Source of the DNA: Natronomonas gomsonensis | Lineage (GTDB): Archaea > Halobacteriota > Halobacteria > Halobacteriales > Haloarculaceae | NCBI RefSeq assembly: GCF_024300825.1 | Contig: NZ_CP101323.1 | Coordinates: forward strand, 2,356,001-2,420,000 | Direction: 5' to 3' | DNA length: 64,000 bases | Part shown: one piece after another, positions 1-64,000 of the stretch | Layout of the letters: the number at the start of each line of letters is the position of its first letter | Position numbering within the stretch: position 1 is the stretch's first letter | The notes under the pieces: generated by a model | What the model was told of the DNA's origin: nothing | Databases searched by the model: none | Seen by the model: the letters and a program-made list of their open reading frames with translations, nothing else | Translations under genes and position numbers: made by a program

Positions 1-1098
1 GCCGCTGGCGGTGAGGGTGTCCCCGCGAGCGACCAACTCGACGTGGTCCAGTGCCTGATACCGCTCGCACATCGTCACGTCGGCGGGGAGGACGCCGGCC
101 ATCGCGTGGGTGTCGCCGTCGGTGTCGGTCAGCGTCTCCGAAAGCGCCATCAGGCCGCCGCATTCGCCGAGGACGGGCAGCCCCTCGGCGGCCCGCGCTC
201 CGAGTTCAGCCAGCGTCCCGCCTGCGGCCAGTTCCGCGCCGTGGAGTTCGGGGTAGCCGCCGGGGAGATAGACCCCGTCGCAGTCGGGCAGCGAGTCGCC
301 GGCGACCGGCGAGAAGGTGACCACCTCGGCGCGTTCCCGGAGCCGTTCGAGACTCGCCGGATAGCGAAAGCAGAACGCGGCGTCGTCGGCGACTGCGACC
401 GTCTTTCCGGTGTCGGTTCCGTGTGGTCGGGGCTCCGGCCGTGGTGGTTCCGTCGCCACCTCCAGCAGTTCCTCGACAGCGATTTCCTCGCTGGCCGCAT
501 CGAGCGTCTCCGCGTCGATGGGCGCCTCCCGACCCATGTGGAGGCCGAGGTGGCGGTCGGGAATCTCCAACCCACCGAGTGGCGGCACCCGGCCGAAGTA
601 CGATAACGAATCGGGGAGCGCATCCCGGATGCCGGCCTCGTGGCGGCCGCCGTGGGCGCGGTTGGCGAGGACGCCGACCACGTCGATGTCGCGGTCGGCT
701 TCGGCGGCGTACTCGCGAAAGCCGAGCCCCTGGGCGGCGACGCTCTCCATGCCGGCCTTCGCGTCGACGACGAGCACCACTGGAAGTTCGAGTGTCTCCG
801 CGACAGCGGCCGTCGAGTTCGTCCCGTCGTACAGTCCCATCATCCCCTCGACGACACAGATGTCGCCCGAACCGCGGTGGTAGTTGCGCCGACAGCCCTC
901 CTCGCCGGCCAGCCACGGGTCCAGCGTCCGGGACGGTTTCTCGCAGACGGCGGCGTGGTGGCTTGGGTCGATGAAGTCCGGCCCCGCCTTCGCCGGTTGG
1001 GGGTCTCGCACCGTCCGCTGGAGTGCCCGCAGGACGGCGAGCGTGGCGACGGTCTTGCCGACGCCCGAGGAGGTGCCCGCGAGGACGATGCCGTTCAC
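1..1098 (-). CDS. cbiA: Cobyrinate a,c-diamide synthase CbiA (3' end outside window)
   Basis: Glutamine- and ATP-dependent amidation of the a and c carboxylates of (cobalt-)cobyrinate in corrin synthesis. The N-terminal dethiobiotin-synthetase-like P-loop GTSSGVGKT is at residues 8-16, a [11 protein letters not shown] segment follows, and the class I glutamine amidotransferase nucleophile is Cys313 in GECGG. The frame is open for 366 codons to the window edge, so roughly the last 70 or more residues are missing compared with the usual length. The start is GTG at 1098, overlapping the cobT stop by four bases (GTGA), which implies translational coupling behind cobT. Family assignment is firm. 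Confidence 0.93.
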
Positions 1099-2123
1099 GC
1101 CTTGGGCACCTCTCGGTCGGTATCGGCCAGGAGGCGGTCGTACACCTCGCGGACCCCATCGCGTACGTCGGCCATCGGTAGGCCGGCGCGGTCGGCCAGC
1201 GCGAGGGCGCCGCCCATCCCGACGCCCTCCTTGGCTTCGCCGCGGTTGTAGGCGGCCATCGCGGGGTGGTCGTCGGTGAATCCAGGGTCGGTCGTCGTCA
1301 CCGCGAGGTCGAGTTCGCGGCCGGCACGGCCGAGGTCGACAGCGGGGTCGTCGTCGACGAAGGAGGTGGTCGCGAGCGTCAGGGGTCCGTCGTAGCCGTC
1401 GTGTCGAAGACAGGCCGCAGCGGCGACCAGTTGGGTGCCGCCCGCCAGCGTGACGGCGGTGTCGGTCTCCAAAGCGCCGGCGGCGATGCCACAGAGGACG
1501 GCGAGGGCGGGGTCGCCCGCCCGGCGGAGTGCGACCGTCGGTTCGTCGGCGGCGTCGCCGGCCGCCAGCGACGAGGCCGAGAGCGCTTCGTCGACCACGC
1601 GCCGTTTCAACTCCAGTGGGTTCTCCGACAGCGACGAGGAGACCGTGCGGTCGCCCAGCACGTCGGCCTCGCCGAGTGCGGTGAGGACGCCGAGTGCGGT
1701 CGTCGTGCCGCCGGGGACGGTTTCGGCGAGGAACAGTTCGTCATCGGGCAACGCCCGGCCGAACTGTCTGGCGGCGGCGAAGGCGCCGGGCGCGGAGGGG
1801 ACGGGGTCGCGCTCGCGGATGTCCTCTCCCGTGCGGGCGCCGACGGTGACGGTCGGCGCGCCGGTCGGTTCGGCGAGGCCCGAATCGACGACGGTAAAAT
1901 CGACCCCGAGCCGTTCGAGAACGGCTCGGGTCACGACGGCGGGGGTCGGACAGCCGCTCGGGGAGACCGGAACGACGGGCGAACGGACGGGGCGGCCGTA
2001 GGCGAGTATTTCGGCGTCGGCGCTGGGCGTGTGGGCCATCAGGTCAGAATCGGCGCCAGCGGCGCTGATGCCGTCGATTCGGGCCGTCCGGGTCGAACCG
2101 GCACAGCAGACGAGTCGAGTCAT
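1095..2123 (-). CDS. cobT: Nicotinate-nucleotide--dimethylbenzimidazole phosphoribosyltransferase (archaeal CobT)
   Basis: Activates the lower-ligand base of cobalamin by transferring phosphoribose from nicotinate mononucleotide (alpha-ribazole phosphate formation). The 342-residue protein has the glycine-rich [10 protein letters not shown] at 136-145 and a C-terminal [11 protein letters not shown] at 295-305 containing the likely catalytic acid, both typical of the archaeal CobT branch. First gene of a two-gene operon with cbiA. The B12-island operator-like motif lies just upstream, with a degenerate second copy overlapping the ATG. The actual base used cannot be read from sequence. Confidence 0.9.
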
Positions 2124-2153
2124 TATGATTGGTGTTAGTGCAACCGAACTTGA
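2120..2153. promoter_or_regulatory. Operator-like motif upstream of cobT-cbiA
   Basis: Read toward cobT, 2153-2140 is TCAA-N6-TTGC; 20 bases further, overlapping the start codon, is a weaker copy ACCA-N6-ATGA (2133-2120). The stretch TTGCACTAACAC between them matches TTGCGCTAATAC upstream of the 2257 gene and TTGTGCTAATAC between cobN and the chelatase gene. Function as an operator is inferred from recurrence at cobalamin promoters only. Confidence 0.5.
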
Positions 2154-2212
2154 GTTTGCGGGTCGCGGCTCGTTGCCCGAAATCTATTTACTGGATGCCC
2201 TCACAGCGTACT

Positions 2213-2246
2213 ACAAGAAAGGTTGCGCTAATACAAGCGCACTTGA
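2213..2246. promoter_or_regulatory. Tandem operator-like motif upstream of the cbiX-like gene
   Basis: Two 14-base imperfect palindromes, ACAA-GAAAGG-TTGC (2213-2226) and ACAA-GCGCAC-TTGA (2233-2246), start exactly 20 bases apart, i.e. on the same face of the helix. The second ends 10 bases before the ATG at 2257. The GCTAATAC between them may double as the TATA region (23-30 bases upstream). Regulatory role inferred. Confidence 0.6.
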
Positions 2247-2256
2247 TTAAACATCC

Positions 2257-2964
2257 ATGACGGACACACTCCTGCTCGTCGGTCGCCAACACACGCGTGC
2301 GGTAGCCGAGACACACGCGATGCGACTCCGAGAGCGCGGCGTGGCCGACCGCATCGCCGTGGACACCTACGACTACGACCCGGCGGAATTATCCGCCGAC
2401 GCCGATGGGGAGACGTACGTCGTCCCGATGGCCGTCGCTCCCAACCGAGACACGACTCGCGGCATACCGGGAGCAATGCCGACTGCCCACCACTGCGAAC
2501 CGGTCGGCACCAGTCCCGCGGTGAGTCTTACACTCGCCGACCGCGCTCGGGAGGCCGTCGCTCCCGGCGACGACGCATCGCTGGCGCTTTTGGCCTTTGG
2601 CGACACCTCCCGGGAGGGCCACCGGCGGGCGACCGAGGCCCACGCGACCCGCCTTCGGGAGTCGACCCGATACGGCGAAGTCACGACTGCCTACCTGTTG
2701 CAGAACCCTGCTGCGGAGTGTGTCCGCTACAACCTCACCGGCGACCGGGCCGTCGCGGTCCCGTTCTTCATTGCCCCGTGTGAGGAGACCGACAGCGCCC
2801 TGCCGGCGAAACTGGAACTCGACCGCGGCGGACTCGCCTACGCCGACCCACTCGGCGACCACGAGGCCGTCACCGACGCCATCGAGGCCGAGGTGGCGAA
2901 GGCCCGCTCGCTCGGGTCCGGTACCGCCGCCGTCGACCCGGTCGCAACCGACGGCGGCCGCTGA
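2257..2964 (+). CDS. Divergent CbiX-like protein lacking the catalytic histidines
   Basis: A 235-residue two-domain protein resembling the CbiX/SirB sirohydrochlorin chelatase family. The C-terminal half (about 107-222) keeps the family outline: GDTSR at 115-119 sits where active CbiX has GHGSR, PFFIAPCEETD at 169-179 where active proteins have a second His, then YADPLG. Both metal-handling His positions are replaced (Asp116, Glu177), so classical chelatase chemistry is doubtful. It stands alone, convergent with cbiE, with its own tandem operator-like site. Roles in cobalt carriage or sensing are possible but unproven. Family confident, activity uncertain. Confidence 0.75.
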   Translation: MTDTLLLVGRQHTRAVAETHAMRLRERGVADRIAVDTYDYDPAELSADADGETYVVPMAVAPNRDTTRGIPGAMPTAHHCEPVGTSPAVSLTLADRAREAVAPGDDASLALLAFGDTSREGHRRATEAHATRLRESTRYGEVTTAYLLQNPAAECVRYNLTGDRAVAVPFFIAPCEETDSALPAKLELDRGGLAYADPLGDHEAVTDAIEAEVAKARSLGSGTAAVDPVATDGGR

Positions 2965-2973
2965 CCGCCGACA

Positions 2974-3729
2974 CTACCGCCGCACTGCCAGCACCGAGAG
3001 GTCCGAAAACGCCGTCTCCTCCTTCGCATCGATGTCGTCGGCCAGCGCCGACAGCGACGTTCGTGTCACGGATTCCTCGGCGTGAGTCAGCCGTTCGAAG
3101 ACGAGCGCCTCACAGTCCGGTGCCCCCGCCTCCAGCAGGCGGTGGGCGATTCGCTCCGGCATCCAGTCGTAGGGCCGCGGCAGGACCAGCAGATGCCGGT
3201 CACCGACATCGCGCTCCAGTCGCCGGAGGCCGGCCTCGATTGGTCCGCTCTTGTGGAGGGTGACGAACGTCGTCGCCTCCATCGGCGTCCGGGCGCGACT
3301 CGCCGCCACCTGTAGCGAGGAAATCCCCGGAACCACCTCGACGGGGGCGAGCCCCTCGACGGCCGATTCGACCTTACCGACGAACTGGTAGCCGGAGTGG
3401 TTCGGGTCGCCCATCAACACCGCCGTCCCGCTGGCACCGTCGGCGACGCGTTCGCGGAACGTCGCCAGCACCTCGGGTTCGTCGCGGTAGCCGCAGGTCA
3501 GCGCCTCGCCGGTGATTTCCTCGCGGACGAACTCGACGACGGTTTCGAAGCCGACGACAACGTCAGCCTCCCGGATGGCGCGGGCGCCACGCCGGGTGAG
3601 GTACTCGGAGTTGCCGGGGCCGATACCGACGGCGTACACCGGTGTCACGCCCCCGTCGACGCCTTCCGTTTCGGGTGCGTCGGCGGCGTATTCGGCCGGT
3701 TCGTCGGGGAACTCGATTTCGTCGGTCAC
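2974..3729 (-). CDS. cbiE: Cobalt-precorrin-7 (C5)-methyltransferase CbiE
   Basis: SAM-dependent methylation of C5 of the corrin ring; partner of the separately encoded CbiT, which handles C15 (fused as CobL in some bacteria). The fold begins after an acidic lead with the tetrapyrrole-methylase motif AVGIGPGNSEYLT, followed by VLMGDPNHSGY and VVPGISSLQ. A longer ATG-initiated frame exists, but GTG at 3729 is preferred because it overlaps the cbiC stop by four bases (GTGA) and gives a normal 251 residues. Last gene of cobN-cbiC-cbiE. Confidence 0.9.
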   Translation of the reverse strand: MTDEIEFPDEPAEYAADAPETEGVDGGVTPVYAVGIGPGNSEYLTRRGARAIREADVVVGFETVVEFVREEITGEALTCGYRDEPEVLATFRERVADGASGTAVLMGDPNHSGYQFVGKVESAVEGLAPVEVVPGISSLQVAASRARTPMEATTFVTLHKSGPIEAGLRRLERDVGDRHLLVLPRPYDWMPERIAHRLLEAGAPDCEALVFERLTHAEESVTRTSLSALADDIDAKEETAFSDLSVLAVRR

Positions 3730-4427
3730 TGTTCGGACTCCAGTTCGAGGTCCCCGGACCGCACGTCGCTCGCGACGTGGACCAGTTCGTTCGTCAGCCC
3801 CGCAGCGAGGCCGCTTCCGCCCCGTCGGCCGACGTTCGTAATCGCCGGGACGCCGTGTTCGGAACACACTGAACGCAGTCGCTTACGGCTCTCTGCGGCT
3901 TTCACGAAGCCCACAGGTGTGGCGACGACGACTGCCGGTCGGGTACCCTGCTCGATGCAGTCGGCCAGCGCCAGCGCCGCGGTGGGGGCGTTGCCGACGA
4001 CGGCGATTGCGCCCTCGTAGACGCCCCGCTTGTCGAGTTCGAGCACCGAGGCGGCCGTCCGGGTCATCCCCGTCTCGGCGGCGAGGTCGGCACCGTTGCC
4101 GATGGCCTTCCGCACCTCGCAGTCGTGGCCCCGTCCCGTGATGCCGGATTTGACCATCGTGATGTCGGTGACGATGGGGCGTTCATCGAGGACTGCCCGC
4201 GCGCCCGTCCGGAGCGGTTCGGAGTCATCGCTCCCCGTAAATCGCACGAGATACTGGAACTCGGGGTCGCCGGTGGCGTGGACGGCCTTCGCCCGGACCC
4301 GGTCGGCCAGCGTCTCTTGGGGAACGAGTTCGTGGACGCGGTCCATGCTCGTCTCGGCGATGTCCATCGCCTCGGAAGTGGTCGCACCGAGGTCGGCGTA
4401 GGCCTCGAATTCAGGGTCAGTCGTCAT
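3726..4427 (-). CDS. cbiC: Cobalt-precorrin-8 methylmutase CbiC
   Basis: Moves the C11 methyl group to C12 to give cobyrinate (or hydrogenobyrinate). The 233-residue protein has the family's catalytic His in KAVHATGDPEF (His50), followed by VTDITMVKSGI and a C-terminal NVGRRGGSGLAAGLTNEL. It overlaps cobN by 11 bases and cbiE by four, so the three genes are one transcription unit. It contains only the methylmutase domain. Confidence 0.93.
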   Translation of the reverse strand: MTTDPEFEAYADLGATTSEAMDIAETSMDRVHELVPQETLADRVRAKAVHATGDPEFQYLVRFTGSDDSEPLRTGARAVLDERPIVTDITMVKSGITGRGHDCEVRKAIGNGADLAAETGMTRTAASVLELDKRGVYEGAIAVVGNAPTAALALADCIEQGTRPAVVVATPVGFVKAAESRKRLRSVCSEHGVPAITNVGRRGGSGLAAGLTNELVHVASDVRSGDLELESEQ

Positions 4428-7400
4428 CGCTCGTCACCTCCCCGACAGTACCGGGATTCGATGCACGCTCTTCGAGGTCACCGTCGACGGACAGGTTGAG
4501 ATCTTTCAGTCGCTCTTCAGTCTCGTCGTCGGCGTTCCACAGTCCCCGCTCGATGGCCTCCAACAGCGTGTCGGTGATGGACTCCAGCGCCCACGGGTTC
4601 ACCTCGCGCAGCCACTCCTGTCTGTCGGCATCGAAGGCGTAGGCCTCGGCGACTTCGTTCCACAGCGTGTCGCTGACGACGCCCGTGGTGGCGTCCCAGC
4701 CCAGCGTCACGTCGACGGTCGAAGAGAGGTCGCCGGCGCCCTTGTAGCCGTGTTCTTCCATCGAATCGAGCCACTCCGGGTTCAGCACGCGGGCCCGCAT
4801 CGCCTTGCGGACTTTCTCCTCGTTGGTGTAGACGGAGACGTTGTCGGGGTCCGAGGAGTCGCCGACGTAGGAGGCGGGTTCCTCACCCGAGACTTCCGAG
4901 ACGGCGGTGATGAAGCCGCCGTGGAAGGCGTACCAATCGGAGGAGTCGAACTCGTCCTGTTCCATCGTGTCCTCGATTTTGACCGTCGCCTCGACGTTGC
5001 CGAGGCGGCGCCGGAAGGCGTCGTGGTCCTCGCTGACGCGGCCGCGAGAGCCCATCGCATAGCCGCCCCACTGGACGTACACCTCGGCCAAATCCGAACG
5101 GTCCTCCCAGTTCCCTTCGTCGACGGCCTTGTTCGTGCCGGCGCCGTAGCCGCCCGGTCGCGTCGTGAAGACGCGTGGCATCGCGGCGTCGCGGGCCTCG
5201 TCGGGGTCTACCCCTTCGGATTCCAGTTCCTCGGTTTCCTCCTCGACGTGTTTCTTCACGTAGTTCATCTCGTGGGGTTCATCGAGGTCGACGACGGCCT
5301 CGACGGCGTCGTGGATGACGCCGGCGGCCTGCGGGAAGGCGTCCCGGAACAGCCCCGACACCCGCGTCGTCGCGTCGACGCGGGGACGGCCCAACTCCTC
5401 CAGCGGAATCGGCTCTACGCCGTCGATTCGGCCGGCGTCGGTCCAGACGGGTTCGACGCCCATCAGCGCGAGCACCTGTGCGATGGTCTCCCCGCGCGTG
5501 CGGACGGTGGGCGTCCCCCAGGCGACGACGCCGACCTCTTCGGGGTACTCGTCGTGTTCGCCGTGGTGGCGCTGTAGCGTCCCATCAGCGACCTCCCGTC
5601 CGACCTCCCACGCCGACTTGGCGGGCACCTTCCGTGGGTCCAGCGTGTAGAAGTTCCGACCCGTCGGCAACAGGTCGACGCCGCCGCGAGTGGGCGCACC
5701 GGAGCCACCCGGCGGGACGTACTCGCCGTTCAGGGCGTCGGCGGTCTGTGGAATCTCGTCTTCGGCGCCGAAGACACGCGGGGCGGCCTCCTCGAAGATG
5801 AACGCCAGCACCTCCCGTAAGTCGTCGTGGGCGCCGCCGGCCACGCGTGCATCGCCGAGGGGGTCGATGTCGACGACGAGTAAGTTCATGTTCACCTCGT
5901 CGTCGGGGTCGGCGTCGACTTCGGATTCGGGTACGTCGAAGCCCTGTTCGGCGAGTGTCTCGACCAACTCGACGCTCGTTTCGTGGACTGCGTCGGCGGC
6001 TTGGGAGTAGGTCATTCCGAGCGCCTCGTCGTACTCGCCCGGCGAATCGAGCATCCGTTGGTAGTCGATGCCCAATACCCCCGCAACGCTCTCGCGGAGA
6101 CTGGGTGCGCCGGCGTTTTCGAGTCGCGTCAGCGCGACGAGATACTCGATGAGGCGGTCGCCTTCGGGCGGTTCACCCATCGTGTGCAGCCCCATCCGAA
6201 TCTGGGTCGTCTTCACGTCTGTCAGGTAGGCGTGGATGCGCTCTACGAGTTCATCGATGTCGACATCCTCGCCGTCTACGGCACCTTCCGCGAGCGTCGT
6301 GCCGGCTTCGTCGGGACCGCGAACGTCGGCCTGTTCGTCTATCTCGCCGGCGATACCCAACTCGACGGCCAAATCGAGTTCCTCGACTTTCTCCCGGAGG
6401 AGCCGTTCGACCGTCTCGCCGGCCGCGCTGCCGGCCTCGCGGTACTGGTCGGCCAGTTCTTCGAGTTCCGCGAGGTCGTCGTAGGTCCCTGCCGAGGCCA
6501 TCGGCGGCGTGAGATAGTCGATGATTGCGGCATAGGAGCGCCGCTTCGCTTGGGTCCCCTCGCCGGGGTTGTTCACGATGTAGGGGTAGACGTTCGGCAA
6601 ATCGGCGAGGAGCGCGTCGGGGGCGCTCCCGGAATCGAGGCCGACGGTCTTCCCGGGGAGCCACTCCAGGGAGCCGTGGGTGCCGAGGTGGACGACGGCG
6701 TCGGCGTCGAAGTCGTTGCGGAGCCACGCGTAGAAGGCGTAGTAGTCGTGTGGCGGCTGGAGGTCCGAATCGTGATACACCTTCGAAGGGTCCATCCCGA
6801 ACCCACGCGGCGGCTGGACGGTCACGAGGACGTTGCCGAACTCGACGCCGGGAATGGCGAAGGGTCGCTCCGGCGGGTCGCCCCACTCCTCCAGAACGTT
6901 CTCGCGGAAGGCCTCGTCGGCGTCGCTCCACCACGACTCGTATTGCTCCGAGGAGACGATGTCGACCGAACGCTCCCGGACGTCTTCGGGCGCGACCCAG
7001 CGGTCGTCGAGCGTCAACTGCGATGTGAGCGTCTCGACGAGGTTCTGGCCCGATTCGGGGAACTGTCCACCTAACTCGTAGCCTCGGCCTCGGAGTTCCG
7101 ACAGCAGATTTACCGTCGATTCCGGCGAGTCGAGGCCGAAGGCGGTGCCGATGCCATCGTCGCTCGGCGGGTAGTTGTGCAGGACGACAGCGACGTTCTT
7201 CTCGTCGTTGGGGGTGTGACGGAGGGTCGCCCAGTTGACCGAAAGCGAGGCGGCGTGGTCGATGCGGTCCTCGATGGGGAAGTGCTGTTTCGGCGCCGAC
7301 CCGATGCCAGCGGTGTCGTCGGTGCGTTCCTTCCCGGAGATGGGGTGGGTGATGACGTTGCCGTCGAACTCCGGCAGCGCAACCGACAGCGCGAGTTCGA

Positions 7401-8295
7401 ACCCCATCACGCCGGTGTCGCTCGACTCGTATCGGGAGCGCGAGCGCATCGTTGTCACCGTCTGGAGGACGGGCACGCCGAGACGCTTGAGGAACACTTC
7501 CTCTGCGTCGCCGCCCTCGTCGTCGGCATCGCGGCCGCGCTCGGCCATCGACAGCGAGAACATGAACGACGAGCACACCGCATCGACGAGCGGTTCGCCC
7601 GCCTCGTCAGTTAGCCACTCGTCGACGACCCATTCGGCGTCTTCCTGTTCGTCGGTGTCGGTGACGGGATTACAGAACACGGGCAGAGCGTCGGCGCCCT
7701 CGGCTTCGATGGCTTCCACGAGCGCGTCGACGTAGCGGGTGTTCTCGTGGGTCCAGTGGGACTCGTAGAACCACACCGCGACGGTCGGCGTCTCGGGGTC
7801 CAGCGTCGCCCGCAACTCCTCGTAGGAAGTGCCGGGATACTCGGGGTGATACACCCCTTCGGTCGGCAGGTCGACGGGGTCGTCGTAGGTCGGTTCCTCG
7901 GGCGTGAATCGGTCGACCAGATACCGGACGGCGTTGGCGAGGTTCGCGCTTCCGCCGCGTTCGAGGTACGCCGAGACGGTGTCCCGAACGCTCCCGGGGA
8001 CGGACGTGTCTTCGATGGCGAAGGCGTCGCCGGTCGCCTTCACGACGACGGGGACGCCTGCCTCGTAGCAGGCTTCGATAGCGCGGTCGTAGCCGGGCAT
8101 GCTGTCCTCACCGCCGTGAAGCCACAGCACGGCCACGTCGCAGTCGGTCAGTTCGTCGCAGAACGCCTCGACGGCTTCGGGGTCGTCGAGGTCGCTCTCC
8201 GAGCGGACGACGAGGTCCGAACCGACCTCGCCGGCGGCGCGTTGTAACGCGCCCAGTTCGTTTTCGGTCGCGGTGTAGAGTCCAACCCGTGGCAT
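4417..8295 (-). CDS. cobN: Cobaltochelatase large subunit CobN
   Basis: Large catalytic subunit of the ATP-dependent cobaltochelatase, a relative of magnesium chelatase ChlH/BchH, which inserts cobalt into hydrogenobyrinate a,c-diamide in the late-insertion route. The 1292-residue length fits the family. Recognisable blocks include TLRHTPNDEKNVAVVLHNYP, FHLGTHGSLEWLPGK-like VVHLGTHGSLEWLPGK, a GVDLLPTGRNFY block and a C-terminal AYAFDADRQEWLREVNPWA. The start MPRVGLYT at 8295 is chosen over an upstream ATG because the latter would run through the shared operator region. The AAA+/VWA partner subunit is transcribed divergently from 8330. Confidence 0.94.
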   Translation of the reverse strand: MPRVGLYTATENELGALQRAAGEVGSDLVVRSESDLDDPEAVEAFCDELTDCDVAVLWLHGGEDSMPGYDRAIEACYEAGVPVVVKATGDAFAIEDTSVPGSVRDTVSAYLERGGSANLANAVRYLVDRFTPEEPTYDDPVDLPTEGVYHPEYPGTSYEELRATLDPETPTVAVWFYESHWTHENTRYVDALVEAIEAEGADALPVFCNPVTDTDEQEDAEWVVDEWLTDEAGEPLVDAVCSSFMFSLSMAERGRDADDEGGDAEEVFLKRLGVPVLQTVTTMRSRSRYESSDTGVMGFELALSVALPEFDGNVITHPISGKERTDDTAGIGSAPKQHFPIEDRIDHAASLSVNWATLRHTPNDEKNVAVVLHNYPPSDDGIGTAFGLDSPESTVNLLSELRGRGYELGGQFPESGQNLVETLTSQLTLDDRWVAPEDVRERSVDIVSSEQYESWWSDADEAFRENVLEEWGDPPERPFAIPGVEFGNVLVTVQPPRGFGMDPSKVYHDSDLQPPHDYYAFYAWLRNDFDADAVVHLGTHGSLEWLPGKTVGLDSGSAPDALLADLPNVYPYIVNNPGEGTQAKRRSYAAIIDYLTPPMASAGTYDDLAELEELADQYREAGSAAGETVERLLREKVEELDLAVELGIAGEIDEQADVRGPDEAGTTLAEGAVDGEDVDIDELVERIHAYLTDVKTTQIRMGLHTMGEPPEGDRLIEYLVALTRLENAGAPSLRESVAGVLGIDYQRMLDSPGEYDEALGMTYSQAADAVHETSVELVETLAEQGFDVPESEVDADPDDEVNMNLLVVDIDPLGDARVAGGAHDDLREVLAFIFEEAAPRVFGAEDEIPQTADALNGEYVPPGGSGAPTRGGVDLLPTGRNFYTLDPRKVPAKSAWEVGREVADGTLQRHHGEHDEYPEEVGVVAWGTPTVRTRGETIAQVLALMGVEPVWTDAGRIDGVEPIPLEELGRPRVDATTRVSGLFRDAFPQAAGVIHDAVEAVVDLDEPHEMNYVKKHVEEETEELESEGVDPDEARDAAMPRVFTTRPGGYGAGTNKAVDEGNWEDRSDLAEVYVQWGGYAMGSRGRVSEDHDAFRRRLGNVEATVKIEDTMEQDEFDSSDWYAFHGGFITAVSEVSGEEPASYVGDSSDPDNVSVYTNEEKVRKAMRARVLNPEWLDSMEEHGYKGAGDLSSTVDVTLGWDATTGVVSDTLWNEVAEAYAFDADRQEWLREVNPWALESITDTLLEAIERGLWNADDETEERLKDLNLSVDGDLEERASNPGTVGEVTSDDD

Positions 8296-8303
8296 AATAT
8301 TGA

Positions 8304-8337
8304 TAAACTCCGGTTGTGCTAATACAATTGTGTTTGA
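8304..8337. promoter_or_regulatory. Shared operator-like region between cobN and the chelatase ATPase gene
   Basis: TAAA-CTCCGG-TTGT (8304-8317) and ACAA-TTGTGT-TTGA (8324-8337) start 20 bases apart. The region serves both directions: GTATTAG on the minus strand (8319-8325) lies 24-30 bases before cobN, a plausible TATA element, and the second copy overlaps the likely GTG start of the + strand gene. One bound protein could control both chelatase parts. Inferred. Confidence 0.6.
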
Positions 8338-10447
8338 TTCGGGCGAAACCAAAAGCGTTTCCACGCCGTTCGGGGCGGTGGTCGGCCAAGGGCGACTGAA
8401 GGAGGCGCTCTTGGCGGTCGCGGTCGACGACGGCCTCGACGGCCTGCTCGTCTCCGGCGAGAAGGGGACCGCAAAGTCGACGCTCGTCCGCGGCCTCGCG
8501 GAGTTGTTGCCGGCACAACGCGCCGTCGCGGACTGTCCCTACGGCTGTCCGCCGGACGACCGCACCCGGCAGTGTGAATCCTGCCGCGAGCGCGCGGCGC
8601 TGCCGGTCGAGACGCGGCCCGTCCCGCTCGTGACCCTCCCACTGGGGGCGACACGGGACCGCGTCGTCGGGACGCTGTCGGTCTCCGACGCCCTCGCAGG
8701 CGACGCCGAGTTCGACCCCGGCCTGCTCGCCCGTGCCAATCGCGGCCTGCTGTACGTCGACGAAATCAACCTCCTAGAGGACCACCTCGTCGACGTATTG
8801 CTCGACGCCGCTGCCTCGGGCGTCAACCGCGTCGAACGCGACGGTGTCAGCGTCGCCCACCCCGCTGAGTTCACCCTCGTCGGGACGATGAACCCAGAGG
8901 AGGGCGACCTTCGGCCGCAACTCCGGGACCGCTTCGGTCTCTCCGTCGAGGTGCAGGGTGAACGCGACATAGACGACCGCGTCGCCGTCATCGACGGCGA
9001 CCTCCACGGCGCGTCGTCGGCCGACGACGACACCGACGACCACCGCCGGCGACTCGACCGGGCGCGTGACCTGCTCGATTCGGTCGCGCTGACCGACGAC
9101 CAGAAGCGGGATATTGCGGAGTTGTGTGTCGATGCCGGCGTCGACGGCCACCGTGCGGACATAGCGACCGCTCGCGCCGCCCGCGCGCTCGCGGCGCTCG
9201 CCGGACGCCCCACGGCCACCGACGGCGACATCCGACGGGCCGCCGAACTCGCGTTGAACCACCGGATGCAGTCGGCGCCGTTCGAGGACGCACCCGATGC
9301 TGAGGAGGTCATAGACGACCACTTCGAGGACGGCGAGGGCGAACAGGACGCAGAGGAGTCAGCCGACGAGGACGCCGGCTCCGAGTCCGAACCGGGCTCC
9401 GATGTCCATCCGGACGGCGCTGACGACGGTGAGGACGCCGAAACGGAGCTACAGCCATCCGAGGATTCGAACGACCAGTCCACGCCGGAGGACGGCCCCG
9501 AAGCGGACCCGGACGCGGACGGCGACACCGACGACTCCTCGGCTCCGAACCCACAGTCGGGGTCGGCTGACGACGGTGTCGGGGCGCCGAACGACGGTTC
9601 CGGTGGGGAGTGTCCGGACTCGGAGTCGGACGACGGAGAAGACGCGACGCCGCTCGTCCCCGGCCAACCCCGAGAGGAACCCGCCGAGAGGCCGGAGGCG
9701 GCGGCCGCCCCCGAAATCGACGCCCCAGAGGCCGAGGCAGAAACGGGGTCGGGACGGGCCGGTGTCGCACCCGCGGCGGGCAATCGCGGAACTCGCGTTC
9801 GAACGGAACGAACGGACGGCACGGCCGGAATCGACGCGGCCGCGTCGGCCCGCACCGCAGCCAAACGGGGGTCCTCGCGAATCGACCAACGCGACCTTCG
9901 ACAGTCGGTGCGGTCTGGCGACGGCGAGGCGCTGGTCGTCTTCGCCGTTGACGCCAGCGCCTCGATGCGACCGGCGATGCGGGCGGCGAAGGGCGTCACG
10001 CTCGAACTGCTGGAAGACGCATACACCGAACGGGACAGCGTCGCCGTCGTCGCTTTCGCGGGCGAGGACGCGCAGGTGCTGTTGCCGCCGACGGACTCGG
10101 TGACGCTCGCGGCGCGACACCTGAAGGAACTACCGACCGGCAACCGGACGCCGTTGCCGGCGGGGCTTCGGACAGCGAAGGAGGTCGTCGACGCCGCCGA
10201 CCCGGAAGCGGCCGTGGTCGTCGTCGTCTCGGACGGTCGGGCCAACGCCGCGGAATCACCGACCGCTGAGACGCGGCGAGCGGCCGAATCCCTCGCTGAG
10301 ACGGGCGCCCGCGTCGTCTGTGTCGACGCCGGTGAACGACGGGGTGTACTCGGTGAAGTCCTCGTCGCGACCGACGGCGAGCGCGTCCCGCTCGACGCCC
10401 TGACGCCCGAACGTGTCGAGCGGGCCGTCACCGACGCCCGTCGATAG
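8330..10447 (+). CDS. Fused ChlI-ChlD type chelatase ATPase/VWA subunit
   Basis: Motor and MIDAS partner for CobN. An AAA+ domain (about 1-310) has Walker A GEKGTAKST at 43-51 and Walker B LLYVDEINLLEDH. A long, extremely Asp/Glu/Ser-rich linker follows (about 320-480). The C-terminal von Willebrand A domain has MIDAS DASAS beginning at Asp541 and VVVVSDGRAN. One polypeptide thus carries what ChlI and ChlD (or bacterial CobS and CobT) split. The frame also allows TTG at 8300; GTG at 8330 gives the family's usual short lead before AVVGQ. Context with cobN favours cobalt rather than magnesium as substrate. Confidence 0.9.
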   Translation: MFDSGETKSVSTPFGAVVGQGRLKEALLAVAVDDGLDGLLVSGEKGTAKSTLVRGLAELLPAQRAVADCPYGCPPDDRTRQCESCRERAALPVETRPVPLVTLPLGATRDRVVGTLSVSDALAGDAEFDPGLLARANRGLLYVDEINLLEDHLVDVLLDAAASGVNRVERDGVSVAHPAEFTLVGTMNPEEGDLRPQLRDRFGLSVEVQGERDIDDRVAVIDGDLHGASSADDDTDDHRRRLDRARDLLDSVALTDDQKRDIAELCVDAGVDGHRADIATARAARALAALAGRPTATDGDIRRAAELALNHRMQSAPFEDAPDAEEVIDDHFEDGEGEQDAEESADEDAGSESEPGSDVHPDGADDGEDAETELQPSEDSNDQSTPEDGPEADPDADGDTDDSSAPNPQSGSADDGVGAPNDGSGGECPDSESDDGEDATPLVPGQPREEPAERPEAAAAPEIDAPEAEAETGSGRAGVAPAAGNRGTRVRTERTDGTAGIDAAASARTAAKRGSSRIDQRDLRQSVRSGDGEALVVFAVDASASMRPAMRAAKGVTLELLEDAYTERDSVAVVAFAGEDAQVLLPPTDSVTLAARHLKELPTGNRTPLPAGLRTAKEVVDAADPEAAVVVVVSDGRANAAESPTAETRRAAESLAETGARVVCVDAGERRGVLGEVLVATDGERVPLDALTPERVERAVTDARR

Positions 10448-10451
10448 ATTT

Positions 10452-10486
10452 ACAATCTTGCTTGTTCTTTACGCAATTAGAATTTC
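10452..10486. promoter_or_regulatory. Operator-like motif upstream of cbtB-cbtA
   Basis: ACAA-TCTTGC-TTGT (10452-10465) is a clear copy. GCAA-N6-TTTC (10473-10486), 21 bases on, is a weaker copy that ends just before the ATG at 10488. The first copy is nearly identical to the cbiT site (ACAAT-N3-GCTTGTT). Regulatory role inferred from recurrence. Confidence 0.55.
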
Positions 10487-10487
10487 A

Positions 10488-10676
10488 ATGTCGGCAGCCA
10501 ACGACTCCGTTCGGAACCGAATCGACACCGCCCGTGCGACGCTCTCGCCGACGGAGGCCGCAGTCGGTCTCCTGGCTGTGACGCTCGCGCTGTTCCTGTT
10601 GGCGTTCGCACAGGAACCGCTCGTCCACGACGCGATGCACAACGGCCGCCACGTCGCGGGCGTCGTCTGTCACTGA
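10488..10676 (+). CDS. cbtB: CbtB-like cobalt transporter small subunit
   Basis: A 62-residue single-span membrane protein. One transmembrane helix (about 22-42) is followed by a short His-rich tail, EPLVHDAMHNGRH ... CH, the family's likely cobalt ligands. The ATG at 10488 is used because the longer frame would start inside the chelatase gene and cross the operator. The stop overlaps the cbtA ATG by one base. In bacteria the CbtAB pair is typically B12-regulated, which fits this position. Confidence 0.88.
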   Translation: MSAANDSVRNRIDTARATLSPTEAAVGLLAVTLALFLLAFAQEPLVHDAMHNGRHVAGVVCH

Positions 10677-11392
10677 TGTACGACGCGCTCCGACGCGGGG
10701 CGATTGCCGGTGCGGTCGGCGGCGGCGCCTACGGGCTGTACGTGGCGCTGGTCGGCAACCCCCTCGTCGCACACGCCGAGGAACTGGCCAATCACGGCCA
10801 CGAACACGGACACGAGGCGACTGCCGTCGCCGACGGCATCACGAGCGTCGTCTCCGTCGGCGGCAGCGCCGCCCTCGGCCTGCTGTTCGGTCTCGTCGTC
10901 TTCGGTCTCGTTGGGTATCTCCTCGAACCGGCGTTGCCCGACAGCGGCGGGAGCTACCTGCTCGGACTCGGCGGCTTTCTTACGGTATCCGGCGTCCCGT
11001 GGCTCGTCTTGCCCCCGGCGGCGCCGGGCGTCGAGACGGCGATATCGACCGACCTCGCGCTGTATCTGTACGCCGGTCTGATGGCCGTCGGTGCCCTCGC
11101 TTGCCTCGCTTCCGGGTGGGTGTATCACCGACTCGCCGAGTATGGCCGACTGGTCGGCACGGCAGCAGCACTCGCTGTCTTCGCCGCAATCGTCGGCGGC
11201 GCCGTCCTCGCAGCACCGGCGCCGGGCTACGAGGGCGGCGTCCCGGGCGCCCTCGAAGCCGCATACATTGGCACCGTCGTGGTCGGGCAACTCGGCCTCT
11301 GGGGTGTCACCGCTGCAGTTCACGATAGTCTCGCTGGGTTCGATTCGCCGGGAGAGTGGAACCGCTCGCCATCCGAGTCCCGGGTGCGCTAA
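10676..11392 (+). CDS. cbtA: CbtA-like cobalt transporter subunit
   Basis: A 238-residue integral membrane protein of the CbtA family, predicted to import cobalt with CbtB. Several hydrophobic spans are visible (about 10-28, 58-84, 92-112, 125-145, 158-178, 190-215). A His-rich loop NHGHEHGHE near residues 40-48 is a likely metal-collecting segment. TGATG overlap with cbtB indicates coupled translation. It ends the + strand cobalt block; the next gene faces it. Confidence 0.87.
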   Translation: MYDALRRGAIAGAVGGGAYGLYVALVGNPLVAHAEELANHGHEHGHEATAVADGITSVVSVGGSAALGLLFGLVVFGLVGYLLEPALPDSGGSYLLGLGGFLTVSGVPWLVLPPAAPGVETAISTDLALYLYAGLMAVGALACLASGWVYHRLAEYGRLVGTAAALAVFAAIVGGAVLAAPAPGYEGGVPGALEAAYIGTVVVGQLGLWGVTAAVHDSLAGFDSPGEWNRSPSESRVR

Positions 11393-11442
11393 CGGCCAAT
11401 CGGAGCCGTCGAACGCCGTCAGTCCGTAGTCGGCTTGACTGG

Positions 11443-13017
11443 CTACGCCACCGCTTTCACCCCGTTTTTCGAAGCAATCGGGACGTTCCGGTCCCGACAC
11501 CGTGTCGACGGTGCCGTCGACACGCTCGCGTTCCCTTCGTAGCGGACGACGCTGACGCCGACGAACGACCGGTCGAGGGTTTTGACGTGGGTCCGTCCGG
11601 TGATTCGCCCGATTCGGTTCACCTCGCGGTCGGCGACGTGTGAGTAAACGACCCACACCTCGTCGGCCGACCGGACGAGTCGGCTGATTCGTTCGGAGTC
11701 TGTCTGGGGTAACCCTGTAGCGGTCTCCGGGCTGACGATTCCCTCGATTCGGTGTGACCGGTCGGTGTACCGGACGACTGCTCGGCGGGTGATACACTCG
11801 CTGACGAGCACGACGGCGTCGTCGCTGGCCCGTCGGTCAAGCAGGTCACCGGCCTCGTCCCACTGCTCGCGGTCAGGCGTCGTGTGATACGCGACGGTAC
11901 CGCCGACCGTTCCGGCGACGAGTGTGACGGCCAACGCAACGACGGCGGCGCGTCGAGCGACCGTCAGTCCCGTGGTGCCGTCTACTACCGACGACCGTAG
12001 CGAACCGGCGGCGGGAAGCGCCACGTTCCTGAGTCCTCGCCCGACGAGGACGTACCACGCTGGCGCGGCGACGATGGCGTACCGCGGCCACAGAAACGAG
12101 GTCACGAGATACGACGCGACGAGTAACACGCCGAGGGGTACCACCGCGAGCGAAACGGTGAGGGCCGTCCGCCAGTTCGAACGGAGGTCTCGACCGCCGA
12201 TAGCGGCGAACAGCACGACGGCACAGGCGACCGACACGGCCACCGCCGGATACGGCCACTCGCCGAAGAAGGCGAGCACCGTCTCGCCGATGGCGACCCC
12301 GCTGAAGTCGGTGAACGTCAACTCGATACCCGAGAGGAACGTCTCGAACACGAACGCCGCCAGCGGCAGCGCGACCACGCCCCCGGCGACGAGAATGCCG
12401 ACGGCTCGACCGCCGAGCAACTCGACCACGCGGTCGCGGTGCAACACCCCGACCGCGAAGGCCTGTGCGAGGACCGCCAACCCGGCCATCGGGTGAGTGT
12501 AGGTCAACACCGACGCGGCGACCACGTATCCGAGAGCGGTCCGCCGCCCGGCACCGTTCAGGGCACGGACGAGCCACTCCGTCGAGACGATGGTCAACAA
12601 CACGACCAACGTGTACATCCGTGCTTCTTGGGCGTGGGCGAGTTGGAACGACGAGATGGCCAACAGCCCACCCGCAAGGAAGCCGGTCGGCCGGTCGAAC
12701 AGCCGACTGCCGAGTCTGACGAGGAGCGGAACCGACAGGATGCCGAAAATCACCGCCGGCGCCCGAACGACAGCTGGGTGGGTGCCGATGAACTCCGTCC
12801 ACAGGTCCAACAGGACGTAGTACGTCGGGAAGTGGGGTTGATACTGCGGGACGAAGGTGAACAGTTCGTGGGTCGGAACCGTCGAGACGATGTCGAGGGT
12901 GGTTATCTCGTCTATCCACAGCGACTCGGCTCCGACTTCGAAGACTCTGAGGACGGCACCGAGGGCGGTCAACGCGAGGAGTCGCGGGTCACTCCACGCG
13001 GGAGGGGTTTCGCTCAC
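11443..13017 (-). CDS. GT39/GT-C type membrane glycosyltransferase
   Basis: A 524-residue polytopic membrane protein resembling dolichol-phosphate-sugar dependent GT-C transferases (glycosyltransferase family 39/ArnT-like). The first extracellular loop has the acidic pair in SLWIDEITT (Asp36-Glu37), then YQPHFPTYYVLL, multiple helices and a soluble C-terminal part. The likely role is transfer of a sugar from a polyprenol carrier outside the membrane, e.g. to surface glycoproteins; donor and acceptor are unknown. It has no obvious tie to cobalamin and lies convergent with cbtA. Confidence 0.75.
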   Translation of the reverse strand: MSETPPAWSDPRLLALTALGAVLRVFEVGAESLWIDEITTLDIVSTVPTHELFTFVPQYQPHFPTYYVLLDLWTEFIGTHPAVVRAPAVIFGILSVPLLVRLGSRLFDRPTGFLAGGLLAISSFQLAHAQEARMYTLVVLLTIVSTEWLVRALNGAGRRTALGYVVAASVLTYTHPMAGLAVLAQAFAVGVLHRDRVVELLGGRAVGILVAGGVVALPLAAFVFETFLSGIELTFTDFSGVAIGETVLAFFGEWPYPAVAVSVACAVVLFAAIGGRDLRSNWRTALTVSLAVVPLGVLLVASYLVTSFLWPRYAIVAAPAWYVLVGRGLRNVALPAAGSLRSSVVDGTTGLTVARRAAVVALAVTLVAGTVGGTVAYHTTPDREQWDEAGDLLDRRASDDAVVLVSECITRRAVVRYTDRSHRIEGIVSPETATGLPQTDSERISRLVRSADEVWVVYSHVADREVNRIGRITGRTHVKTLDRSFVGVSVVRYEGNASVSTAPSTRCRDRNVPIASKNGVKAVA

Positions 13018-13115
13018 TACGTCGCCTCTGCCGCCGAGTGGGTGTTAAATCCATGTGAATCGACACGAAACGACAGCCACCCGAACGGGATACGATTTTC
13101 ACCGTTGTGACGACT

Positions 13116-13412
13116 CTAGAGGCCGATTTCCAGTTCCATCTCGTCGTAGTCGACGACCGGCCGGTGTGCGCGTCCGTCCCGCTCGAACTCGACGAGTCCC
13201 TCGCCGCCGAGCGTCCAGAGGTTGTCGTGGACCTGCCGAACGTCTCGGTCGACCAGTCGAGCGGTCTCGCGGATACTCGACGGTTCCTCGCGGGCGATGG
13301 TTCGAAGCAGTTCGATGGTCGTCGGTCGACAGACCAACGATGCCTCCTCGGACGTCAGGGTTCGCGTTTTGGTGCCGTCGGCGCCGGAGAGTCGAAGCGT
13401 AATCTCGCTCAT
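13116..13412 (-). CDS. Small winged-helix DNA-binding protein
   Basis: A 98-residue protein with a helix-turn-helix core: CRPTTIELLRTIAREEPSS, then IRETARLVDRDVRQVHDNL as the recognition region, and an EGLVEFERDG wing. It resembles the haloarchaeal HVO_A0114-type putative DNA-binding family. The start at 13412 (MSEITLRLSG) is supported by a TATA-like box 24-29 bases upstream; a longer ATG frame has no such support. It has its own promoter beside the cobalamin operon, so it could regulate that operon or merely be a neighbour. Confidence 0.8.
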   Translation of the reverse strand: MSEITLRLSGADGTKTRTLTSEEASLVCRPTTIELLRTIAREEPSSIRETARLVDRDVRQVHDNLWTLGGEGLVEFERDGRAHRPVVDYDEMELEIGL

Positions 13413-13435
13413 GCTGCGACGTGGACGCGGGGCCA

Positions 13436-13441
13436 CTATAA
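13436..13441 (-). promoter_or_regulatory. TATA-like box of the winged-helix gene
   Basis: TTATAG on the minus strand lies 24-29 bases upstream of the ATG at 13412, the distance expected for a leaderless haloarchaeal transcript. It separates this gene from the operon ending at 13462. Confidence 0.55.
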
Positions 13442-13461
13442 CGGCGTGGCTTGGGACAACA

Positions 13462-14649
13462 CTACGGAAGTTCGAGCGCGTAGCGACCCCGGCGTTTCCC
13501 GTCGTCGTGGTACCGAACCGGCTCCTCGATGAGCGCACGGCTGTCACCTGCGATGGCGGCGGCCGTCACGACGCCGTCGGTCGTCGCCGAGACCCGGGGG
13601 CCGTCCCTCACGTCGAACACCCGCCAGCCGTGTACCGAGGGGTCCCGCTCGCGGAAATGCTGTGCGACCGGCACGAGCAGGCGGCTACCGTCCGCCGCGA
13701 TGCCGTGGGAGAACCCGCCGACTTCCTCGCGCCACCGTTCGGTCCCCGACAGCGAGTAGCCGAACGCGGTCTGTTCGTTGGGGTGACGCTCGTCGGTCTC
13801 CCTGCCCTCTTCGGGGAAGGTGTTGCCGGTCAGGAAGACGGCGCCGTCGTCGCTCGCGTGAACATGGTTGGGGTAGGTGTACACCTCGTCGCCACTCGAC
13901 CGCTGTGTGCCGAGGTCGGCGCTCCACACCGCGTCGCCGTCGACGATTCGGTAGCCGCGGTAGTCGGCGTGGCTCGTGACGAAGAGGCTCCCGTCGGCGG
14001 CCGCCACGTCTCCGATTCGGCGCGTCGCCGTCCGGTCGGTGTCCCAAACCCATCGTTCGGAACCGCCGTTGTCGAGCACAACGAGTCCGTCGTCGTGGTC
14101 GCCGGGACAGCGGTTGTACGCCACCGCGACGCCACCGTTGAACGCCGCGAGGGAAATCGGCGAGGCGTCGGCGTCGTAGCGCCAGCGAACGGTTCCGTCC
14201 GAGGCGAGGGCGTACACCGAACTCTCGAAGTGACGCCCTCCGTCCCGCCGTTCGTAGCGCCGTATGGCGACGTAGGCGGTGTCGGCGTCCGTGACCGCGT
14301 CGACGACCATCGGCAGGAAAAACCGCGTCTCCTTGGTGGGAGTGCCGATGGCGTCGGCGGCGTCGTGTCGCCACCGCTCGGTGCCGTCTTCGAGCAGTCG
14401 AACGGCGCCTCGCTTCGACCGCTCGCCGACCAACACGCCCGCCCCGAACGGGACGAGCGTGATGGCGCTGCCCTCGCCGTCGACCGACCAACGCTCGGCG
14501 CCGGCGCGGTCGAAGGCACGGACGGTGCCGTCGGCGAGACCGACGACCGGCCCCGAGCCGGTCAGCGTGACGCCCGAACGGCGCCCGGCCTGCCGGGAGC
14601 CACAGGAATCGATGTCGCCGAGCGGGATTCGGGTCGCCGTCTCACTCAT
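13462..14649 (-). CDS. PQQ-like beta-propeller repeat protein at the end of the cobalamin operon
   Basis: A 395-residue protein of repeated blades (GTVRAFDRAGAERWSVDG, GAVRLLEDGTERWRHDA, YALASDGTVRWRYDA, LVVLDNGGSERWVWD, SLSGTERWREEVGG), the pattern of PQQ/BamB-like propellers. No Tat or Sec signal, lipobox or membrane span is visible, so it is predicted cytoplasmic, unlike most such propellers. Its start overlaps the stop of the DUF3209 gene by eight bases, which places it as the last gene of the cbiT operon. Function unknown; a scaffold for pathway enzymes is one guess. Confidence 0.75.
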   Translation of the reverse strand: MSETATRIPLGDIDSCGSRQAGRRSGVTLTGSGPVVGLADGTVRAFDRAGAERWSVDGEGSAITLVPFGAGVLVGERSKRGAVRLLEDGTERWRHDAADAIGTPTKETRFFLPMVVDAVTDADTAYVAIRRYERRDGGRHFESSVYALASDGTVRWRYDADASPISLAAFNGGVAVAYNRCPGDHDDGLVVLDNGGSERWVWDTDRTATRRIGDVAAADGSLFVTSHADYRGYRIVDGDAVWSADLGTQRSSGDEVYTYPNHVHASDDGAVFLTGNTFPEEGRETDERHPNEQTAFGYSLSGTERWREEVGGFSHGIAADGSRLLVPVAQHFRERDPSVHGWRVFDVRDGPRVSATTDGVVTAAAIAGDSRALIEEPVRYHDDGKRRGRYALELP

Positions 14650-15013
14650 CGACCGGGAACGCCTCGTGGAGCGTGTGGTGGCTGTCGCCGAGGTCCTCGA
14701 GGAGGCTCTCGCCGTGATTCCGGACGCGGTCGAGAGCGGTTTCGGCGTCCCGGACCGCGACGAGACGGCCGCGGAGGTAGTCGTATGAGGGGTCATCGCT
14801 TTGTGTCGCGGCGACCTCCTCTTCGAGTTCGACCAACGCGGTATCGAGGTGCCGCGCGCAGTCGGCGAGGGTGTCCGCGTCGGCGAGCGCCGCGATGTGG
14901 GGGTCGGGCTCTTCGCCCAACTCCTGACGGGCGTGTTTTCGTGCGGCGTCGTCGTCGACGCCGAGGCTGTTCATCAGGCCGAGTCGAAGCGCTTCGATTT
15001 CGTGACAGGTCAT
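14642..15013 (-). CDS. DUF3209 family protein, possible metal-handling partner of CbiX
   Basis: A 123-residue, mostly helical acidic protein starting MTCHEIEALRLGLMN and ending with a His cluster GDSHHTLHEAF. It matches from memory the haloarchaeal DUF3209 family, which travels with cbiX. Cys3, His4 and the C-terminal His residues could bind a metal. It begins two bases after cbiX and overlaps the propeller gene by eight. No enzymatic motif is visible; a cobalt chaperone role is inference from context and residue content. Confidence 0.78.
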   Translation of the reverse strand: MTCHEIEALRLGLMNSLGVDDDAARKHARQELGEEPDPHIAALADADTLADCARHLDTALVELEEEVAATQSDDPSYDYLRGRLVAVRDAETALDRVRNHGESLLEDLGDSHHTLHEAFPVDE

Positions 15014-15015
15014 GA

Positions 15016-16203
15016 TTAGAGGGTCTGTGAGACCAATTGGGAGACGATGCGGTCGCGGTCGAGCGAGGAGGCGATGCGGTCGGCGTCGTCCGGGGACACC
15101 TCGCCGTACCAGACACCGTCGGGGTAGACGGCGACGTTCGGGCCGTCGCCACACTGGCCGAGACACGACGAACGCGTAATTCGGGCGTCGACGCCGCACT
15201 CGCGGACGGCCTGCCGGAGTCGCTCCAGCACCGTCGCCGCACCGTCGCTCGCACAGGTTCGGTTCGTACAGACTGAGACGTGTTTTTCGGGGGCGTCGTG
15301 GACGTGGGGCTCGTCGTCGACTTGGGAGCGGTCGGCGTGGGCGGCCCGATGGGTCATCGCTCGCAGCATCGCACGCGCACCACCCGAATCGCCCTCGAAA
15401 CCGTCCATCTCGACTTTGTACTTGCAGGTGTCACACGACATCGACACGTCGCCGGCACGGGCCTCCTCGAATCGGTCGGCCAGCACCTCCAGCAGTCGGT
15501 CGTCGGTGCCAAGAGGTTCGCCACACCCGGCGTCGACGTAGGGGTAGTCGGCGTCGAACTCGGCTGCACCCTCGCGGATGCGTTCCGTGAGCACGCCGTC
15601 GCCGAGCATGTACGGCAGGACGACGACGGCGTCCGGGCGACGCTTGGCGACGGTGTGCAGCGTCTCGTCCAACAGCGGTTCGGTGACGCCGATGAACGAC
15701 GCCTCGACGCCGGCGAACTCACGGCCCTCGTACAGCAGGCGGGCGAGTTTGTGTACGTCGGCGTTGGAGTCGGGGTCGGAAGATCCTCGGGCACACACCA
15801 CGACGATGACGTCGTCGTCTTCGCGAGCGACGCCCAATTCGTCTTCGACGGCGGCCGCGCGGTCGTCGAGCAACTCCACGATGGCCGGGTGGACGCCGAG
15901 GTGTCTTCCGTTGTGGAGTGAGACATCGTACTCCGTTCGGGCTTCGTTGACGACGAGCGGCACGTCGGCCTTGACGTGGCTCGCGGCGAACAACGACAGC
16001 GGGATGACGGTCACGTCCGTCGCCGTGGGTGCGAGCGACCCGACGGCCTCGGCGATGGTCGGGTCAGCCAACTCGATGAACCCGGCGTCGACCGGCAGCC
16101 CGAGCCTCCCTTCGAGGTTCGCTGCGAGGGTTCGGACCTGCTCGTTGGATTTCTCGCGGCGCGACCCGTGGCCCGCCAGCACGACGGCTTCACCGTCCAA
16201 CAT
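15016..16203 (-). CDS. cbiX: Sirohydrochlorin cobaltochelatase CbiX fused to a [2Fe-2S] domain
   Basis: Inserts cobalt into sirohydrochlorin, the early-insertion step. Residues 1-120 form an active-looking CbiX half: AGHGSRR (His12) and AASHVKADVP (His76). Residues 128-250 form a second half in which these become CARGSSD (137-143) and GDGVLTE (201-207), so only one active site is expected. A CDTCK motif (Cys257, Cys260), a His-rich DEPHVHDAPEKH and a thioredoxin-like [2Fe-2S] domain (Cys312, Cys317, Cys347, Cys351) follow. The ATG at 16203 overlaps the upstream stop by one base. 395 residues. Confidence 0.9.
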   Translation of the reverse strand: MLDGEAVVLAGHGSRREKSNEQVRTLAANLEGRLGLPVDAGFIELADPTIAEAVGSLAPTATDVTVIPLSLFAASHVKADVPLVVNEARTEYDVSLHNGRHLGVHPAIVELLDDRAAAVEDELGVAREDDDVIVVVCARGSSDPDSNADVHKLARLLYEGREFAGVEASFIGVTEPLLDETLHTVAKRRPDAVVVLPYMLGDGVLTERIREGAAEFDADYPYVDAGCGEPLGTDDRLLEVLADRFEEARAGDVSMSCDTCKYKVEMDGFEGDSGGARAMLRAMTHRAAHADRSQVDDEPHVHDAPEKHVSVCTNRTCASDGAATVLERLRQAVRECGVDARITRSSCLGQCGDGPNVAVYPDGVWYGEVSPDDADRIASSLDRDRIVSQLVSQTL

Positions 16204-16871
16204 CAGTACCCCTCCGCTTGCTCGACGCTCCGGCGAAGTTTCCGTCGCCGACTCGGCGCGAACAGCCCGGAGTTCTCGCTGCCTTCGTACACCCACTCGC
16301 CGAACGCCGGTGCGGCGGCGTCATCGAGACCGAACCAGTAGCCGCCCGACGACGTTTCCGAGATGGCGTCGTGTGGCGCCTCGACGCTCGCGTCTTCGAG
16401 TAGCGTCCCGACCTGTTCGAGCAGTTTCTGCTCGTCGTGGACGAACGAGATGCCGACGGTTCCGTCAGAGGACTTGAAACAGACGGTTCCACACCCTTCC
16501 AGCAGGCCGCGGAGTAGTTGGCGGTCGAATTCTGCGAGTGCGTCGAGGCGATAGCCGCCCGAGTCGCCCTCGAAGGGGAGTCCGAGCGCGGCGGCCGCGC
16601 GGTCGCCGACGCCCCCGAGCGCCTGCACCGTGTAGGTGTCCGTCGACCGGGTAATCGAGGTGTCGTGGGCGTACTCGCGGTCGACGATGCGGTGGTTGAC
16701 GCCCTCGGCGCCCGCGATGGCGGCGAGGCGTTCGGCGGCCGTCTCGTCGTTCGTCCAGACGGTCACGCCATCGTTCGTCACCTCGCCGTCGCCGATGACG
16801 CGGCCCCAGAAGTACGCCGTCTCGGGGTGGGCATCCAGCAGGTTCCGCGGGGCGCCGGTCTCGACGCTCAC
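16203..16871 (-). CDS. LAGLIDADG-like protein embedded in the cobalamin operon
   Basis: A 222-residue protein probably annotated elsewhere only as cobalamin biosynthesis protein. It has two motifs in homing-endonuclease positions: FWGRVIGDG at 21-29 and LRGLLEGCG at 120-128, about 100 residues apart as in single-chain LAGLIDADG enzymes. Supporting features are ALGLPFEG before motif 2 and a C-terminal EWVYEG ... RRRKLRR. Motif 1 keeps the catalytic acid (Asp28); motif 2 has Cys127 in its place, so DNA cleavage is unlikely. GTG start; GTGA overlap with the ferredoxin gene and TGATG with cbiX. A DNA-binding or tetrapyrrole role is inference. Confidence 0.7.
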   Translation of the reverse strand: MSVETGAPRNLLDAHPETAYFWGRVIGDGEVTNDGVTVWTNDETAAERLAAIAGAEGVNHRIVDREYAHDTSITRSTDTYTVQALGGVGDRAAAALGLPFEGDSGGYRLDALAEFDRQLLRGLLEGCGTVCFKSSDGTVGISFVHDEQKLLEQVGTLLEDASVEAPHDAISETSSGGYWFGLDDAAAPAFGEWVYEGSENSGLFAPSRRRKLRRSVEQAEGY

Positions 16872-17101
16872 GGCTCCACCTCCTCCACCGAAATCGCGTC
16901 CAGTGGGCAGGCGGCAGCGGCCTGCTCGGCGTCCTCGCGGTTGCCGTCGTCGAACGTTGCGGTGAGTCGACCTTCCTCACGGTCGCCACCGGGCAGCGTC
17001 ACGAGGCCGTCCTCAGCCTCAGCGAAGCGTCCGTCGCGGACGAGACAGGCGAAGACGCCGTCACACGCCTCCAGGTCGACTGAAACGGTGTATTCGGTCA
17101 T
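16868..17101 (-). CDS. Small single-cluster ferredoxin with only three cysteines
   Basis: A 77-residue acidic ferredoxin. Cluster ligands visible are Cys13 and Cys19 in EACDGVFACL and Cys65 in AACPLDAI. The middle ligand position of the usual C-x2-C-x2-C motif is Val16, and there is no other Cys, so a [3Fe-4S] cluster is predicted. It lies two bases after cbiH2 and overlaps the next gene (GTGA), suggesting electron supply to a pathway step such as ring contraction by a CbiH protein or cobalt reduction; the partner is not evident. A longer upstream start is less likely. Confidence 0.85.
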   Translation of the reverse strand: MTEYTVSVDLEACDGVFACLVRDGRFAEAEDGLVTLPGGDREEGRLTATFDDGNREDAEQAAAACPLDAISVEEVEP

Positions 17102-17103
17102 CG

Positions 17104-18069
17104 TCAGTAGTCGTACTTCGTCTCGTAACCGCGCGGGGTGACCATCCGGCCGTCCCACACGTACGTTTCTTCGTTGCCGACGACGATGGTCGTCGTCATG
17201 TCGACGATGTCCTCCTCGCCGAGCTCCGGGAGTGTTCCGAGGTCCGTGATTCGGGTCGCCTCGTCCTCTCGGGAGGCACCGTGGACGATGCCGACCGGCG
17301 TCTCGGGGTCGCGGTGCTCCAGCAGGATTTCACAGCAGCGCTGGAAGTTCTCCCGGCGCTTGCGGCTCCAGGGGTTGTAGATGGCGATGGTAAAGCCCTC
17401 GCCCGCGACGGCGTGCAGGCGCGATTCGATGTCCTCCATCGGCGTCAGGTGGTCCGACAGCGACACCGAGACGGTGTCGTTGACCAGCGGGGCGCCGAGG
17501 CGGGCCCCACAGGACTGTGCGGCGGGGACGCCCGGCACCACCTCGAAGTCGACCGCCGAGGCGGTGCCGCCCTTCGATTCCAGTATCTCCAGTGCCAACC
17601 CCGCGAGCGCGTACACGTTCGGGTCGCCCGACCCGACGATGGCCACGTCGTTGCCCGCCAGCGCGCGGTCGATGGCCTCCTCGGTTCGGGAGACCTCCCC
17701 GCACATTGGCGTCGAGTAGATGTCGTCGGCGTCGTCGGTGATGTCGTCGGGCAGGAGGTCGATGTAGGTCGTGTAGCCGACGATGTGTTCAGCGTCGGCC
17801 AGCGCTGCCTTCGCGCGGGCGGTCATCCCCTCCGGTTCGCCGGGGCCGAGTCCGACAGCGAGGAGGCGCCCGGGGTCGCCCTCGAAGTCCTCGACGGTGG
17901 CGCCGACCTCCTTCTCGCCGTCAGAGGCGGATGCACCGCAGTTCGAGGCTGACGAAGAATCGCTGGCGGCGCCACAGTCACTCTCGCTGGACGTGTCAGT
18001 GCTGGATGTCCCGCACTTCGATTCCGTACTCGATGCTGCTGCCGTATCCGTAGTGTCGTCGGTGCTCAT
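17104..18069 (-). CDS. cbiH: Cobalt-precorrin-3 (C17)-methyltransferase homologue CbiH2 with Cys-rich N-terminus
   Basis: Tetrapyrrole methylase of the CbiH/CobJ group: AVGLGPGEPEGMTARA near 71-86, VGSGDPNVYALAG, VVPGVPAAQS, LSDHLTPMEDIE and IYNPWSRKRREN. This enzyme class methylates C17 and contracts the ring. Residues 1-50 are an unusual Ser/Thr/Asp-rich tail with Cys-Gly at 19-20, 32-33 and 44-45, spaced 12-13 residues. It begins two bases after cbiH1. The start at 18069 (MSTDDTTD) avoids a long overlap with cbiH1. 321 residues. Which of the two CbiH copies does which step is unknown. Confidence 0.88.
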   Translation of the reverse strand: MSTDDTTDTAAASSTESKCGTSSTDTSSESDCGAASDSSSASNCGASASDGEKEVGATVEDFEGDPGRLLAVGLGPGEPEGMTARAKAALADAEHIVGYTTYIDLLPDDITDDADDIYSTPMCGEVSRTEEAIDRALAGNDVAIVGSGDPNVYALAGLALEILESKGGTASAVDFEVVPGVPAAQSCGARLGAPLVNDTVSVSLSDHLTPMEDIESRLHAVAGEGFTIAIYNPWSRKRRENFQRCCEILLEHRDPETPVGIVHGASREDEATRITDLGTLPELGEEDIVDMTTTIVVGNEETYVWDGRMVTPRGYETKYDY

Positions 18070-18071
18070 TG

Positions 18072-18932
18072 TCAGAAGTCCTCCACCTCGCGGCCGCCGC
18101 GCGGCGTCACGAGATACTCGCCGTGGTCGTTGCGCCACTCGTGGGATTCGTGGGTGCCGATGAGAATCGAGGTGCCCATTCCGCCGACCTTCTCGTCGAA
18201 TTGGGTGGCCTCGCCGAGCGTCGTGATGGTGTGGGTCTCGTCGTCGAGGTTGCGTCCGGCCTCGCCGCGGCCGGCGTCGTTGAAGATGGCGACGGGCACG
18301 TCGTCGGCCCGCTGTTCGCGGACGACCTCGATGGCCCGCTCGTAGTCGCGCCAGCAGTTGTACAGCACGATGACGAACCCCGAAATCGCGGCCGCGCGCA
18401 ACTTCTCTGCGATTTCGTCCCAGCCACGCCACTTATCGGACAGCGAGACGGTGCAGAAATCGTTGGAGAGGGGCGCACCGAGGTTCGCCGCACCGCCGAG
18501 CGCCGCCGTCACGCCGGGGACGATTTCGATTGGAACGTCGTACGCTTCCTCCTCTTCGGCCATCAGGAAGACCAAATCGGACTTCCCGTAGACGTTCGGG
18601 TCGCCGCCGGAGACGTGGGCTACGTCCTGTCCGTCTCGGACGCGTTCGAAGGCCTCTTGGGTCAACTCGACCTGTTGGCCCATCGACGACCGGACGATTT
18701 CCTGTTCGTCGCCGGTTGGAGTTGTCGTGGCCCCGCCATCGGTCGCGGTCTCCGGCGGAATCGTGCCGTCCTGTCGAAGGAACTCCTGATAGAGGTTCGA
18801 GGCGATGACGCAGTCGGCGGTTCGAATCACGTCGCGGGCCCGCTGTGTCATCGCATGCGGCAGCCCCGGACCGATGCCGACGACGTACAGCGTGCCGTAG
18901 TCGTCGGTGTCCGCGTTCGTTTCTCCCGACAT
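18072..18932 (-). CDS. cbiH: Cobalt-precorrin-3 (C17)-methyltransferase homologue CbiH1
   Basis: Second CbiH/CobJ-type SAM methylase: VVGIGPGLPHAMTQRA near 17-32, VSGGDPNVYGKSDLV, IVPGVTAALGG, SLSDKWRGWDEI and VLYNCWRDYERA. An acidic insertion rich in Thr/Gly (TATDGGATTTPTG) lies after the first third. 286 residues from MSGETNAD; the start overlaps the cbiG stop by one base (TGATG). Tandem cbiH genes are a feature of haloarchaeal B12 clusters as remembered; division of labour is not known. Confidence 0.87.
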   Translation of the reverse strand: MSGETNADTDDYGTLYVVGIGPGLPHAMTQRARDVIRTADCVIASNLYQEFLRQDGTIPPETATDGGATTTPTGDEQEIVRSSMGQQVELTQEAFERVRDGQDVAHVSGGDPNVYGKSDLVFLMAEEEEAYDVPIEIVPGVTAALGGAANLGAPLSNDFCTVSLSDKWRGWDEIAEKLRAAAISGFVIVLYNCWRDYERAIEVVREQRADDVPVAIFNDAGRGEAGRNLDDETHTITTLGEATQFDEKVGGMGTSILIGTHESHEWRNDHGEYLVTPRGGREVEDF

Positions 18933-19909
18933 CACCGCCCCACCGCCACGGTCACGGCCTCGTCGAATCGCTCTTTTTTCCGTGCCAGTTCGTGCTCGCG
19001 GCCGCCCGCAATCGCCGACGCCTCGGCGATGCCGGGCCAGCCGATGAGTTCCTTCGCCCGCGAGGGGGTCGGTCCCTCGTGGTCGAGCAAAGTGTCCTTC
19101 TCGAAGAGGACGACGCCGGCGCCTATCTCTTGGGCGGCTTCGTAGAGCCCTTCCTCGCCCTCCTTTCGGGTGGCGGTGGCGACGAACTCCACGTCCGAGA
19201 AGTCGAGGTCGAGGTCGGCCAGCGCGGCCTCCCACGCGTCCAGCACCTGTGATTTATCGACGCCATCGACGGTTCCCGTCCCCAACACGACGCCGTCGTC
19301 GTTGCGTTTCATCACGGTCACGTCGTCCCCCACGAGGACGGCCCGGGGGCCGTCGAGGCGTTCGACGGATTCGATGTCGTCGTTCAACACGGCGAGGTTC
19401 GTCGCCACCGTCGAATCGCCATTGACGACGTGTGCATCGAGGGCTTTGGCCTTCGACTCGATGCCCTGCTTGCCCGCCGCTTCCGAGGCGGTCGTCATCG
19501 CCGGAACGGCGCCCATCTTCGAGAGGTCGTGGGCGACCTGATTCGCGCCGTGGTGGCCGCCCGTTATCGGGATGGCCCACGTCAACTCCTCGTCGACGAC
19601 GACGAGTGCGGGGTCGTCCCACTTGTCGTCGAGCAGGTGCGCCGTCTTCCGCATCGCGATGCCGGAGGCCATCAGGCCGACGAAGCAGTCGTACTCGCCC
19701 CAGTGCTCTTCGAACACCTCGCCGTGGTACTCGATGATGTCGATGGCGTCGTAGTCGTCTGTCAGTTCCGCCTTGATGTCCTCCGCGACCGGCAGTTTCC
19801 GCTCGAAACTGACGATGGCGATTTCCTCTGCGACTTCGCCATCCGAGTCGGGCGTCGCGCAGTGACCGCCGCTGTCGTCGCTCGTGTCGGTGTCGTTGTC
19901 AGTGCTCAT
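18932..19909 (-). CDS. cbiG: Cobalt-precorrin-5A hydrolase CbiG
   Basis: Opens the delta-lactone of cobalt-precorrin-5A and releases acetaldehyde, the signature step of the anaerobic route. The protein has the CbiG N-terminal and central parts: VGLMASGIAMRKTAHLL, VVVDEELTWAIPITGGHHGA, ANQVAHDL, then a C-terminal domain with FVATATRKEGEEGL and TPSRAKELIGWPGIAEASA. An acidic lead with a GGHC segment precedes the domain. 325 residues; start chosen at MSTDNDTD, one base after the cbiF gene ends. Confidence 0.9.
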   Translation of the reverse strand: MSTDNDTDTSDDSGGHCATPDSDGEVAEEIAIVSFERKLPVAEDIKAELTDDYDAIDIIEYHGEVFEEHWGEYDCFVGLMASGIAMRKTAHLLDDKWDDPALVVVDEELTWAIPITGGHHGANQVAHDLSKMGAVPAMTTASEAAGKQGIESKAKALDAHVVNGDSTVATNLAVLNDDIESVERLDGPRAVLVGDDVTVMKRNDDGVVLGTGTVDGVDKSQVLDAWEAALADLDLDFSDVEFVATATRKEGEEGLYEAAQEIGAGVVLFEKDTLLDHEGPTPSRAKELIGWPGIAEASAIAGGREHELARKKERFDEAVTVAVGR

Positions 19910-19910
19910 G

Positions 19911-20798
19911 TCAGTCGTCACTCTCCGCGGTGTCGTTCGCGTCGTTTTCGCTCCGATTCGCCCAATCACCGTACAGGTACGACCGCTCGTAGCCGGCACC
20001 CGCGGCCGCCTCGCCGACCAGCACCATCGCCGAGGCGCGGTAGCCCGCCTCGGCCAGTTTCTCGCCGATGTCGGCGACAGTGCCTTCGATTACGTCCTCG
20101 TCGGGCCAGGAGGCGTGATACACTACCGTGACGGGCGTTTCGGGGTCGACGCCTTCCGCCAGCAGGCGGTCCATCGTATCGCCGACGGCGTGGGTTCCGA
20201 GGTAGATACAGGTCGTCACGTCGCCCATTTCGACGAAATCCGCGATGTGGTCGTCTTCGGGGTCCAGTGTCTTCCCCTGCGGCCGGGTGAAGGCGACGTG
20301 GTTGGCCGTCTCGTTGAGCGTCAACTGCGTCCGAAGGGTTGCACTCGCCGCGAACGCCGAGGTGACGCCCGGAACGAGGTAGGTGGGAACGCCCTCGTGT
20401 TCGAGTGCGTCCATCTGCTCTAAGGCGGCGCCGTAAATCGCGGGGTCCCCCGAGTGGAGACGGACGACTTCGCGTCCGTCCTCGTGGGCGTCCCGCATGA
20501 GGGGAATCAGCTCTTCGAGGTCCTTGCCGACGCTGTTGACCAACTCGGCGTGGTCGCAGTACGCTTCCAGCAGTTCGCTGTTGACCAACGAGCCGGCGTG
20601 AACGACGAGGTCGGCGGCTTCCAGCGCCTCCCTGCCGGCGACGGTCAAAAGTCGAGGGTCGCCCGGTCCGGCGCCGACGAAGGGGATGCCCTCCTGTTCG
20701 TCGCCCGCGGTGTGGTCGTAGACGCGCTCGTCGCGTTCGTGGGCGTGTTTCTCGCGTTCGGCGTCGATGGCGCTCTGGGGGTCGGTATTCTCAGTCAT
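19911..20798 (-). CDS. cbiF: Cobalt-precorrin-4 (C11)-methyltransferase CbiF
   Basis: SAM-dependent C11 methylation. Methylase motifs are FVGAGPGDPRLLTVAG (about 40-55), the CbiF/CobM-typical VHAGSLVNSELL, LHSGDPAIYGA and LVPGVTSAFAAS, and YHASWPDEDV. The N-terminal lead is rich in His and charged residues (EKHAHERDER). 295 residues; its start overlaps the end of cbiL by eight bases, and cbiG begins one base after its stop. Confidence 0.92.
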   Translation of the reverse strand: MTENTDPQSAIDAEREKHAHERDERVYDHTAGDEQEGIPFVGAGPGDPRLLTVAGREALEAADLVVHAGSLVNSELLEAYCDHAELVNSVGKDLEELIPLMRDAHEDGREVVRLHSGDPAIYGAALEQMDALEHEGVPTYLVPGVTSAFAASATLRTQLTLNETANHVAFTRPQGKTLDPEDDHIADFVEMGDVTTCIYLGTHAVGDTMDRLLAEGVDPETPVTVVYHASWPDEDVIEGTVADIGEKLAEAGYRASAMVLVGEAAAGAGYERSYLYGDWANRSENDANDTAESDD

Positions 20799-21555
20799 CG
20801 TACACCTCGTCACCTGCGGCCTCAGCAGTCGCGATTTCTTCTCGGTGGACACCGCCGTCGGCCGTCGTTTCCCGACCGAACGCGGCGGTCGCCGGCTCCT
20901 CGCCGACGCCCGGCTTCTCGGCGTAAGCGACGGTGTAGTAGTCCCGTTCGGCCAGTTGGTCGGGGTCGTCGGTCACTATCGACTCGTGGCCGTCCATGAA
21001 CAGCCGCCGGCCGTAGGTCACGTCGTAGCCGGAATCGCGGAGTTTCTCGTGGGTCGCGGGCACGTCTGTCACCTTGAACAACACGAGTCGGTCGGGACCG
21101 ACGGGGGCGGCACCGTTTGCGGCCTCCCGCAACACGAGGTCCGACCCGGCCGTGATTTCGATGTCGAGTGCGGTCGCGAACGCCGTCACCGTCGAGACGC
21201 CCGGGACCACTTCGAGGTCGACGTCGGGGTGGAACCGCTCTAAGGTTCGGCGCAGGTGGCCGAACGTCGAGTAGACGTTGGGGTCGCCCAGCGTGACGAA
21301 CGCCGCGGTCCCGTCCTCGGCGCGTGGTGCGACCTCCTCGGCGGCGGCCTTCCAGGCCCGCCGGAGTTCGTCCTCATCGCGTGTCATTGGGAAATCGAGG
21401 TCGCCCAGTTGGGATTCGGCGACGTACTCGCATGCGACGTTGCGGGAGAGCCGACCGGGCGTGTACACCACGTCGGCCGACTCTAGCAGTTCCCGACCGC
21501 GGACCGTAATCAGTCCGGCGTCGCCGGGTCCCAACCCGATGCCGTACAGCGTCAT
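20791..21555 (-). CDS. cbiL: Cobalt-precorrin-2 (C20)-methyltransferase CbiL
   Basis: First SAM methylation committed to corrin formation (C20 of precorrin-2 or its cobalt form). The 254-residue methylase shows GIGLGPGDAGLITVRG at 5-20, FVTLGDPNVYSTF, VVPGVSTVTAFA and a LVLFKVTDVP stretch. Its ATG overlaps the cbiT stop by four bases (ATGA). Second gene of the operon. Confidence 0.92.
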   Translation of the reverse strand: MTLYGIGLGPGDAGLITVRGRELLESADVVYTPGRLSRNVACEYVAESQLGDLDFPMTRDEDELRRAWKAAAEEVAPRAEDGTAAFVTLGDPNVYSTFGHLRRTLERFHPDVDLEVVPGVSTVTAFATALDIEITAGSDLVLREAANGAAPVGPDRLVLFKVTDVPATHEKLRDSGYDVTYGRRLFMDGHESIVTDDPDQLAERDYYTVAYAEKPGVGEEPATAAFGRETTADGGVHREEIATAEAAGDEVYDD

Positions 21556-22091
21556 GTCGCCCCTCCGACGATGACGTACACCGGGTTGTTCGAGTCGAAA
21601 CTCGTCGCACCGGCGAGTTCGTAGCCCGTCGACACCTGTAGTTGGACGACCTCCTCGAAGAGGTTCCGCTCGCGGAACGCCCGGACGGCGTCGCCGGCGA
21701 TTTCGAGCCGCGAGACGTTCATCACGACCCGGTCGATACCCGTCTCGGCGGCGAAATCGAGGACTTCCTCGTAGTTCCGCGACCCACCTAAAAACAGGGC
21801 GTCGGCGTCCTCCGGCAACCCCTCGGGGGCCTCCCCTTCGAGTAGTTCGACGCCCTCGATGTCGTTGGCCGTGAGGTTCTTCTCGGTCGTCTCCAGCCGT
21901 TTCGGTTTCCGCTCGATTGCGGTCACTCGGCCGGCCTGACGGGCAGCCTCGACGGTCACCGCGCCCGTACAGGAGCCGACTTCGATGAAGTGGTCGGTCG
22001 GACCCAACTCCAGTTTCCCGAGGGTCACCGACCGGACCTCCGGCTTCGTCGGCCCCGCCTTCGCGTCGTGTGGAAGCGCTACGCGTGCCAT
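21552..22091 (-). CDS. cbiT: Cobalt-precorrin-6B (C15)-methyltransferase (decarboxylating) CbiT
   Basis: Methylates C15 and decarboxylates the C12 acetate. It is a 179-residue Rossmann methyltransferase with the SAM-binding EVGSCTGAVTVEAARQ and DALFLGGSRNYEEVLDF. First gene of the eleven-gene operon reaching 13462. Two operator-like repeats lie within 41 bases upstream, and the nearer one ends six bases before the ATG. Confidence 0.92.
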   Translation of the reverse strand: MARVALPHDAKAGPTKPEVRSVTLGKLELGPTDHFIEVGSCTGAVTVEAARQAGRVTAIERKPKRLETTEKNLTANDIEGVELLEGEAPEGLPEDADALFLGGSRNYEEVLDFAAETGIDRVVMNVSRLEIAGDAVRAFRERNLFEEVVQLQVSTGYELAGATSFDSNNPVYVIVGGAT

Positions 22092-22097
22092 AGGACT

Positions 22098-22132
22098 ACA
22101 ACTGCAGGCGCAGGTAAAACAATTATGCTTGT
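22098..22132. promoter_or_regulatory. Operator-like motif upstream of the cbiT operon
   Basis: Read toward cbiT, ACAA-GCATAA-TTGT (22132-22119) is a perfect ACAA/TTGT inverted repeat, and 21 bases on is GCGC-CTGCAG-TTGT (22111-22098), a half-conserved copy. It is the best single match to the island-wide consensus and overlaps the expected TATA region. Function inferred. Confidence 0.6.
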
Positions 22133-22218
22133 TTTAGATAAATCCTACTTTCCATTCGGGCTGGTAGGGTTGTTCCTCCGACACAGCACATTTGAGGGTT
22201 CCCCACGCAATCGGCGGT

Positions 22219-22629
22219 ATGGCTGACTGCGTCTTCTGTGACATCGTCGCCGGCGACGCGCCCGCCTATCGACTTCACGAGACCGACCGTACGCTCGCCT
22301 TCCTCGATATCGAGCCGCTGAACCCCGGTCACGCGCTCGTCATGCCGAAACCCCACCGCGAGACGCTGACCGAGATGGACGAAGATCTCGTCGCAGATAC
22401 GTTCCGGAGCGCCCGAGTGGTCGCCAAGGCCATCGAGACGGTCTTCGACCCCGACGGCCTGAACCTCCTGCAGGCCAACGGCGAAGCGGCCGGACAGGAG
22501 GTGTTCCATGCCCACGTCCACGTCCTGCCGCGCTACGAGGACGACGACGTGGAAGTCAGTTGGCCGGCCGGGGAACTGACTGAAGCGGAGGCAACGGAGG
22601 TCGCAGAGAAGATTCAGTCGGCGCTGTAA
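22219..22629 (+). CDS. HIT family nucleotide hydrolase
   Basis: A 136-residue histidine-triad protein that hydrolyses nucleoside phosphoramidates or dinucleotides in the cytoplasm. It starts CVFCDIVAGDAPAY (Cys pair and entry motif) and carries the catalytic HAHVHVLPR. The start at 22219 fits the family N-terminus; the frame extends 27 bases further without support. Divergent from cbiT, and the intervening 127 bases hold the cbiT operator. No functional link with B12 is visible. Confidence 0.9.
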   Translation: MADCVFCDIVAGDAPAYRLHETDRTLAFLDIEPLNPGHALVMPKPHRETLTEMDEDLVADTFRSARVVAKAIETVFDPDGLNLLQANGEAAGQEVFHAHVHVLPRYEDDDVEVSWPAGELTEAEATEVAEKIQSAL

Positions 22630-22641
22630 ATCAGTCCGCTC

Positions 22642-23805
22642 TCACTCGATGCTTTCGTCGAGTTCGAGGTCTTCGCTTTCGATGTCGGCGCTCTCGACGT
22701 CCGCGCTCTCGATGTCGTACTCCACGTCGCCGTCGCCGGCGGCGAGTTCCTCGATGTCGTCGATGCCGAGTAACTCCCTGGTCTCGGCGTCGAAATCGAG
22801 CGATTGGAGGTTCGTCCCGCCGTCGTCGACGCTCCCGGAGAGGTGTCTGCCGTACCGGGAGAGCAGCGAGGTCATCTCCTGTGGCAGGACGAACGTCGTC
22901 GACTCGCCGGTGCCGATTTCTTCCAGCGTCTCCATCCCGCGTTCGACGATGGCACGTTCGCCCATCGACTCGGCGGATTTCGCCCGCAGCACCGTCGAGA
23001 TTGCCTCCCCTTGGGCCTCCAGAATCTGGGACTGCTTTTCGCCCTGGGCTTCGAGGATGTTCGCGGTCTTGTCACCCTCGGCGCGTTCGATGGCCGAGCG
23101 GCGCTTACCCTGGGCTTCCAGAATCATCGCCCGCCGCCGGCGCTCGGCGGCGGTCTGCTGTTCCATCGCGCCTTGGACCTTCGGCGAGGGGTTGACCTCC
23201 CGGACCTCGACGGCCTCGACGCGGATACCCCACTCGTCGGTCGGGCCGTCGAGTTCCCGCCGGATGCGGGTGTTGATGCGCTCGCGGTTCGACAGCGTCT
23301 CGTCGAGTTCCATATCCCCCAGCGCCGCCCGGAGCGTCGTCTGGGCGAGGTTCGAGGTCGCACGCTCGTAGTCTTCGACTTCGAGGAACGCCCGCTTTGC
23401 GTCCATCACGCGAATGTAGACGACGGCGTCGGCGGTCACCGGCGAGTTGTCCTGCGTGATGGCCTCCTGTCGCGGCACGTCGATAGTCTGGGTTCGCATG
23501 TCGAAGGGGTACGTCCGGGAGACAAAGGGCGGGACGACGTGGAGGCCGGGTTCGAGTAGTTCGCGGAACTCGCCGAACACCGTCAGCGCCTGCTTCTCGT
23601 AGGCCTCGACGATTTCGACCGCACTGGCGACCGCGGCGATGGCGATGACGAGCAGCGCGAGGCCGGCGACGACGAGCGGGTCGAAATCGATGATATCGAG
23701 CCAAACGGCCGCTCCGACCGCGAGCACGGCGAGAAGGACAGCAGTCGCCCACGTCGAGAGGCCGGCGCTCTTGCGACCGAGTTCGCGGGCGGCGCTGTCT
23801 GACAT
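22642..23805 (-). CDS. SPFH/stomatin-like membrane protein
   Basis: A 387-residue band-7/prohibitin family protein. Two N-terminal transmembrane helices (about 19-37 and 43-63) precede the SPFH domain (YEKQALTVFGEFRELLEPGLH, FDMRTQTIDVPRQEAITQD cut here as separate blocks). A long helical repeat follows (ILEAQGKRRSAIERAEGD, ANILEAQGEKQSQILEAQGE) of the coiled-coil type. The C-terminus ends in an acidic pseudo-repeat DVESADIESEDLE. Likely a membrane-associated oligomeric scaffold; clients unknown. Convergent with the HIT gene. Confidence 0.9.
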   Translation of the reverse strand: MSDSAARELGRKSAGLSTWATAVLLAVLAVGAAVWLDIIDFDPLVVAGLALLVIAIAAVASAVEIVEAYEKQALTVFGEFRELLEPGLHVVPPFVSRTYPFDMRTQTIDVPRQEAITQDNSPVTADAVVYIRVMDAKRAFLEVEDYERATSNLAQTTLRAALGDMELDETLSNRERINTRIRRELDGPTDEWGIRVEAVEVREVNPSPKVQGAMEQQTAAERRRRAMILEAQGKRRSAIERAEGDKTANILEAQGEKQSQILEAQGEAISTVLRAKSAESMGERAIVERGMETLEEIGTGESTTFVLPQEMTSLLSRYGRHLSGSVDDGGTNLQSLDFDAETRELLGIDDIEELAAGDGDVEYDIESADVESADIESEDLELDESIE

Positions 23806-23864
23806 ACTTCGGTGTAGGGGGCGACGACACTTGAACCCACGCAGGGCTGAGGAGGTGCCCGCAA

Positions 23865-26798
23865 TCAGTCGTCGCCGGCGGCGGGCGAGCGGCCGGCGCG
23901 TGGCCCGTCCAACTCGACTGCGGGCAGGTGGTCACGGAGGTATCGACCGGTGTGGGATTCCTCGACGCGGGCGACCGATTCGGGGGTTCCCTCGGCGACG
24001 AGGTCGCCGCCCTTCTCGCCACCCTCTGGCCCCAAGTCGACGATGTTGTCGGCGTTCTTCACGAGGTCGAGTTCGTGTTCGACGACGACGACCGTGTTGC
24101 CGTCGTCGGTGAGGCGGTGTAGCACCTCGATGAGTTTTCGTTCGTCCTCGCTGTGGAGTCCGGTCGTCGGTTCGTCCAGCAGGTACAGCGCCTCGCCGGA
24201 GTCCTTCTTGCCGAGTTCCTCGGCGAGTTTCACGCGCTGGGCCTCCCCGCCCGACAGCGTCGTCGACGGTTGGCCGAGACGCATGTAGCCCAGTCCAACG
24301 TCCTTCAGGAGCTGGAGGCGCCGACGGATGCCGGGGTGGCCCTCGAAGAAGTCGTAGGCCTCGTCGACCTCCATGTCGAGTACGTCGGAGATTGTGGCGT
24401 CCTTGTAGGTCACCTCCAGCGTCTCGTCGTTGTAGCGGGCCCCGTCGCACTCCTCGCAGGGGACGTACACGTCCGAGAGGAAGTTCATGTCTATCTTGAC
24501 GGTACCCTGCCCGCCACAGGACTCACAGCGGCCGCCCTTGACGTTGAACGAGAACCGGCCCTTCTTGTAGCCGCGCTGTTTCGACAGTTTCGTCTCCGCG
24601 AACAACTCTCGGATGTGGTCGAAGACGCCGGTGTACGTCGCTGGATTCGAGCGAGGCGTCCGACCGATGGGCGATTGGTCGATGAGCCGAACCGTCTCGA
24701 TGTCGTCGATGCCCTCGATGTCGTCGTGGTCGCCGGGGTTCACGTCGGTGTCGTTCATCCGACGGACCAACCCCTTGTAGAGGATTTCGTGGAGCAGCGT
24801 CGATTTCCCCGACCCCGAAACGCCCGTAATCGACGTAAAGCAGCCTAACGGGAAGGATACGTCGAGGTCTCTGAGGTTGTGCTGACGAGCGCCCCGGACG
24901 GTGAGGTAGCCGTCGGCCTCCCGGCGCTCTTCGGGAACCGGAATCGACCGCCGGCCGGCGAGGTAATCGCCGGTGACCGAGCGGTCGGCGTCCATCACGT
25001 CCTCGACGGCGCCGTTCGCGACGACCTCGCCGCCCCGTTTGCCGGGGCCGGGTCCCATGTCGATGACGTTGTCGGCGCGCCACATCGTCTCCTCGTCGTG
25101 TTCCACGACGACGAGCGTGTTGCCCAAATCGCGGAGGCCTTCGAGGGTGTCCAGCAGTTTGTCGTTGTCCCGCTGGTGGAGGCCGATGGAGGGTTCGTCC
25201 AGTACGTACAACACGCCGACGAGTCCCGACCCGACCTGCGTCGCGAGTCGGATGCGCTGGCTCTCACCACCCGACAGCGTCGAGGCCTCCCGGTCGAGCG
25301 TCAGGTACTCGAGACCGACCTCGTCCATGAAGCCGAGGCGTTCGCGAATCTCCTTGAGAATCTCTTCGGCGATTTTCTGCTCACGTGAATCGAGATTCGC
25401 GTTGAGGCTCTCGAAGTGTTCCAGTGCGTCGCCGATGGACAGTCGGTTGACATCCGTAATCGAGGTGCCGTCGACGAGGACGGCCCGGGATTCGGGTTTC
25501 AGACGCGTCCCGTCGCAGACCGGACACGTCGTCGTCGCCATGTACTTCTCGATGTGCTCGCGGGTCCCCTCGGAATCCGTCTCGATGTAGCGGCGGTCGA
25601 GGTTCGGGATGACGCCCTCGAATCGCTTCTCCTTCCGTCGGGTGCCGTTCTTCGTCTGTCGTTCGAAGACGACCTCCTCGTCGGTGCCGTAGAGGAACTG
25701 CCGCTGTACGTTCTCGTCGAGTTCCTCGAACGGTGTGTCGACGCTCACGCCGAAGTGCGCCGCCACTGAATCGAGGCGCGTTTGGTAGTACGAGCGGTTG
25801 TAGCTCCAAGGCTCGAAGACGTTCTTGATTGGCTTGCTGGGGTCTTTGACGACGAGGTCCTCGTCGACCTCCTTCGTCTCGCCGATGCCCTCACAGTCCG
25901 GGCAGGCGCCGTGCGGGGAGTTGAACGAGAACGAGCGCGTCTCGATTTCCGGGAGGTCGATGCCGCAGTGAGTGCAGGCCAACTCCTCGGAGAACTCGAC
26001 GACGAGACGGTCGTCGCCGTCGCCGGCGAGGTCGCCTGTCGACCGCGTTTCCGACCCCACGTCGATTCCCTCCGGCGGGTCCGGAAGCACGACTTTCAGC
26101 AGGCCGTCGGCCTCCTCTAAGGCCGTCTCGACGGAGTCGGTCACACGCGAACGAGCGTCCTCGCTCAGCTTCACGCGGTCGATGACCACGTCGACGGTGT
26201 GGTCGTAGTTCTCATCGAGCTCCGGCCGCTCGACCGAGAGGTCGTACTCCTCGCCGTCGACCTCGATGCGGGTGTACCCCTCGGCGACGAGGTCGTCGAA
26301 GAGGTCCTCGAAGGCGCCCTTCTGGTCGCGGACGACCGGCGCACACAATTTTGCACGCGTGCTGTCGGGCAACTCCAGTAGCCGCCGCACCATCTGCTGG
26401 GCGGACTGTTCGCCGACCTCACGGCCACACTCGGGGCAGTGTGGCGTGCCGACGCGTGCATAGAGGAGACGGAGGTAGTCGTGGAGTTCGGTGACGGTGC
26501 CGACCGTCGAACGGGGGTTGTTGGCGGCGTTCTTTTGGTCGATAGAGATGGCGGGCGACAGTCCCTCGACGTTCTCGACCTGCGGTTTGTCCATCTGGCC
26601 GAGGAAGTTCCGGGCGTACGCCGACAGCGATTCGATGTAGCGGCGCTGCCCCTCGGCGTACACCGTCTCGAAGGCGAGCGACGACTTCCCCGACCCGGAG
26701 AGACCGGTGACGACGGTGAACTCCTCGCGGGGGATGGACACGTCGATGTCCTTCAGGTTGTGCTCGGAGGCACCACGGACGACGATGTCGTCGGTCAT
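23865..26798 (-). CDS. uvrA: Excinuclease ABC subunit A UvrA
   Basis: Damage-recognition ATPase of nucleotide excision repair. The 977 residues carry two ABC modules: Walker [13 protein letters not shown] near 33 and [13 protein letters not shown] near 650, signatures [13 protein letters not shown] and [15 protein letters not shown], and Walker [14 protein letters not shown] and [12 protein letters not shown]. Zinc-binding pairs CTHCG ... CPDC and CESCGGQG ... CEEC are present. Full length. UvrB and UvrC are not in the window. UvrABC in haloarchaea is a bacterial-type system. Confidence 0.97.
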
Positions 26799-26843
26799 TG
26801 CGAAAAGGGACGAACTGGCGGCGTGAAACCCTGTCGGTTGCGG

Positions 26844-27859
26844 CTAGGGGTACGCTTCGTCCCGCGGTGCATACCGACCGTCTCGGACGTTCCGAACCGT
26901 CTCGCGTTCGTAACTGGTCCGATAGTTCACGCTGTAGACGACCGCCTGTGCGGTCGGGTCGGTTCCGCCCGGGGCGCTGAAGTCCTCCGGGTGGCCGGTG
27001 GCGTTCGTCGCGAGAGAGCCGTTGACGACGATGTCGTAACTGCCGACGATGCGACTCTCGTCGAGGGTCGCGTTGTAGGCGTTCTCGTATCGAATCGAGA
27101 CCGAACCGTTGAGGTCGTCGGCGAAATCCAACGCCGGGCAGTCCGTCCCGTCGAGGGTCTCCGCTCGGATGTCGACGATGCCGCGGTCGGAGACGACCTC
27201 ACAACTCGAAGAACTGCCGAGCAAATCCGTGAGGTCGCCGAAGACAGTCGGGTCGCCGACGTGGACGACGAACCGGTCGTCGGTTCCGCCTTCGCGGAAC
27301 AGGTACATCGTCCACGTGTCGGTGCCGTCGTCGACGACGACCCGGAACGCCCGCTCGTCGGTGTCGTTGAACGACAGCGTGGCGTCGTACAGACTCGAAG
27401 TGTCGGCCTCGAACCGCATCGTCGAGACGTTCGGTGCATCCTCGGCGACGGTCCAGTCGGCCGTCGTCGTCTCGCTTTCCGGCATGTACTGGCGGTCGGC
27501 GGCCTGTTCGAGTCGCCACCCGACGTGGGCTGTCCGCTGGAGGTTGGCCGATGCCCCCGTTCGGCTGCGGTGGCCGACCGACTCCGTGCCCACTCGTCGA
27601 CGATACCGCCGAACACCGCGTGGGCGTCATCGGCGGTGGCGACCCTCGCATCGGTGGTCCGGGTAGCAGCCTGCGCTATCGTCCGATTCGCGTCGTCGAC
27701 GTAGGCGGTGGCGGTCTCCGAATCAGTCGTCTCTCGCGAGGAGATGTTCTCGGCGAAGATAGCGGAGTTGAGAACGAGCGCGAGCGCGACGAACATCGCC
27801 GCGACGAGCAGCGCCGCCACGACGAGCAGTTGGCCTCGGGCATCCGACGACGGGTCCAT
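26844..27859 (-). pseudogene. Frameshifted haloarchaeal surface/pilin-like protein
   Basis: The frame from 27859 encodes an N-terminal positively charged stub and one long hydrophobic helix (RGQLLVVAALLVAAMFVALA), then an exported-looking region to about residue 102. The downstream region (MPESETTTADWTVAEDA and on to DGRYAPRDEAYP) continues in another frame. The two join if the run of five G (minus strand; C at 27554-27558) had six, so one base is missing. The restored product is about 338 residues and resembles haloarchaeal proteins of the DUF7261 kind (from memory). Genuine pseudogene, phase variation or sequencing error cannot be separated here. Confidence 0.75.
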
Positions 27860-27936
27860 CCGGCGTTTCTTCCACTCTGCAACATATCAATCTATGGGGT
27901 ATTTCGTGCCTTCTCAGCGGGCGTTTGGATGGCGCC

Positions 27937-28338
27937 TCAGGACTTCTCGGCGCGGGAGCGCCACCGCTCCTGCTGGCGGCGCTCGGCGGCGTGGCGCACG
28001 CCATCGGTCACCGACGCCCGTGCCTCGTGTTCGAACGCCCGCACGTCGGCGTACATCCCCGTCTCGAACGCCTCCAGTACCTCGTAGGTCCACCGGCCGG
28101 CGCCGTCCTCGCGGGGGACGACGCCGCGCGGCAGCAACTCGTCGCGGAGCGTATCGGCGAGTTCGTCGTGGCCAGCCTCCCGAAAGGCCTCCTCCGCGAC
28201 CGCGAGGTGGTCCATCGCGTGGCCCGTCTTGTGGTGAAACGCCACGAGCGCTCCGTGGGCGCGGTGGAGCCACTCCAACCCCAACTCGACGCTGTGGATG
28301 GCGTGCAGTTCCGTCTCCGTGAGGTTCGGTTCGTCCAT
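27937..28338 (-). CDS. Conserved haloarchaeal helical protein, function unknown
   Basis: A 133-residue protein, largely alpha-helical and rich in histidine: ELHAIHSVELGLEWLHRAHG, LVAFHHKTGHAMDHLAVAE, then a charged C-terminus (RHAAERRQQERWRSRAEKS). The regularly spaced His/Glu suggest a helical bundle that might bind metal, but no named family is recognised. Its ATG is divergent from the LVIVD-repeat gene with 79 bases between them. Confidence 0.75.
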   Translation of the reverse strand: MDEPNLTETELHAIHSVELGLEWLHRAHGALVAFHHKTGHAMDHLAVAEEAFREAGHDELADTLRDELLPRGVVPREDGAGRWTYEVLEAFETGMYADVRAFEHEARASVTDGVRHAAERRQQERWRSRAEKS

Positions 28339-28417
28339 GTGGGGTGTTATTGACTACCAATACTTAGCTTCGATGGCGGTCGAAACCCATACGCTCCCGA
28401 CGGTCCTACGGTGTGCA

Positions 28418-29758
28418 ATGCGACGTCGCGAGGCGCTTCGTTTCGGTGGGTCCGTGCTGACAGCGACGGGCCTGTTCGGCGGACTCTCCGTGTCGGTCGC
28501 GGCCGCCGATGGATTCGAACCGCTCGGGCGTCTCGAACTGCCGGGTGCGAAGGAACTCGTCGTCGACGACGGTATCGCCTACGCCGCGGTGACCGACGGC
28601 TTCGCCACCGTCGACGTGAGCGACCCCACCGACCCGGTCGTTCTGGCCGAACGGCGCGGGCTCCTCGCCGACCACTCCGACGGCCCGATGAAGGGGATTC
28701 AGGACGGGAAGGTGGGCGGCGACTACTACGCCCTCGCCGGCCCGGCCCACCCCCGAAACGGCGTTCCCTACGCGGCCGTCGTCTTCGACATCTCCGACCC
28801 CGCTTCCCCCGAGGAAGTACTCACCTACGAGACGGAGTTCTACCACCACAACCTCGACACCGACGGCGAGACGCTGTTCCTCTGTGGCAACGACGGTGCG
28901 GGAAACCCACTGGTCTGTGTCGACATCGACTCGGGTACGGAACTGGGGCGGTGGTCGGTCGTCGATGCCGACGACCGGTGGGGCGAGGTCGACCACCGTC
29001 TCCGGGAGTTTCACGACGTGTGGGTCGAAGAGGGAATCGCCTACTGCGCGCTGTGGAACGCCGGGACGTGGCTCCTCGACGTATCCGACCCCGCCGCTCC
29101 GACACCGATTACGAACGTTCGCGGCCTCGACCCGACCGAACAGGCCGAAATCGAGACGAGAGACGACCGCCGAGAGGCACTGCTCACACTGCCGGGCAAC
29201 GACCACTTCGCCATGCCCCAGCGCGACGGCGACGGACGCCTCTTTGCGGTCAACGAGGAAGCGTGGGCAACCGATGCCAACGCGTCGACCAGCGAACTCG
29301 GCGGCGTCGAACTGTGGGACGCCGAGGCCGGCGAGCGACTGTCCCGAATCGAGGCGCTGCCGACCGAAGACGCCACTTTCAACGGTGTCTGGACCACCGC
29401 CCACAACTTCGAGTTCGTCGGCGACCGACTGTACACCTCGTGGTACCGCGGCGGCGTGCGTGTCCACGACGTGAGCGACCCCACCGACCCCCGCGAGTTG
29501 GCCCACTGGCGAGAGACGGAGACGACGCAGTTCTGGACCGCCCAGCGCGGCCCGGATTGTGTCGTCGCCAGCAGTTGGCGCGACCCCTCCGCCGACGACC
29601 CCGAATCCGCGGCGGCCCTCTACACGTTCCCGGACCCCGCGGCCTCAGACGCCACTCCCACCCCCGAGACGGCCGGCGACGGGTCGGGACTTGGCCTGCT
29701 GGCAGGGGTCGTCGGTGTCGGCGCCGCGGCGGTGGCACGACGTTTGCGTCGGGAGTGA
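28418..29758 (+). CDS. Secreted LVIVD-repeat propeller protein
   Basis: A 446-residue exported protein. The N-terminus MRRREALRFGG plus a hydrophobic stretch ending in AAA looks like a Tat signal, the usual haloarchaeal export route. LVIVD-type blades recur (VDVSDPTDPVVLAERR, FDISDPASPEEVLTYE, LDVSDPAAPTPITNVR, HDVSDPTDPRELAHWR). The C-terminus is a Thr/Pro-rich linker, one hydrophobic helix (GLGLLAGVVGVGAAA) and RRLRRE, like archaeal C-terminal surface anchors. The start at 28418 is chosen for the twin-arginine motif. Ligand or role unknown. Confidence 0.85.
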   Translation: MRRREALRFGGSVLTATGLFGGLSVSVAAADGFEPLGRLELPGAKELVVDDGIAYAAVTDGFATVDVSDPTDPVVLAERRGLLADHSDGPMKGIQDGKVGGDYYALAGPAHPRNGVPYAAVVFDISDPASPEEVLTYETEFYHHNLDTDGETLFLCGNDGAGNPLVCVDIDSGTELGRWSVVDADDRWGEVDHRLREFHDVWVEEGIAYCALWNAGTWLLDVSDPAAPTPITNVRGLDPTEQAEIETRDDRREALLTLPGNDHFAMPQRDGDGRLFAVNEEAWATDANASTSELGGVELWDAEAGERLSRIEALPTEDATFNGVWTTAHNFEFVGDRLYTSWYRGGVRVHDVSDPTDPRELAHWRETETTQFWTAQRGPDCVVASSWRDPSADDPESAAALYTFPDPAASDATPTPETAGDGSGLGLLAGVVGVGAAAVARRLRRE

Positions 29759-29761
29759 CGC

Positions 29762-31132
29762 CTACAGCGCGTTTTCGATGGAGCCAGCGACCTGCCGGGC
29801 GCGCTCGGCGAGCGGTTCGGTCACTTCTCCGGCCGCAACCGCCTCGTCGAGTTCGTCGTCGTCGACGCGGCGCACCTCGCCGTCGGGATGTTTCACTACG
29901 TCGACGTGCAAATCGACGTACCGAACCGTTTCGGGGAAGACTTCGACCGGCGTACAGACGTTGACGTACGTTCCGCGGTGGTCGCCATCGGCGCCGCGAT
30001 ACACCGTCGCGTACCACCACCGCCCCTCGACGAACGTCGTCGTCGCCACGTCGCCGGCCTGCCGCTCGACGCCCAGAGCGTCGTAGGTCCCGCCGGCGCT
30101 CATCTCGCGTTCGACGGTAATCGACCCCTCATCGCTGTCGATGTCGGTCACTTCGCCGCGACCCAACACGATGGTCCGGCCGCTCGGCTTGCCGTGGCCG
30201 ATGGCGATGGTATCTCCCTCGCGTGGGCCGAACTGTCGGGTCGTCACGCCGAAGGGGAACTCCCCCGAAGGCTCACAGACGGCTTCCGCGAAGTCGACCG
30301 CCGCGCTGGCGTCGTCTGCGCCGGCTTTGATGCGGTGATGTCCCGGCATCGTCGTCGCCACCGCCGACCGGCGGTCGTCGAGAGCGAAGCGACACTCTCG
30401 ACCGAACCACACCCACGCGCTGTCCCGCGGTGCGACGATGCGCCCCGGTTCCTCGCCGTCGTAGTTGGCAACCGCTTCCATCATCGCCTCGGCGCGCTCG
30501 CTCGCCCGCTCCAACGCCTCGCCCATCGCCTCAAGTGAGGCGTCGTCGGCGACCCGGGACCACCGCGGCGTCCATCCCTCCGGCGGGTCGACCGGAAGCA
30601 GGTCGGCCATCCGTGCCGTCTCGCTCAGCGACCCGCCGCTTCCGCGCCGTAACTCGACGAGGCCTCCCGGTACCCGAAGGTCCGTCGCGAGCGACGGCCG
30701 CGAATCGGTCCACGGCGGTTCCGCACGCGCCACCTGCAGACGGTAACTGTCGCCCTCCTCGACGTAGCCGTCGGTTCGGTCGTACGGGAGGAACCCCTCC
30801 GTTTCGCCCAACTCGACGACCGCACCGGAGCCGAGCGTCTCCGTGACGACGCCCCGGAAGACGGCGCCTTTCGGCGCCGGGTCGTCGAATGCGAAGGCGT
30901 CACGCCCGACGCCGAGCAACCGCTCTCGGAGTGCTGCGACAGCGTCGCCGTCACCGCTGACCCCGACGCCCTGTCTGTCGTCGGTCGTTCGGACCGTGGC
31001 GTCGGCGGGGTCGGTCTCGAACTCCGCATCGAAGCGCTCGCGGATGGGTGGAGAGGCCTGTACGACCGACCACTCCCCGCGGAGCAGTTCGGTCAGCGCG
31101 GTGGTGTAGATGCCCCGAACTCGGACTCTCAT
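29762..31132 (-). CDS. FAU-1 type RNA-binding protein / ribonuclease (DUF402)
   Basis: A 456-residue homologue of archaeal FAU-1, an AU-rich RNA-binding protein with RNase E/G-like features. The N-terminal part has an S1-like segment (FRGVVTETLGSGAVVELGE, GFLPYDRTDGYVEEGD), the middle is RNase-E/G related, and the C-terminal DUF402 domain holds EGRWWYATVYRGADGDHRG, YVNVCTPVEV and VRYVDLHVDVV. Probably acts in rRNA or mRNA processing. Overlaps the next upstream gene by four bases (ATGA). Confidence 0.87.
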   Translation of the reverse strand: MRVRVRGIYTTALTELLRGEWSVVQASPPIRERFDAEFETDPADATVRTTDDRQGVGVSGDGDAVAALRERLLGVGRDAFAFDDPAPKGAVFRGVVTETLGSGAVVELGETEGFLPYDRTDGYVEEGDSYRLQVARAEPPWTDSRPSLATDLRVPGGLVELRRGSGGSLSETARMADLLPVDPPEGWTPRWSRVADDASLEAMGEALERASERAEAMMEAVANYDGEEPGRIVAPRDSAWVWFGRECRFALDDRRSAVATTMPGHHRIKAGADDASAAVDFAEAVCEPSGEFPFGVTTRQFGPREGDTIAIGHGKPSGRTIVLGRGEVTDIDSDEGSITVEREMSAGGTYDALGVERQAGDVATTTFVEGRWWYATVYRGADGDHRGTYVNVCTPVEVFPETVRYVDLHVDVVKHPDGEVRRVDDDELDEAVAAGEVTEPLAERARQVAGSIENAL

Positions 31133-31503
31133 AGGTCGTCGCGGTCAGCGGCGAACCGCACTCGGTCGTGGACCGTCGGCCCGAGTGATAACTCGACGAC
31201 TTGGTCGCTCAACACGCGGCCGTCCTCGATGGGGGCGCCCCAGCCGTCGAACTTCACGTACCCACGGAGTGCGGCGGCGTGAGTGTAGCAGTCGACGTAC
31301 TCCAATTCGTGTTCGGGAAACTCGGCAGTCGAGTGGGCCTGGTCCATATCCGAGTAAACGGTGTCGAGACCCTCGAAGAACGCCTCGAGCGCCGCGGCCT
31401 CCTCTGCGGTCGCCTCGACGACTGCCTCGGAGACCTCGCGGATATCGTCGGCGGAGAGACCGAACTCCCGAAGCGCCTGCTGTGTCCGCTGGTCGAAGTG
31501 CAT
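31129..31503 (-). CDS. Conserved haloarchaeal protein, function unknown
   Basis: A 124-residue acidic protein (MHFDQRTQQALREFGLSADD ...) with HSTAEFPEHELEYVDCYTHA and LGPTVHDRVRFA as the most distinctive segments. It resembles a haloarchaea-only DUF (DUF7532 from memory). No catalytic motif or membrane segment is seen. First gene of a two-gene unit with FAU-1 (ATGA overlap), so a link to RNA metabolism is possible. Confidence 0.8.
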   Translation of the reverse strand: MHFDQRTQQALREFGLSADDIREVSEAVVEATAEEAAALEAFFEGLDTVYSDMDQAHSTAEFPEHELEYVDCYTHAAALRGYVKFDGWGAPIEDGRVLSDQVVELSLGPTVHDRVRFAADRDDL

Positions 31504-31600
31504 ACCCCGGCTTCGAGGGCGGGGACTGAAAGCGTCCCGGCTTTTCTTCGGCGCCGCCGGAGAGCCAAAACGTTAGGAGCGCTCCCCGAGTGGACGAGGT

Positions 31601-32650
31601 ATGAACGACCCGGTCGAGGAGCGCGCGGACGACTCGCGTGACCTCTACGACATCGCGTCGTGGGAGCCGCGGACCCAACTGGACCAGCTGGCGATACTGG
31701 CCTACCGTGGCGCGATTCAGACGGCTCGGGCCTCGCTCGTCGGACTCGGCCTGCTCGTCTTGGTGCTCATCCTAGGCGGCGGCGCCGGCGCGCTCATCAT
31801 CGACAACCCCTTCATCCTCGGGTTAATCGGGCTTTCGGTCATCCCGGCCGGCCTGCTCGCGCTGTACGTCTACCGCACCGACATCACGACCGACGAACCG
31901 GCGACGCTTTTGGCGGCGACGTTCGTCCTCTCGATTCTGTTCGCCGGCTTCGCCGCCTTCGTCAACACCGCTTTGAGTTTCATTCAGGTGCTCCCGCTCG
32001 TCGGGTTCGTCCTGTTTTACTTCCTCGTCGTCGGCCCCATCGAGGAGACAGTGAAACTGCTCGCAGTCCGACTGTACGCCTACAGGGACGACCGCTTCGA
32101 CTCGGTCATCGACGGCGCGGTGTACGGCGCCGTCGCCGGCCTCGGCTTCGCCACCATCGAGAACGTCCTCTACATCACTCAGAACATCGAGACGCCGGCG
32201 ATGATACTCGCCCAGAGTGGGAGCAACTTCGCGAGTCAGTTCTTCGAAACCATCGACGCCGGCGGACAGATTACGGCCGTTCGCGGCCTCGCCGGGCCGG
32301 GCCACGTCATCTACTCGGCGTTCGCGGGCTACTATCTCGGCCTCGCGAAGTTCAACCCCGACGACGCCGGCCCCATCGTCGTCAAGGGACTGCTCATCGC
32401 CGCGTTCATCCACGCGACGTACAACAGCCTCGTCGGCGTCGTCCCCGTCCTCGTCAGCCTCGTCGTCCCCGGCGTTCCCGTCCTCGTGTTGTTCCTCGGG
32501 TTCGTCGTCGTCTACGACGGTCTGTTCCTCTACATCCTCTATCGCAAACTCCAGCGCTACCGCGCGGCCTACTCGGACGTCCACATCGACGCCGACTCGC
32601 CGCGAGAACTCACCTCGGAACGCACCGAGTTCGACCCCGAGACGCGATGA
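31601..32650 (+). CDS. PrsW family intramembrane metalloprotease
   Basis: A 349-residue multi-pass protein of the PrsW/CPBP-related glutamic protease group. The conserved Glu pair is in PIEETVKLLA (Glu148-Glu149, Lys152), with HVIYSAFAGYYLG and AAFIHATYNSLVG as the His-containing motifs in later helices. About eight to ten membrane spans. PrsW cleaves anti-sigma factors in Bacillus; the haloarchaeal substrate is unknown. Confidence 0.88.
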   Translation: MNDPVEERADDSRDLYDIASWEPRTQLDQLAILAYRGAIQTARASLVGLGLLVLVLILGGGAGALIIDNPFILGLIGLSVIPAGLLALYVYRTDITTDEPATLLAATFVLSILFAGFAAFVNTALSFIQVLPLVGFVLFYFLVVGPIEETVKLLAVRLYAYRDDRFDSVIDGAVYGAVAGLGFATIENVLYITQNIETPAMILAQSGSNFASQFFETIDAGGQITAVRGLAGPGHVIYSAFAGYYLGLAKFNPDDAGPIVVKGLLIAAFIHATYNSLVGVVPVLVSLVVPGVPVLVLFLGFVVVYDGLFLYILYRKLQRYRAAYSDVHIDADSPRELTSERTEFDPETR

Positions 32651-32710
32651 CCCGTCGACAGAGGTCGGGCCTGCTGTGGATTTAAGACGCCGCCGCCCGC
32701 CTACGTCGAT

Positions 32711-33289
32711 ATGGACTACGAACTCGCCATCGAGAACGCACCGGAATCGATTCCGGGCGGCACCGGCGTCCTTCTCATCCACCCCTCAACCGGCGAGACA
32801 GACCGCATCGACACCGACTTCCTGAAAACCGACACCGACCGACTGCTCGTCATCTCGACGCGGACGACGGCCCGGGAGGTCCAACAGAAACTGGAGTACT
32901 ACGGCGTCGACGAGAAGAGCGCGGACATCCTCGACACGCTGTCGGTCGAGCGGGGCTACTCCCGGCGCTCCTCGGACCGCGTCCACTACGTCTCCTCGCC
33001 GGACGACCTCGCTGGCATCGTCGAGACGACACGGGAGTTCCTCGCCGAAAACGAGGGGAAACGGCGCATCAGCCTCGACTCCATCACCGAGATGGCGTAC
33101 TACGCCGACGAGGAGCGCGCCCTCGAAGCCGTCGAGGAAATTCTCGAACTCCTCAAAGAACACGATGCAGTCGGGCTGTTCCACCTCTCCGAGGAGGTCC
33201 ACGACGACGCCGACGTGGCCGCGTTCAAAGAGCTGTTCGACGGCATCGTCTACCTCGACGAAGACGGCACCGTCGAAGTCGAGTTCTAA
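32711..33289 (+). CDS. RecA/KaiC-like protein with inactivated P-loop
   Basis: A 192-residue protein like the haloarchaeal DUF7090 group (from memory), related in outline to RecA/KaiC ATPases. The start IPGGTGVLLIHPSTGETD corresponds to a Walker A, but the lysine position is Glu29, so ATP hydrolysis is unlikely. It continues with VISTRTTAREVQQKLEYYG, VHYVSSPDDL and an acidic C-terminus, DLDEDGTVEVEF-like. Possibly a regulatory or structural relic of the fold. Flanked by the protease gene and a convergent aldolase gene. Confidence 0.75.
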   Translation: MDYELAIENAPESIPGGTGVLLIHPSTGETDRIDTDFLKTDTDRLLVISTRTTAREVQQKLEYYGVDEKSADILDTLSVERGYSRRSSDRVHYVSSPDDLAGIVETTREFLAENEGKRRISLDSITEMAYYADEERALEAVEEILELLKEHDAVGLFHLSEEVHDDADVAAFKELFDGIVYLDEDGTVEVEF

Positions 33290-33294
33290 TCCGC

Positions 33295-34035
33295 CTACAG
33301 CACGTCCTCGGCGGCCTCGAGGGACCGCTTCTGCCCCTCGACGAGGTGCGTGAAGTCGGCACCGGCCACCATGTAGTCGAAGCCGAGCGACCCCAGAGCC
33401 TGAATCTGTTCGGGGGTCGTCCCGAGCGTTCCGACGGGGACGCCTGCCGACTCGCCGGCGTCGATGACCGTCTCGATAGCGCCGAGAAACGCCGGGTCGG
33501 TCCACTCCGCGAAGACGCCCAGCGACGCCGAGAGGTCCGCCGGCCCGACGAACAGGGCGTCGACGCCGTCGACTGCGGCGATGTCGGCGGCGTTGTCGAC
33601 GGCCGTCTCGCTCTCTATCTGGACGATGACCGACACATCGCGGTGGTCCTCGCGGACGTAGGACTCGAAGTTTCGGCCGTAGTCGGCGGCGCGGGCGGCG
33701 GCGACGCCGCGGTCGCCTTCCGGCGGATACCGGGTCGCGCCGACGGCGCCCCGTGCTTCGGCGGCGCTTTCGACCATCGGCACCAGCAGGCCATCGGGCC
33801 CCAAATCGAGCAGTCGCTTGATGCGGACGGGGTCGTTCCAAGGGGTGCGGACGACGCCGGCGGTGTCGTTGTCGGCGTCGATACCGCGCAGGCAGTCGGC
33901 GACCGTTTCCAGCCCCAGCGGCGTGTGTTCGGTGTCGACAACGACGAAATCGAACGCCTCGCCCGCGGCGATTTCCGCGACGGATGGGTCGGCCAGCGAC
34001 ACCCACGTTCCGACGGTTCCGTGTAGGTCGTCCAT
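33295..34035 (-). CDS. HpcH/HpaI family aldolase
   Basis: A 246-residue class II (metal-dependent) aldolase of the HpcH/HpaI group, cleaving 2-keto-3-deoxy or 4-hydroxy-2-oxo acids to pyruvate plus an aldehyde. Visible motifs: FDFVVVDTEHTPLGLE, LLVPMVESAAEARGAV, YPPEGDRGVAAARA, IVQIESETAV (metal-binding Glu) and FVGPADLSASLG (metal-binding Asp). Substrate not determinable. The gene stands alone. Confidence 0.88.
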   Translation of the reverse strand: MDDLHGTVGTWVSLADPSVAEIAAGEAFDFVVVDTEHTPLGLETVADCLRGIDADNDTAGVVRTPWNDPVRIKRLLDLGPDGLLVPMVESAAEARGAVGATRYPPEGDRGVAAARAADYGRNFESYVREDHRDVSVIVQIESETAVDNAADIAAVDGVDALFVGPADLSASLGVFAEWTDPAFLGAIETVIDAGESAGVPVGTLGTTPEQIQALGSLGFDYMVAGADFTHLVEGQKRSLEAAEDVL

Positions 34036-34199
34036 ACGCCGACACCGATGCCGAGCGACAAAACCCTCCCGACCGACGAGTCTTCACCCAAACCGCAACC
34101 CCCTCAGTTCGACTGGAACCGATAGAATACCGCACATAGCGACACGGAACGACCCGCTAGCGCGCCTCCGTGAGAATCGTCGACTACATTCACCCCGGT

Positions 34200-34901
34200 C
34201 TACATCACGCCTGCCCGATAGCGGTCGGGGAGGAGACCGAGTACCTTCGAAACGAGCCACCAGCGGCGGGTGACGTAGGCGACGGACTTCTCCTTCGAGA
34301 TCGCGCGGGCAATCTGGCCGGCGGCGGTTTCGGGCGAACACTCCCAGAAGCGCTCGGTTTCGGGCGACATCGGCGTGTCGACGAATCCGGGGCGAACGTC
34401 GGTGACGGTGATTTCGTCGCCGGCACGATACCGGAGTCCCTCCAGATACCGGGAGACGTAGGCCTTCGAGGCGCTGTAGGCCGGAAGCGTGGGACTGCCG
34501 ATTTCGCCGGCCACCGAGGAGATACCGACGAGGTGACCGCCGTCGGTCGCCTCGAAGTGCTCCATCGCGGCGGTGGCGATGGCGGTGAAGCCACGGACGT
34601 TCACGTCGACGGTGTCGCGTTCGGGCTCCCACCCGAGGTCCGGGTTGTGTCGGCCGATGCCCGAGGAGACAACGACCAAATCGACGCCACCGAGGGAGTC
34701 GACGAGGTCGTCGAACCGCTCGCGGGCGTCGGGTTGCGTCACGTCGATTTCGGCGACGTGGGCGCCGCCGATGTCCTCACCGACTGCCCGGAGGCGGTCG
34801 GTCCGACGGGCCGCGAGCCCGAGGTCGTACTCCCGGGAGAGTTCCTTCGCCAGCGCCCGTCCGATACCGGAGGACGCGCCGACGATGATGGCGTTCGGCA
34901 T
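34200..34901 (-). CDS. Short-chain dehydrogenase/reductase
   Basis: A 233-residue classical SDR, NAD(P)-dependent. The cofactor motif is GASSGIGRALAKEL near 8-21, SGIGRHNPD marks the middle segment and YSASKAYVSRYLEGLRY the catalytic Tyr/Lys. A VTDVRPGFVDTPM segment follows. The C-terminus has a basic RRWWLVSKVLGLLPDRYRAG that may associate with the membrane. Substrate unknown. Confidence 0.9.
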   Translation of the reverse strand: MPNAIIVGASSGIGRALAKELSREYDLGLAARRTDRLRAVGEDIGGAHVAEIDVTQPDARERFDDLVDSLGGVDLVVVSSGIGRHNPDLGWEPERDTVDVNVRGFTAIATAAMEHFEATDGGHLVGISSVAGEIGSPTLPAYSASKAYVSRYLEGLRYRAGDEITVTDVRPGFVDTPMSPETERFWECSPETAAGQIARAISKEKSVAYVTRRWWLVSKVLGLLPDRYRAGVM

Positions 34902-34954
34902 ACACGCCGGGCGTTGCGGCGCGGTGGCTTAAATGCCGGTGGAGCGCGACGGGA

Positions 34955-35839
34955 TTACACGCTAAAATGGAGGCCGTCGTAGGCGAACTCGACGCCCTCG
35001 TAGCCGTCGGTCGATTCGAGGGCGCAGAAGTCGTCGTACGTGCGGCCGTAGAGGTGTTCGATCTCGGTCAGCACCGTCCGGTCGGCGCCGACTCGTTCGA
35101 CTCGCGCCATGACCTCCTCGTGGGTGAGTTCCTCGCTCATGATGGCGTCGTCGACCTCGGTCAAAATCCGCGTTCCGTCGGGCGTCTCGGGGAAGTACCC
35201 ACACTCGAAGACCGCGAGGTCGATGTCGTCGGGCAGCGCCCCTTCTTCGAGATGGCGGGCGTCGTCGACAGCGAGTACGGCCGTCGTCTCGCCGCGTTCG
35301 ATTACGAAGGCGGTCGCATCGAGGTCACCGTCGCCCGACAGCGAGTACGGAACTGCCTCGATTCGGGCGTCGTCGACGGTCAGGGGGTCGTCGTCGAGAA
35401 AGTGAGTGTCGGCGAAGCCGATGTCCTCGACGAAGTGTCTGAGGCCGTCGTACAACTCACAGGTGCGCTCGTAGACGCGGCGGGTCGTCACCAGCGTCGG
35501 TCGGTCGCTTCGAGCCGTCTCGATGAGGCCGTGGTCGGGCTCTTCGAACATCCGCTCCATCGAGCGCGACTGGACGACACGGAGGCCGGCGGCGTGGTCG
35601 GGATGCCAGTGAGTGAGAAAGATGTACTCAAGGTCGTCGACGGTCTCGCGTTCGAGGTTCTCGTAGACGAATTCTGGGGCGTCGACCATCGCCGACAGCT
35701 CATCGACGTACAGCGAGTTGCCGTGTCGGGTGTGGGGAACGCCGACCTCGCGTGCACGTTCGCACACCCGACACCCGCAGGTCGGCGTCGGAATCGGGGA
35801 GTTGCCCCCGCTGCCGAGCACCGTGACCGAGAGCGTCAT
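34955..35839 (-). CDS. Metallo-beta-lactamase fold phosphodiesterase (PhnP-like)
   Basis: A 294-residue MBL-fold hydrolase. It starts LGSGGNSPIPTPTCGCRVC, the Cys-x-Cys-x2-Cys zinc element also found in PhnP-type phosphodiesterases, and has the metal site THWHPDHAAG. Further His/Asp residues lie in AVDDARHL. The start at 35839 is preferred over a longer frame because it begins directly at the fold. Probably a cyclic phosphodiester or related hydrolase; no phosphonate genes are near. Confidence 0.85.
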   Translation of the reverse strand: MTLSVTVLGSGGNSPIPTPTCGCRVCERAREVGVPHTRHGNSLYVDELSAMVDAPEFVYENLERETVDDLEYIFLTHWHPDHAAGLRVVQSRSMERMFEEPDHGLIETARSDRPTLVTTRRVYERTCELYDGLRHFVEDIGFADTHFLDDDPLTVDDARIEAVPYSLSGDGDLDATAFVIERGETTAVLAVDDARHLEEGALPDDIDLAVFECGYFPETPDGTRILTEVDDAIMSEELTHEEVMARVERVGADRTVLTEIEHLYGRTYDDFCALESTDGYEGVEFAYDGLHFSV

Positions 35840-35924
35840 GGACGGTGGTGGGGCCGGTCGGTCAAAAAGCCGCCTGCCGACGTGAGCCACGCGAGACAAA
35901 TACTTCGAGAGTCAACGGGATGGC

Positions 35925-37115
35925 GTGAGCCGTAGCGAACGCGCCCGACTGGCCGGCGTGGTGTTCGTCGTCCTCTTCACCCAGCTGTTGGTGTATCCTG
36001 GGGTCGACGAACTCGTCGCGGCGCTGGGCGGCGACACCACCATCGACGCCAGCACCGCGTTTCTCGCCGTCCAGTTGGTCGCGTTCGTGCTGTTTTCGGC
36101 GGTTTGGGGAGCGTTGTCCGACCGTGCCGGCCGGCGAATCCCGTTCATCGTCGCGGGCGCACTCGGCGGCGCCGCCGCCTATCTCGCCCTGTTGGCCGTC
36201 GTCGTCACCGGAATCGGCGATTTCCGGACTGCACTCGCGCTCCGGTTCCTCGAGGGGTCGTTCACCATCGGCGCGTTCTCGCTGTCGATAACGATGCTGA
36301 TGGATTTGGACGGCGGCCACGGCCGGAACATGGGTGCGGCGGGCATCGCCATCGGCGCGGGGGCGGCGCTGGGCGCACCGATTGGCGGACAGTTGTACAA
36401 TTTCGGGCCGCTCGGCCCTATCGTCGTCTCGGCGGCCCTGCTGTTGGCCGTCGCGGTCGTGATGGCGACGGTTCCTGACCGCGCGCCGGCCGCCCGCGGC
36501 GGTCTCGGTCGCGTCCTCGACGGCGTCCGGGCGACGCCCGAGTTGTTCGTCCCCTACGCCTTCGGCTTCGCCGACCGCTTCACCGCCGGCTTCTTCGGAC
36601 TGGTCGGGACGTTTTACTTCCGGCAGACGTTCGACCTCGACCCGGCGACGACGGGACTCGTCCTCGCGTGTTTCTTCGCACCCTTTGCGCTCCTGCAGTA
36701 CCCCCTCGGCGTGCTGTCGGACCGCGTTGGCCGCGTCGTCCCCATCGTCGCGGGGTCGGTCGGATACGGTGCCGCCATCGTCGGCGTCGGCCTCGCGCCG
36801 ACCATCGAACTCGCCGCCGCCGGGATGGTGCTGGTCGGCGTCCTCGGTGCGCTGGTCGCGCCCGCGACGATGGCGCTCGTCACCGACATGGCCGCCGCCG
36901 ACGAACGCGGCGCGGCGATGGGCGGGTTCAACATCTTCGGCAGCCTCGGGTTCCTCGGCGGTATCATCGGCGGCGGCACCGTCGCCTCGACGTACGGCTT
37001 CTTCGCGGCCTTCGCCGTCGCCGGCGCACTGGAGATGGGTATCGTCATCCTCGCGTTGCCGGTGTTGCTCCGGGTCGTGCCCGACCCGACGGCGACGTTC
37101 GGCAGTCCCGAGTGA
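35925..37115 (+). CDS. MFS transporter
   Basis: A 396-residue major-facilitator permease with about 12 hydrophobic segments. The loop 2-3 signature is GALSDRAGRRIPF and its repeat in the second half is GVLSDRVGRVVPI. GTG start at 35925, since the nearby ATG at 35920 runs straight into a stop. Cytoplasmic-membrane efflux or uptake; substrate unknown. Confidence 0.88.
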   Translation: MSRSERARLAGVVFVVLFTQLLVYPGVDELVAALGGDTTIDASTAFLAVQLVAFVLFSAVWGALSDRAGRRIPFIVAGALGGAAAYLALLAVVVTGIGDFRTALALRFLEGSFTIGAFSLSITMLMDLDGGHGRNMGAAGIAIGAGAALGAPIGGQLYNFGPLGPIVVSAALLLAVAVVMATVPDRAPAARGGLGRVLDGVRATPELFVPYAFGFADRFTAGFFGLVGTFYFRQTFDLDPATTGLVLACFFAPFALLQYPLGVLSDRVGRVVPIVAGSVGYGAAIVGVGLAPTIELAAAGMVLVGVLGALVAPATMALVTDMAAADERGAAMGGFNIFGSLGFLGGIIGGGTVASTYGFFAAFAVAGALEMGIVILALPVLLRVVPDPTATFGSPE

Positions 37116-37193
37116 AAACGGTCCCGTGACGCCCGGCGGTATCAAAACTACCATGCCGTCCCGCGTAGAGGGTACTGATATCCAGGTGTTCCG

Positions 37194-38303
37194 ATGACCG
37201 AAAAAAGCGAATACACGGGGGAGTATCCCGACAAGACGCTGTATCTGCCCGGCCCGACCGAAGTGCGCGAGGACGTCATCGAGGCGATGTGCGAACCGAT
37301 GTTCGGCCACCGCATGGACCGGATGACGGACCTCTATACGACCATCGTCGAGGACACCAAGGAGTTCCTCGACACCGAACAGGACGTGGTAATCCTGACG
37401 GCCTCCGGGACGGAGTTCTGGGAGGCGACGACGCTCAACCTCGTCGACGACCGGATGCTCGTCCCGACGAGCGGGGCGTTCAGCGAACGGCAGGCCAACG
37501 TCGCCGAGCGACTCGGCAAGGAGGTCGACCGCATCGAGTACGAGTGGGGGAAGGCGGTCAAACCCGACGGCATCCGCGCCGCACTCGAGGAGAGCGATGA
37601 GGGCTACGACGCCGTCGGCGTCGTGATGAACGAGACGTCGACCGGCGTCCGGAACCCAATCGAGGAAATCGGCGACCTGCTGGGCGACTATCCGGACACC
37701 TACTTCGTCGTCGACGCCATCTCCTGTCTCGGCGGCGACTTCATCGACATCGAGGGCCACAACATCGACGCCATCTTCACGTCGACCCAGAAGGCCTTCG
37801 CCATGCCGCCGGGGTTGGCGGTCTGTACCGTCAGCGAGGACGCCTACGAGCGTGAGGTCGGCAAGGAGTCGGCCTCGTGGTACGGCGGCTTCCAGCGGAC
37901 GCTGGATTACTACGACCGGAAGGGACAGACCCACTCGACGCCGGCGATTCCGCTCATGCTCGCCTACCGCAAGCAGATGAAACACATGCTCGAGGAGGGA
38001 CACGACGCCCGCGACCAGCGACACCGCGAGATGGCCGAGTACACTCGCGAGTGGGCCGAAGAGCACTTCGGGCTGTTCGCCGAGGAGGGCTACGAGTCCC
38101 AGACGGTGACCTGCGTCGAGAACACCCGCGGCATCGACGTGGCCGAAACCGTCGAGGCCGTCTCCGAGGAGTACGACATGGCGTTCTCCAGCGGCTACGG
38201 GTCGATTGGCGAGGAGTCGTTCCGCATCGGTCACATGGGCGAACACACCGTCGAGAGCATCGAGGAGTTGACCGACGCCATCGAGGACGTCGCCGGACTG
38301 TAG
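37194..38303 (+). CDS. Alanine-glyoxylate/serine-pyruvate type aminotransferase
   Basis: A 369-residue PLP-dependent class V aminotransferase. LYLPGPTEVREDV near 16-28 and GHRMDRM are typical of the AGAT/SPT group. The PLP lysine is in TSTQKAFAMPPG, and GSIGEESFRIGHMGE near the C-terminus carries the carboxylate-binding Arg. Probably interconverts glyoxylate/glycine or serine/hydroxypyruvate with alanine; exact pair uncertain. Confidence 0.9.
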   Translation: MTEKSEYTGEYPDKTLYLPGPTEVREDVIEAMCEPMFGHRMDRMTDLYTTIVEDTKEFLDTEQDVVILTASGTEFWEATTLNLVDDRMLVPTSGAFSERQANVAERLGKEVDRIEYEWGKAVKPDGIRAALEESDEGYDAVGVVMNETSTGVRNPIEEIGDLLGDYPDTYFVVDAISCLGGDFIDIEGHNIDAIFTSTQKAFAMPPGLAVCTVSEDAYEREVGKESASWYGGFQRTLDYYDRKGQTHSTPAIPLMLAYRKQMKHMLEEGHDARDQRHREMAEYTREWAEEHFGLFAEEGYESQTVTCVENTRGIDVAETVEAVSEEYDMAFSSGYGSIGEESFRIGHMGEHTVESIEELTDAIEDVAGL

Positions 38304-38338
38304 CCGCTGGGGCCGAGAGCGGACACCGCGATTTTTGA

Positions 38339-40438
<2,100 letters not shown>

Positions 40439-40502
40439 CGAACAGGCGGGACGGTCGCGTCGACGGCCCGTGTCCCGCGCTCGCGGCGTCTGCCGCTCGC
40501 AT

Positions 40503-40523
40503 CGAGGTGGTCCCACCACCTCG
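40503..40523. repeat. Perfect 9-bp stem hairpin between ligA and pspAB
   Basis: CGAGGTGGT, loop CCC, ACCACCTCG forms an uninterrupted stem in the 204-base gap after ligA. No T-run follows, so it does not look like a classical terminator. The rest of the gap shows no gene. Confidence 0.5.
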
Positions 40524-40642
40524 CTACCGCCCCGGCGGACCGCCGTCGGTCGTCAGGTCACACGGCTGGTGGCCGCGTTTCAGTATATGAACCCTCGGCC
40601 GGACGCGCCGGCTATAAGCCGCGGGGGACCGAGGATTCGCCA

Positions 40643-41245
40643 ATGGGAGTGTTCGACACCATCCGGCAGGTGCTGGGGTTGAGCGCGGAGGCCGACGCGG
40701 CCCGTGAGGCCGACCCCGAGGACCTGTTCGGGATGTCGACGGCGTATCTGACGATGGAGGCCGACCTCGATTTCGCGCCGACCGGCGACGCGGCGCTGTG
40801 TTTCTCGAACGTCGACAGCACGGCGTTTCAGCGGGCACGCGAGGAGGTCGAAGCCATCCTCGCGGCCGGCGAAGCCGAGACGGGGACGACCGCCGAGTTC
40901 GTCGAGGACGCCCACGGCTACCACTGGGTCGTCCTCCACGACACCGGGTTCGAGGACCTCGTAACGAGCATCCACTTCGCGGCCGATACCCTCGTCGAGG
41001 AGGGGTTCGGCTCGCGGTTGCTGGCGGCGCTTTTCGCCTTCGAGCGCGACGGACAGACCGCCTACTGGGTGTACTCCTTCCGCCGGGGGTCGTACTACCC
41101 GTTCGTTCCGACGGGCGGTCGCGAGCGCGACAACAAGGTCGAGTTCAAACTGGAGAGCGTCCTCGACGGCGAGTTGTCGGTCGAGGACGACACGACCTAC
41201 TGGTATCCGATGTGGCCCGAGGGCGACGCCCACCCCTGGGGCTGA
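40643..41245 (+). CDS. pspAB: PspA-associated protein PspAB
   Basis: A 200-residue archaeal family protein remembered as PspA-associated protein PspAB (membrane-stress network). It starts MGVFDTIRQVLGLSAEADAA, with DPEDLFGMSTAYLTMEADL, a HGYHWVVLHD segment, LVTSIHFAADTL and AYWVYSFRRGSYYPFVP. No PspA or PspAA gene is nearby, so if it works with PspA it is encoded apart. No membrane span. Confidence 0.82.
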   Translation: MGVFDTIRQVLGLSAEADAAREADPEDLFGMSTAYLTMEADLDFAPTGDAALCFSNVDSTAFQRAREEVEAILAAGEAETGTTAEFVEDAHGYHWVVLHDTGFEDLVTSIHFAADTLVEEGFGSRLLAALFAFERDGQTAYWVYSFRRGSYYPFVPTGGRERDNKVEFKLESVLDGELSVEDDTTYWYPMWPEGDAHPWG

Positions 41246-41331
41246 GGCTCGGTTTCTAATCCTTCGGATGGTTCGGACGCTCACCCTGATCCTTGCCCGG
41301 ATTTTCACTTTCACTTGGCTGTTAACGAGGC

Positions 41332-41337
41332 TTTATG
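41332..41337 (+). promoter_or_regulatory. TATA-like box of radA
   Basis: TTTATG lies 25-30 bases upstream of the ATG at 41362. This favours MAASGEDL as the start over the ATG at 41335, which would begin inside the expected promoter. Confidence 0.6.
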
Positions 41338-41361
41338 TACCGGGCGGACACAGGGACGGAT

Positions 41362-42399
41362 ATGGCAGCATCAGGCGAAGACCTCGAGGACCTCCCGGGC
41401 GTCGGGCCCGCAACCGCAGAGAAGCTTCAGGACAACGGCTTCGAATCGTATCAGAGCATCGCCGTCGCAAGCCCGGGCGAACTCTCAAACACCGCCGACG
41501 TGGGCGAATCGAACGCCAACGACATCATTCAGGCCGCACGCGAGGCCGCCGACATCGGCGGCTTCGAGACCGGCTCGGACGTACTGGAACGCCGGGAGAA
41601 AATCGGCAAACTCGAGTGGCTCATCCCCGAGGTCGACGAGATGCTCGGCGGCGGCGTCGAGACCCAATCCATCACCGAAGTGTACGGCGAGTTCGGCGCC
41701 GGGAAATCCCAGGTGACCCACCAACTCGCGGTGAACGTCCAACTCCCCAAAGAGAAGGGGGGACTCCACGGCCGCTGTATCTTCGTCGACAGCGAGGACA
41801 CGTTCCGGCCGGAGCGAATCGACGAGATGGTTCGCGGCCTGCCGGACGACGTTCTCGAAGCGACGATGGAAGACCGCGAAATCGAGGGCAGCATCGACGA
41901 CGAGGAGACGATGGCGGAACTCATCCAGTCGTTCCTCGACAAGATTCACGTCGCGAAGGCGTTCAACTCCAACCACCAGATTCTGCTCGCCGAGAAGGCG
42001 AAGGAAATCGCAAGCGAGTACGAAGAGGACGAGTACCCGGTCCGTCTGCTGTGTGTCGACTCGCTGACGGCCCACTTCCGTGCGGAGTACGTCGGCCGCG
42101 GGGAGTTGGCCGACCGCCAGCAGAAACTCAACAAGCACCTCCACGACATCGACCGCGTCGGCAACCTCTATAACTCCGCGGTCGTCGTCACGAACCAGGT
42201 GCAGTCGAACCCCGACGCCTTCTTCGGAGACCCGACGAAGCCCATCGGTGGCAACATCCTCGGCCACAAGTCGACGTTCCGGATGTACCTCCGGAAGTCG
42301 AAGGGCAACAAACGCATCGTCAAACTGGTCGACGCGCCGAACCTCCCCGACGGCGAATCGGTGATGCGCGTCCAGGGCGAAGGGCTGAAGCCGGAGTGA
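41362..42399 (+). CDS. radA: DNA repair and recombination protein RadA
   Basis: Archaeal RecA/Rad51 recombinase forming filaments on single-stranded DNA for strand exchange. The 345 residues include an N-terminal helix-hairpin-helix ([20 protein letters not shown]), Walker [10 protein letters not shown], Walker [11 protein letters not shown], the polymerisation region before the core and the L2-type loop [14 protein letters not shown]. No intein is present. A leaderless promoter is visible upstream. Confidence 0.98.
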
Positions 42400-42451
42400 C
42401 GTAGCCCAACTGCCCGGTTCCTTTTTGCTAATCGCCCTCCCAGAGCGGCGT

Positions 42452-42919
42452 ATGGAGAAAGCCACCATAGACGACCTCGACAACTGGATGGGACCGTCGG
42501 CAGTCAAGCGGCCGCTCGGGAAGGCTCTCGGCACCGAGCACATGAGCATGCGGTTTTACGAACTCGACCCCGGCGAGAGCACCGCCTTCGGCTATCACGC
42601 CCACGAGAACCAAGAGGAGGTGTTCTACGTCGTCGAGGGGGAGTTGACTTTCGAGACCGAGGACGGAGACGTGGCGGTGGCGGAAGGTGAGGTGATTCGG
42701 TTCGCTCCGGGAGAGTTCCAGCGGAGCAGAAACGAAACCGACGGCCGCGTCCGAACGCTCGGCATCGGCGCGCCGGCCGACGCCGGCGAGTTGACCCTGC
42801 TCCGGGAGTGTCCGGAGTGTGGCGAACGGACCGACCAAGAAATCGACTCGGTCGACGACGGCGCCGCCCTCGTGACGCTGTGTGTCGAGTGCGGCGCCGA
42901 GACTGGACGGTTTTCCTAA
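42452..42919 (+). CDS. Cupin domain protein with C-terminal zinc ribbon
   Basis: A 155-residue protein. The cupin barrel has metal-site motifs GYHAHENQEEVFYVVEGEL and a second PGEFQRSRNE block. The C-terminal tail has two Cys pairs, CPECGE and LCVECGAE, forming a zinc ribbon. ATG at 42452, 52 bases after radA. Ligand unknown; cupins of this type often bind small molecules or isomerise sugars. Confidence 0.85.
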   Translation: MEKATIDDLDNWMGPSAVKRPLGKALGTEHMSMRFYELDPGESTAFGYHAHENQEEVFYVVEGELTFETEDGDVAVAEGEVIRFAPGEFQRSRNETDGRVRTLGIGAPADAGELTLLRECPECGERTDQEIDSVDDGAALVTLCVECGAETGRFS

Positions 42920-42958
42920 GACGAGGAAGCTAAACCGTCGGCGTTCATCCGGTCGGAC

Positions 42959-43324
42959 ATGAGCGACACGTTCGTCTACGACGACGACTGCGGCTTCTGT
43001 ACGTGGTGGGCCGACTACTTCGCCGACAAGACGACGCTCGAGGTCGTCGGGTTCGCGGAACTCACCGACGCACAACTGGAGCGGCTCCCCGACGACTACG
43101 AGGACTGCTCGCATCTCCTCGCCGACGATGCGGTGTACTCCTGTGGTGCCGCCATCGAGCAGGCGCTGGCCCGGGCTGACGTTCCCCCCGGCTCTCGGGA
43201 CGTTTTCGGTTTCCTCCGGCAGTTCGAGGACTACGAGCAGTTCCGCGAGCGACTCTACCACGAGGTTGCCGACCGGCGGGGGCTGTGGGGGCAGTTCCTC
43301 TCGAAGGAGCAACTCGAAGAGTAA
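42959..43324 (+). CDS. DCC family thiol-disulfide oxidoreductase-like protein
   Basis: A 121-residue protein of the DUF393/DCC group. VYDDDCGFCTWW near 6-17 carries the characteristic Asp-Cys-x2-Cys, and further Cys residues are in DYEDCSHLL and YSCGAAIEQAL. Thioredoxin-like redox role is a family inference. It ends with FLSKEQLEE. Confidence 0.82.
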   Translation: MSDTFVYDDDCGFCTWWADYFADKTTLEVVGFAELTDAQLERLPDDYEDCSHLLADDAVYSCGAAIEQALARADVPPGSRDVFGFLRQFEDYEQFRERLYHEVADRRGLWGQFLSKEQLEE

Positions 43325-43404
43325 AGAAGACACCTCCGCGAGCGGCCGACGTGCGCGAATCGGTGTCGGTGGACTTAGTACGAAGGCGCGGATACTCCGT
43401 GGGT

Positions 43405-44256
43405 ATGAACGTTGCAGACGCGATGACGCCCCGGTCGGAGGTCGTGACTGTCGAAATCCCCGGTACCCGAGAGGACGTTCTGGAGTACCTCCAAGACCGC
43501 GGGTTCTCGTCGGTCCCGATTATCAAATCGACCGACGATGGCGAGGTGTTTCGGGGCCTCGTCACGCGGGAGTCGCTCATCGAACAGCCCGACGAAGACC
43601 AGTTGGCGATTCTGGTTCGAGAGGTGCCGACCATCGGGTCGTCGGCGACGCTGACCGAGGTGGCCGAGTTGGTCGTCGACTCCGGTGAGCGCCGCGTCCC
43701 AGTCGTCGACGACGGCGAGTTGGTCGGTATCGTCACCGTCACGGACATCGTCCGGGCCATCGCCGAGGGCGAGGAGGACGGCGACACCACCGTTGGCGGC
43801 CTCGCGACCCGTGAAGTAAACACCGTCTACGAGGGAACGCCGCTGACGGTCGCAGAGCGGGAACTCTCCTACGCCGACGTGCCCTACGCCGTCGTGTTGG
43901 ACGAGTCGGGCGCGCTCAGCGGGATGCTCACCGAGGTCGACGTCATCGAGGTCGCACGCGTCGTCCAAGGCGAGACCGACCCCGGCGACGCCGTCGCCAA
44001 TCAGGACGACGAGTGGATGTGGGAGGGAATCAAGGCCGTTGGAAGCCGCGCGGTTCCGACGCTGAACGTCGAGATTCCCACCGACCCCGTCTCGGAGTTC
44101 ATGACCGCCGACCTCGTGACCGTCTCCCGGTCGAAGACGGCCCGTGACGCTGCCCAACTGATGATTTCCAACGACATCGAGCAGATTCCGCTCGTCTCCG
44201 GCGACGAACTGGTCGGTGTGGTCCGGGACGTCGACCTCTTGGAGGCGCTCGTATGA
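43405..44256 (+). CDS. Four-CBS-domain protein
   Basis: A 283-residue protein of four CBS motifs (two Bateman modules): DAMTPRSEVVTVEI, REVPTIGSSATLTEVAEL, LATREVNTVYEGTPLTVAE and SEFMTADLVTVSRSKTA. Such modules bind adenosyl ligands and regulate partners. Start at 43405 (MNVADAMTP); an earlier in-frame ATG is less typical. Its stop overlaps the glyS ATG (ATGA), hinting at a link with charging or energy sensing. Confidence 0.9.
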   Translation: MNVADAMTPRSEVVTVEIPGTREDVLEYLQDRGFSSVPIIKSTDDGEVFRGLVTRESLIEQPDEDQLAILVREVPTIGSSATLTEVAELVVDSGERRVPVVDDGELVGIVTVTDIVRAIAEGEEDGDTTVGGLATREVNTVYEGTPLTVAERELSYADVPYAVVLDESGALSGMLTEVDVIEVARVVQGETDPGDAVANQDDEWMWEGIKAVGSRAVPTLNVEIPTDPVSEFMTADLVTVSRSKTARDAAQLMISNDIEQIPLVSGDELVGVVRDVDLLEALV

Positions 44257-45989
44257 CCGAGTTGGACGACCTCGCGGAGTTGGCCAAGCGCCGTGGCTTC
44301 TTCTTCCCGTCGAACGAGGCCTACGGCGGCACGGCCGGTTTCTACACCTACGGTCCGGAGGGCGCGGCGCTGAAGCGCAACCTCGAGGACACCTGGCGCG
44401 ACATCTTCGTCCGCGAGGAGGGTCACATGGAGTTGGAGGCACCGACCGTGATGCCCGAGGCTGTCTTCGAGGCCTCGGGACACCTCGACGGCTTCGACGA
44501 CATGATAATCGAGTGTGTCGAGTGTGGGTCGACCCACCGCGCCGACCACCTCGTCGAGGACGCCGTCGAAGACATCGAGGACGCCGAGGCGTACGACCCC
44601 GAGGCGGTGGCCGAACTCATCGCCGACCACGGCATCGAGTGTCCCTCCTGTGGCGCGCCGCTGGCCGACACGGACGTCGAGGAGTTCAACCTCATGTTCG
44701 GCACGAACATCGGCCCCGGGTCGTCGTCGCCGGGGTATCTCCGGCCCGAAACCGCACAGGGCATCTTCGTCGAGTTCCCCCGACTGAAGGAGTACGCCCG
44801 CAATCAGTTGCCGTTCGGCGTCGCCCAAATCGGCCGTGCCTACCGCAACGAGATTTCGCCGCGGCGGGCGCTCGTCCGTGTTCGGGAGTTCACGCAAGCC
44901 GAACTGGAGCACTTCATCGACCCTGAAACCGACGAGCCGCCGCTTGAGCGCGTCGCGGACGTCGAGGTGCCGCTGTACTCCGCCGAAGCACAGAACGCCG
45001 ACGACGGCGGCGTCGAGGCCTACACCGTCGGCGAAGCCGTCGAGGAGGGCGTCATCGGCAGCGAGTGGGTTGCCTACTACCTCGGCCGGGCGATGGACTT
45101 CTACGAGCGAATCGGCATCGACATGGAGCGGTTCCGCTATCGCCAGCACCTCACGGGCGAGCGGGCACACTACGCCGCCGACTGCTGGGACGCCGAGACC
45201 GAGTTGGGCGGCAACTGGGTCGAGGTGACCGGCTTCGCCTACCGCTCGGACTACGACCTCTCGAAACACGGCGAGTACTCCGGCGAGGACTTCACGCTGT
45301 TCCGGCAGTACGACGAACCGAAGACCGTAGAGCGGGCGACGGTCGACCCCGACATGAGCTATCTCGGCCCCGAGTTCGGCGGTGCGGCCGGTGACGTAGC
45401 CGACGCCCTGGCGGCGCTTGCTGGTCGGGACCGCTCGGCGTTCGACGGCGAGGAGGTCACTGTCGAGGTCGACGGCGAGTCCTACACCGTCCCCGTCGAG
45501 AAGACCGGCTTTTCTGTCGAAGAACAGACCGAGGCCGGCGAGCACATCACGCCGCACGTCGTCGAACCCTCCTTCGGCGTCGGCCGCCTCGTCTACAGCG
45601 TCCTCATCCATCGCCACGGCACCGACGAGGTCGACGGCGAACAGCGGGCGTTCCTCGATTTGCCCGCCGACATCGCGCCGACGACGGTCGCCGTCTTCCC
45701 GCTGATGACGAAGGACGGCCTCGACGACCGCGCCGAGGAGTTGGCCCACGAACTCCGCGAAAGTGGCTTCGAGGTCGCCTACGACGACACCGGCAACATC
45801 GGCCGTCGGTACCGCCGACAGGACGAGGTCGGCACCCCCTACTGCGTGACCGTCGACTACGAGACGCTGGAGGACGGCACGGTGACGGTTCGGGAACGGG
45901 ACTCAACGGACCAGACCCGCGTCGCCGTCGAGGACTTGTCCGACGCGCTTCGGCGACTGGTCAGCGGTGCGACGCTCGCGGAACTGTAG
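44253..45989 (+). CDS. glyS: Glycine--tRNA ligase
   Basis: Class II alpha2-type glycyl-tRNA synthetase of the archaeal/eukaryotic kind, 578 residues. Motif 1 region FYTYGPEGAALKRNLED, a Cys zinc site (CVECGS ... CPSCGAPL), motif 2 RNEISPRRALVRVREFTQAE, motif 3 VEPSFGVGRLVYSVL, and a C-terminal anticodon-binding domain (VAVFPLMTKDGLDDRAEELA). Translationally coupled to the CBS gene. Confidence 0.96.
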   Translation: MTELDDLAELAKRRGFFFPSNEAYGGTAGFYTYGPEGAALKRNLEDTWRDIFVREEGHMELEAPTVMPEAVFEASGHLDGFDDMIIECVECGSTHRADHLVEDAVEDIEDAEAYDPEAVAELIADHGIECPSCGAPLADTDVEEFNLMFGTNIGPGSSSPGYLRPETAQGIFVEFPRLKEYARNQLPFGVAQIGRAYRNEISPRRALVRVREFTQAELEHFIDPETDEPPLERVADVEVPLYSAEAQNADDGGVEAYTVGEAVEEGVIGSEWVAYYLGRAMDFYERIGIDMERFRYRQHLTGERAHYAADCWDAETELGGNWVEVTGFAYRSDYDLSKHGEYSGEDFTLFRQYDEPKTVERATVDPDMSYLGPEFGGAAGDVADALAALAGRDRSAFDGEEVTVEVDGESYTVPVEKTGFSVEEQTEAGEHITPHVVEPSFGVGRLVYSVLIHRHGTDEVDGEQRAFLDLPADIAPTTVAVFPLMTKDGLDDRAEELAHELRESGFEVAYDDTGNIGRRYRRQDEVGTPYCVTVDYETLEDGTVTVRERDSTDQTRVAVEDLSDALRRLVSGATLAEL

Positions 45990-46037
45990 CCCGGGACTGA
46001 CCTACACCTTTTATTGACCACGGACCGACGACCGGGT

Positions 46038-46586
46038 ATGACCGTCTACGAGTCGGACTTGCCGGGCGTCGGCAAGAAGTTCGAAATCGAAATCGACGAC
46101 GACGAACAGCTCGTTGTCGTCACCCACAACACCGGTAAGCGGGAGGTGTTCCGCCGACGAGGCGAGGAGGACTCCGAGAAACTGTTCGAACTCTCGGACC
46201 GACTGGCCAGACAGGTGGGGACGATTCTGGAGGGCGCGTACTTCCAGCCGGTCGCCACCGAGACGACCGAGACGATGCTCGACGAGGACACGCTGTTCGA
46301 GTGGGTCGCCGTCGCCGAGGGGTCGGAGTTGGTCGACAAGACGCTAGCGGAAGTCGACTTCCGGGAGACGACCGGCACGTCCGTCGTCGCAATCCAGCGC
46401 GACGACGAGACAGAATCCAACCCCAATGCGGACACCACCATCCGGGCAGGGGATACGCTGGTCATCATCGGCGCCCGCGACGCCTGTGACCGCGTTGAGC
46501 GACTGGCCGCCGGGACTGACACGGCCGGCGAGGATGCCGCGGCGGCGGCCGACGAATCCGGCGACGACGCAGACACGGACGCCTGA
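46038..46586 (+). CDS. RCK_C (TrkA-C) regulatory subunit of a cation/proton antiporter
   Basis: A 182-residue soluble protein. The N-terminal part resembles KhtT-type subunits (DLPGVGKKFEIEIDDDEQLV, VTHNTGKREVFRR), the middle is a TrkA-C domain (LVDKTLAEVDFRETTGTSVV, RAGDTLVIIGARDACDRVE), and an acidic Ala/Asp tail ends it. It sits two bases before the antiporter gene. The domain likely senses a nucleotide or ion and gates the partner. Confidence 0.87.
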   Translation: MTVYESDLPGVGKKFEIEIDDDEQLVVVTHNTGKREVFRRRGEEDSEKLFELSDRLARQVGTILEGAYFQPVATETTETMLDEDTLFEWVAVAEGSELVDKTLAEVDFRETTGTSVVAIQRDDETESNPNADTTIRAGDTLVIIGARDACDRVERLAAGTDTAGEDAAAAADESGDDADTDA

Positions 46587-46588
46587 CG

Positions 46589-47797
46589 ATGGCGGCGCTG
46601 TTGTTCGAGGCGGGTGTGATGTTTAGCGTTCTCGCCGTCGCCGGGGCGGTCGCACACCGCATCGACCTGTCGGTCATCCCGTTTTACGTCGTCTCCGGGG
46701 TGCTCGTCAGTCCGTACGTCTTCGGGGCGCTCGGCCTGCCCGCCCTACAGGACCAGGAGTTCATCACGCTGTTGGCGGAGTTCGGTATCGTCTTCCTTCT
46801 GTTCTTTCTCGGCCTAGAATTCAGCCTCGACCGACTGCTCGAATCGAAGGAGAACATCGGGAAAGCCGGCGCGCTGGACCTCGCGGTCAATCTCCCCATC
46901 GGCGTTGCCATCGGTCTCGCCTTGGGATGGTCGGTTCTGGAGGCGTTCGTCCTCGGCGGCATCGTCTACATCTCCTCGTCGGCGGTCATCACGAAATCGC
47001 TCATCGATTTGGGGTGGATCGCAAACGACGAGGCCCAACCGATGCTCGGGACGCTCGTCTTCGAGGACCTGTTCATCGCCTTCTACCTCGCCGTGCTGTC
47101 TGCGGTGATACTCGGCGGTGGGACGTTCATCGAGGTGCTCCAGCAGGTCGCAATCGCGATGGGCTTTCTGGCCGTCCTCGTGGGCGCGGTCTACTTCGGG
47201 TCGGCGTACTTCGAGGCGTTTCTCGACGTCGATTCCCAGGAGATGTTCGTCATCCGGGCCGTCGCCATCACCGTCCTCGTCGCCGGCGGCGCGCTCGCCC
47301 TCGGCGTCAGCGAGGCCGTCGCTGCCTTCTTCATCGGCATGGGCTTTTCGGGGACCGACCACCTTCACGACCTCGAACGGCGACTCATCCCGCTCAGGGA
47401 CGTGTTCGCGGCCGTCTTCTTCTTCTGGATAGGGCTCAACACCGACCCGACCGTCTTCGGGAGTGTGGCGATTGCCGGCCTCCTCGCCGTGTTAGTCGTC
47501 GCGACGACGCCGACGAAACTCCTGACGGGCTTTCTCAGCGGCCGTATCTACGGTCTCGACGACCGCCGTAGCGTCCGAGTCGGCTGTGGGATGGTCACTC
47601 GGGGGGAGTTCTCGCTCATCATCGCGGCGCTGGCGGCCGGCTCCGGCGGCTCGGTCGTGCTGACCGAGACGATTCCCTCCGTGGCCGTCGGCTACGTCCT
47701 CGTGATGAGCATCCTCGGGACGCTGTTCATGCAGTACGCCGGCCTGTTCGAACGGTTTGTCGTCAGTGAGGAGCCAGCGCCCGCCGGCGCGGACTGA
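46589..47797 (+). CDS. CPA2 family cation/proton antiporter
   Basis: A 402-residue membrane antiporter of the KefB/KhtU kind with about 12 helices. FGIVFLLFFLGLEFSLDRLL, YISSSAVITKSLIDLG (ion-binding helix region) and TRGEFSLIIAALAAGS are recognisable. With the preceding RCK_C subunit it probably exports K+ or Na+ for pH and ion homeostasis, important in a salt-in cytoplasm. Cation not determinable from sequence. Confidence 0.9.
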   Translation: MAALLFEAGVMFSVLAVAGAVAHRIDLSVIPFYVVSGVLVSPYVFGALGLPALQDQEFITLLAEFGIVFLLFFLGLEFSLDRLLESKENIGKAGALDLAVNLPIGVAIGLALGWSVLEAFVLGGIVYISSSAVITKSLIDLGWIANDEAQPMLGTLVFEDLFIAFYLAVLSAVILGGGTFIEVLQQVAIAMGFLAVLVGAVYFGSAYFEAFLDVDSQEMFVIRAVAITVLVAGGALALGVSEAVAAFFIGMGFSGTDHLHDLERRLIPLRDVFAAVFFFWIGLNTDPTVFGSVAIAGLLAVLVVATTPTKLLTGFLSGRIYGLDDRRSVRVGCGMVTRGEFSLIIAALAAGSGGSVVLTETIPSVAVGYVLVMSILGTLFMQYAGLFERFVVSEEPAPAGAD

Positions 47798-47858
47798 CCG
47801 CTCGTGGCGTCGTATCGTCGGAACGAAACATCCGGCGCGGGCGCGCCGAGTCGAAAAT

Positions 47859-48143
47859 TCAGTCGATGTGGCCTTCGCGACGCAGTTGGGCGGCGTCTTG
47901 CCCGTCGTAGCGCCATTCGACGTCCGCCTTCTCGTCTTGGAACGACCACGGCTCGATGAGAACCACGTCGTCCTTGTTGACCCACGTCCGGAAGCGCATG
48001 CGACCGGGAATCCGGCCCATTCGCTCCTTGCCGTCGTTACACCGGAGGCGCACGCGGCGGCCACCCAGCATCTCGGTTACGACGGCGAACATCTCGTCTT
48101 CCCCCGGCATCCGGAGGTTCTTACGTTGTGTCTCTTCTGTCAC
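47859..48143 (-). CDS. eif1A: Translation initiation factor aIF-1A
   Basis: A 94-residue S1/OB-fold factor that stabilises initiator tRNA binding on the small subunit. The N-terminus [39 protein letters not shown] and [13 protein letters not shown] are diagnostic. GTG start at 48143, supported by a TTTAAA box 24-29 bases upstream. Transcribed divergently from hef. Confidence 0.95.
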
Positions 48144-48166
48144 AGTATAAATAGACTCTCTGAACG

Positions 48167-48172
48167 TTTAAA
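48167..48172 (-). promoter_or_regulatory. TATA-like box of the aIF-1A gene
   Basis: TTTAAA lies 24-29 bases upstream of the GTG at 48143, the leaderless spacing. A second AT-rich stretch, TATTTATAC, lies only a few bases from the start and is too close to be the box. Confidence 0.6.
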
Positions 48173-48285
48173 CCGTCGGATTTTTCGTGGTACGGCGTCG
48201 CAACGCACGCCCCCGGCCGGCGGTCGGTTTACTTTCACCGCGCTGGCCGAACCCTTATCCGCCGAAACGACGAACTCCGGGGTAG

Positions 48286-50745
48286 ATGGCGACAGCGACG
48301 GACGGCCCGGAGTACATCGAGGGGCCGATGCTGGAAGACGGCCTCCTCGAGAAGCGCCGCTACCAGCTCCGGCTGGCCGACACCGCGACACGCGACCACA
48401 CCCTCGTCTGTCTGCCGACGGGACTCGGCAAGACGGCCGTGAGCCTGCTCGTCACCGCCGAGCGGCTGGCCGACCACGGCGGTAAGTCCCTGTTGCTCGC
48501 GCCGACGAAGCCGCTCGTCCAACAGCACGCCGACTTCTACCGGGAGGCACTGGCTGTCGACGACGAAGAAGTGGTCGTCTTCACCGGAGACGTACGGCCC
48601 GACGACCGCGCCGAGTTGTGGGAATCGGCGAAAGTGGTCTGTGCGACCCCGCAGGTCGTCGAGAACGACCTCGTCGGCAACCGCGTCTCGCTGGCCGACG
48701 TGACACACATCACCTTCGACGAGTGTCACCGCGCGACCGGCGGCTACGCCTACAACTACATCGCCGAGCGCTACCACGAGGACGCCGAGGACCCGCTGGT
48801 GACCGGCATGAGCGCCTCGCCGGGCGGCGACAAGGAGGAAATCCTCACCGTCTGTGACAACCTCGGACTGCGGGAGGTGGCGGTGATGACCGAAGACGAC
48901 GCCGACGTGGCCGAACACACCCACGACACCAGCGTCGAGTGGGAGCGCGTCGAACTCCCCGAGACGGTCATCGAGATTCGGGACGCACTCAACGAGGTGA
49001 TTTCCGAACGGCTGGAGAAACTCAAGCAACTGGGCGTCACCAACTCGACGGACCCGAGTATGTCCCAGACGCAGTTGAACGCCATCCGGGCGAAACTGCA
49101 GGACCTCATCCACAACGACGACGGTGACGGCTACAAAGGGATGTCCGCCCACGCCGAGATAATGAAACTCCGACGGGCCGTCGAGTTGGTCGAAACCCAG
49201 AGCGTCGAATCGTTGCGCCGGTACTTCGAGCGCCAGCGGGACGCCGCCCGCTCCTCTGGAGCCTCGAAGGCGAGCCAGCGGTTCGTGAGCGAACCCAAGG
49301 TCAAAAACGCGATGCGGAAAGCCGAGGCCTTCGAGGACCTCCATCCGAAGTTCCGGCGGACGCGCATCCTCCTGGCCCAGACGCTGGGCATCGAGGACGG
49401 CGAACGCGTCATCGTGTTCACCGAATCTAGGGACACCGCCGAGACGCTGACGGAGTTCCTCGGCGAGCACTTCACCACCGAACGGTTCGTCGGGCAGGGC
49501 GACAAGGAAGGTTCCGACGGGATGACCCAGAAAGAACAGAAGGAGACCCTCGACGCCTTCCGGAACGGCGAGTTCGAGGTGCTCGTCTCCACCAGCGTCG
49601 CCGAGGAGGGACTGGACGTTCCCGACGTGGACCTCGTGTTGTTCTACGAACCCGTCCCGAAGGGTATCCGCTCCATCCAGCGGAAGGGCCGCACCGGCCG
49701 CGCCAGCGATGGCCGTGTGGTCGTCCTTCTCGCCGAGGACACCCGCGACGAGGCGTTCTTCTGGATTTCCCGCAACGAGGAGAAGAAGATGGAGGAGGAA
49801 CTCCGGAAACTGAAGAACATGGAGGGCGAAATCGAGTCCGAAATCGCCCAACAGACCGGGTTGGCGGAGTTCGAGGACGCGGCAGGCGAAGGGGAGAACA
49901 ACGATGGCGAGGACGGCGGGACGGAAGCCGACGCCGAAACCGCCGACCCAACCGACGACGGGGACGGACAGGCCGGCCTCACCGACTTCGCCGGCGAGGT
50001 AGCCGACAGCGAAGAAGACGGCGAGGACGAAGACGACACCGAACCGGAGGGGACCGTCGCAACGGCCGAACCGGACGGCGAGACGGTCGAAATCGTCGCC
50101 GACCAGCGCGAACTCGACTCCCACATCGCCCGGGACCTCTCGACGCGGGACGGTATCGAGACGCGACTGGAGACGCTCGAAGTCGGCGACTACGTCCTTT
50201 CCGACCGCGTGGTCGTCGAGCGCAAATCCGTCGAGGACTTCCTCGATACGCTCGTCGGCGGCGACCGCTCGATGTTCGAGCAGGTCGGCGCGGCCGCCCG
50301 CTACTATGCCCGACCGGTCGTCATCATCGAGGGCGACCGACTGTACGAGGCCCGCAACGTCCACCCGAACGCGATTCGGGGGGCGCTCGCGTCGCTGGCG
50401 GTCGACTTCGGCGCGAGCGTGATGCAGACCACAGACGAAGAAGAGACCGCAGACTTACTGGAGGTCATCGCCACGCGCGAACAGGAGACCGACGACCGCA
50501 CCGTCTCGGTCCACGGCGAGAAGGGCGGCAAGACGCTGACCGAACAGCAGGAGTACGTCGTCGGCTCTATCGCGGAGGTCGGACCCATTACCGCTCGGGC
50601 GCTGTTGGAACACTTCGGTAGCGTCGAGGGTGTGATGACCGCCGAGGAGGACGACCTGCTCGAAGTCGAGGGTGTCGGCGCGGTGACCGCCGAGCGGATT
50701 CGGGAAGTGACCGGCACGGCGTACGCCGACCGCCGCGAGGAATGA
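48286..50745 (+). CDS. hef: Hef helicase-nuclease (XPF/FANCM family)
   Basis: Archaeal fork-processing enzyme. The 819 residues join an N-terminal superfamily 2 helicase (Walker A PTGLGKTAVS with Lys49, DECH box, SRDTAETLTEFL and QRKGRTGRA) with an XPF-type nuclease (ERKSVEDFLD, Glu645-Arg646-Lys647) and C-terminal tandem helix-hairpin-helix (AEVGPITARALLEHFGSVE). The two halves are separated by a very acidic linker at about 525-600. A CTTATC box lies 27-32 bases upstream of the ATG. Confidence 0.95.
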   Translation: MATATDGPEYIEGPMLEDGLLEKRRYQLRLADTATRDHTLVCLPTGLGKTAVSLLVTAERLADHGGKSLLLAPTKPLVQQHADFYREALAVDDEEVVVFTGDVRPDDRAELWESAKVVCATPQVVENDLVGNRVSLADVTHITFDECHRATGGYAYNYIAERYHEDAEDPLVTGMSASPGGDKEEILTVCDNLGLREVAVMTEDDADVAEHTHDTSVEWERVELPETVIEIRDALNEVISERLEKLKQLGVTNSTDPSMSQTQLNAIRAKLQDLIHNDDGDGYKGMSAHAEIMKLRRAVELVETQSVESLRRYFERQRDAARSSGASKASQRFVSEPKVKNAMRKAEAFEDLHPKFRRTRILLAQTLGIEDGERVIVFTESRDTAETLTEFLGEHFTTERFVGQGDKEGSDGMTQKEQKETLDAFRNGEFEVLVSTSVAEEGLDVPDVDLVLFYEPVPKGIRSIQRKGRTGRASDGRVVVLLAEDTRDEAFFWISRNEEKKMEEELRKLKNMEGEIESEIAQQTGLAEFEDAAGEGENNDGEDGGTEADAETADPTDDGDGQAGLTDFAGEVADSEEDGEDEDDTEPEGTVATAEPDGETVEIVADQRELDSHIARDLSTRDGIETRLETLEVGDYVLSDRVVVERKSVEDFLDTLVGGDRSMFEQVGAAARYYARPVVIIEGDRLYEARNVHPNAIRGALASLAVDFGASVMQTTDEEETADLLEVIATREQETDDRTVSVHGEKGGKTLTEQQEYVVGSIAEVGPITARALLEHFGSVEGVMTAEEDDLLEVEGVGAVTAERIREVTGTAYADRREE

Positions 50746-50746
50746 A

Positions 50747-51895
50747 TCAGTCGGCCGTCACGGCGCAGTTGTTCGGCCCGAGTTCCAACTCGAAGGCGTC
50801 GTCGTCCGCGACGGTCTCGCGGCCGAGATTCGCCGCGATGATGCGCTCGAAGTTCGCTGGCGGGGCTCCCATCGAACCCAGTACCCGCTCGACGAACGTC
50901 TCGCGTGACTCCGAGAAAACGGAGAGGCGCTCCCGAAGGTCGCCGAGTCGTGCGGTGTAGGTGCTGTCGTCGGCCGGCTCTGTCCCGGGTGGGACGTGAC
51001 CCGGCGCGACGACCGTCTCGTCGGGCAACGGCGCGAGGCGTTCGGTGAGCGTCTCGTGGAGCGTTCGGGCGAACTCGGGGGCGGACTCGTCGCCCTTCTG
51101 GAGGTCGGGGCGGGGGGCGCCGTCGAGGAAGAGCGAATCTCCCGACAACAGCAGGTCGTCGACGAGCAGCGACACCGCGCCCGTGGTGTGGCCGGGTGTC
51201 GAGCGCACCTCGACGGTGTGGTCGCCGAGGTCAATCCGGTCGCCGTCGGCAACCGTCTCGACCTCGTAGGTGACGCCGCGGTCGGCCGCCGTCTCCGAGA
51301 GGTATGCCGTTGCCCCCGTCGCCCCGGCGACGTGTCGGAGGCCGCTGACGTGGTCTGCGTGGACGTGCGTATCGAGGACGCCTTCGACCGAAGCGCCCTC
51401 GGCTTCCGCATCGGCGGCGTAGCGGTCGGCGAACACCCGCAGCGGGTCGACGACGAACGCCTCCTCGCCGGAGACGACGAGGTAGCCGAGACAACCGCTT
51501 GCGGGTCGGTGGTACTGATACACCGTCGCCGCCGTCGCGTCGCCGGCAATTCGCTGTCGGCGGTACACCCGTGCCCAGCCGTGCATGCCGCCGGCGAGAT
51601 TGACCGCGTCGACGCCGGCGTCAGTCAGCATGTCCGCAACCTCGGCGCTGGCCTCCCCGCGGGGGCAGACGACGACGTAGGACTCCTCGAGGTCGACTAA
51701 CTCCTCGATTCCGCCGGTCGCTTGGGCGCTGAGGAACTTCATGTACGGGACGTTCACCGATTCGATGCTCGGTCCCTCGATTCGCCACTCGCCGACCTCC
51801 TCTCGGTTCCGCACGTCGAGGAGGACGACCCGTCGTCGGGACTCGATGCGGTCGGCGAGGGCCTCCGGAGCGATTTCACTCGCGGTGTCGGACAT
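50747..51895 (-). CDS. Rhodanese-MBL fusion, probable sulfur metabolism enzyme
   Basis: A 382-residue fusion. Residues 10-112 are a rhodanese domain with Cys77 in VVVCPRGEAS. Residues 125-380 are an MBL-fold domain with THVHADHVSG (His177, His179, Asp181, His182), a STPGHTTGAVSLLV block and LLLSGDSLFL, as in persulfide dioxygenases (ETHE1-like). The rhodanese comes first, whereas MBL-first fusions are more familiar. The likely job is persulfide or thiosulfate handling. Convergent with hef, one base apart. Confidence 0.85.
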   Translation of the reverse strand: MSDTASEIAPEALADRIESRRRVVLLDVRNREEVGEWRIEGPSIESVNVPYMKFLSAQATGGIEELVDLEESYVVVCPRGEASAEVADMLTDAGVDAVNLAGGMHGWARVYRRQRIAGDATAATVYQYHRPASGCLGYLVVSGEEAFVVDPLRVFADRYAADAEAEGASVEGVLDTHVHADHVSGLRHVAGATGATAYLSETAADRGVTYEVETVADGDRIDLGDHTVEVRSTPGHTTGAVSLLVDDLLLSGDSLFLDGAPRPDLQKGDESAPEFARTLHETLTERLAPLPDETVVAPGHVPPGTEPADDSTYTARLGDLRERLSVFSESRETFVERVLGSMGAPPANFERIIAANLGRETVADDDAFELELGPNNCAVTAD

Positions 51896-51979
51896 GCCTC
51901 ACTCTACGTGTTTCGGGGGCATAAACCGACCCGCTGGCACGCCGAGGAGTTATTTGTGCGTGGGACACCCACACACTGC

Positions 51980-52612
51980 ATGGACAGTTCCGAGTTCATC
52001 GACCGGGTCCGGGCGGACAACGAGACGGCGCTGGACCGCCTCGGCTCCGAGAAGGCACTCGTCGCGACGACGCGGGCCGCACTGGACCGCGAGACGGTGC
52101 TCGAAACCGCCGCCGAAGCGGAGGCCCGCGCCGCGGCGACGTTCGAGACGTGGGCCGACGACGAAGCGGACGACGAGGCCCGGGCGGCGTTTGCCGAGGC
52201 GGGCGACCGCGAGCGCGACCACTCCGAGCGAGTGTCCGCGCTTGGCGAGGTGGGCGCTGTGAACCCGTCCCCCGACGACCTCCACGAGCACCTCCGGGGA
52301 CTCGACGATACCGTCGCCCGCGTCGGTGCGGGACTGGTCGCTCGACCGCTTGTGGCCTCCCGAAGCCTCCTGCAGGTCATCAACTTCTTCGTCAACGAAG
52401 GTGACAACGCCGCCGCCGAGACGTTCCGTGACCTCCGGGCCGAAACCGACGAACAGGTCGAGACCGGCGCGGCGCTGTTGGACGCGGTGTGTGAAAGCGA
52501 CGACGACCGGAAGCGCGCCGCGGTGGCCGCCGGCGAGGCCATCGACGCCGCTTACGCCGAGTATGCCGACAGTCTCGATTCGCTGGGCATCGACCCCAAG
52601 CCCGTCTGTTGA
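51980..52612 (+). CDS. Helical ferritin-like/rubrerythrin-related protein (tentative)
   Basis: A 210-residue, almost wholly helical acidic protein: EFIDRVRADNETALDRLGSE, TAAEAEARAAATFETWADDE, AGDRERDHSERVSALGEVGA, LLQVINFFVNEGDNAAAETF. Ferritin-like E-x6-Y or E-x2-H pairs are only hinted at (RERDHSE), so metal binding is uncertain. It may be the haloarchaeal protein sometimes labelled rubrerythrin. Start at 51980, in the region after the divergent rhodanese-MBL gene. Confidence 0.7.
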   Translation: MDSSEFIDRVRADNETALDRLGSEKALVATTRAALDRETVLETAAEAEARAAATFETWADDEADDEARAAFAEAGDRERDHSERVSALGEVGAVNPSPDDLHEHLRGLDDTVARVGAGLVARPLVASRSLLQVINFFVNEGDNAAAETFRDLRAETDEQVETGAALLDAVCESDDDRKRAAVAAGEAIDAAYAEYADSLDSLGIDPKPVC

Positions 52613-52687
52613 GTCCCACATACTGGTCCGATTATCGGTGGCTGTACTCGCCCGTGGTTTGAAGGCCGCTCTCGTCCGATATCGACC

Positions 52688-53632
52688 ATGTCCCTCCAAT
52701 CGAATCGCCGAACGTGGGGTCGCTCTACCCGCCCGGTCGCGGCCGAACTCGCCGCCGTCATCGTAGCGCTCGTAGCGTTATCGGTCTGGCAGTACGTCGC
52801 GCGGGAGTTCCTCATCCCGGCTGTCGGATTCGCCCCCGGCGGCCCCGGATTTGAGGCCGTCGACAGCCTCCTCGTCGCGGGCGGTATCACCGGGGGACTG
52901 CTCCTCGTCGGCGTCGTCGCGGTGGTCGTCGTCTACACGAGGGTCAGGAACGTGGCCGTCGGCATCGCCCTCCCGTCGACCGATAGCGTGCCGACCGTCG
53001 TCGCCGCGGTGCTGGCCCCGGTTGCCCTCGTCACCGCGACGAAGCTAGTCGGCACTCTCACAGGGACCACATACAGTGCGCTTCTCTTGCGGAGTTACGG
53101 ACCCGCGGCGACGGTCGAGCATTTCGTCTCGATGACGATTCTGACGCTGTTCGTCGGCGTTCCGACGCTCGTTCTCGTCTGTCAGGTGCTGGTCCAGGGG
53201 AGCGTTCGCCGCGTCGTCGACGGCGACACCGCCGTCGCGCTCACGACGCTGGTCGGTGGGTTCCTCCTCGTCGACGCCTCCGGTGGCCTCGATGTACTCC
53301 CGGAGTTCGGGCGAACCGTCGGTGCCGGACTGTTCGTCGCCGCCATCGCCGTGGCGCTGTACGGAACCGAGCGTTTCGAGCGTTCGTGGGTTCGATACCT
53401 GTCGGTCCTCCCGGTCGCGATACTCCTCGGAGGGACGGTCGTCGCCGGCATCGCGGCCGTCGAAACGGTTCCCGCAGTGCTGTTCGTCGGCGTGAAACTC
53501 GCCGTCATCGGCGTCGCGGCCTCCACCTACGACCGAACGGACTCACTGCTGGTTCCGGCGGTGGTCTACGCGAGTTTCCTCGCGAGCAGCGAAGCGGTCG
53601 TCTACGTCTTCGAAATCGGCGTTCAGAGCTAG
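52688..53632 (+). CDS. Polytopic membrane protein, function unknown
   Basis: A 314-residue integral membrane protein with about eight to nine hydrophobic segments (roughly 18-40, 60-85, 98-122, 140-165, 180-200, 210-228, 238-258, 262-280, 285-305). No transport or protease motif is recognised; the loops are short and mostly weakly charged. Preceded by 75 bases after the helical protein gene and convergent with the autoantigen p27-like gene. Confidence 0.7.
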   Translation: MSLQSNRRTWGRSTRPVAAELAAVIVALVALSVWQYVAREFLIPAVGFAPGGPGFEAVDSLLVAGGITGGLLLVGVVAVVVVYTRVRNVAVGIALPSTDSVPTVVAAVLAPVALVTATKLVGTLTGTTYSALLLRSYGPAATVEHFVSMTILTLFVGVPTLVLVCQVLVQGSVRRVVDGDTAVALTTLVGGFLLVDASGGLDVLPEFGRTVGAGLFVAAIAVALYGTERFERSWVRYLSVLPVAILLGGTVVAGIAAVETVPAVLFVGVKLAVIGVAASTYDRTDSLLVPAVVYASFLASSEAVVYVFEIGVQS

Positions 53633-53636
53633 GGAG

Positions 53637-54323
53637 TCAGAGCAGTCGGAGTTCTCGAAGCGTCTCGGTCGCCTCGCGGGCGGCGGCAAAGAGGTCGCGT
53701 TTCCGACCCACGTCTCGTGTTTCCTCGGCCCGTCGGGTCAGGTTGGTTATCTCGCGGACGAGCGCCGCCTCCGCCTCCCCGAGGTCGCCACCCTCCGATT
53801 CGGTTGCCGAGCGCTCGCGGCGGGCCGGCGGGTCGACGCGGGCGGGCCGTCGGTCGCGAGCGGGTGCCGGGCGCGTCTCCTCGGTCGCCTGTGTTTCCGT
53901 GGGCTGTCGCGTTTCGGTGGGCCGGTCGTCGTCCGGTTCCTGTTCCGGTGTATCGGCCGTCTCCGTTCGCTCGACGCCGGCGTCCACCTCGCCCTCGGCA
54001 CTCGCAGTGTCGTCGGCCTCCGTCTCCTCGTCGGTGGCCGCCTGAGCGTCGGCCGACTCGGCCGCCGCGGGCGCCTCGCCGTCGGCGCCCGCCTCGTCGG
54101 CGAACTCGCCGTCCTCGGTGACCTCACGCTGGCAGGTCGGACAGAACTCCTTGCCGTCGTAGCGGAACACCGGAGAGTGACACTCCGGGCAGTGGCGGTT
54201 CGTCATCGTCGCGCCCTGCAACAGGAGTTCGCTCATCCGCTCTGAGGCCTCCCGCTTCTGTTTGTCGCGCTCGAACTGCTCGCGCAGTTTCTCGCGCTCG
54301 GCTTCGCGGTCGAAGTCGCTCAT
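53637..54323 (-). CDS. Sjogren autoantigen p27-like zinc protein
   Basis: A 228-residue protein. A charged N-terminal helix (REAEREKLREQFERDKQKRE) precedes the conserved ELLLQGATMTNRHCPECHSP ... CPTCQ zinc element, the signature of the SSSCA1/p27 family. A long disordered acidic, Ala/Thr/Glu-rich linker and a C-terminal helix (ALVREITNLTRRAEETRDVG) follow. Function in archaea unknown. Start at 54323 because the family begins close to this point. Confidence 0.85.
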   Translation of the reverse strand: MSDFDREAEREKLREQFERDKQKREASERMSELLLQGATMTNRHCPECHSPVFRYDGKEFCPTCQREVTEDGEFADEAGADGEAPAAAESADAQAATDEETEADDTASAEGEVDAGVERTETADTPEQEPDDDRPTETRQPTETQATEETRPAPARDRRPARVDPPARRERSATESEGGDLGEAEAALVREITNLTRRAEETRDVGRKRDLFAAAREATETLRELRLL

Positions 54324-54360
54324 ACCCGGACACACGCGACTGCACCGGAAAAGAACTGCG

Positions 54361-55713
54361 CTAGGACTCGTGGTCGTGGAGCCGCCGCATCCGCTCTGGG
54401 AGGTCGACACCCTCCCGTCGGAAGCGCCGAACCCGAAGCCGGAAGACGACCCATCCCAGACAGAGCCACCCGAAGACGACCGCTCCTATCCACGGGAGTT
54501 CGGTGAGCAGCGCGACCCACAACACCACCGCCGAGAGGACGCTGCCGACGGCCGTCACCCGGAGCAACGGCAACGGAAGCCGGTACAGCGAGTACTCGTA
54601 GCGTTGGGGGAACAGTTTCGGGAGATTCCACAGCGCCAGCCCGCCGACGAAGACGGCAAACAGAATGGCGAGCGACAGCGAAATCGAGAGGACGACCGGC
54701 GACGGGGTGACCGGGACCAGGAGAATCGGCGGCACGCCGAGCAGCAGCACCGACCGGTGTGGGGTGTCGAATCGGTCGCCGAGCGTCGCGAATGCCTCGG
54801 GAATCACGTCGTCGCGGGCCGCACGCATGATGGTTCGGGAGTAACTGGCGAAGGTGGTGTTGACGGAGGTGAGCGACCCCAACAGCGCGGCGGCGACGAC
54901 CAAGCCGACGAGTGGCGCCGGGAGGAACCGACCGGCGACGGCGGCGACAGCGGCGTCGAGTTGGTCGACCCCGCGCCAGCCGGCGACGCCGACGAAGACG
55001 GCCAACAGCGCGACCATGAGCGTCAGTCCGATGGCCGCCGAGAGCACGAGAACCCGCGGGATGTTCTCCGCCGGGTTCTCGATTTCCTCGCCGATTTCGA
55101 TGACCATGCTGAACCCCCGTAACGGGAAGTGCAGCGAGACGACGGCGACGACGAACGGGCCGAATCCGTTCGGAAACGGCGGCGTGAAGTTGCCAGCGTC
55201 GACGTAGAACGCGCCGGGGACCACGAACGCGAGGATGCCGGCGACGAGGACGGCGACCATCGCCATCTGGAGCCACGCGACAACCCGGATGCCGACGACG
55301 TTGATGACGAGAAAGACAAGCAGGATGGCGTACATCAGCCCCTCCTGTGGAATCTGGAAGAAGTAGCCGACGTACTCGGCGAAGCCGTTGGCGGTGAACA
55401 ACAGCCCCGCCCACACGCCGGGGACGACCATCCACGGCGTCGCAAATCCCCAAAACGGTGTGACGAGCCGTGAGCCGTACACGTACGTGCCGCCGGCGAC
55501 CGGAATCGCACCGCCCAACTGGAGAATCGTCAGCAGGCTAAAAACGAGTGGAATGCCGGCCAGAAGCATCGCGAAGACGACGCTGGGACCGGTATCGGCT
55601 GCCAGCGGCGCCGCGAGGACGAAGATGGCGATGCCGATGACGTTGCCAACCACGAGCCCCGTCGCGCCGAGGAGCCCGACTCGCTGGTCGATGACTCCGT
55701 GCTCGGTAGACAT
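54361..55713 (-). CDS. APC family amino acid permease
   Basis: A 450-residue transporter of the amino acid-polyamine-organocation superfamily with about 12 helices. GATGLVVGNVIGIAIFVLAA (the APC helix-1 glycine motif) is near the N-terminus, and GGAIPVAGGTYVYGSRLV follows. The cytoplasmic C-terminal tail is basic (RLRVRRFRREGVDLPERMRR). Substrate unknown. Confidence 0.9.
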   Translation of the reverse strand: MSTEHGVIDQRVGLLGATGLVVGNVIGIAIFVLAAPLAADTGPSVVFAMLLAGIPLVFSLLTILQLGGAIPVAGGTYVYGSRLVTPFWGFATPWMVVPGVWAGLLFTANGFAEYVGYFFQIPQEGLMYAILLVFLVINVVGIRVVAWLQMAMVAVLVAGILAFVVPGAFYVDAGNFTPPFPNGFGPFVVAVVSLHFPLRGFSMVIEIGEEIENPAENIPRVLVLSAAIGLTLMVALLAVFVGVAGWRGVDQLDAAVAAVAGRFLPAPLVGLVVAAALLGSLTSVNTTFASYSRTIMRAARDDVIPEAFATLGDRFDTPHRSVLLLGVPPILLVPVTPSPVVLSISLSLAILFAVFVGGLALWNLPKLFPQRYEYSLYRLPLPLLRVTAVGSVLSAVVLWVALLTELPWIGAVVFGWLCLGWVVFRLRVRRFRREGVDLPERMRRLHDHES

Positions 55714-55804
55714 TGACAGCCGAGAACATCGCGGCGATGGGGTAACCGTACCGCCTCCATACGCCGGTCGTTTATGCTAGCGCATCACTCCTCGTAGAAA
55801 TCAC

Positions 55805-55877
55805 GGGCCGAGAGGGATTTGAACCCCCGGCCATCTGGTTAAAAGCCAGATGCTCTGCCGGACTGAGCTATCGGCCC
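55805..55877 (-). tRNA. tRNA-Lys (anticodon UUU)
   Basis: On the minus strand the 73-base sequence begins GGGCCGATAGCTCAGTC and ends TCGGCCC, a 7-bp acceptor stem. The anticodon arm is ATCTGG-CTTTTAA-CCAGAT, giving UUU, and the T arm has GGTTCAAATCC. No intron; CCA is not encoded. Confidence 0.97.
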
Positions 55878-55902
55878 TCACGACCGACTTGCCGCGGTTC
55901 GC

Positions 55903-55908
55903 GGTAAA
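55903..55908 (-). promoter_or_regulatory. TATA-like box of tRNA-Lys
   Basis: TTTACC on the minus strand lies 26-31 bases before the mature 5' end of the tRNA, the position expected of an archaeal TATA box. Confidence 0.45.
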
Positions 55909-55917
55909 TCCTTTCGA

Positions 55918-56571
55918 TTATAGATACTCCTCGAGGGCCTCGGCGACGATGTCGCCGGGGTCGACCTCTTCGAGAGCGGCGTGGCGGCGGAGTTCCCGGT
56001 AGGTGTCCGGCGGGATGGACACCGACAACACTCCGAGGTCGATGCCCTCGGCGGCCAGGGCGTCCTCGACCGTGGCACCCCCGTTGACGCGGGAGGCGAT
56101 GGCGCGGACCTCCCGGACGGTGAGGTCGTGGTCGAGCGCCGCCCACGCCAACAGGAACCGCGACTCCCCGGAGACACGGGCGATGTGTTTGGCGGCAGTG
56201 GGGGCGATTTCGCCCAGGGCGACGTGGCGGCGGATGGAGCGCGGCAGGTCGTGGACCCGGGCCCACTTGCGGATAAACGAGATGGTCGCCTCGCCGTCGG
56301 CTTCCTCGGCGGCGGCCTTGTACGAGCCGGTGCCGCGGACGAGAGCCGCACAGGCGGCCGCTCCCCGAAGCATGTAGACGTTGTCCTCGCTGCCGACGGT
56401 GTTGGTGGCGAACCGTCGGACGGTGTCTGCGGCCTCCGCGAGGCTTTCGGGGTCGTTGGGGTCGAACTGGACGGCGCTCTCGCCGGCGACGCGTGGGTCA
56501 CGGCGGATGACCGGCTCGCCGACCGGCGACTCGCGGTCGGCCGGTGGGCCTCCGTCCGGGTCTCGATTCAT
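55918..56571 (-). CDS. DUF7119-like haloarchaeal protein
   Basis: A 217-residue protein. After a charged N-terminal stretch comes NTVGSEDNVYMLRGAAACAA and FIRKWARVHDLPRSIRRHVA, then EIAPTAAKHIARVSGESRF (HTH-like, ParB-like flavour) and a C-terminal VSIPPDTYRELRRHAALEEV region that could be ribbon-helix-helix. It may bind nucleic acid. Matches from memory a haloarchaeal DUF; role not known. Immediately upstream of the tRNA in the same direction. Confidence 0.75.
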   Translation of the reverse strand: MNRDPDGGPPADRESPVGEPVIRRDPRVAGESAVQFDPNDPESLAEAADTVRRFATNTVGSEDNVYMLRGAAACAALVRGTGSYKAAAEEADGEATISFIRKWARVHDLPRSIRRHVALGEIAPTAAKHIARVSGESRFLLAWAALDHDLTVREVRAIASRVNGGATVEDALAAEGIDLGVLSVSIPPDTYRELRRHAALEEVDPGDIVAEALEEYL

Positions 56572-56674
56572 TGCCCTGCGGTACGGCGACCGGGATGAAA
56601 AACGTCTCGGCGCTGTGTAGCACCCCTGCCAGCGCGATGCTCCGAGCCGCGACGTGACGAAACCGCCACGGACG

Positions 56675-56809
56675 TTACTCGTCGCTCTCGTCGCGCTCGT
56701 CCGACATGTGTTCCCAGATTTCGGTACAGCCGCAGCCGTCCTGTACGTCGTCGAGGTGGCTGGTGTCTATCGATTCGTCGTCCGGCGTCTCTTCGAGTTG
56801 CCTACTCAT
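56675..56809 (-). CDS. Conserved 44-residue acidic microprotein
   Basis: The 44 residues are very acidic, with DTSHLDDVQDGCGCTEIWEH in the middle. Two Cys in CGC could bind metal as a dimer or take part in redox. Similar tiny proteins seem widespread in haloarchaea (memory, not checked). The start at 56809 is fixed by ATGA overlap with the upstream 27-codon ORF; a longer reading exists but ignores this coupling. Confidence 0.75.
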   Translation of the reverse strand: MSRQLEETPDDESIDTSHLDDVQDGCGCTEIWEHMSDERDESDE

Positions 56810-56889
56810 CGTGAATCCTCCTCGTACAGCTCGGGAGCCACGTCCGCAGAGGTGTGCTGACGCGTCCCCTCGCGCTGTCGGTCTGTCAT
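56806..56889 (-). CDS. 27-residue microprotein coupled to the 44-residue protein
   Basis: ATG at 56889 opens a 27-codon frame, MTDRQREGTRQHTSADVAPE and seven more residues, ending in TGA that overlaps the next ATG (ATGA). A TATA-like TTATAC is 25-30 bases before this ATG, so it is the first frame of a leaderless bicistronic message. Unrecognised; it may be a true peptide or a translational coupler. Confidence 0.55.
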   Translation of the reverse strand: MTDRQREGTRQHTSADVAPELYEEDSR

Positions 56890-56913
56890 CGTCGCTCTGT
56901 ACAACAGGCATCC

Positions 56914-56919
56914 GTATAA
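56914..56919 (-). promoter_or_regulatory. TATA-like box of the microprotein pair
   Basis: TTATAC lies 25-30 bases upstream of the ATG at 56889. The 228 bases up to the gene at 57118 show no further gene apart from this promoter. Confidence 0.55.
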
Positions 56920-57117
56920 GGGACTCTTAGCCCGTAATCCCTACCCGGGCTCCCATGTTGCGGACGGTACTGCCCCTTTCTCCGACGGCACTATTCGAAC
57001 GAAACCGCAAGAAGGCGGCCGAATACGTCGCCGGAACACCGTCACCGAACTTCCGGACGCTCGGCAACGGCTGTGACGGTCGACGGCCTTACCCGCACGC
57101 GGGGTCTGTCTCCGGGT

Positions 57118-57459
57118 ATGCCGACCTCCGTCCACCAGCTCGACGACGGCGCGTGGCTCAGCGTCAACGACGCCCGCGAGGTGAACGTCAGCGACCTCTG
57201 GTGGCTCGCCCGACAGGAGTTCTGTTCCTGTGAGATGGCCGATTTCCTCGCCGAGGGGTTCGTCGAAATCGGCGTCGACCACCCGAACGTCGAGGGCCGT
57301 ATCGCCGGCCAGTGTATCGACTGCGGCGAGAGCGGCGTCACCGACTGGCTGACGCTCGGCCGGGTCGTCGACCCGGACTCCGGTCGGTTCTACGCCGTCG
57401 ATACCACGAGCGTCCACGTCCCGGAGCGACGACGCCGACTGGCACGCCCGCCCGAGTAG
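57118..57459 (+). CDS. Conserved haloarchaeal protein with four-Cys motif
   Basis: A 113-residue protein: EVNVSDLWWLARQEFCSCEM, EGFVEIGVDHPNVEG and GQCIDCGESGVTDWL. The C-x-C and C-x2-C pairs could form a zinc site. Start at 57118 (MPTSVHQLDDG). No named family recognised. It is 102 bases before the nitrite/sulfite reductase gene, with which it may be functionally linked. Confidence 0.75.
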   Translation: MPTSVHQLDDGAWLSVNDAREVNVSDLWWLARQEFCSCEMADFLAEGFVEIGVDHPNVEGRIAGQCIDCGESGVTDWLTLGRVVDPDSGRFYAVDTTSVHVPERRRRLARPPE

Positions 57460-57533
57460 TGGCGAATACGAGAAAGCGGAGATTTTCTCCGGAAGAGGTG
57501 AGACGCGGGGAGGCTTGACGAGAGGGGGCGTGG

Positions 57534-57539
57534 TATATG
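57534..57539 (+). promoter_or_regulatory. TATA-like box of the nitrite/sulfite reductase gene
   Basis: TATATG lies 23-28 bases before the ATG at 57562, consistent with a leaderless message. Confidence 0.5.
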
Positions 57540-57561
57540 GATGGGAGCGTAGAGTACGGAT

Positions 57562-59310
57562 ATGCCGAGCAAGGTCGAGGGCTGGAAGGACGAGGTCTAC
57601 GGGACGGAAATCCGAGACCACCTCCTCCAGTTCGCCGAAGAGGGGTGGAGTTCCATCCCCGAAGACGAACGTGACGCCTGGTTCGAGCGGTTCAAATGGT
57701 GGGGACTGTACCACCAGCGGAAGGGCCAGGAGTCGTACTTCATGATGCGCATCGGGACACCGAACGGTCGCCTGACGCCCGAACAACTCCGGGTCGTCGG
57801 CGAAATCGCAAAGGAGTACGCCACCGGACCGGTCGAGAACCCCGAGTTCGGCGACGCCTACTGTGACTGGACGACCAGACAGTCCATCCAACTCCACTGG
57901 ATTCAACTGCAGGATATCCCCGACATCTTCGAGAAACTGGAGGCACACGACCTCTCGACGATTCAGGCCTGCGGCGACTCCTGGCGCAACATCGTCGGCT
58001 CGCCCGTCGCGGGCCGAGACGCCGACGAACACCTCAACGCCTGGCCCGTCATTCAGGAACTCCACGAGGAGTTCAAGGGCAACGACGATTTCTCGAATCT
58101 CCCCCGGAAGTGGAAGGTTTCGGTCACCGGCGACACCCGCGGCTCCGGACAGGGCGACATCAACGACCTCGCCTTCGAACCCGCGGTCAAGGAAATCGAC
58201 GGCGAGGAAGTCAAGGGCTTCAACACGCTCGTCGGCGGCGGTCTCTCCCGGAAAGAGGAGCGCTTCGCCCGCGACATCGACGTGTTCGCCCGCCCCGAGA
58301 ACGTCGCCGACGTGTCGGCTGGCATCTCGGCGCTGTTCCGCGACCACGGCGACCGCGAGGACCGCTTCAACGCCCGCATCAAGTTCCTCGTCGACGAGTG
58401 GGGTCCCGAGAAACTCCGCCGCGTCCTCCAAGAGGAGTACATGGAGTACGAACTCCCCACGGCGGGGGAGAACCTCCGCGAGCAGTACAACTACAACGCC
58501 GGCAAGGCCGACGAACCCGGCGACTACATCGGCGTCCACGAACAGAACGACGGCCAGTACTTCGTCGGACTCTCCGTGCTGGTCGGCCGCCAGTCGGCCG
58601 ACGACGTCATCGAACTCGCGGACCTCGCCGAGGCGTACGGTTCGGAGATGATTGGCCTCACTCAGCGTCAGAACGTCATCGTCGCCGACATCGCCGAGGA
58701 GGACCTCGATGACTTCCTCGATGAACCGCTTCTGGAGGAGTACTCGCCGGACCCCCACCCGTTCATGCGTGGCTCTATCGCCTGTACGGGCACCGAGTAC
58801 TGTTCGCTCTCCATCGTCGAGACGAAAAACCGGATGGTCCGCTACGCCCGGTGGCTCAAGGAGAACGTCGAGGTCCCCGACGGCGTCGAGGACTTCCACA
58901 TCCACCTCTCGGGCTGTACGGCCTCCTGTGCCCAACCGCAAATCGCCGACATCTCCCTGCGCGGCATGAAGACGCGCAAAGACGGCGAACCCGTCGAAGC
59001 CTTCGACATCGGACTGGGTGGCGGCTTGGGCGAGAACCCGCAGTTCGCCGACTGGGTCGAGATGCGCGTCGCCGCCGACGAGATTCCGGGGTACATCGAC
59101 AACCTGCTCCGGGTCTACGAGTCCGAACGCGAGGATGGTGAGTCCTTCCGTGATTTCATCGCCCGCCACGCAGACGACGAACTCAACGGAATGGCCGAAC
59201 CGGAGGAGACCTCCTACGAGGACCCCTACCTCGGCAACACGAAGATGACGTGGTACCCCTACGCCGAAGACACCGAGATGGACGCGGCGCCGACGCCCGC
59301 CGACGACTAG
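57562..59310 (+). CDS. Ferredoxin-dependent nitrite (or sulfite) reductase
   Basis: A 582-residue siroheme/[4Fe-4S] enzyme of the NirA/CysI family, performing six-electron reduction. Two half-domains begin with WTTRQSIQLHWI and GLTQRQNVIVADI, and the cluster ligands are Cys408, Cys414, Cys452 and Cys456 (CTGTEYC ... CTASC). Length and sequence resemble haloarchaeal NirA. No nitrate reductase, transporter or sulfur genes adjoin it, so nitrite versus sulfite stays open. Its siroheme cofactor shares the precursor precorrin-2 with the corrin pathway. Confidence 0.88.
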   Translation: MPSKVEGWKDEVYGTEIRDHLLQFAEEGWSSIPEDERDAWFERFKWWGLYHQRKGQESYFMMRIGTPNGRLTPEQLRVVGEIAKEYATGPVENPEFGDAYCDWTTRQSIQLHWIQLQDIPDIFEKLEAHDLSTIQACGDSWRNIVGSPVAGRDADEHLNAWPVIQELHEEFKGNDDFSNLPRKWKVSVTGDTRGSGQGDINDLAFEPAVKEIDGEEVKGFNTLVGGGLSRKEERFARDIDVFARPENVADVSAGISALFRDHGDREDRFNARIKFLVDEWGPEKLRRVLQEEYMEYELPTAGENLREQYNYNAGKADEPGDYIGVHEQNDGQYFVGLSVLVGRQSADDVIELADLAEAYGSEMIGLTQRQNVIVADIAEEDLDDFLDEPLLEEYSPDPHPFMRGSIACTGTEYCSLSIVETKNRMVRYARWLKENVEVPDGVEDFHIHLSGCTASCAQPQIADISLRGMKTRKDGEPVEAFDIGLGGGLGENPQFADWVEMRVAADEIPGYIDNLLRVYESEREDGESFRDFIARHADDELNGMAEPEETSYEDPYLGNTKMTWYPYAEDTEMDAAPTPADD

Positions 59311-59389
59311 CCCTTTCGTTTCTTCCAAATTTCTAAAACTGCAATAGAGGTTTTGAGGGGCGTTTTCGCGCCGTGATTACGTGCGCGCG

Positions 59390-59395
59390 TTTTAA
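59390..59395 (+). promoter_or_regulatory. TATA-like box of the histidine kinase gene
   Basis: TTTTAA lies 26-31 bases upstream of the ATG at 59421. Just after the reductase stop a pyrimidine-rich run (CCCTTTCGTTTCTTCC, 59311 on) may be an archaeal-type terminator. Confidence 0.5.
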
Positions 59396-59420
59396 CTGAC
59401 TCAAACGAAAAGGCCTCTCT

Positions 59421-62036
59421 ATGGGTGGGGAAACGATTCACGTTCTGTACGTCGCCAGCGGCCCGCCGTCGACTGGCGACGTCTCGAAACGACTTGATGC
59501 CACGGCGGATAACCTCCGGGTGACGACCGTCGATTCGGGGGCCGTCGACGCGCTATCGACGGAACTCGCCGACTGCGTGGTGTGTGACTGTACGATTTCG
59601 GACCCGAGCGCGTCCGAACTCCTGAAAGCCGTCCGCAAGGAGGGTCCCGAGGTTCCACTCGTGCTGTTTGCCGATGGCGTGGGCGAACGGACGGCCGACG
59701 AATCGGTTCCGTCGTTCGTCGACGCCTACGTACCCAAACAGGGCGAGGAAAACGACCACGAACGCCTATTGGGGCGCATCGAGGACCTCGTCACCCGGTA
59801 CCGCTCGGAGACGAACTACCGGGAGGTGTTCGAGAAGGCGGCCGTCGCGATGTCGGTTCGTGACCCCGAAACCGGGCGATTCCTCGACGCCAACGAGCGG
59901 TACTGCGAACTCACGGGTTACTCGCGGGGGGAACTCATCGGCCGAACGAGCGAGGAAGTCGGCGGGGAACAGGAGGGATACACCGCCGACCGCGCCCACG
60001 AACTGCTCCGGAAGACCGTCGAGGAGGGGTCACAGACCGTCGAGTGGGTCAACAAACGGCGCGACGGCACGTCCGTTCGCGTCGAGGCGACGCTGAAACC
60101 GGCCGAAATCGACGGGCGAACGAGAGTGCTCGTCAGCATCCGCGACATCACCGACCAGCGCGAGCGCGAGGCCGAACTCGAGCGGAAAAACGACCTGCTG
60201 GAGCGGACGCAACGAATCGCCCGCATCGGCGGTTGGGAGTACGACACCGAGTCCGAAGAGCTCCGCTGGACCGACGAGATTCGGCGCATTCTCGACCTTC
60301 CCTTCGATTTCGACCCGGGGCCCGAATCGACGCTTGATCGCTATCATCCGGAGGACCGACCTCGCGTCCAGCAGGCCGTCGAGGACGCAATCACCGACGG
60401 GGATTCCTTCGACATCGAGGCCCGCGTCCGAGTGGACTCCGAGACGTTCCGGTGGCTTCGACTCAGGGCCGACCCCAAGCGCAGTGCGGATGGGGTCTTC
60501 CGAATCAGGGGGACAGCCCAGGACATCACCGACCGGAAACGCCGCGAAGAGCGACTGCACGAACTCCACCACCGGACCCGCGAACTGATACGTGCGGAGA
60601 CGAAGTCCGAAATCGCACGCGTCGCCGTCGAAACGGCCGAGGAGACGCTCGAATTGCCGCTCAGCGGTGTCCACCTTGACGACGGTGATGGAACGCTCCG
60701 GGGCGCCGCCGTGACGGATGCGGTGCGCGAACACGTCGGCGAGGCCCCCGACTACGACCGTTCGTGTGCTGACCACGGCGACGCACTTGTGTGGGAGGTC
60801 TTCGAGTCCGGGGAGTCCCGACTCATCGAGGACACCGATACCGACGGCGCCCTCGACCTCGACTCCCCGATTCGGAGCGGGTTGGTGTACCCCCTCGGCG
60901 ACCACGGGGTGTTCATCACCTCCTCGCCGGACCCCGAGCAGTTCGGCGAGGAGGAGCAGGCGTTCGCGGAAATGCTGGCAACGACGGCGACGGCGGCGCT
61001 GGACCGCGCCGAACGCGAACAGCGATACGACGCCATCTTCAACCAGACCTTCCAGTTCACGGGGCTGATGGAACCCGACGGGACGCTCATCGAGGCAAAC
61101 GACGCGGCACTCGAGTTCGTCGGCGCGACTCGCGAGGAAGCCACCGGAAAACCGCTGTGGGAGACGCCGTGGTTTCAGTACGACGACAGCACCCGCGAGA
61201 TGGCCCGAGAGTCAGTCGAACGGGCGCAAAAAGGCGAGTTCTTCCGCGACGAACTACCGATTGTCGGCGGTGACGGCGAGGAAATCATCACCGACTTCTC
61301 CCTTCGACCGGTCACCGACGAAACCGGTCAGGTCACCCTGCTCGTCCCTGAGGGTCGGGACATAACCGAACTCAAAGAGCGGGAAGCCGAACTCGAACGG
61401 AAAAACGAGCAGTTAGAGGAGTTCGCAAGCGTCGTCTCCCACGACCTCCGAAACCCGCTTGCGGTCGCGGGCGGTCACCTCGAGTTGGCACTCGAAGACT
61501 GCGACAACGATGACCTCGAGTACGTCAAGCAGGCACACGACCGGATGGAGTCGCTTATCGACGACCTGCTTGCACTGGCCCGACAGGGAACCGAGGTCGA
61601 CGAGCGCATGGACGTCGACCTCGGTTCGGCCGCTCGTCGCTCGTGGCGAAACGTCGAAACGGAGGACGTGACTCTCCGGGTGGCGTCGAACGGCTCTTTC
61701 GAGGCCGACCCCAGTCGACTTGGACAACTGTTCGAGAACCTGTTTCGAAATGCAGTGGAATACGCTGGCGACGCCCCGACGGTAACCGTCGGCGTACTCG
61801 ACGACGAGGGGTTCTACGTCGAAGACGACGGCCCGGGAATTCCACCGGAGCGACGCGACCGGGTGTTCGAGGCCGGCCACACGACGAGCGAAACGGGGAC
61901 CGGCTTCGGTCTCCGAATCGTCGAGCGAATCGCCACCGCCCACGGGTGGGACATCACGGCGACCGAAGGGACCGACGGCGGCGCCCGCCTCGAAGTGACC
62001 GGCGTCGAGATGTGTGAGGACGGAAAGACCGTTTAG
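59421..62036 (+). CDS. Multidomain PAS/GAF sensor histidine kinase
   Basis: An 871-residue soluble kinase with no membrane helix. Order: receiver-like domain (about 5-125, with CVVCDCTIS around the phospho-Asp and VPKQG but no N-terminal acidic pair), PAS (about 133-250), PAS (about 255-375), GAF (about 385-530), PAS (about 540-665), HisKA with His674 in VVSHDLRNPLAV, and an HATPase with LFENLFRNAVEYA, EDDGPGIPPE and GTGFGLRIVERI. It senses a cytoplasmic signal; no response-regulator gene adjoins it. Signal unknown. Confidence 0.92.
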   Translation: MGGETIHVLYVASGPPSTGDVSKRLDATADNLRVTTVDSGAVDALSTELADCVVCDCTISDPSASELLKAVRKEGPEVPLVLFADGVGERTADESVPSFVDAYVPKQGEENDHERLLGRIEDLVTRYRSETNYREVFEKAAVAMSVRDPETGRFLDANERYCELTGYSRGELIGRTSEEVGGEQEGYTADRAHELLRKTVEEGSQTVEWVNKRRDGTSVRVEATLKPAEIDGRTRVLVSIRDITDQREREAELERKNDLLERTQRIARIGGWEYDTESEELRWTDEIRRILDLPFDFDPGPESTLDRYHPEDRPRVQQAVEDAITDGDSFDIEARVRVDSETFRWLRLRADPKRSADGVFRIRGTAQDITDRKRREERLHELHHRTRELIRAETKSEIARVAVETAEETLELPLSGVHLDDGDGTLRGAAVTDAVREHVGEAPDYDRSCADHGDALVWEVFESGESRLIEDTDTDGALDLDSPIRSGLVYPLGDHGVFITSSPDPEQFGEEEQAFAEMLATTATAALDRAEREQRYDAIFNQTFQFTGLMEPDGTLIEANDAALEFVGATREEATGKPLWETPWFQYDDSTREMARESVERAQKGEFFRDELPIVGGDGEEIITDFSLRPVTDETGQVTLLVPEGRDITELKEREAELERKNEQLEEFASVVSHDLRNPLAVAGGHLELALEDCDNDDLEYVKQAHDRMESLIDDLLALARQGTEVDERMDVDLGSAARRSWRNVETEDVTLRVASNGSFEADPSRLGQLFENLFRNAVEYAGDAPTVTVGVLDDEGFYVEDDGPGIPPERRDRVFEAGHTTSETGTGFGLRIVERIATAHGWDITATEGTDGGARLEVTGVEMCEDGKTV

Positions 62037-62057
62037 GGCTCCGGTCGAGGTGAGCGT

Positions 62058-63155
62058 ATGGACGAACGCGTACGCGAACACGCCGAGGTGCTCGTCGAGT
62101 GGAGCGCACGAATCGAGGCGGGCGACGATGTCCTCGTCGATGTCGCCGAGGACGCCCACGAGTTGGGCGTCGCCGTCGCCGAGAAACTCGGCGAGGTCGG
62201 TGCCAACGTCGTGACGACCTACGGCTCCGACGAACTGTCACGGGCGTATCTGAAGGCCCACGACGGCGATTTCGAGGTCGGCGAACACGAACTCGCTCTC
62301 GTCGAGAACGCCGACAGCTACCTCCGGTTGGGTGGCGGCCGCAACACGACTGCGACCGCCGACGTCGACAGCGAGACGCGGCAGGCGTACACCCGCGCCC
62401 GAAGCGACGTTCGGGAGGCGCGGATGGACACCGACTGGGTGTCGACGGTCCACCCCACCCGGAGTCTCGCCCAGCAGGCCGGCATGGCCTACGAGGAGTA
62501 CCAGGAGTTCGTCTACGACGCCGTACTGCGCGACTGGGAGTCGCTGGCCGAGCGGATGGCGAAGGTCAAGGAGGTCCTCGACGACGGCAGCGAGGTCCGA
62601 CTGGTCATCGAACGCGAGGACAGACCGTCGACCGATATCACGATGTCCATCGAGGGCCGGACCGCGGTGAACTCCGCGGCGTCGGTGGCCTACGACTCCC
62701 ATAACCTCCCCTCCGGAGAGGTGTTCACCGCCCCCTACGACACCGAAGGCGAGGTGTTCTTCGACGTGCCGATGACCATCAACGCCCGTCGGGTTCGGAA
62801 CGTCCACCTCGTCTTCGATGACGGCGAGGTGGTCGACTTTTCGGCCGAACAGGGCGCGGACGCCCTCCAGTCGGTGTTGGACACCGACCCCGGCGCTCGA
62901 CGCCTCGGCGAACTCGGCATCGGGATGAACCGCGGCATCGACCGCTTCACCGACAACATCCTCTTCGACGAGAAGATGGGCGACACCGTCCACATGGCGG
63001 TCGGCCGCGCCTACGACTCGAATCTCCCCGACGGCGAGACGGGCAACGAGTCGGCCGTCCACGTCGACATGATTACTGACGTTTCCTCGGCCTCGCGGCT
63101 GGAGGTCGACGGCGAGGTAATCCAAGAGGACGGCCAGTTCTGGTTCGAGGCGTAG
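62058..63155 (+). CDS. M29 family aminopeptidase
   Basis: A 365-residue thermophilic-type metallo-aminopeptidase (AmpS/M29). NLPSGEVFTAPYDTEGEVFF, GELGIGMNRGIDRFTDNILF, DEKMGDTVHMAVGRAY and ESAVHVDMITD contain the Glu, His and Asp metal ligands typical of the family. It clips N-terminal residues from peptides in the cytoplasm. 21 bases after the kinase gene. Confidence 0.93.
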   Translation: MDERVREHAEVLVEWSARIEAGDDVLVDVAEDAHELGVAVAEKLGEVGANVVTTYGSDELSRAYLKAHDGDFEVGEHELALVENADSYLRLGGGRNTTATADVDSETRQAYTRARSDVREARMDTDWVSTVHPTRSLAQQAGMAYEEYQEFVYDAVLRDWESLAERMAKVKEVLDDGSEVRLVIEREDRPSTDITMSIEGRTAVNSAASVAYDSHNLPSGEVFTAPYDTEGEVFFDVPMTINARRVRNVHLVFDDGEVVDFSAEQGADALQSVLDTDPGARRLGELGIGMNRGIDRFTDNILFDEKMGDTVHMAVGRAYDSNLPDGETGNESAVHVDMITDVSSASRLEVDGEVIQEDGQFWFEA

Positions 63156-63162
63156 TGGGCCG

Positions 63163-63537
63163 TCAGTCCCCGTCGTCCCTCGGGTCGGAGGGTATCACCC
63201 GTGCGACGGCGTCGTCGAACGTTTCGGCGTACGTCGCCGTCAGTTGACTCATCGACAGCACCGTCGTGAGAAAGCGGTCTTCGGCGCGGTCGGACAGTTC
63301 TTGCATCGAGTCGAAGCGCCCGTCGACGACTCCGTGGGCACACTTCGCGTCCACGCCGGTCGTGCGTTCGAGGGCGTGTAACTGCATGTGCGTCATCGCG
63401 CGGGCGGCACTCGTCGTCTCTCGCTGGAGGGTCGAACCAGTCGAAATCAGCTCGAAAGCCGTTCGGCTGAGTTTCCGTTGGGCTTCGGCGGCGTCGGGCA
63501 GCGGGGAGAGGCGTCCGCCGGGTAGTATGTGTTGCAT
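63163..63537 (-). CDS. Helical protein of unknown function
   Basis: A 124-residue protein: MQHILPGGRLSPLPDAAEAQ, a long helix RKLSRTAFELISTGSTLQRE, TTSAARAMTHMQLHALERTTG, then DRFLTTVLSMSQLTATYAET. Amphipathic helices suggest an oligomeric or granule-associated protein (phasin-like at a guess), but no family is recognised. Convergent with the aminopeptidase gene. A TATA-like box lies upstream. Confidence 0.65.
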   Translation of the reverse strand: MQHILPGGRLSPLPDAAEAQRKLSRTAFELISTGSTLQRETTSAARAMTHMQLHALERTTGVDAKCAHGVVDGRFDSMQELSDRAEDRFLTTVLSMSQLTATYAETFDDAVARVIPSDPRDDGD

Positions 63538-63577
63538 GGTAGCACTCCGCGACTGTCAGCCGAGTTGCACTCCGTGG

Positions 63578-63585
63578 TTATAAAC
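63578..63585 (-). promoter_or_regulatory. TATA-like box of the 63163-63537 gene
   Basis: TTTATAAC on the minus strand lies 41-48 bases before the ATG at 63537, implying a short leader of about 15 bases. The rest of 63586-63734 shows no gene, only a short tandem TTCTAATGG/TCTAATGG near 63670-63685. Confidence 0.5.
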
Positions 63586-63734
63586 GTTAACCAGTGTTCA
63601 CAGTTCAATACTCGGGTCGCCGCTGACTATCGTCCGCTACCCGCGGTCACGGATGGTTTGTGTGGTCTCTAATGGCTTCTAATGGTTTTGAAACCCGGGA
63701 AAATCTAAACGCTGTTCCACGCGTGGGTGTTCCG

Positions 63735-64000
63735 CTACGCCCACCAGGCGCTCCGACGCTCCTCGTAGCTCGCGCTCTCCCTGAGCGGTTCGGGGTACTC
63801 GCTGTCGTCGGTGTGTCCGAACCCGGTTCCCAGCCACCGGCCGACGTGCCAGCCGATTACGTCCACGTCGAGGTCGACCAACACGACTGTCAGCGAGTCG
63901 TAGTACTCCAGGGCGCCGTCGCCGTCCTCGTCGCCACCCGAGAGGGTGCCACAGGACCCCGGCCCGCTCCGACACGCCGCCGTCCCGTCGAACTCGACGA
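63735..64000 (-). CDS. Partial hypothetical protein (5' part outside window)
   Basis: The frame is open from the window edge to a TAG at 63735, giving 88 complete codons. Visible segments are CRSGPGSCGTLSGGDEDGDG, YYDSLTVVLVDLDVDVIGWH, VGRWLGTGFGHTDDSEYPE and the end YEERRSAWWA. Asp/Gly-rich DEDGDGALEYYD looks like an EF-hand or dockerin-type calcium loop. Family not recognised because the N-terminus is missing. Confidence 0.6.
   Translation of the reverse strand, partial: VEFDGTAACRSGPGSCGTLSGGDEDGDGALEYYDSLTVVLVDLDVDVIGWHVGRWLGTGFGHTDDSEYPEPLRESASYEERRSAWWA

Follow-up and report, generated by a model that had tools for sequence, protein, structure and literature searches.

The cobalamin operon of Natronomonas gomsonensis encodes, directly upstream of the cobaltochelatase gene cbiX, a protein with the predicted fold of a LAGLIDADG homing endonuclease. 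In haloarchaea, this gene has become a fixed part of the operon for cobalt-early B12 synthesis, and the residues required for nuclease activity have decayed. Judged by its sequence and those of its orthologues, the product is a domesticated LAGLIDADG protein and very probably no nuclease. With a likelihood that we put slightly short of even, it provides CbiX with cobalt as a metallochaperone or buffer, replacing a histidine-rich tail; the ligand, the partner, and the direction of evolution are the inferred parts of this reading.

In the cobalt-early B12 pathway of haloarchaea, two steps are still unfilled and four cluster genes have no assigned function (PMC8305020). One of these four genes now gains a fold and a candidate role at cobalt insertion, while it can be removed as a general answer to the CbiD/CbiJ gap. 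The protein adds an archaeal member to the very few domesticated LAGLIDADG proteins known, possibly the first of them that works off nucleic acid. A role in feeding cobalt to a chelatase is not known for this family.

A fixed gene of the cobalamin operon

The window, i.e., the whole stretch of 64,000 nucleotides that was analysed, contains the following features around the gene:

8321..8337, minus strand: second, weaker operator copy upstream of cobN, TCAAACACAATTGTATT (11 bits compared to a shuffled maximum of 7.8)
13462..14650, minus strand: PQQ-type beta-propeller of the same accessory module, start approximate (named from the annotation of loci L140 and L141)
14642..15013, minus strand: DUF3209 protein of the same accessory module
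15016..16203, minus strand: cbiX-type cobaltochelatase, with a thioredoxin-like 2Fe-2S domain at its C-terminus but without a His-rich tail
16203..16871, minus strand: LAGLIDADG-fold protein, degenerate at the catalytic positions (from Pfam, orthologues and an AlphaFold2 model)
16868..17101, minus strand: small single-cluster ferredoxin (Fer4_15), directly upstream, overlap GTGA
17104..18069, minus strand: cbiH2 (precorrin-3B C17-methyltransferase type; annotated as cobJ at the orthologous loci, L140 and L141)
18072..22091, minus strand: cbiH1, cbiG, cbiF, cbiL and cbiT, the rest of the operon with cbiT first
22113..22138, minus strand: conserved operator TCTAAAACAAGCATAATTGTTTTACC, a palindrome (ACAA-N6-TTGT) located 47 bp upstream of the start codon of cbiT

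The initial annotation had placed the reading frame (16203-16871) and its overlaps with both neighbours correctly. On the minus strand, 222 codons run from a GTG start at 16871, which shares GTGA with the ferredoxin stop (16868), to a stop codon (16205-16203) that shares TGATG with the cbiX ATG at 16203. It had also regarded the gene as an integral part of the operon and not as an inserted mobile element, which agrees with our comparative data: each of the 58 archive loci has the order CbiH2, ferredoxin, LAGLIDADG gene, CbiX, and the gene co-occurs with the cbi cluster. Among 293 sampled Halobacteriales genomes, 149 carry the gene and 155 carry CbiG, which is present in every one of the 149; none has the gene without CbiG, and six (G044, G046, G068, G130, G273, and G312) have CbiG without the gene. 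No homologue was seen outside the Halobacteriales in a sample of 295 genomes of the phylum. With its fixed position and its co-occurrence with cbi genes, the gene does not behave like a homing endonuclease that is mobile or sporadic as part of an intron, an intein, or a free insert. Where the cbi cluster is split (G085), it stays with cbiX; this genome (L150, L151) holds the cluster in two pieces and has a second, divergent CbiG.

The LAGLIDADG protein, the ferredoxin, the 2Fe-2S tail of CbiX, the DUF3209 protein, and the beta-propeller may together form a module. A small HVO_A0114-family protein near the cluster (13116-13547, minus strand) did not recur as a constant neighbour.

NCBI lists the orthologues as "hypothetical protein" or "cobalamin biosynthesis protein". 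The gene lies between the cbiH2-ferredoxin pair and cbiX, in the same cluster place as HVO_B0055 and its orthologues (cbiH2, ferredoxin, gene, cbiX), and by gene order, not by sequence, it is probably the HVO_B0055 orthologue. HVO_B0055 is among the four cluster genes without an assigned function, and the study describing them makes no mention of LAGLIDADG (PMC8305020). Long reading frames at the gene in G182 and G135 were considered as gene fusions and rejected, as they reflect an upstream out-of-frame stretch and a frameshift.

A complete LAGLIDADG fold related to archaeal single-chain endonucleases

The initial annotation had proposed a LAGLIDADG fold from the motifs FWGRVIGDG (residues 21-29) and LRGLLEGCG (120-128), both of which are found at these positions. 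The Pfam family LAGLIDADG_3 matches the protein with E=3.9e-6 and 27.5 bits, above the curated cut-off of 22.5, and matches 34 of 47 orthologues at E<=1. An AlphaFold2 model built without templates from the 47 orthologues (pLDDT 89.8, pTM 0.88) contains the two repeats of the LAGLIDADG superfamily in a complete saddle fold, the absence of which would have spoken against the proposal, and all 222 residues are taken up by this fold and one extra C-terminal helix. By these three lines of evidence, the likeness is beyond chance. NCBIfam has no model for the protein, and searching PDB sequences with the family profile gave no LAGLIDADG match; the relation is thus evident via Pfam and fold only and not via profile comparison to PDB sequences.

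When the model was compared to known structures using Foldseek and VIA-align, it matched I-Tsp061I (Z 15.7), I-DmoI (15.5), and PI-PfuI (15.1), i.e., archaeal single-chain proteins that are alike over the whole fold, have a chain of similar length, and likewise combine both repeats in it. The protein is therefore of the single-chain LAGLIDADG type and a relative of the endonucleases found in archaeal inteins and introns but differs from them in that its catalytic acids are lost or unstable and that it is a fixed operon gene outside any intron or intein. At the sequence level, the RNA-polymerase intein endonuclease of G045 is 29% identical to it over 150 residues.

The model also matches WhiA (8dy7, Z 14.6), in line with the initial annotation, which had named this protein as a precedent. 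WhiA (DUF199) likewise contains a domesticated LAGLIDADG domain that is not used for cutting, and the fold match places our protein with LAGLIDADG domains of this kind. However, the protein described here is archaeal and encoded inside a biosynthetic operon, a Pfam search found no C-terminal helix-turn-helix (HTH) in it, and neither the protein nor its orthologues matched the WhiA sequence family in Pfam. Unlike for WhiA, our analysis found no sign of operator binding. The HO endonuclease of yeast is another domesticated LAGLIDADG protein (PMC7282813) but, unlike the one described here, is still an endonuclease.

Decayed catalytic positions around a conserved centre

The motif register assigns the first catalytic acid to position 28 and the second to position 127. 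Across the alignment of 47 orthologues, position 28 is D in 34, S in four, G in four, A in three, and N in two, while position 127 is C in 45 and A or S in one each, so that the acids closing the two motifs of a LAGLIDADG homing endonuclease are not both in place. The claim that motif 1 keeps its catalytic acid thus holds for this copy (D28) but not for the family, whereas the suggestion that Cys127 makes cutting unlikely is strengthened by a motif-2 acid that is always replaced by Cys, Ala, or Ser. Poor conservation of the two motifs among orthologues had been named as a reason to abandon the original proposal; the motif glycines and E125 are kept, but the catalytic acids are not.

Other positions are strictly conserved: W22, G23, G29, R65, A68, H69, R75, R121, E125, G128, C131, F132, G140, S142, and Y195 are invariant in all 47 sequences. 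A68, H69, R121, E125, C131, and S142 are kept even in a homologue of G045 that is only 32% identical and not linked to a cbi cluster.

These residues can be viewed in the register of I-CreI with its catalytic D20 and its contact boxes (PMC6035192). The sheet segments, i.e., the strands of the saddle, have a net charge that is neutral to acidic, and only the C-terminal helix, with conserved R208-K211, is basic (mean net charge +3.9) in an otherwise acidic protein. We take the tips of the beta1-beta2 hairpins to face the outer base pairs of a DNA site and the beta3-beta4 turn to face the central ones. At the presumed outer contact tips (32-35 and 134-138), residues vary and are often acidic, while hardly any variation is seen at the presumed centre (R65, H69, D70, R75, C131, K133, and S142). 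Variable, often acidic tips, a nearly invariant centre, and a basic charge confined to the C-terminal helix are more consistent with a compact ligand than with an extended DNA site.

Exchange of the gene with a histidine-rich CbiX tail

The strongest hint to function that we found comes from the six cbi genomes lacking the gene, all of which encode a CbiX with a His-rich tail (L142-L147). Five of them (G044, G046, G068, G273, and G312; L142-L146) share a minimal cluster CbiT-L-F-G-H1-H2-CbiX with chlID and cobN alongside but without ferredoxin, LAGLIDADG gene, DUF3209, and propeller, and their CbiX has a long His-rich C-terminal tail and no 2Fe-2S motif. The sixth, G130, has lost the LAGLIDADG gene and keeps the ferredoxin, DUF3209, the propeller, and a 2Fe-2S-tailed CbiX; a second CbiX with a His-rich tail (L147:12703-13644) sits in the exact place of the missing gene. 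L145, L146, and this extra CbiX reach nine to 10 histidines per 25 residues, and a reading by eye shows the L142, L143, and L144 tails to be plainly rich in histidine as well. By comparison, no His-rich tail (at most six histidines per 25 residues) is present in 60 cluster CbiX proteins from loci of genomes with the LAGLIDADG gene, a set that comprises cluster-encoded CbiX only. The exchange represents about two independent transitions.

A strict 2Fe-2S motif is present in 34 of these 60 tails. The shown carrier tails without it are 139-141 residues long and have no His-rich run, which suggests that the pattern is too strict rather than that the domain is absent. A mirror-tree analysis of the LAGLIDADG protein and CbiX detected no co-evolution beyond the shared tree (residual r = -0.23).

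A tentative role in cobalt supply

Tails rich in histidine are commonly regarded as metal stores. The mutual exclusion suggests the same role, cobalt supply at CbiX, for the tail and the LAGLIDADG protein, although the former is an unrelated low-complexity extension and the latter a separate folded protein. The unlinked homologue in G045, seen in this one genome, lies between two cation-efflux genes (L165:1445-4454, minus strand), and a rhodanese-like reading frame is found directly behind it. Taken together, the constant CbiX neighbour, the linkage in G085, the cation-efflux context in G045, and the exchange with the His tail point to a cobalt-handling accessory.

We propose that the central floor of the old saddle would be the binding site, with H69, C131, often C127, and R65, D70, R75, and K133, and that it might hold cobalt or a carboxylate-rich tetrapyrrole. 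The LAGLIDADG protein would take over the job that the His-rich CbiX tail does in relatives without the gene. H69, C127, and C131 should lie near each other according to the predicted fold; since position 127 can be C, S, or A, C127 would not be an obligatory ligand. The full form of this proposal is that the LAGLIDADG fold has left nucleic acid altogether, that its old catalytic centre has become a site for cobalt or a corrinoid precursor, and that it serves CbiX as a metallochaperone or accessory subunit in place of the His tail; we hold it tentatively, with the chances somewhat against it. To our knowledge, nucleic acid is the target of all LAGLIDADG proteins, a role that the conserved basic C-terminal helix would suit; both count against a function in cobalt handling.

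The operator and a possible regulatory function

The initial annotation had suggested that the protein might read the operator of its own operon, which it located at 22098-22132; the element lies instead at 22113-22138. Its 26-bp form ccTAatACAAcCAaAATTGTTTTatg is found 47-50 bp upstream of cbiT in genomes carrying the gene (45 loci, 41.7 bits, best shuffled 7.8 bits), and a genome-wide search with the pattern returned the cbiT and cobN sites, with the remaining matches at about the level of the reversed control. Thanks to this conserved element, the regulation of B12 synthesis in haloarchaea can be tested directly as well.

A WhiA-like regulator that binds DNA with its saddle and basic C-terminal helix to regulate transcription of the cbi genes, and that perhaps senses cobalt or corrinoid via the replacements at the former catalytic metal site, would fit the WhiA precedent and structural match as well as the charge of this helix. 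It is the main rival of the cobalt-handling accessory, but we consider it clearly less likely. A version of the operator precedes cbiT in all six cbi genomes without the gene (12.5 to 26.7 bits), including the deepest branches of a midpoint-rooted tree; its reader must therefore be present without the LAGLIDADG protein, and the operator seems to have existed before the gene arrived. The variable, often acidic outer tips and the lack of an HTH family match also disfavour the protein as operator reader. On the other hand, G130, which lost the gene, has TTGA in place of the TTGT half of the operator. Furthermore, a second cob/cbi activator besides TrmB, the motif of which (TACT-N7-8-GAGTA) differs from ACAA-N6-TTGT, has been inferred in Halobacterium salinarum, but the candidates for it were chosen on other grounds (PMC3794607). 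Finally, a regulator would leave the exchange with His-tailed CbiX unexplained.

Other alternatives to a cobalt-handling accessory

LAGLIDADG maturases exist, and the bI3 maturase (2ab5) aligns to our model with Z 12.9, so that an RNA-binding, maturase-like protein acting on cbi mRNA could also make use of the basic C-terminal helix. However, no intron was seen at the locus and the net charge of the saddle strands is neutral to acidic, which makes this function improbable.

We regard it as more improbable still that the protein is an enzyme filling a pathway gap, i.e., the CbiD C1-methyltransferase or the CbiJ reductase. Neither is found in any of the 293 sampled Halobacteriales genomes while the remaining cluster is present, so both gaps are order-wide, and the unassigned cluster genes have been called "obvious candidates" (PMC8305020). 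The five minimal clusters without the LAGLIDADG gene, ferredoxin, DUF3209, and propeller also lack CbiD and CbiJ, though, so the gene is not their general substitute and the general solution must lie elsewhere. Pfam searches with the protein gave no match to PF01888 (CbiD) or PF02571 (CbiJ), and we know of no SAM or nucleotide site in the LAGLIDADG fold. The earlier idea of a new pathway factor may still hold in the form of a cobalt-handling accessory.

An active homing endonuclease or recently inserted mobile gene, for which the fold and D28 of this copy could be cited, is very unlikely given that the motif-2 acid is missing in all aligned orthologues, that D28 is lost in 13 of the 47, and that synteny across many genera contradicts mobility of this gene, which is single-copy in its genome.

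Order of gain and loss

In a tree of five cluster proteins (midpoint-rooted, i.e., with an assumed root), the five minimal genomes branch first, followed by G045 and then the rest, while G130 is nested among carriers, which marks its lack of the LAGLIDADG gene as a secondary loss. With this root, the accessory genes seem to have joined a minimal cluster at a later stage. A haem-copper oxidase is absent from three of the five minimal genomes, whereas the other two, which belong to one genus, have one, as does every carrier checked; the accessory module may therefore go with aerobic life.
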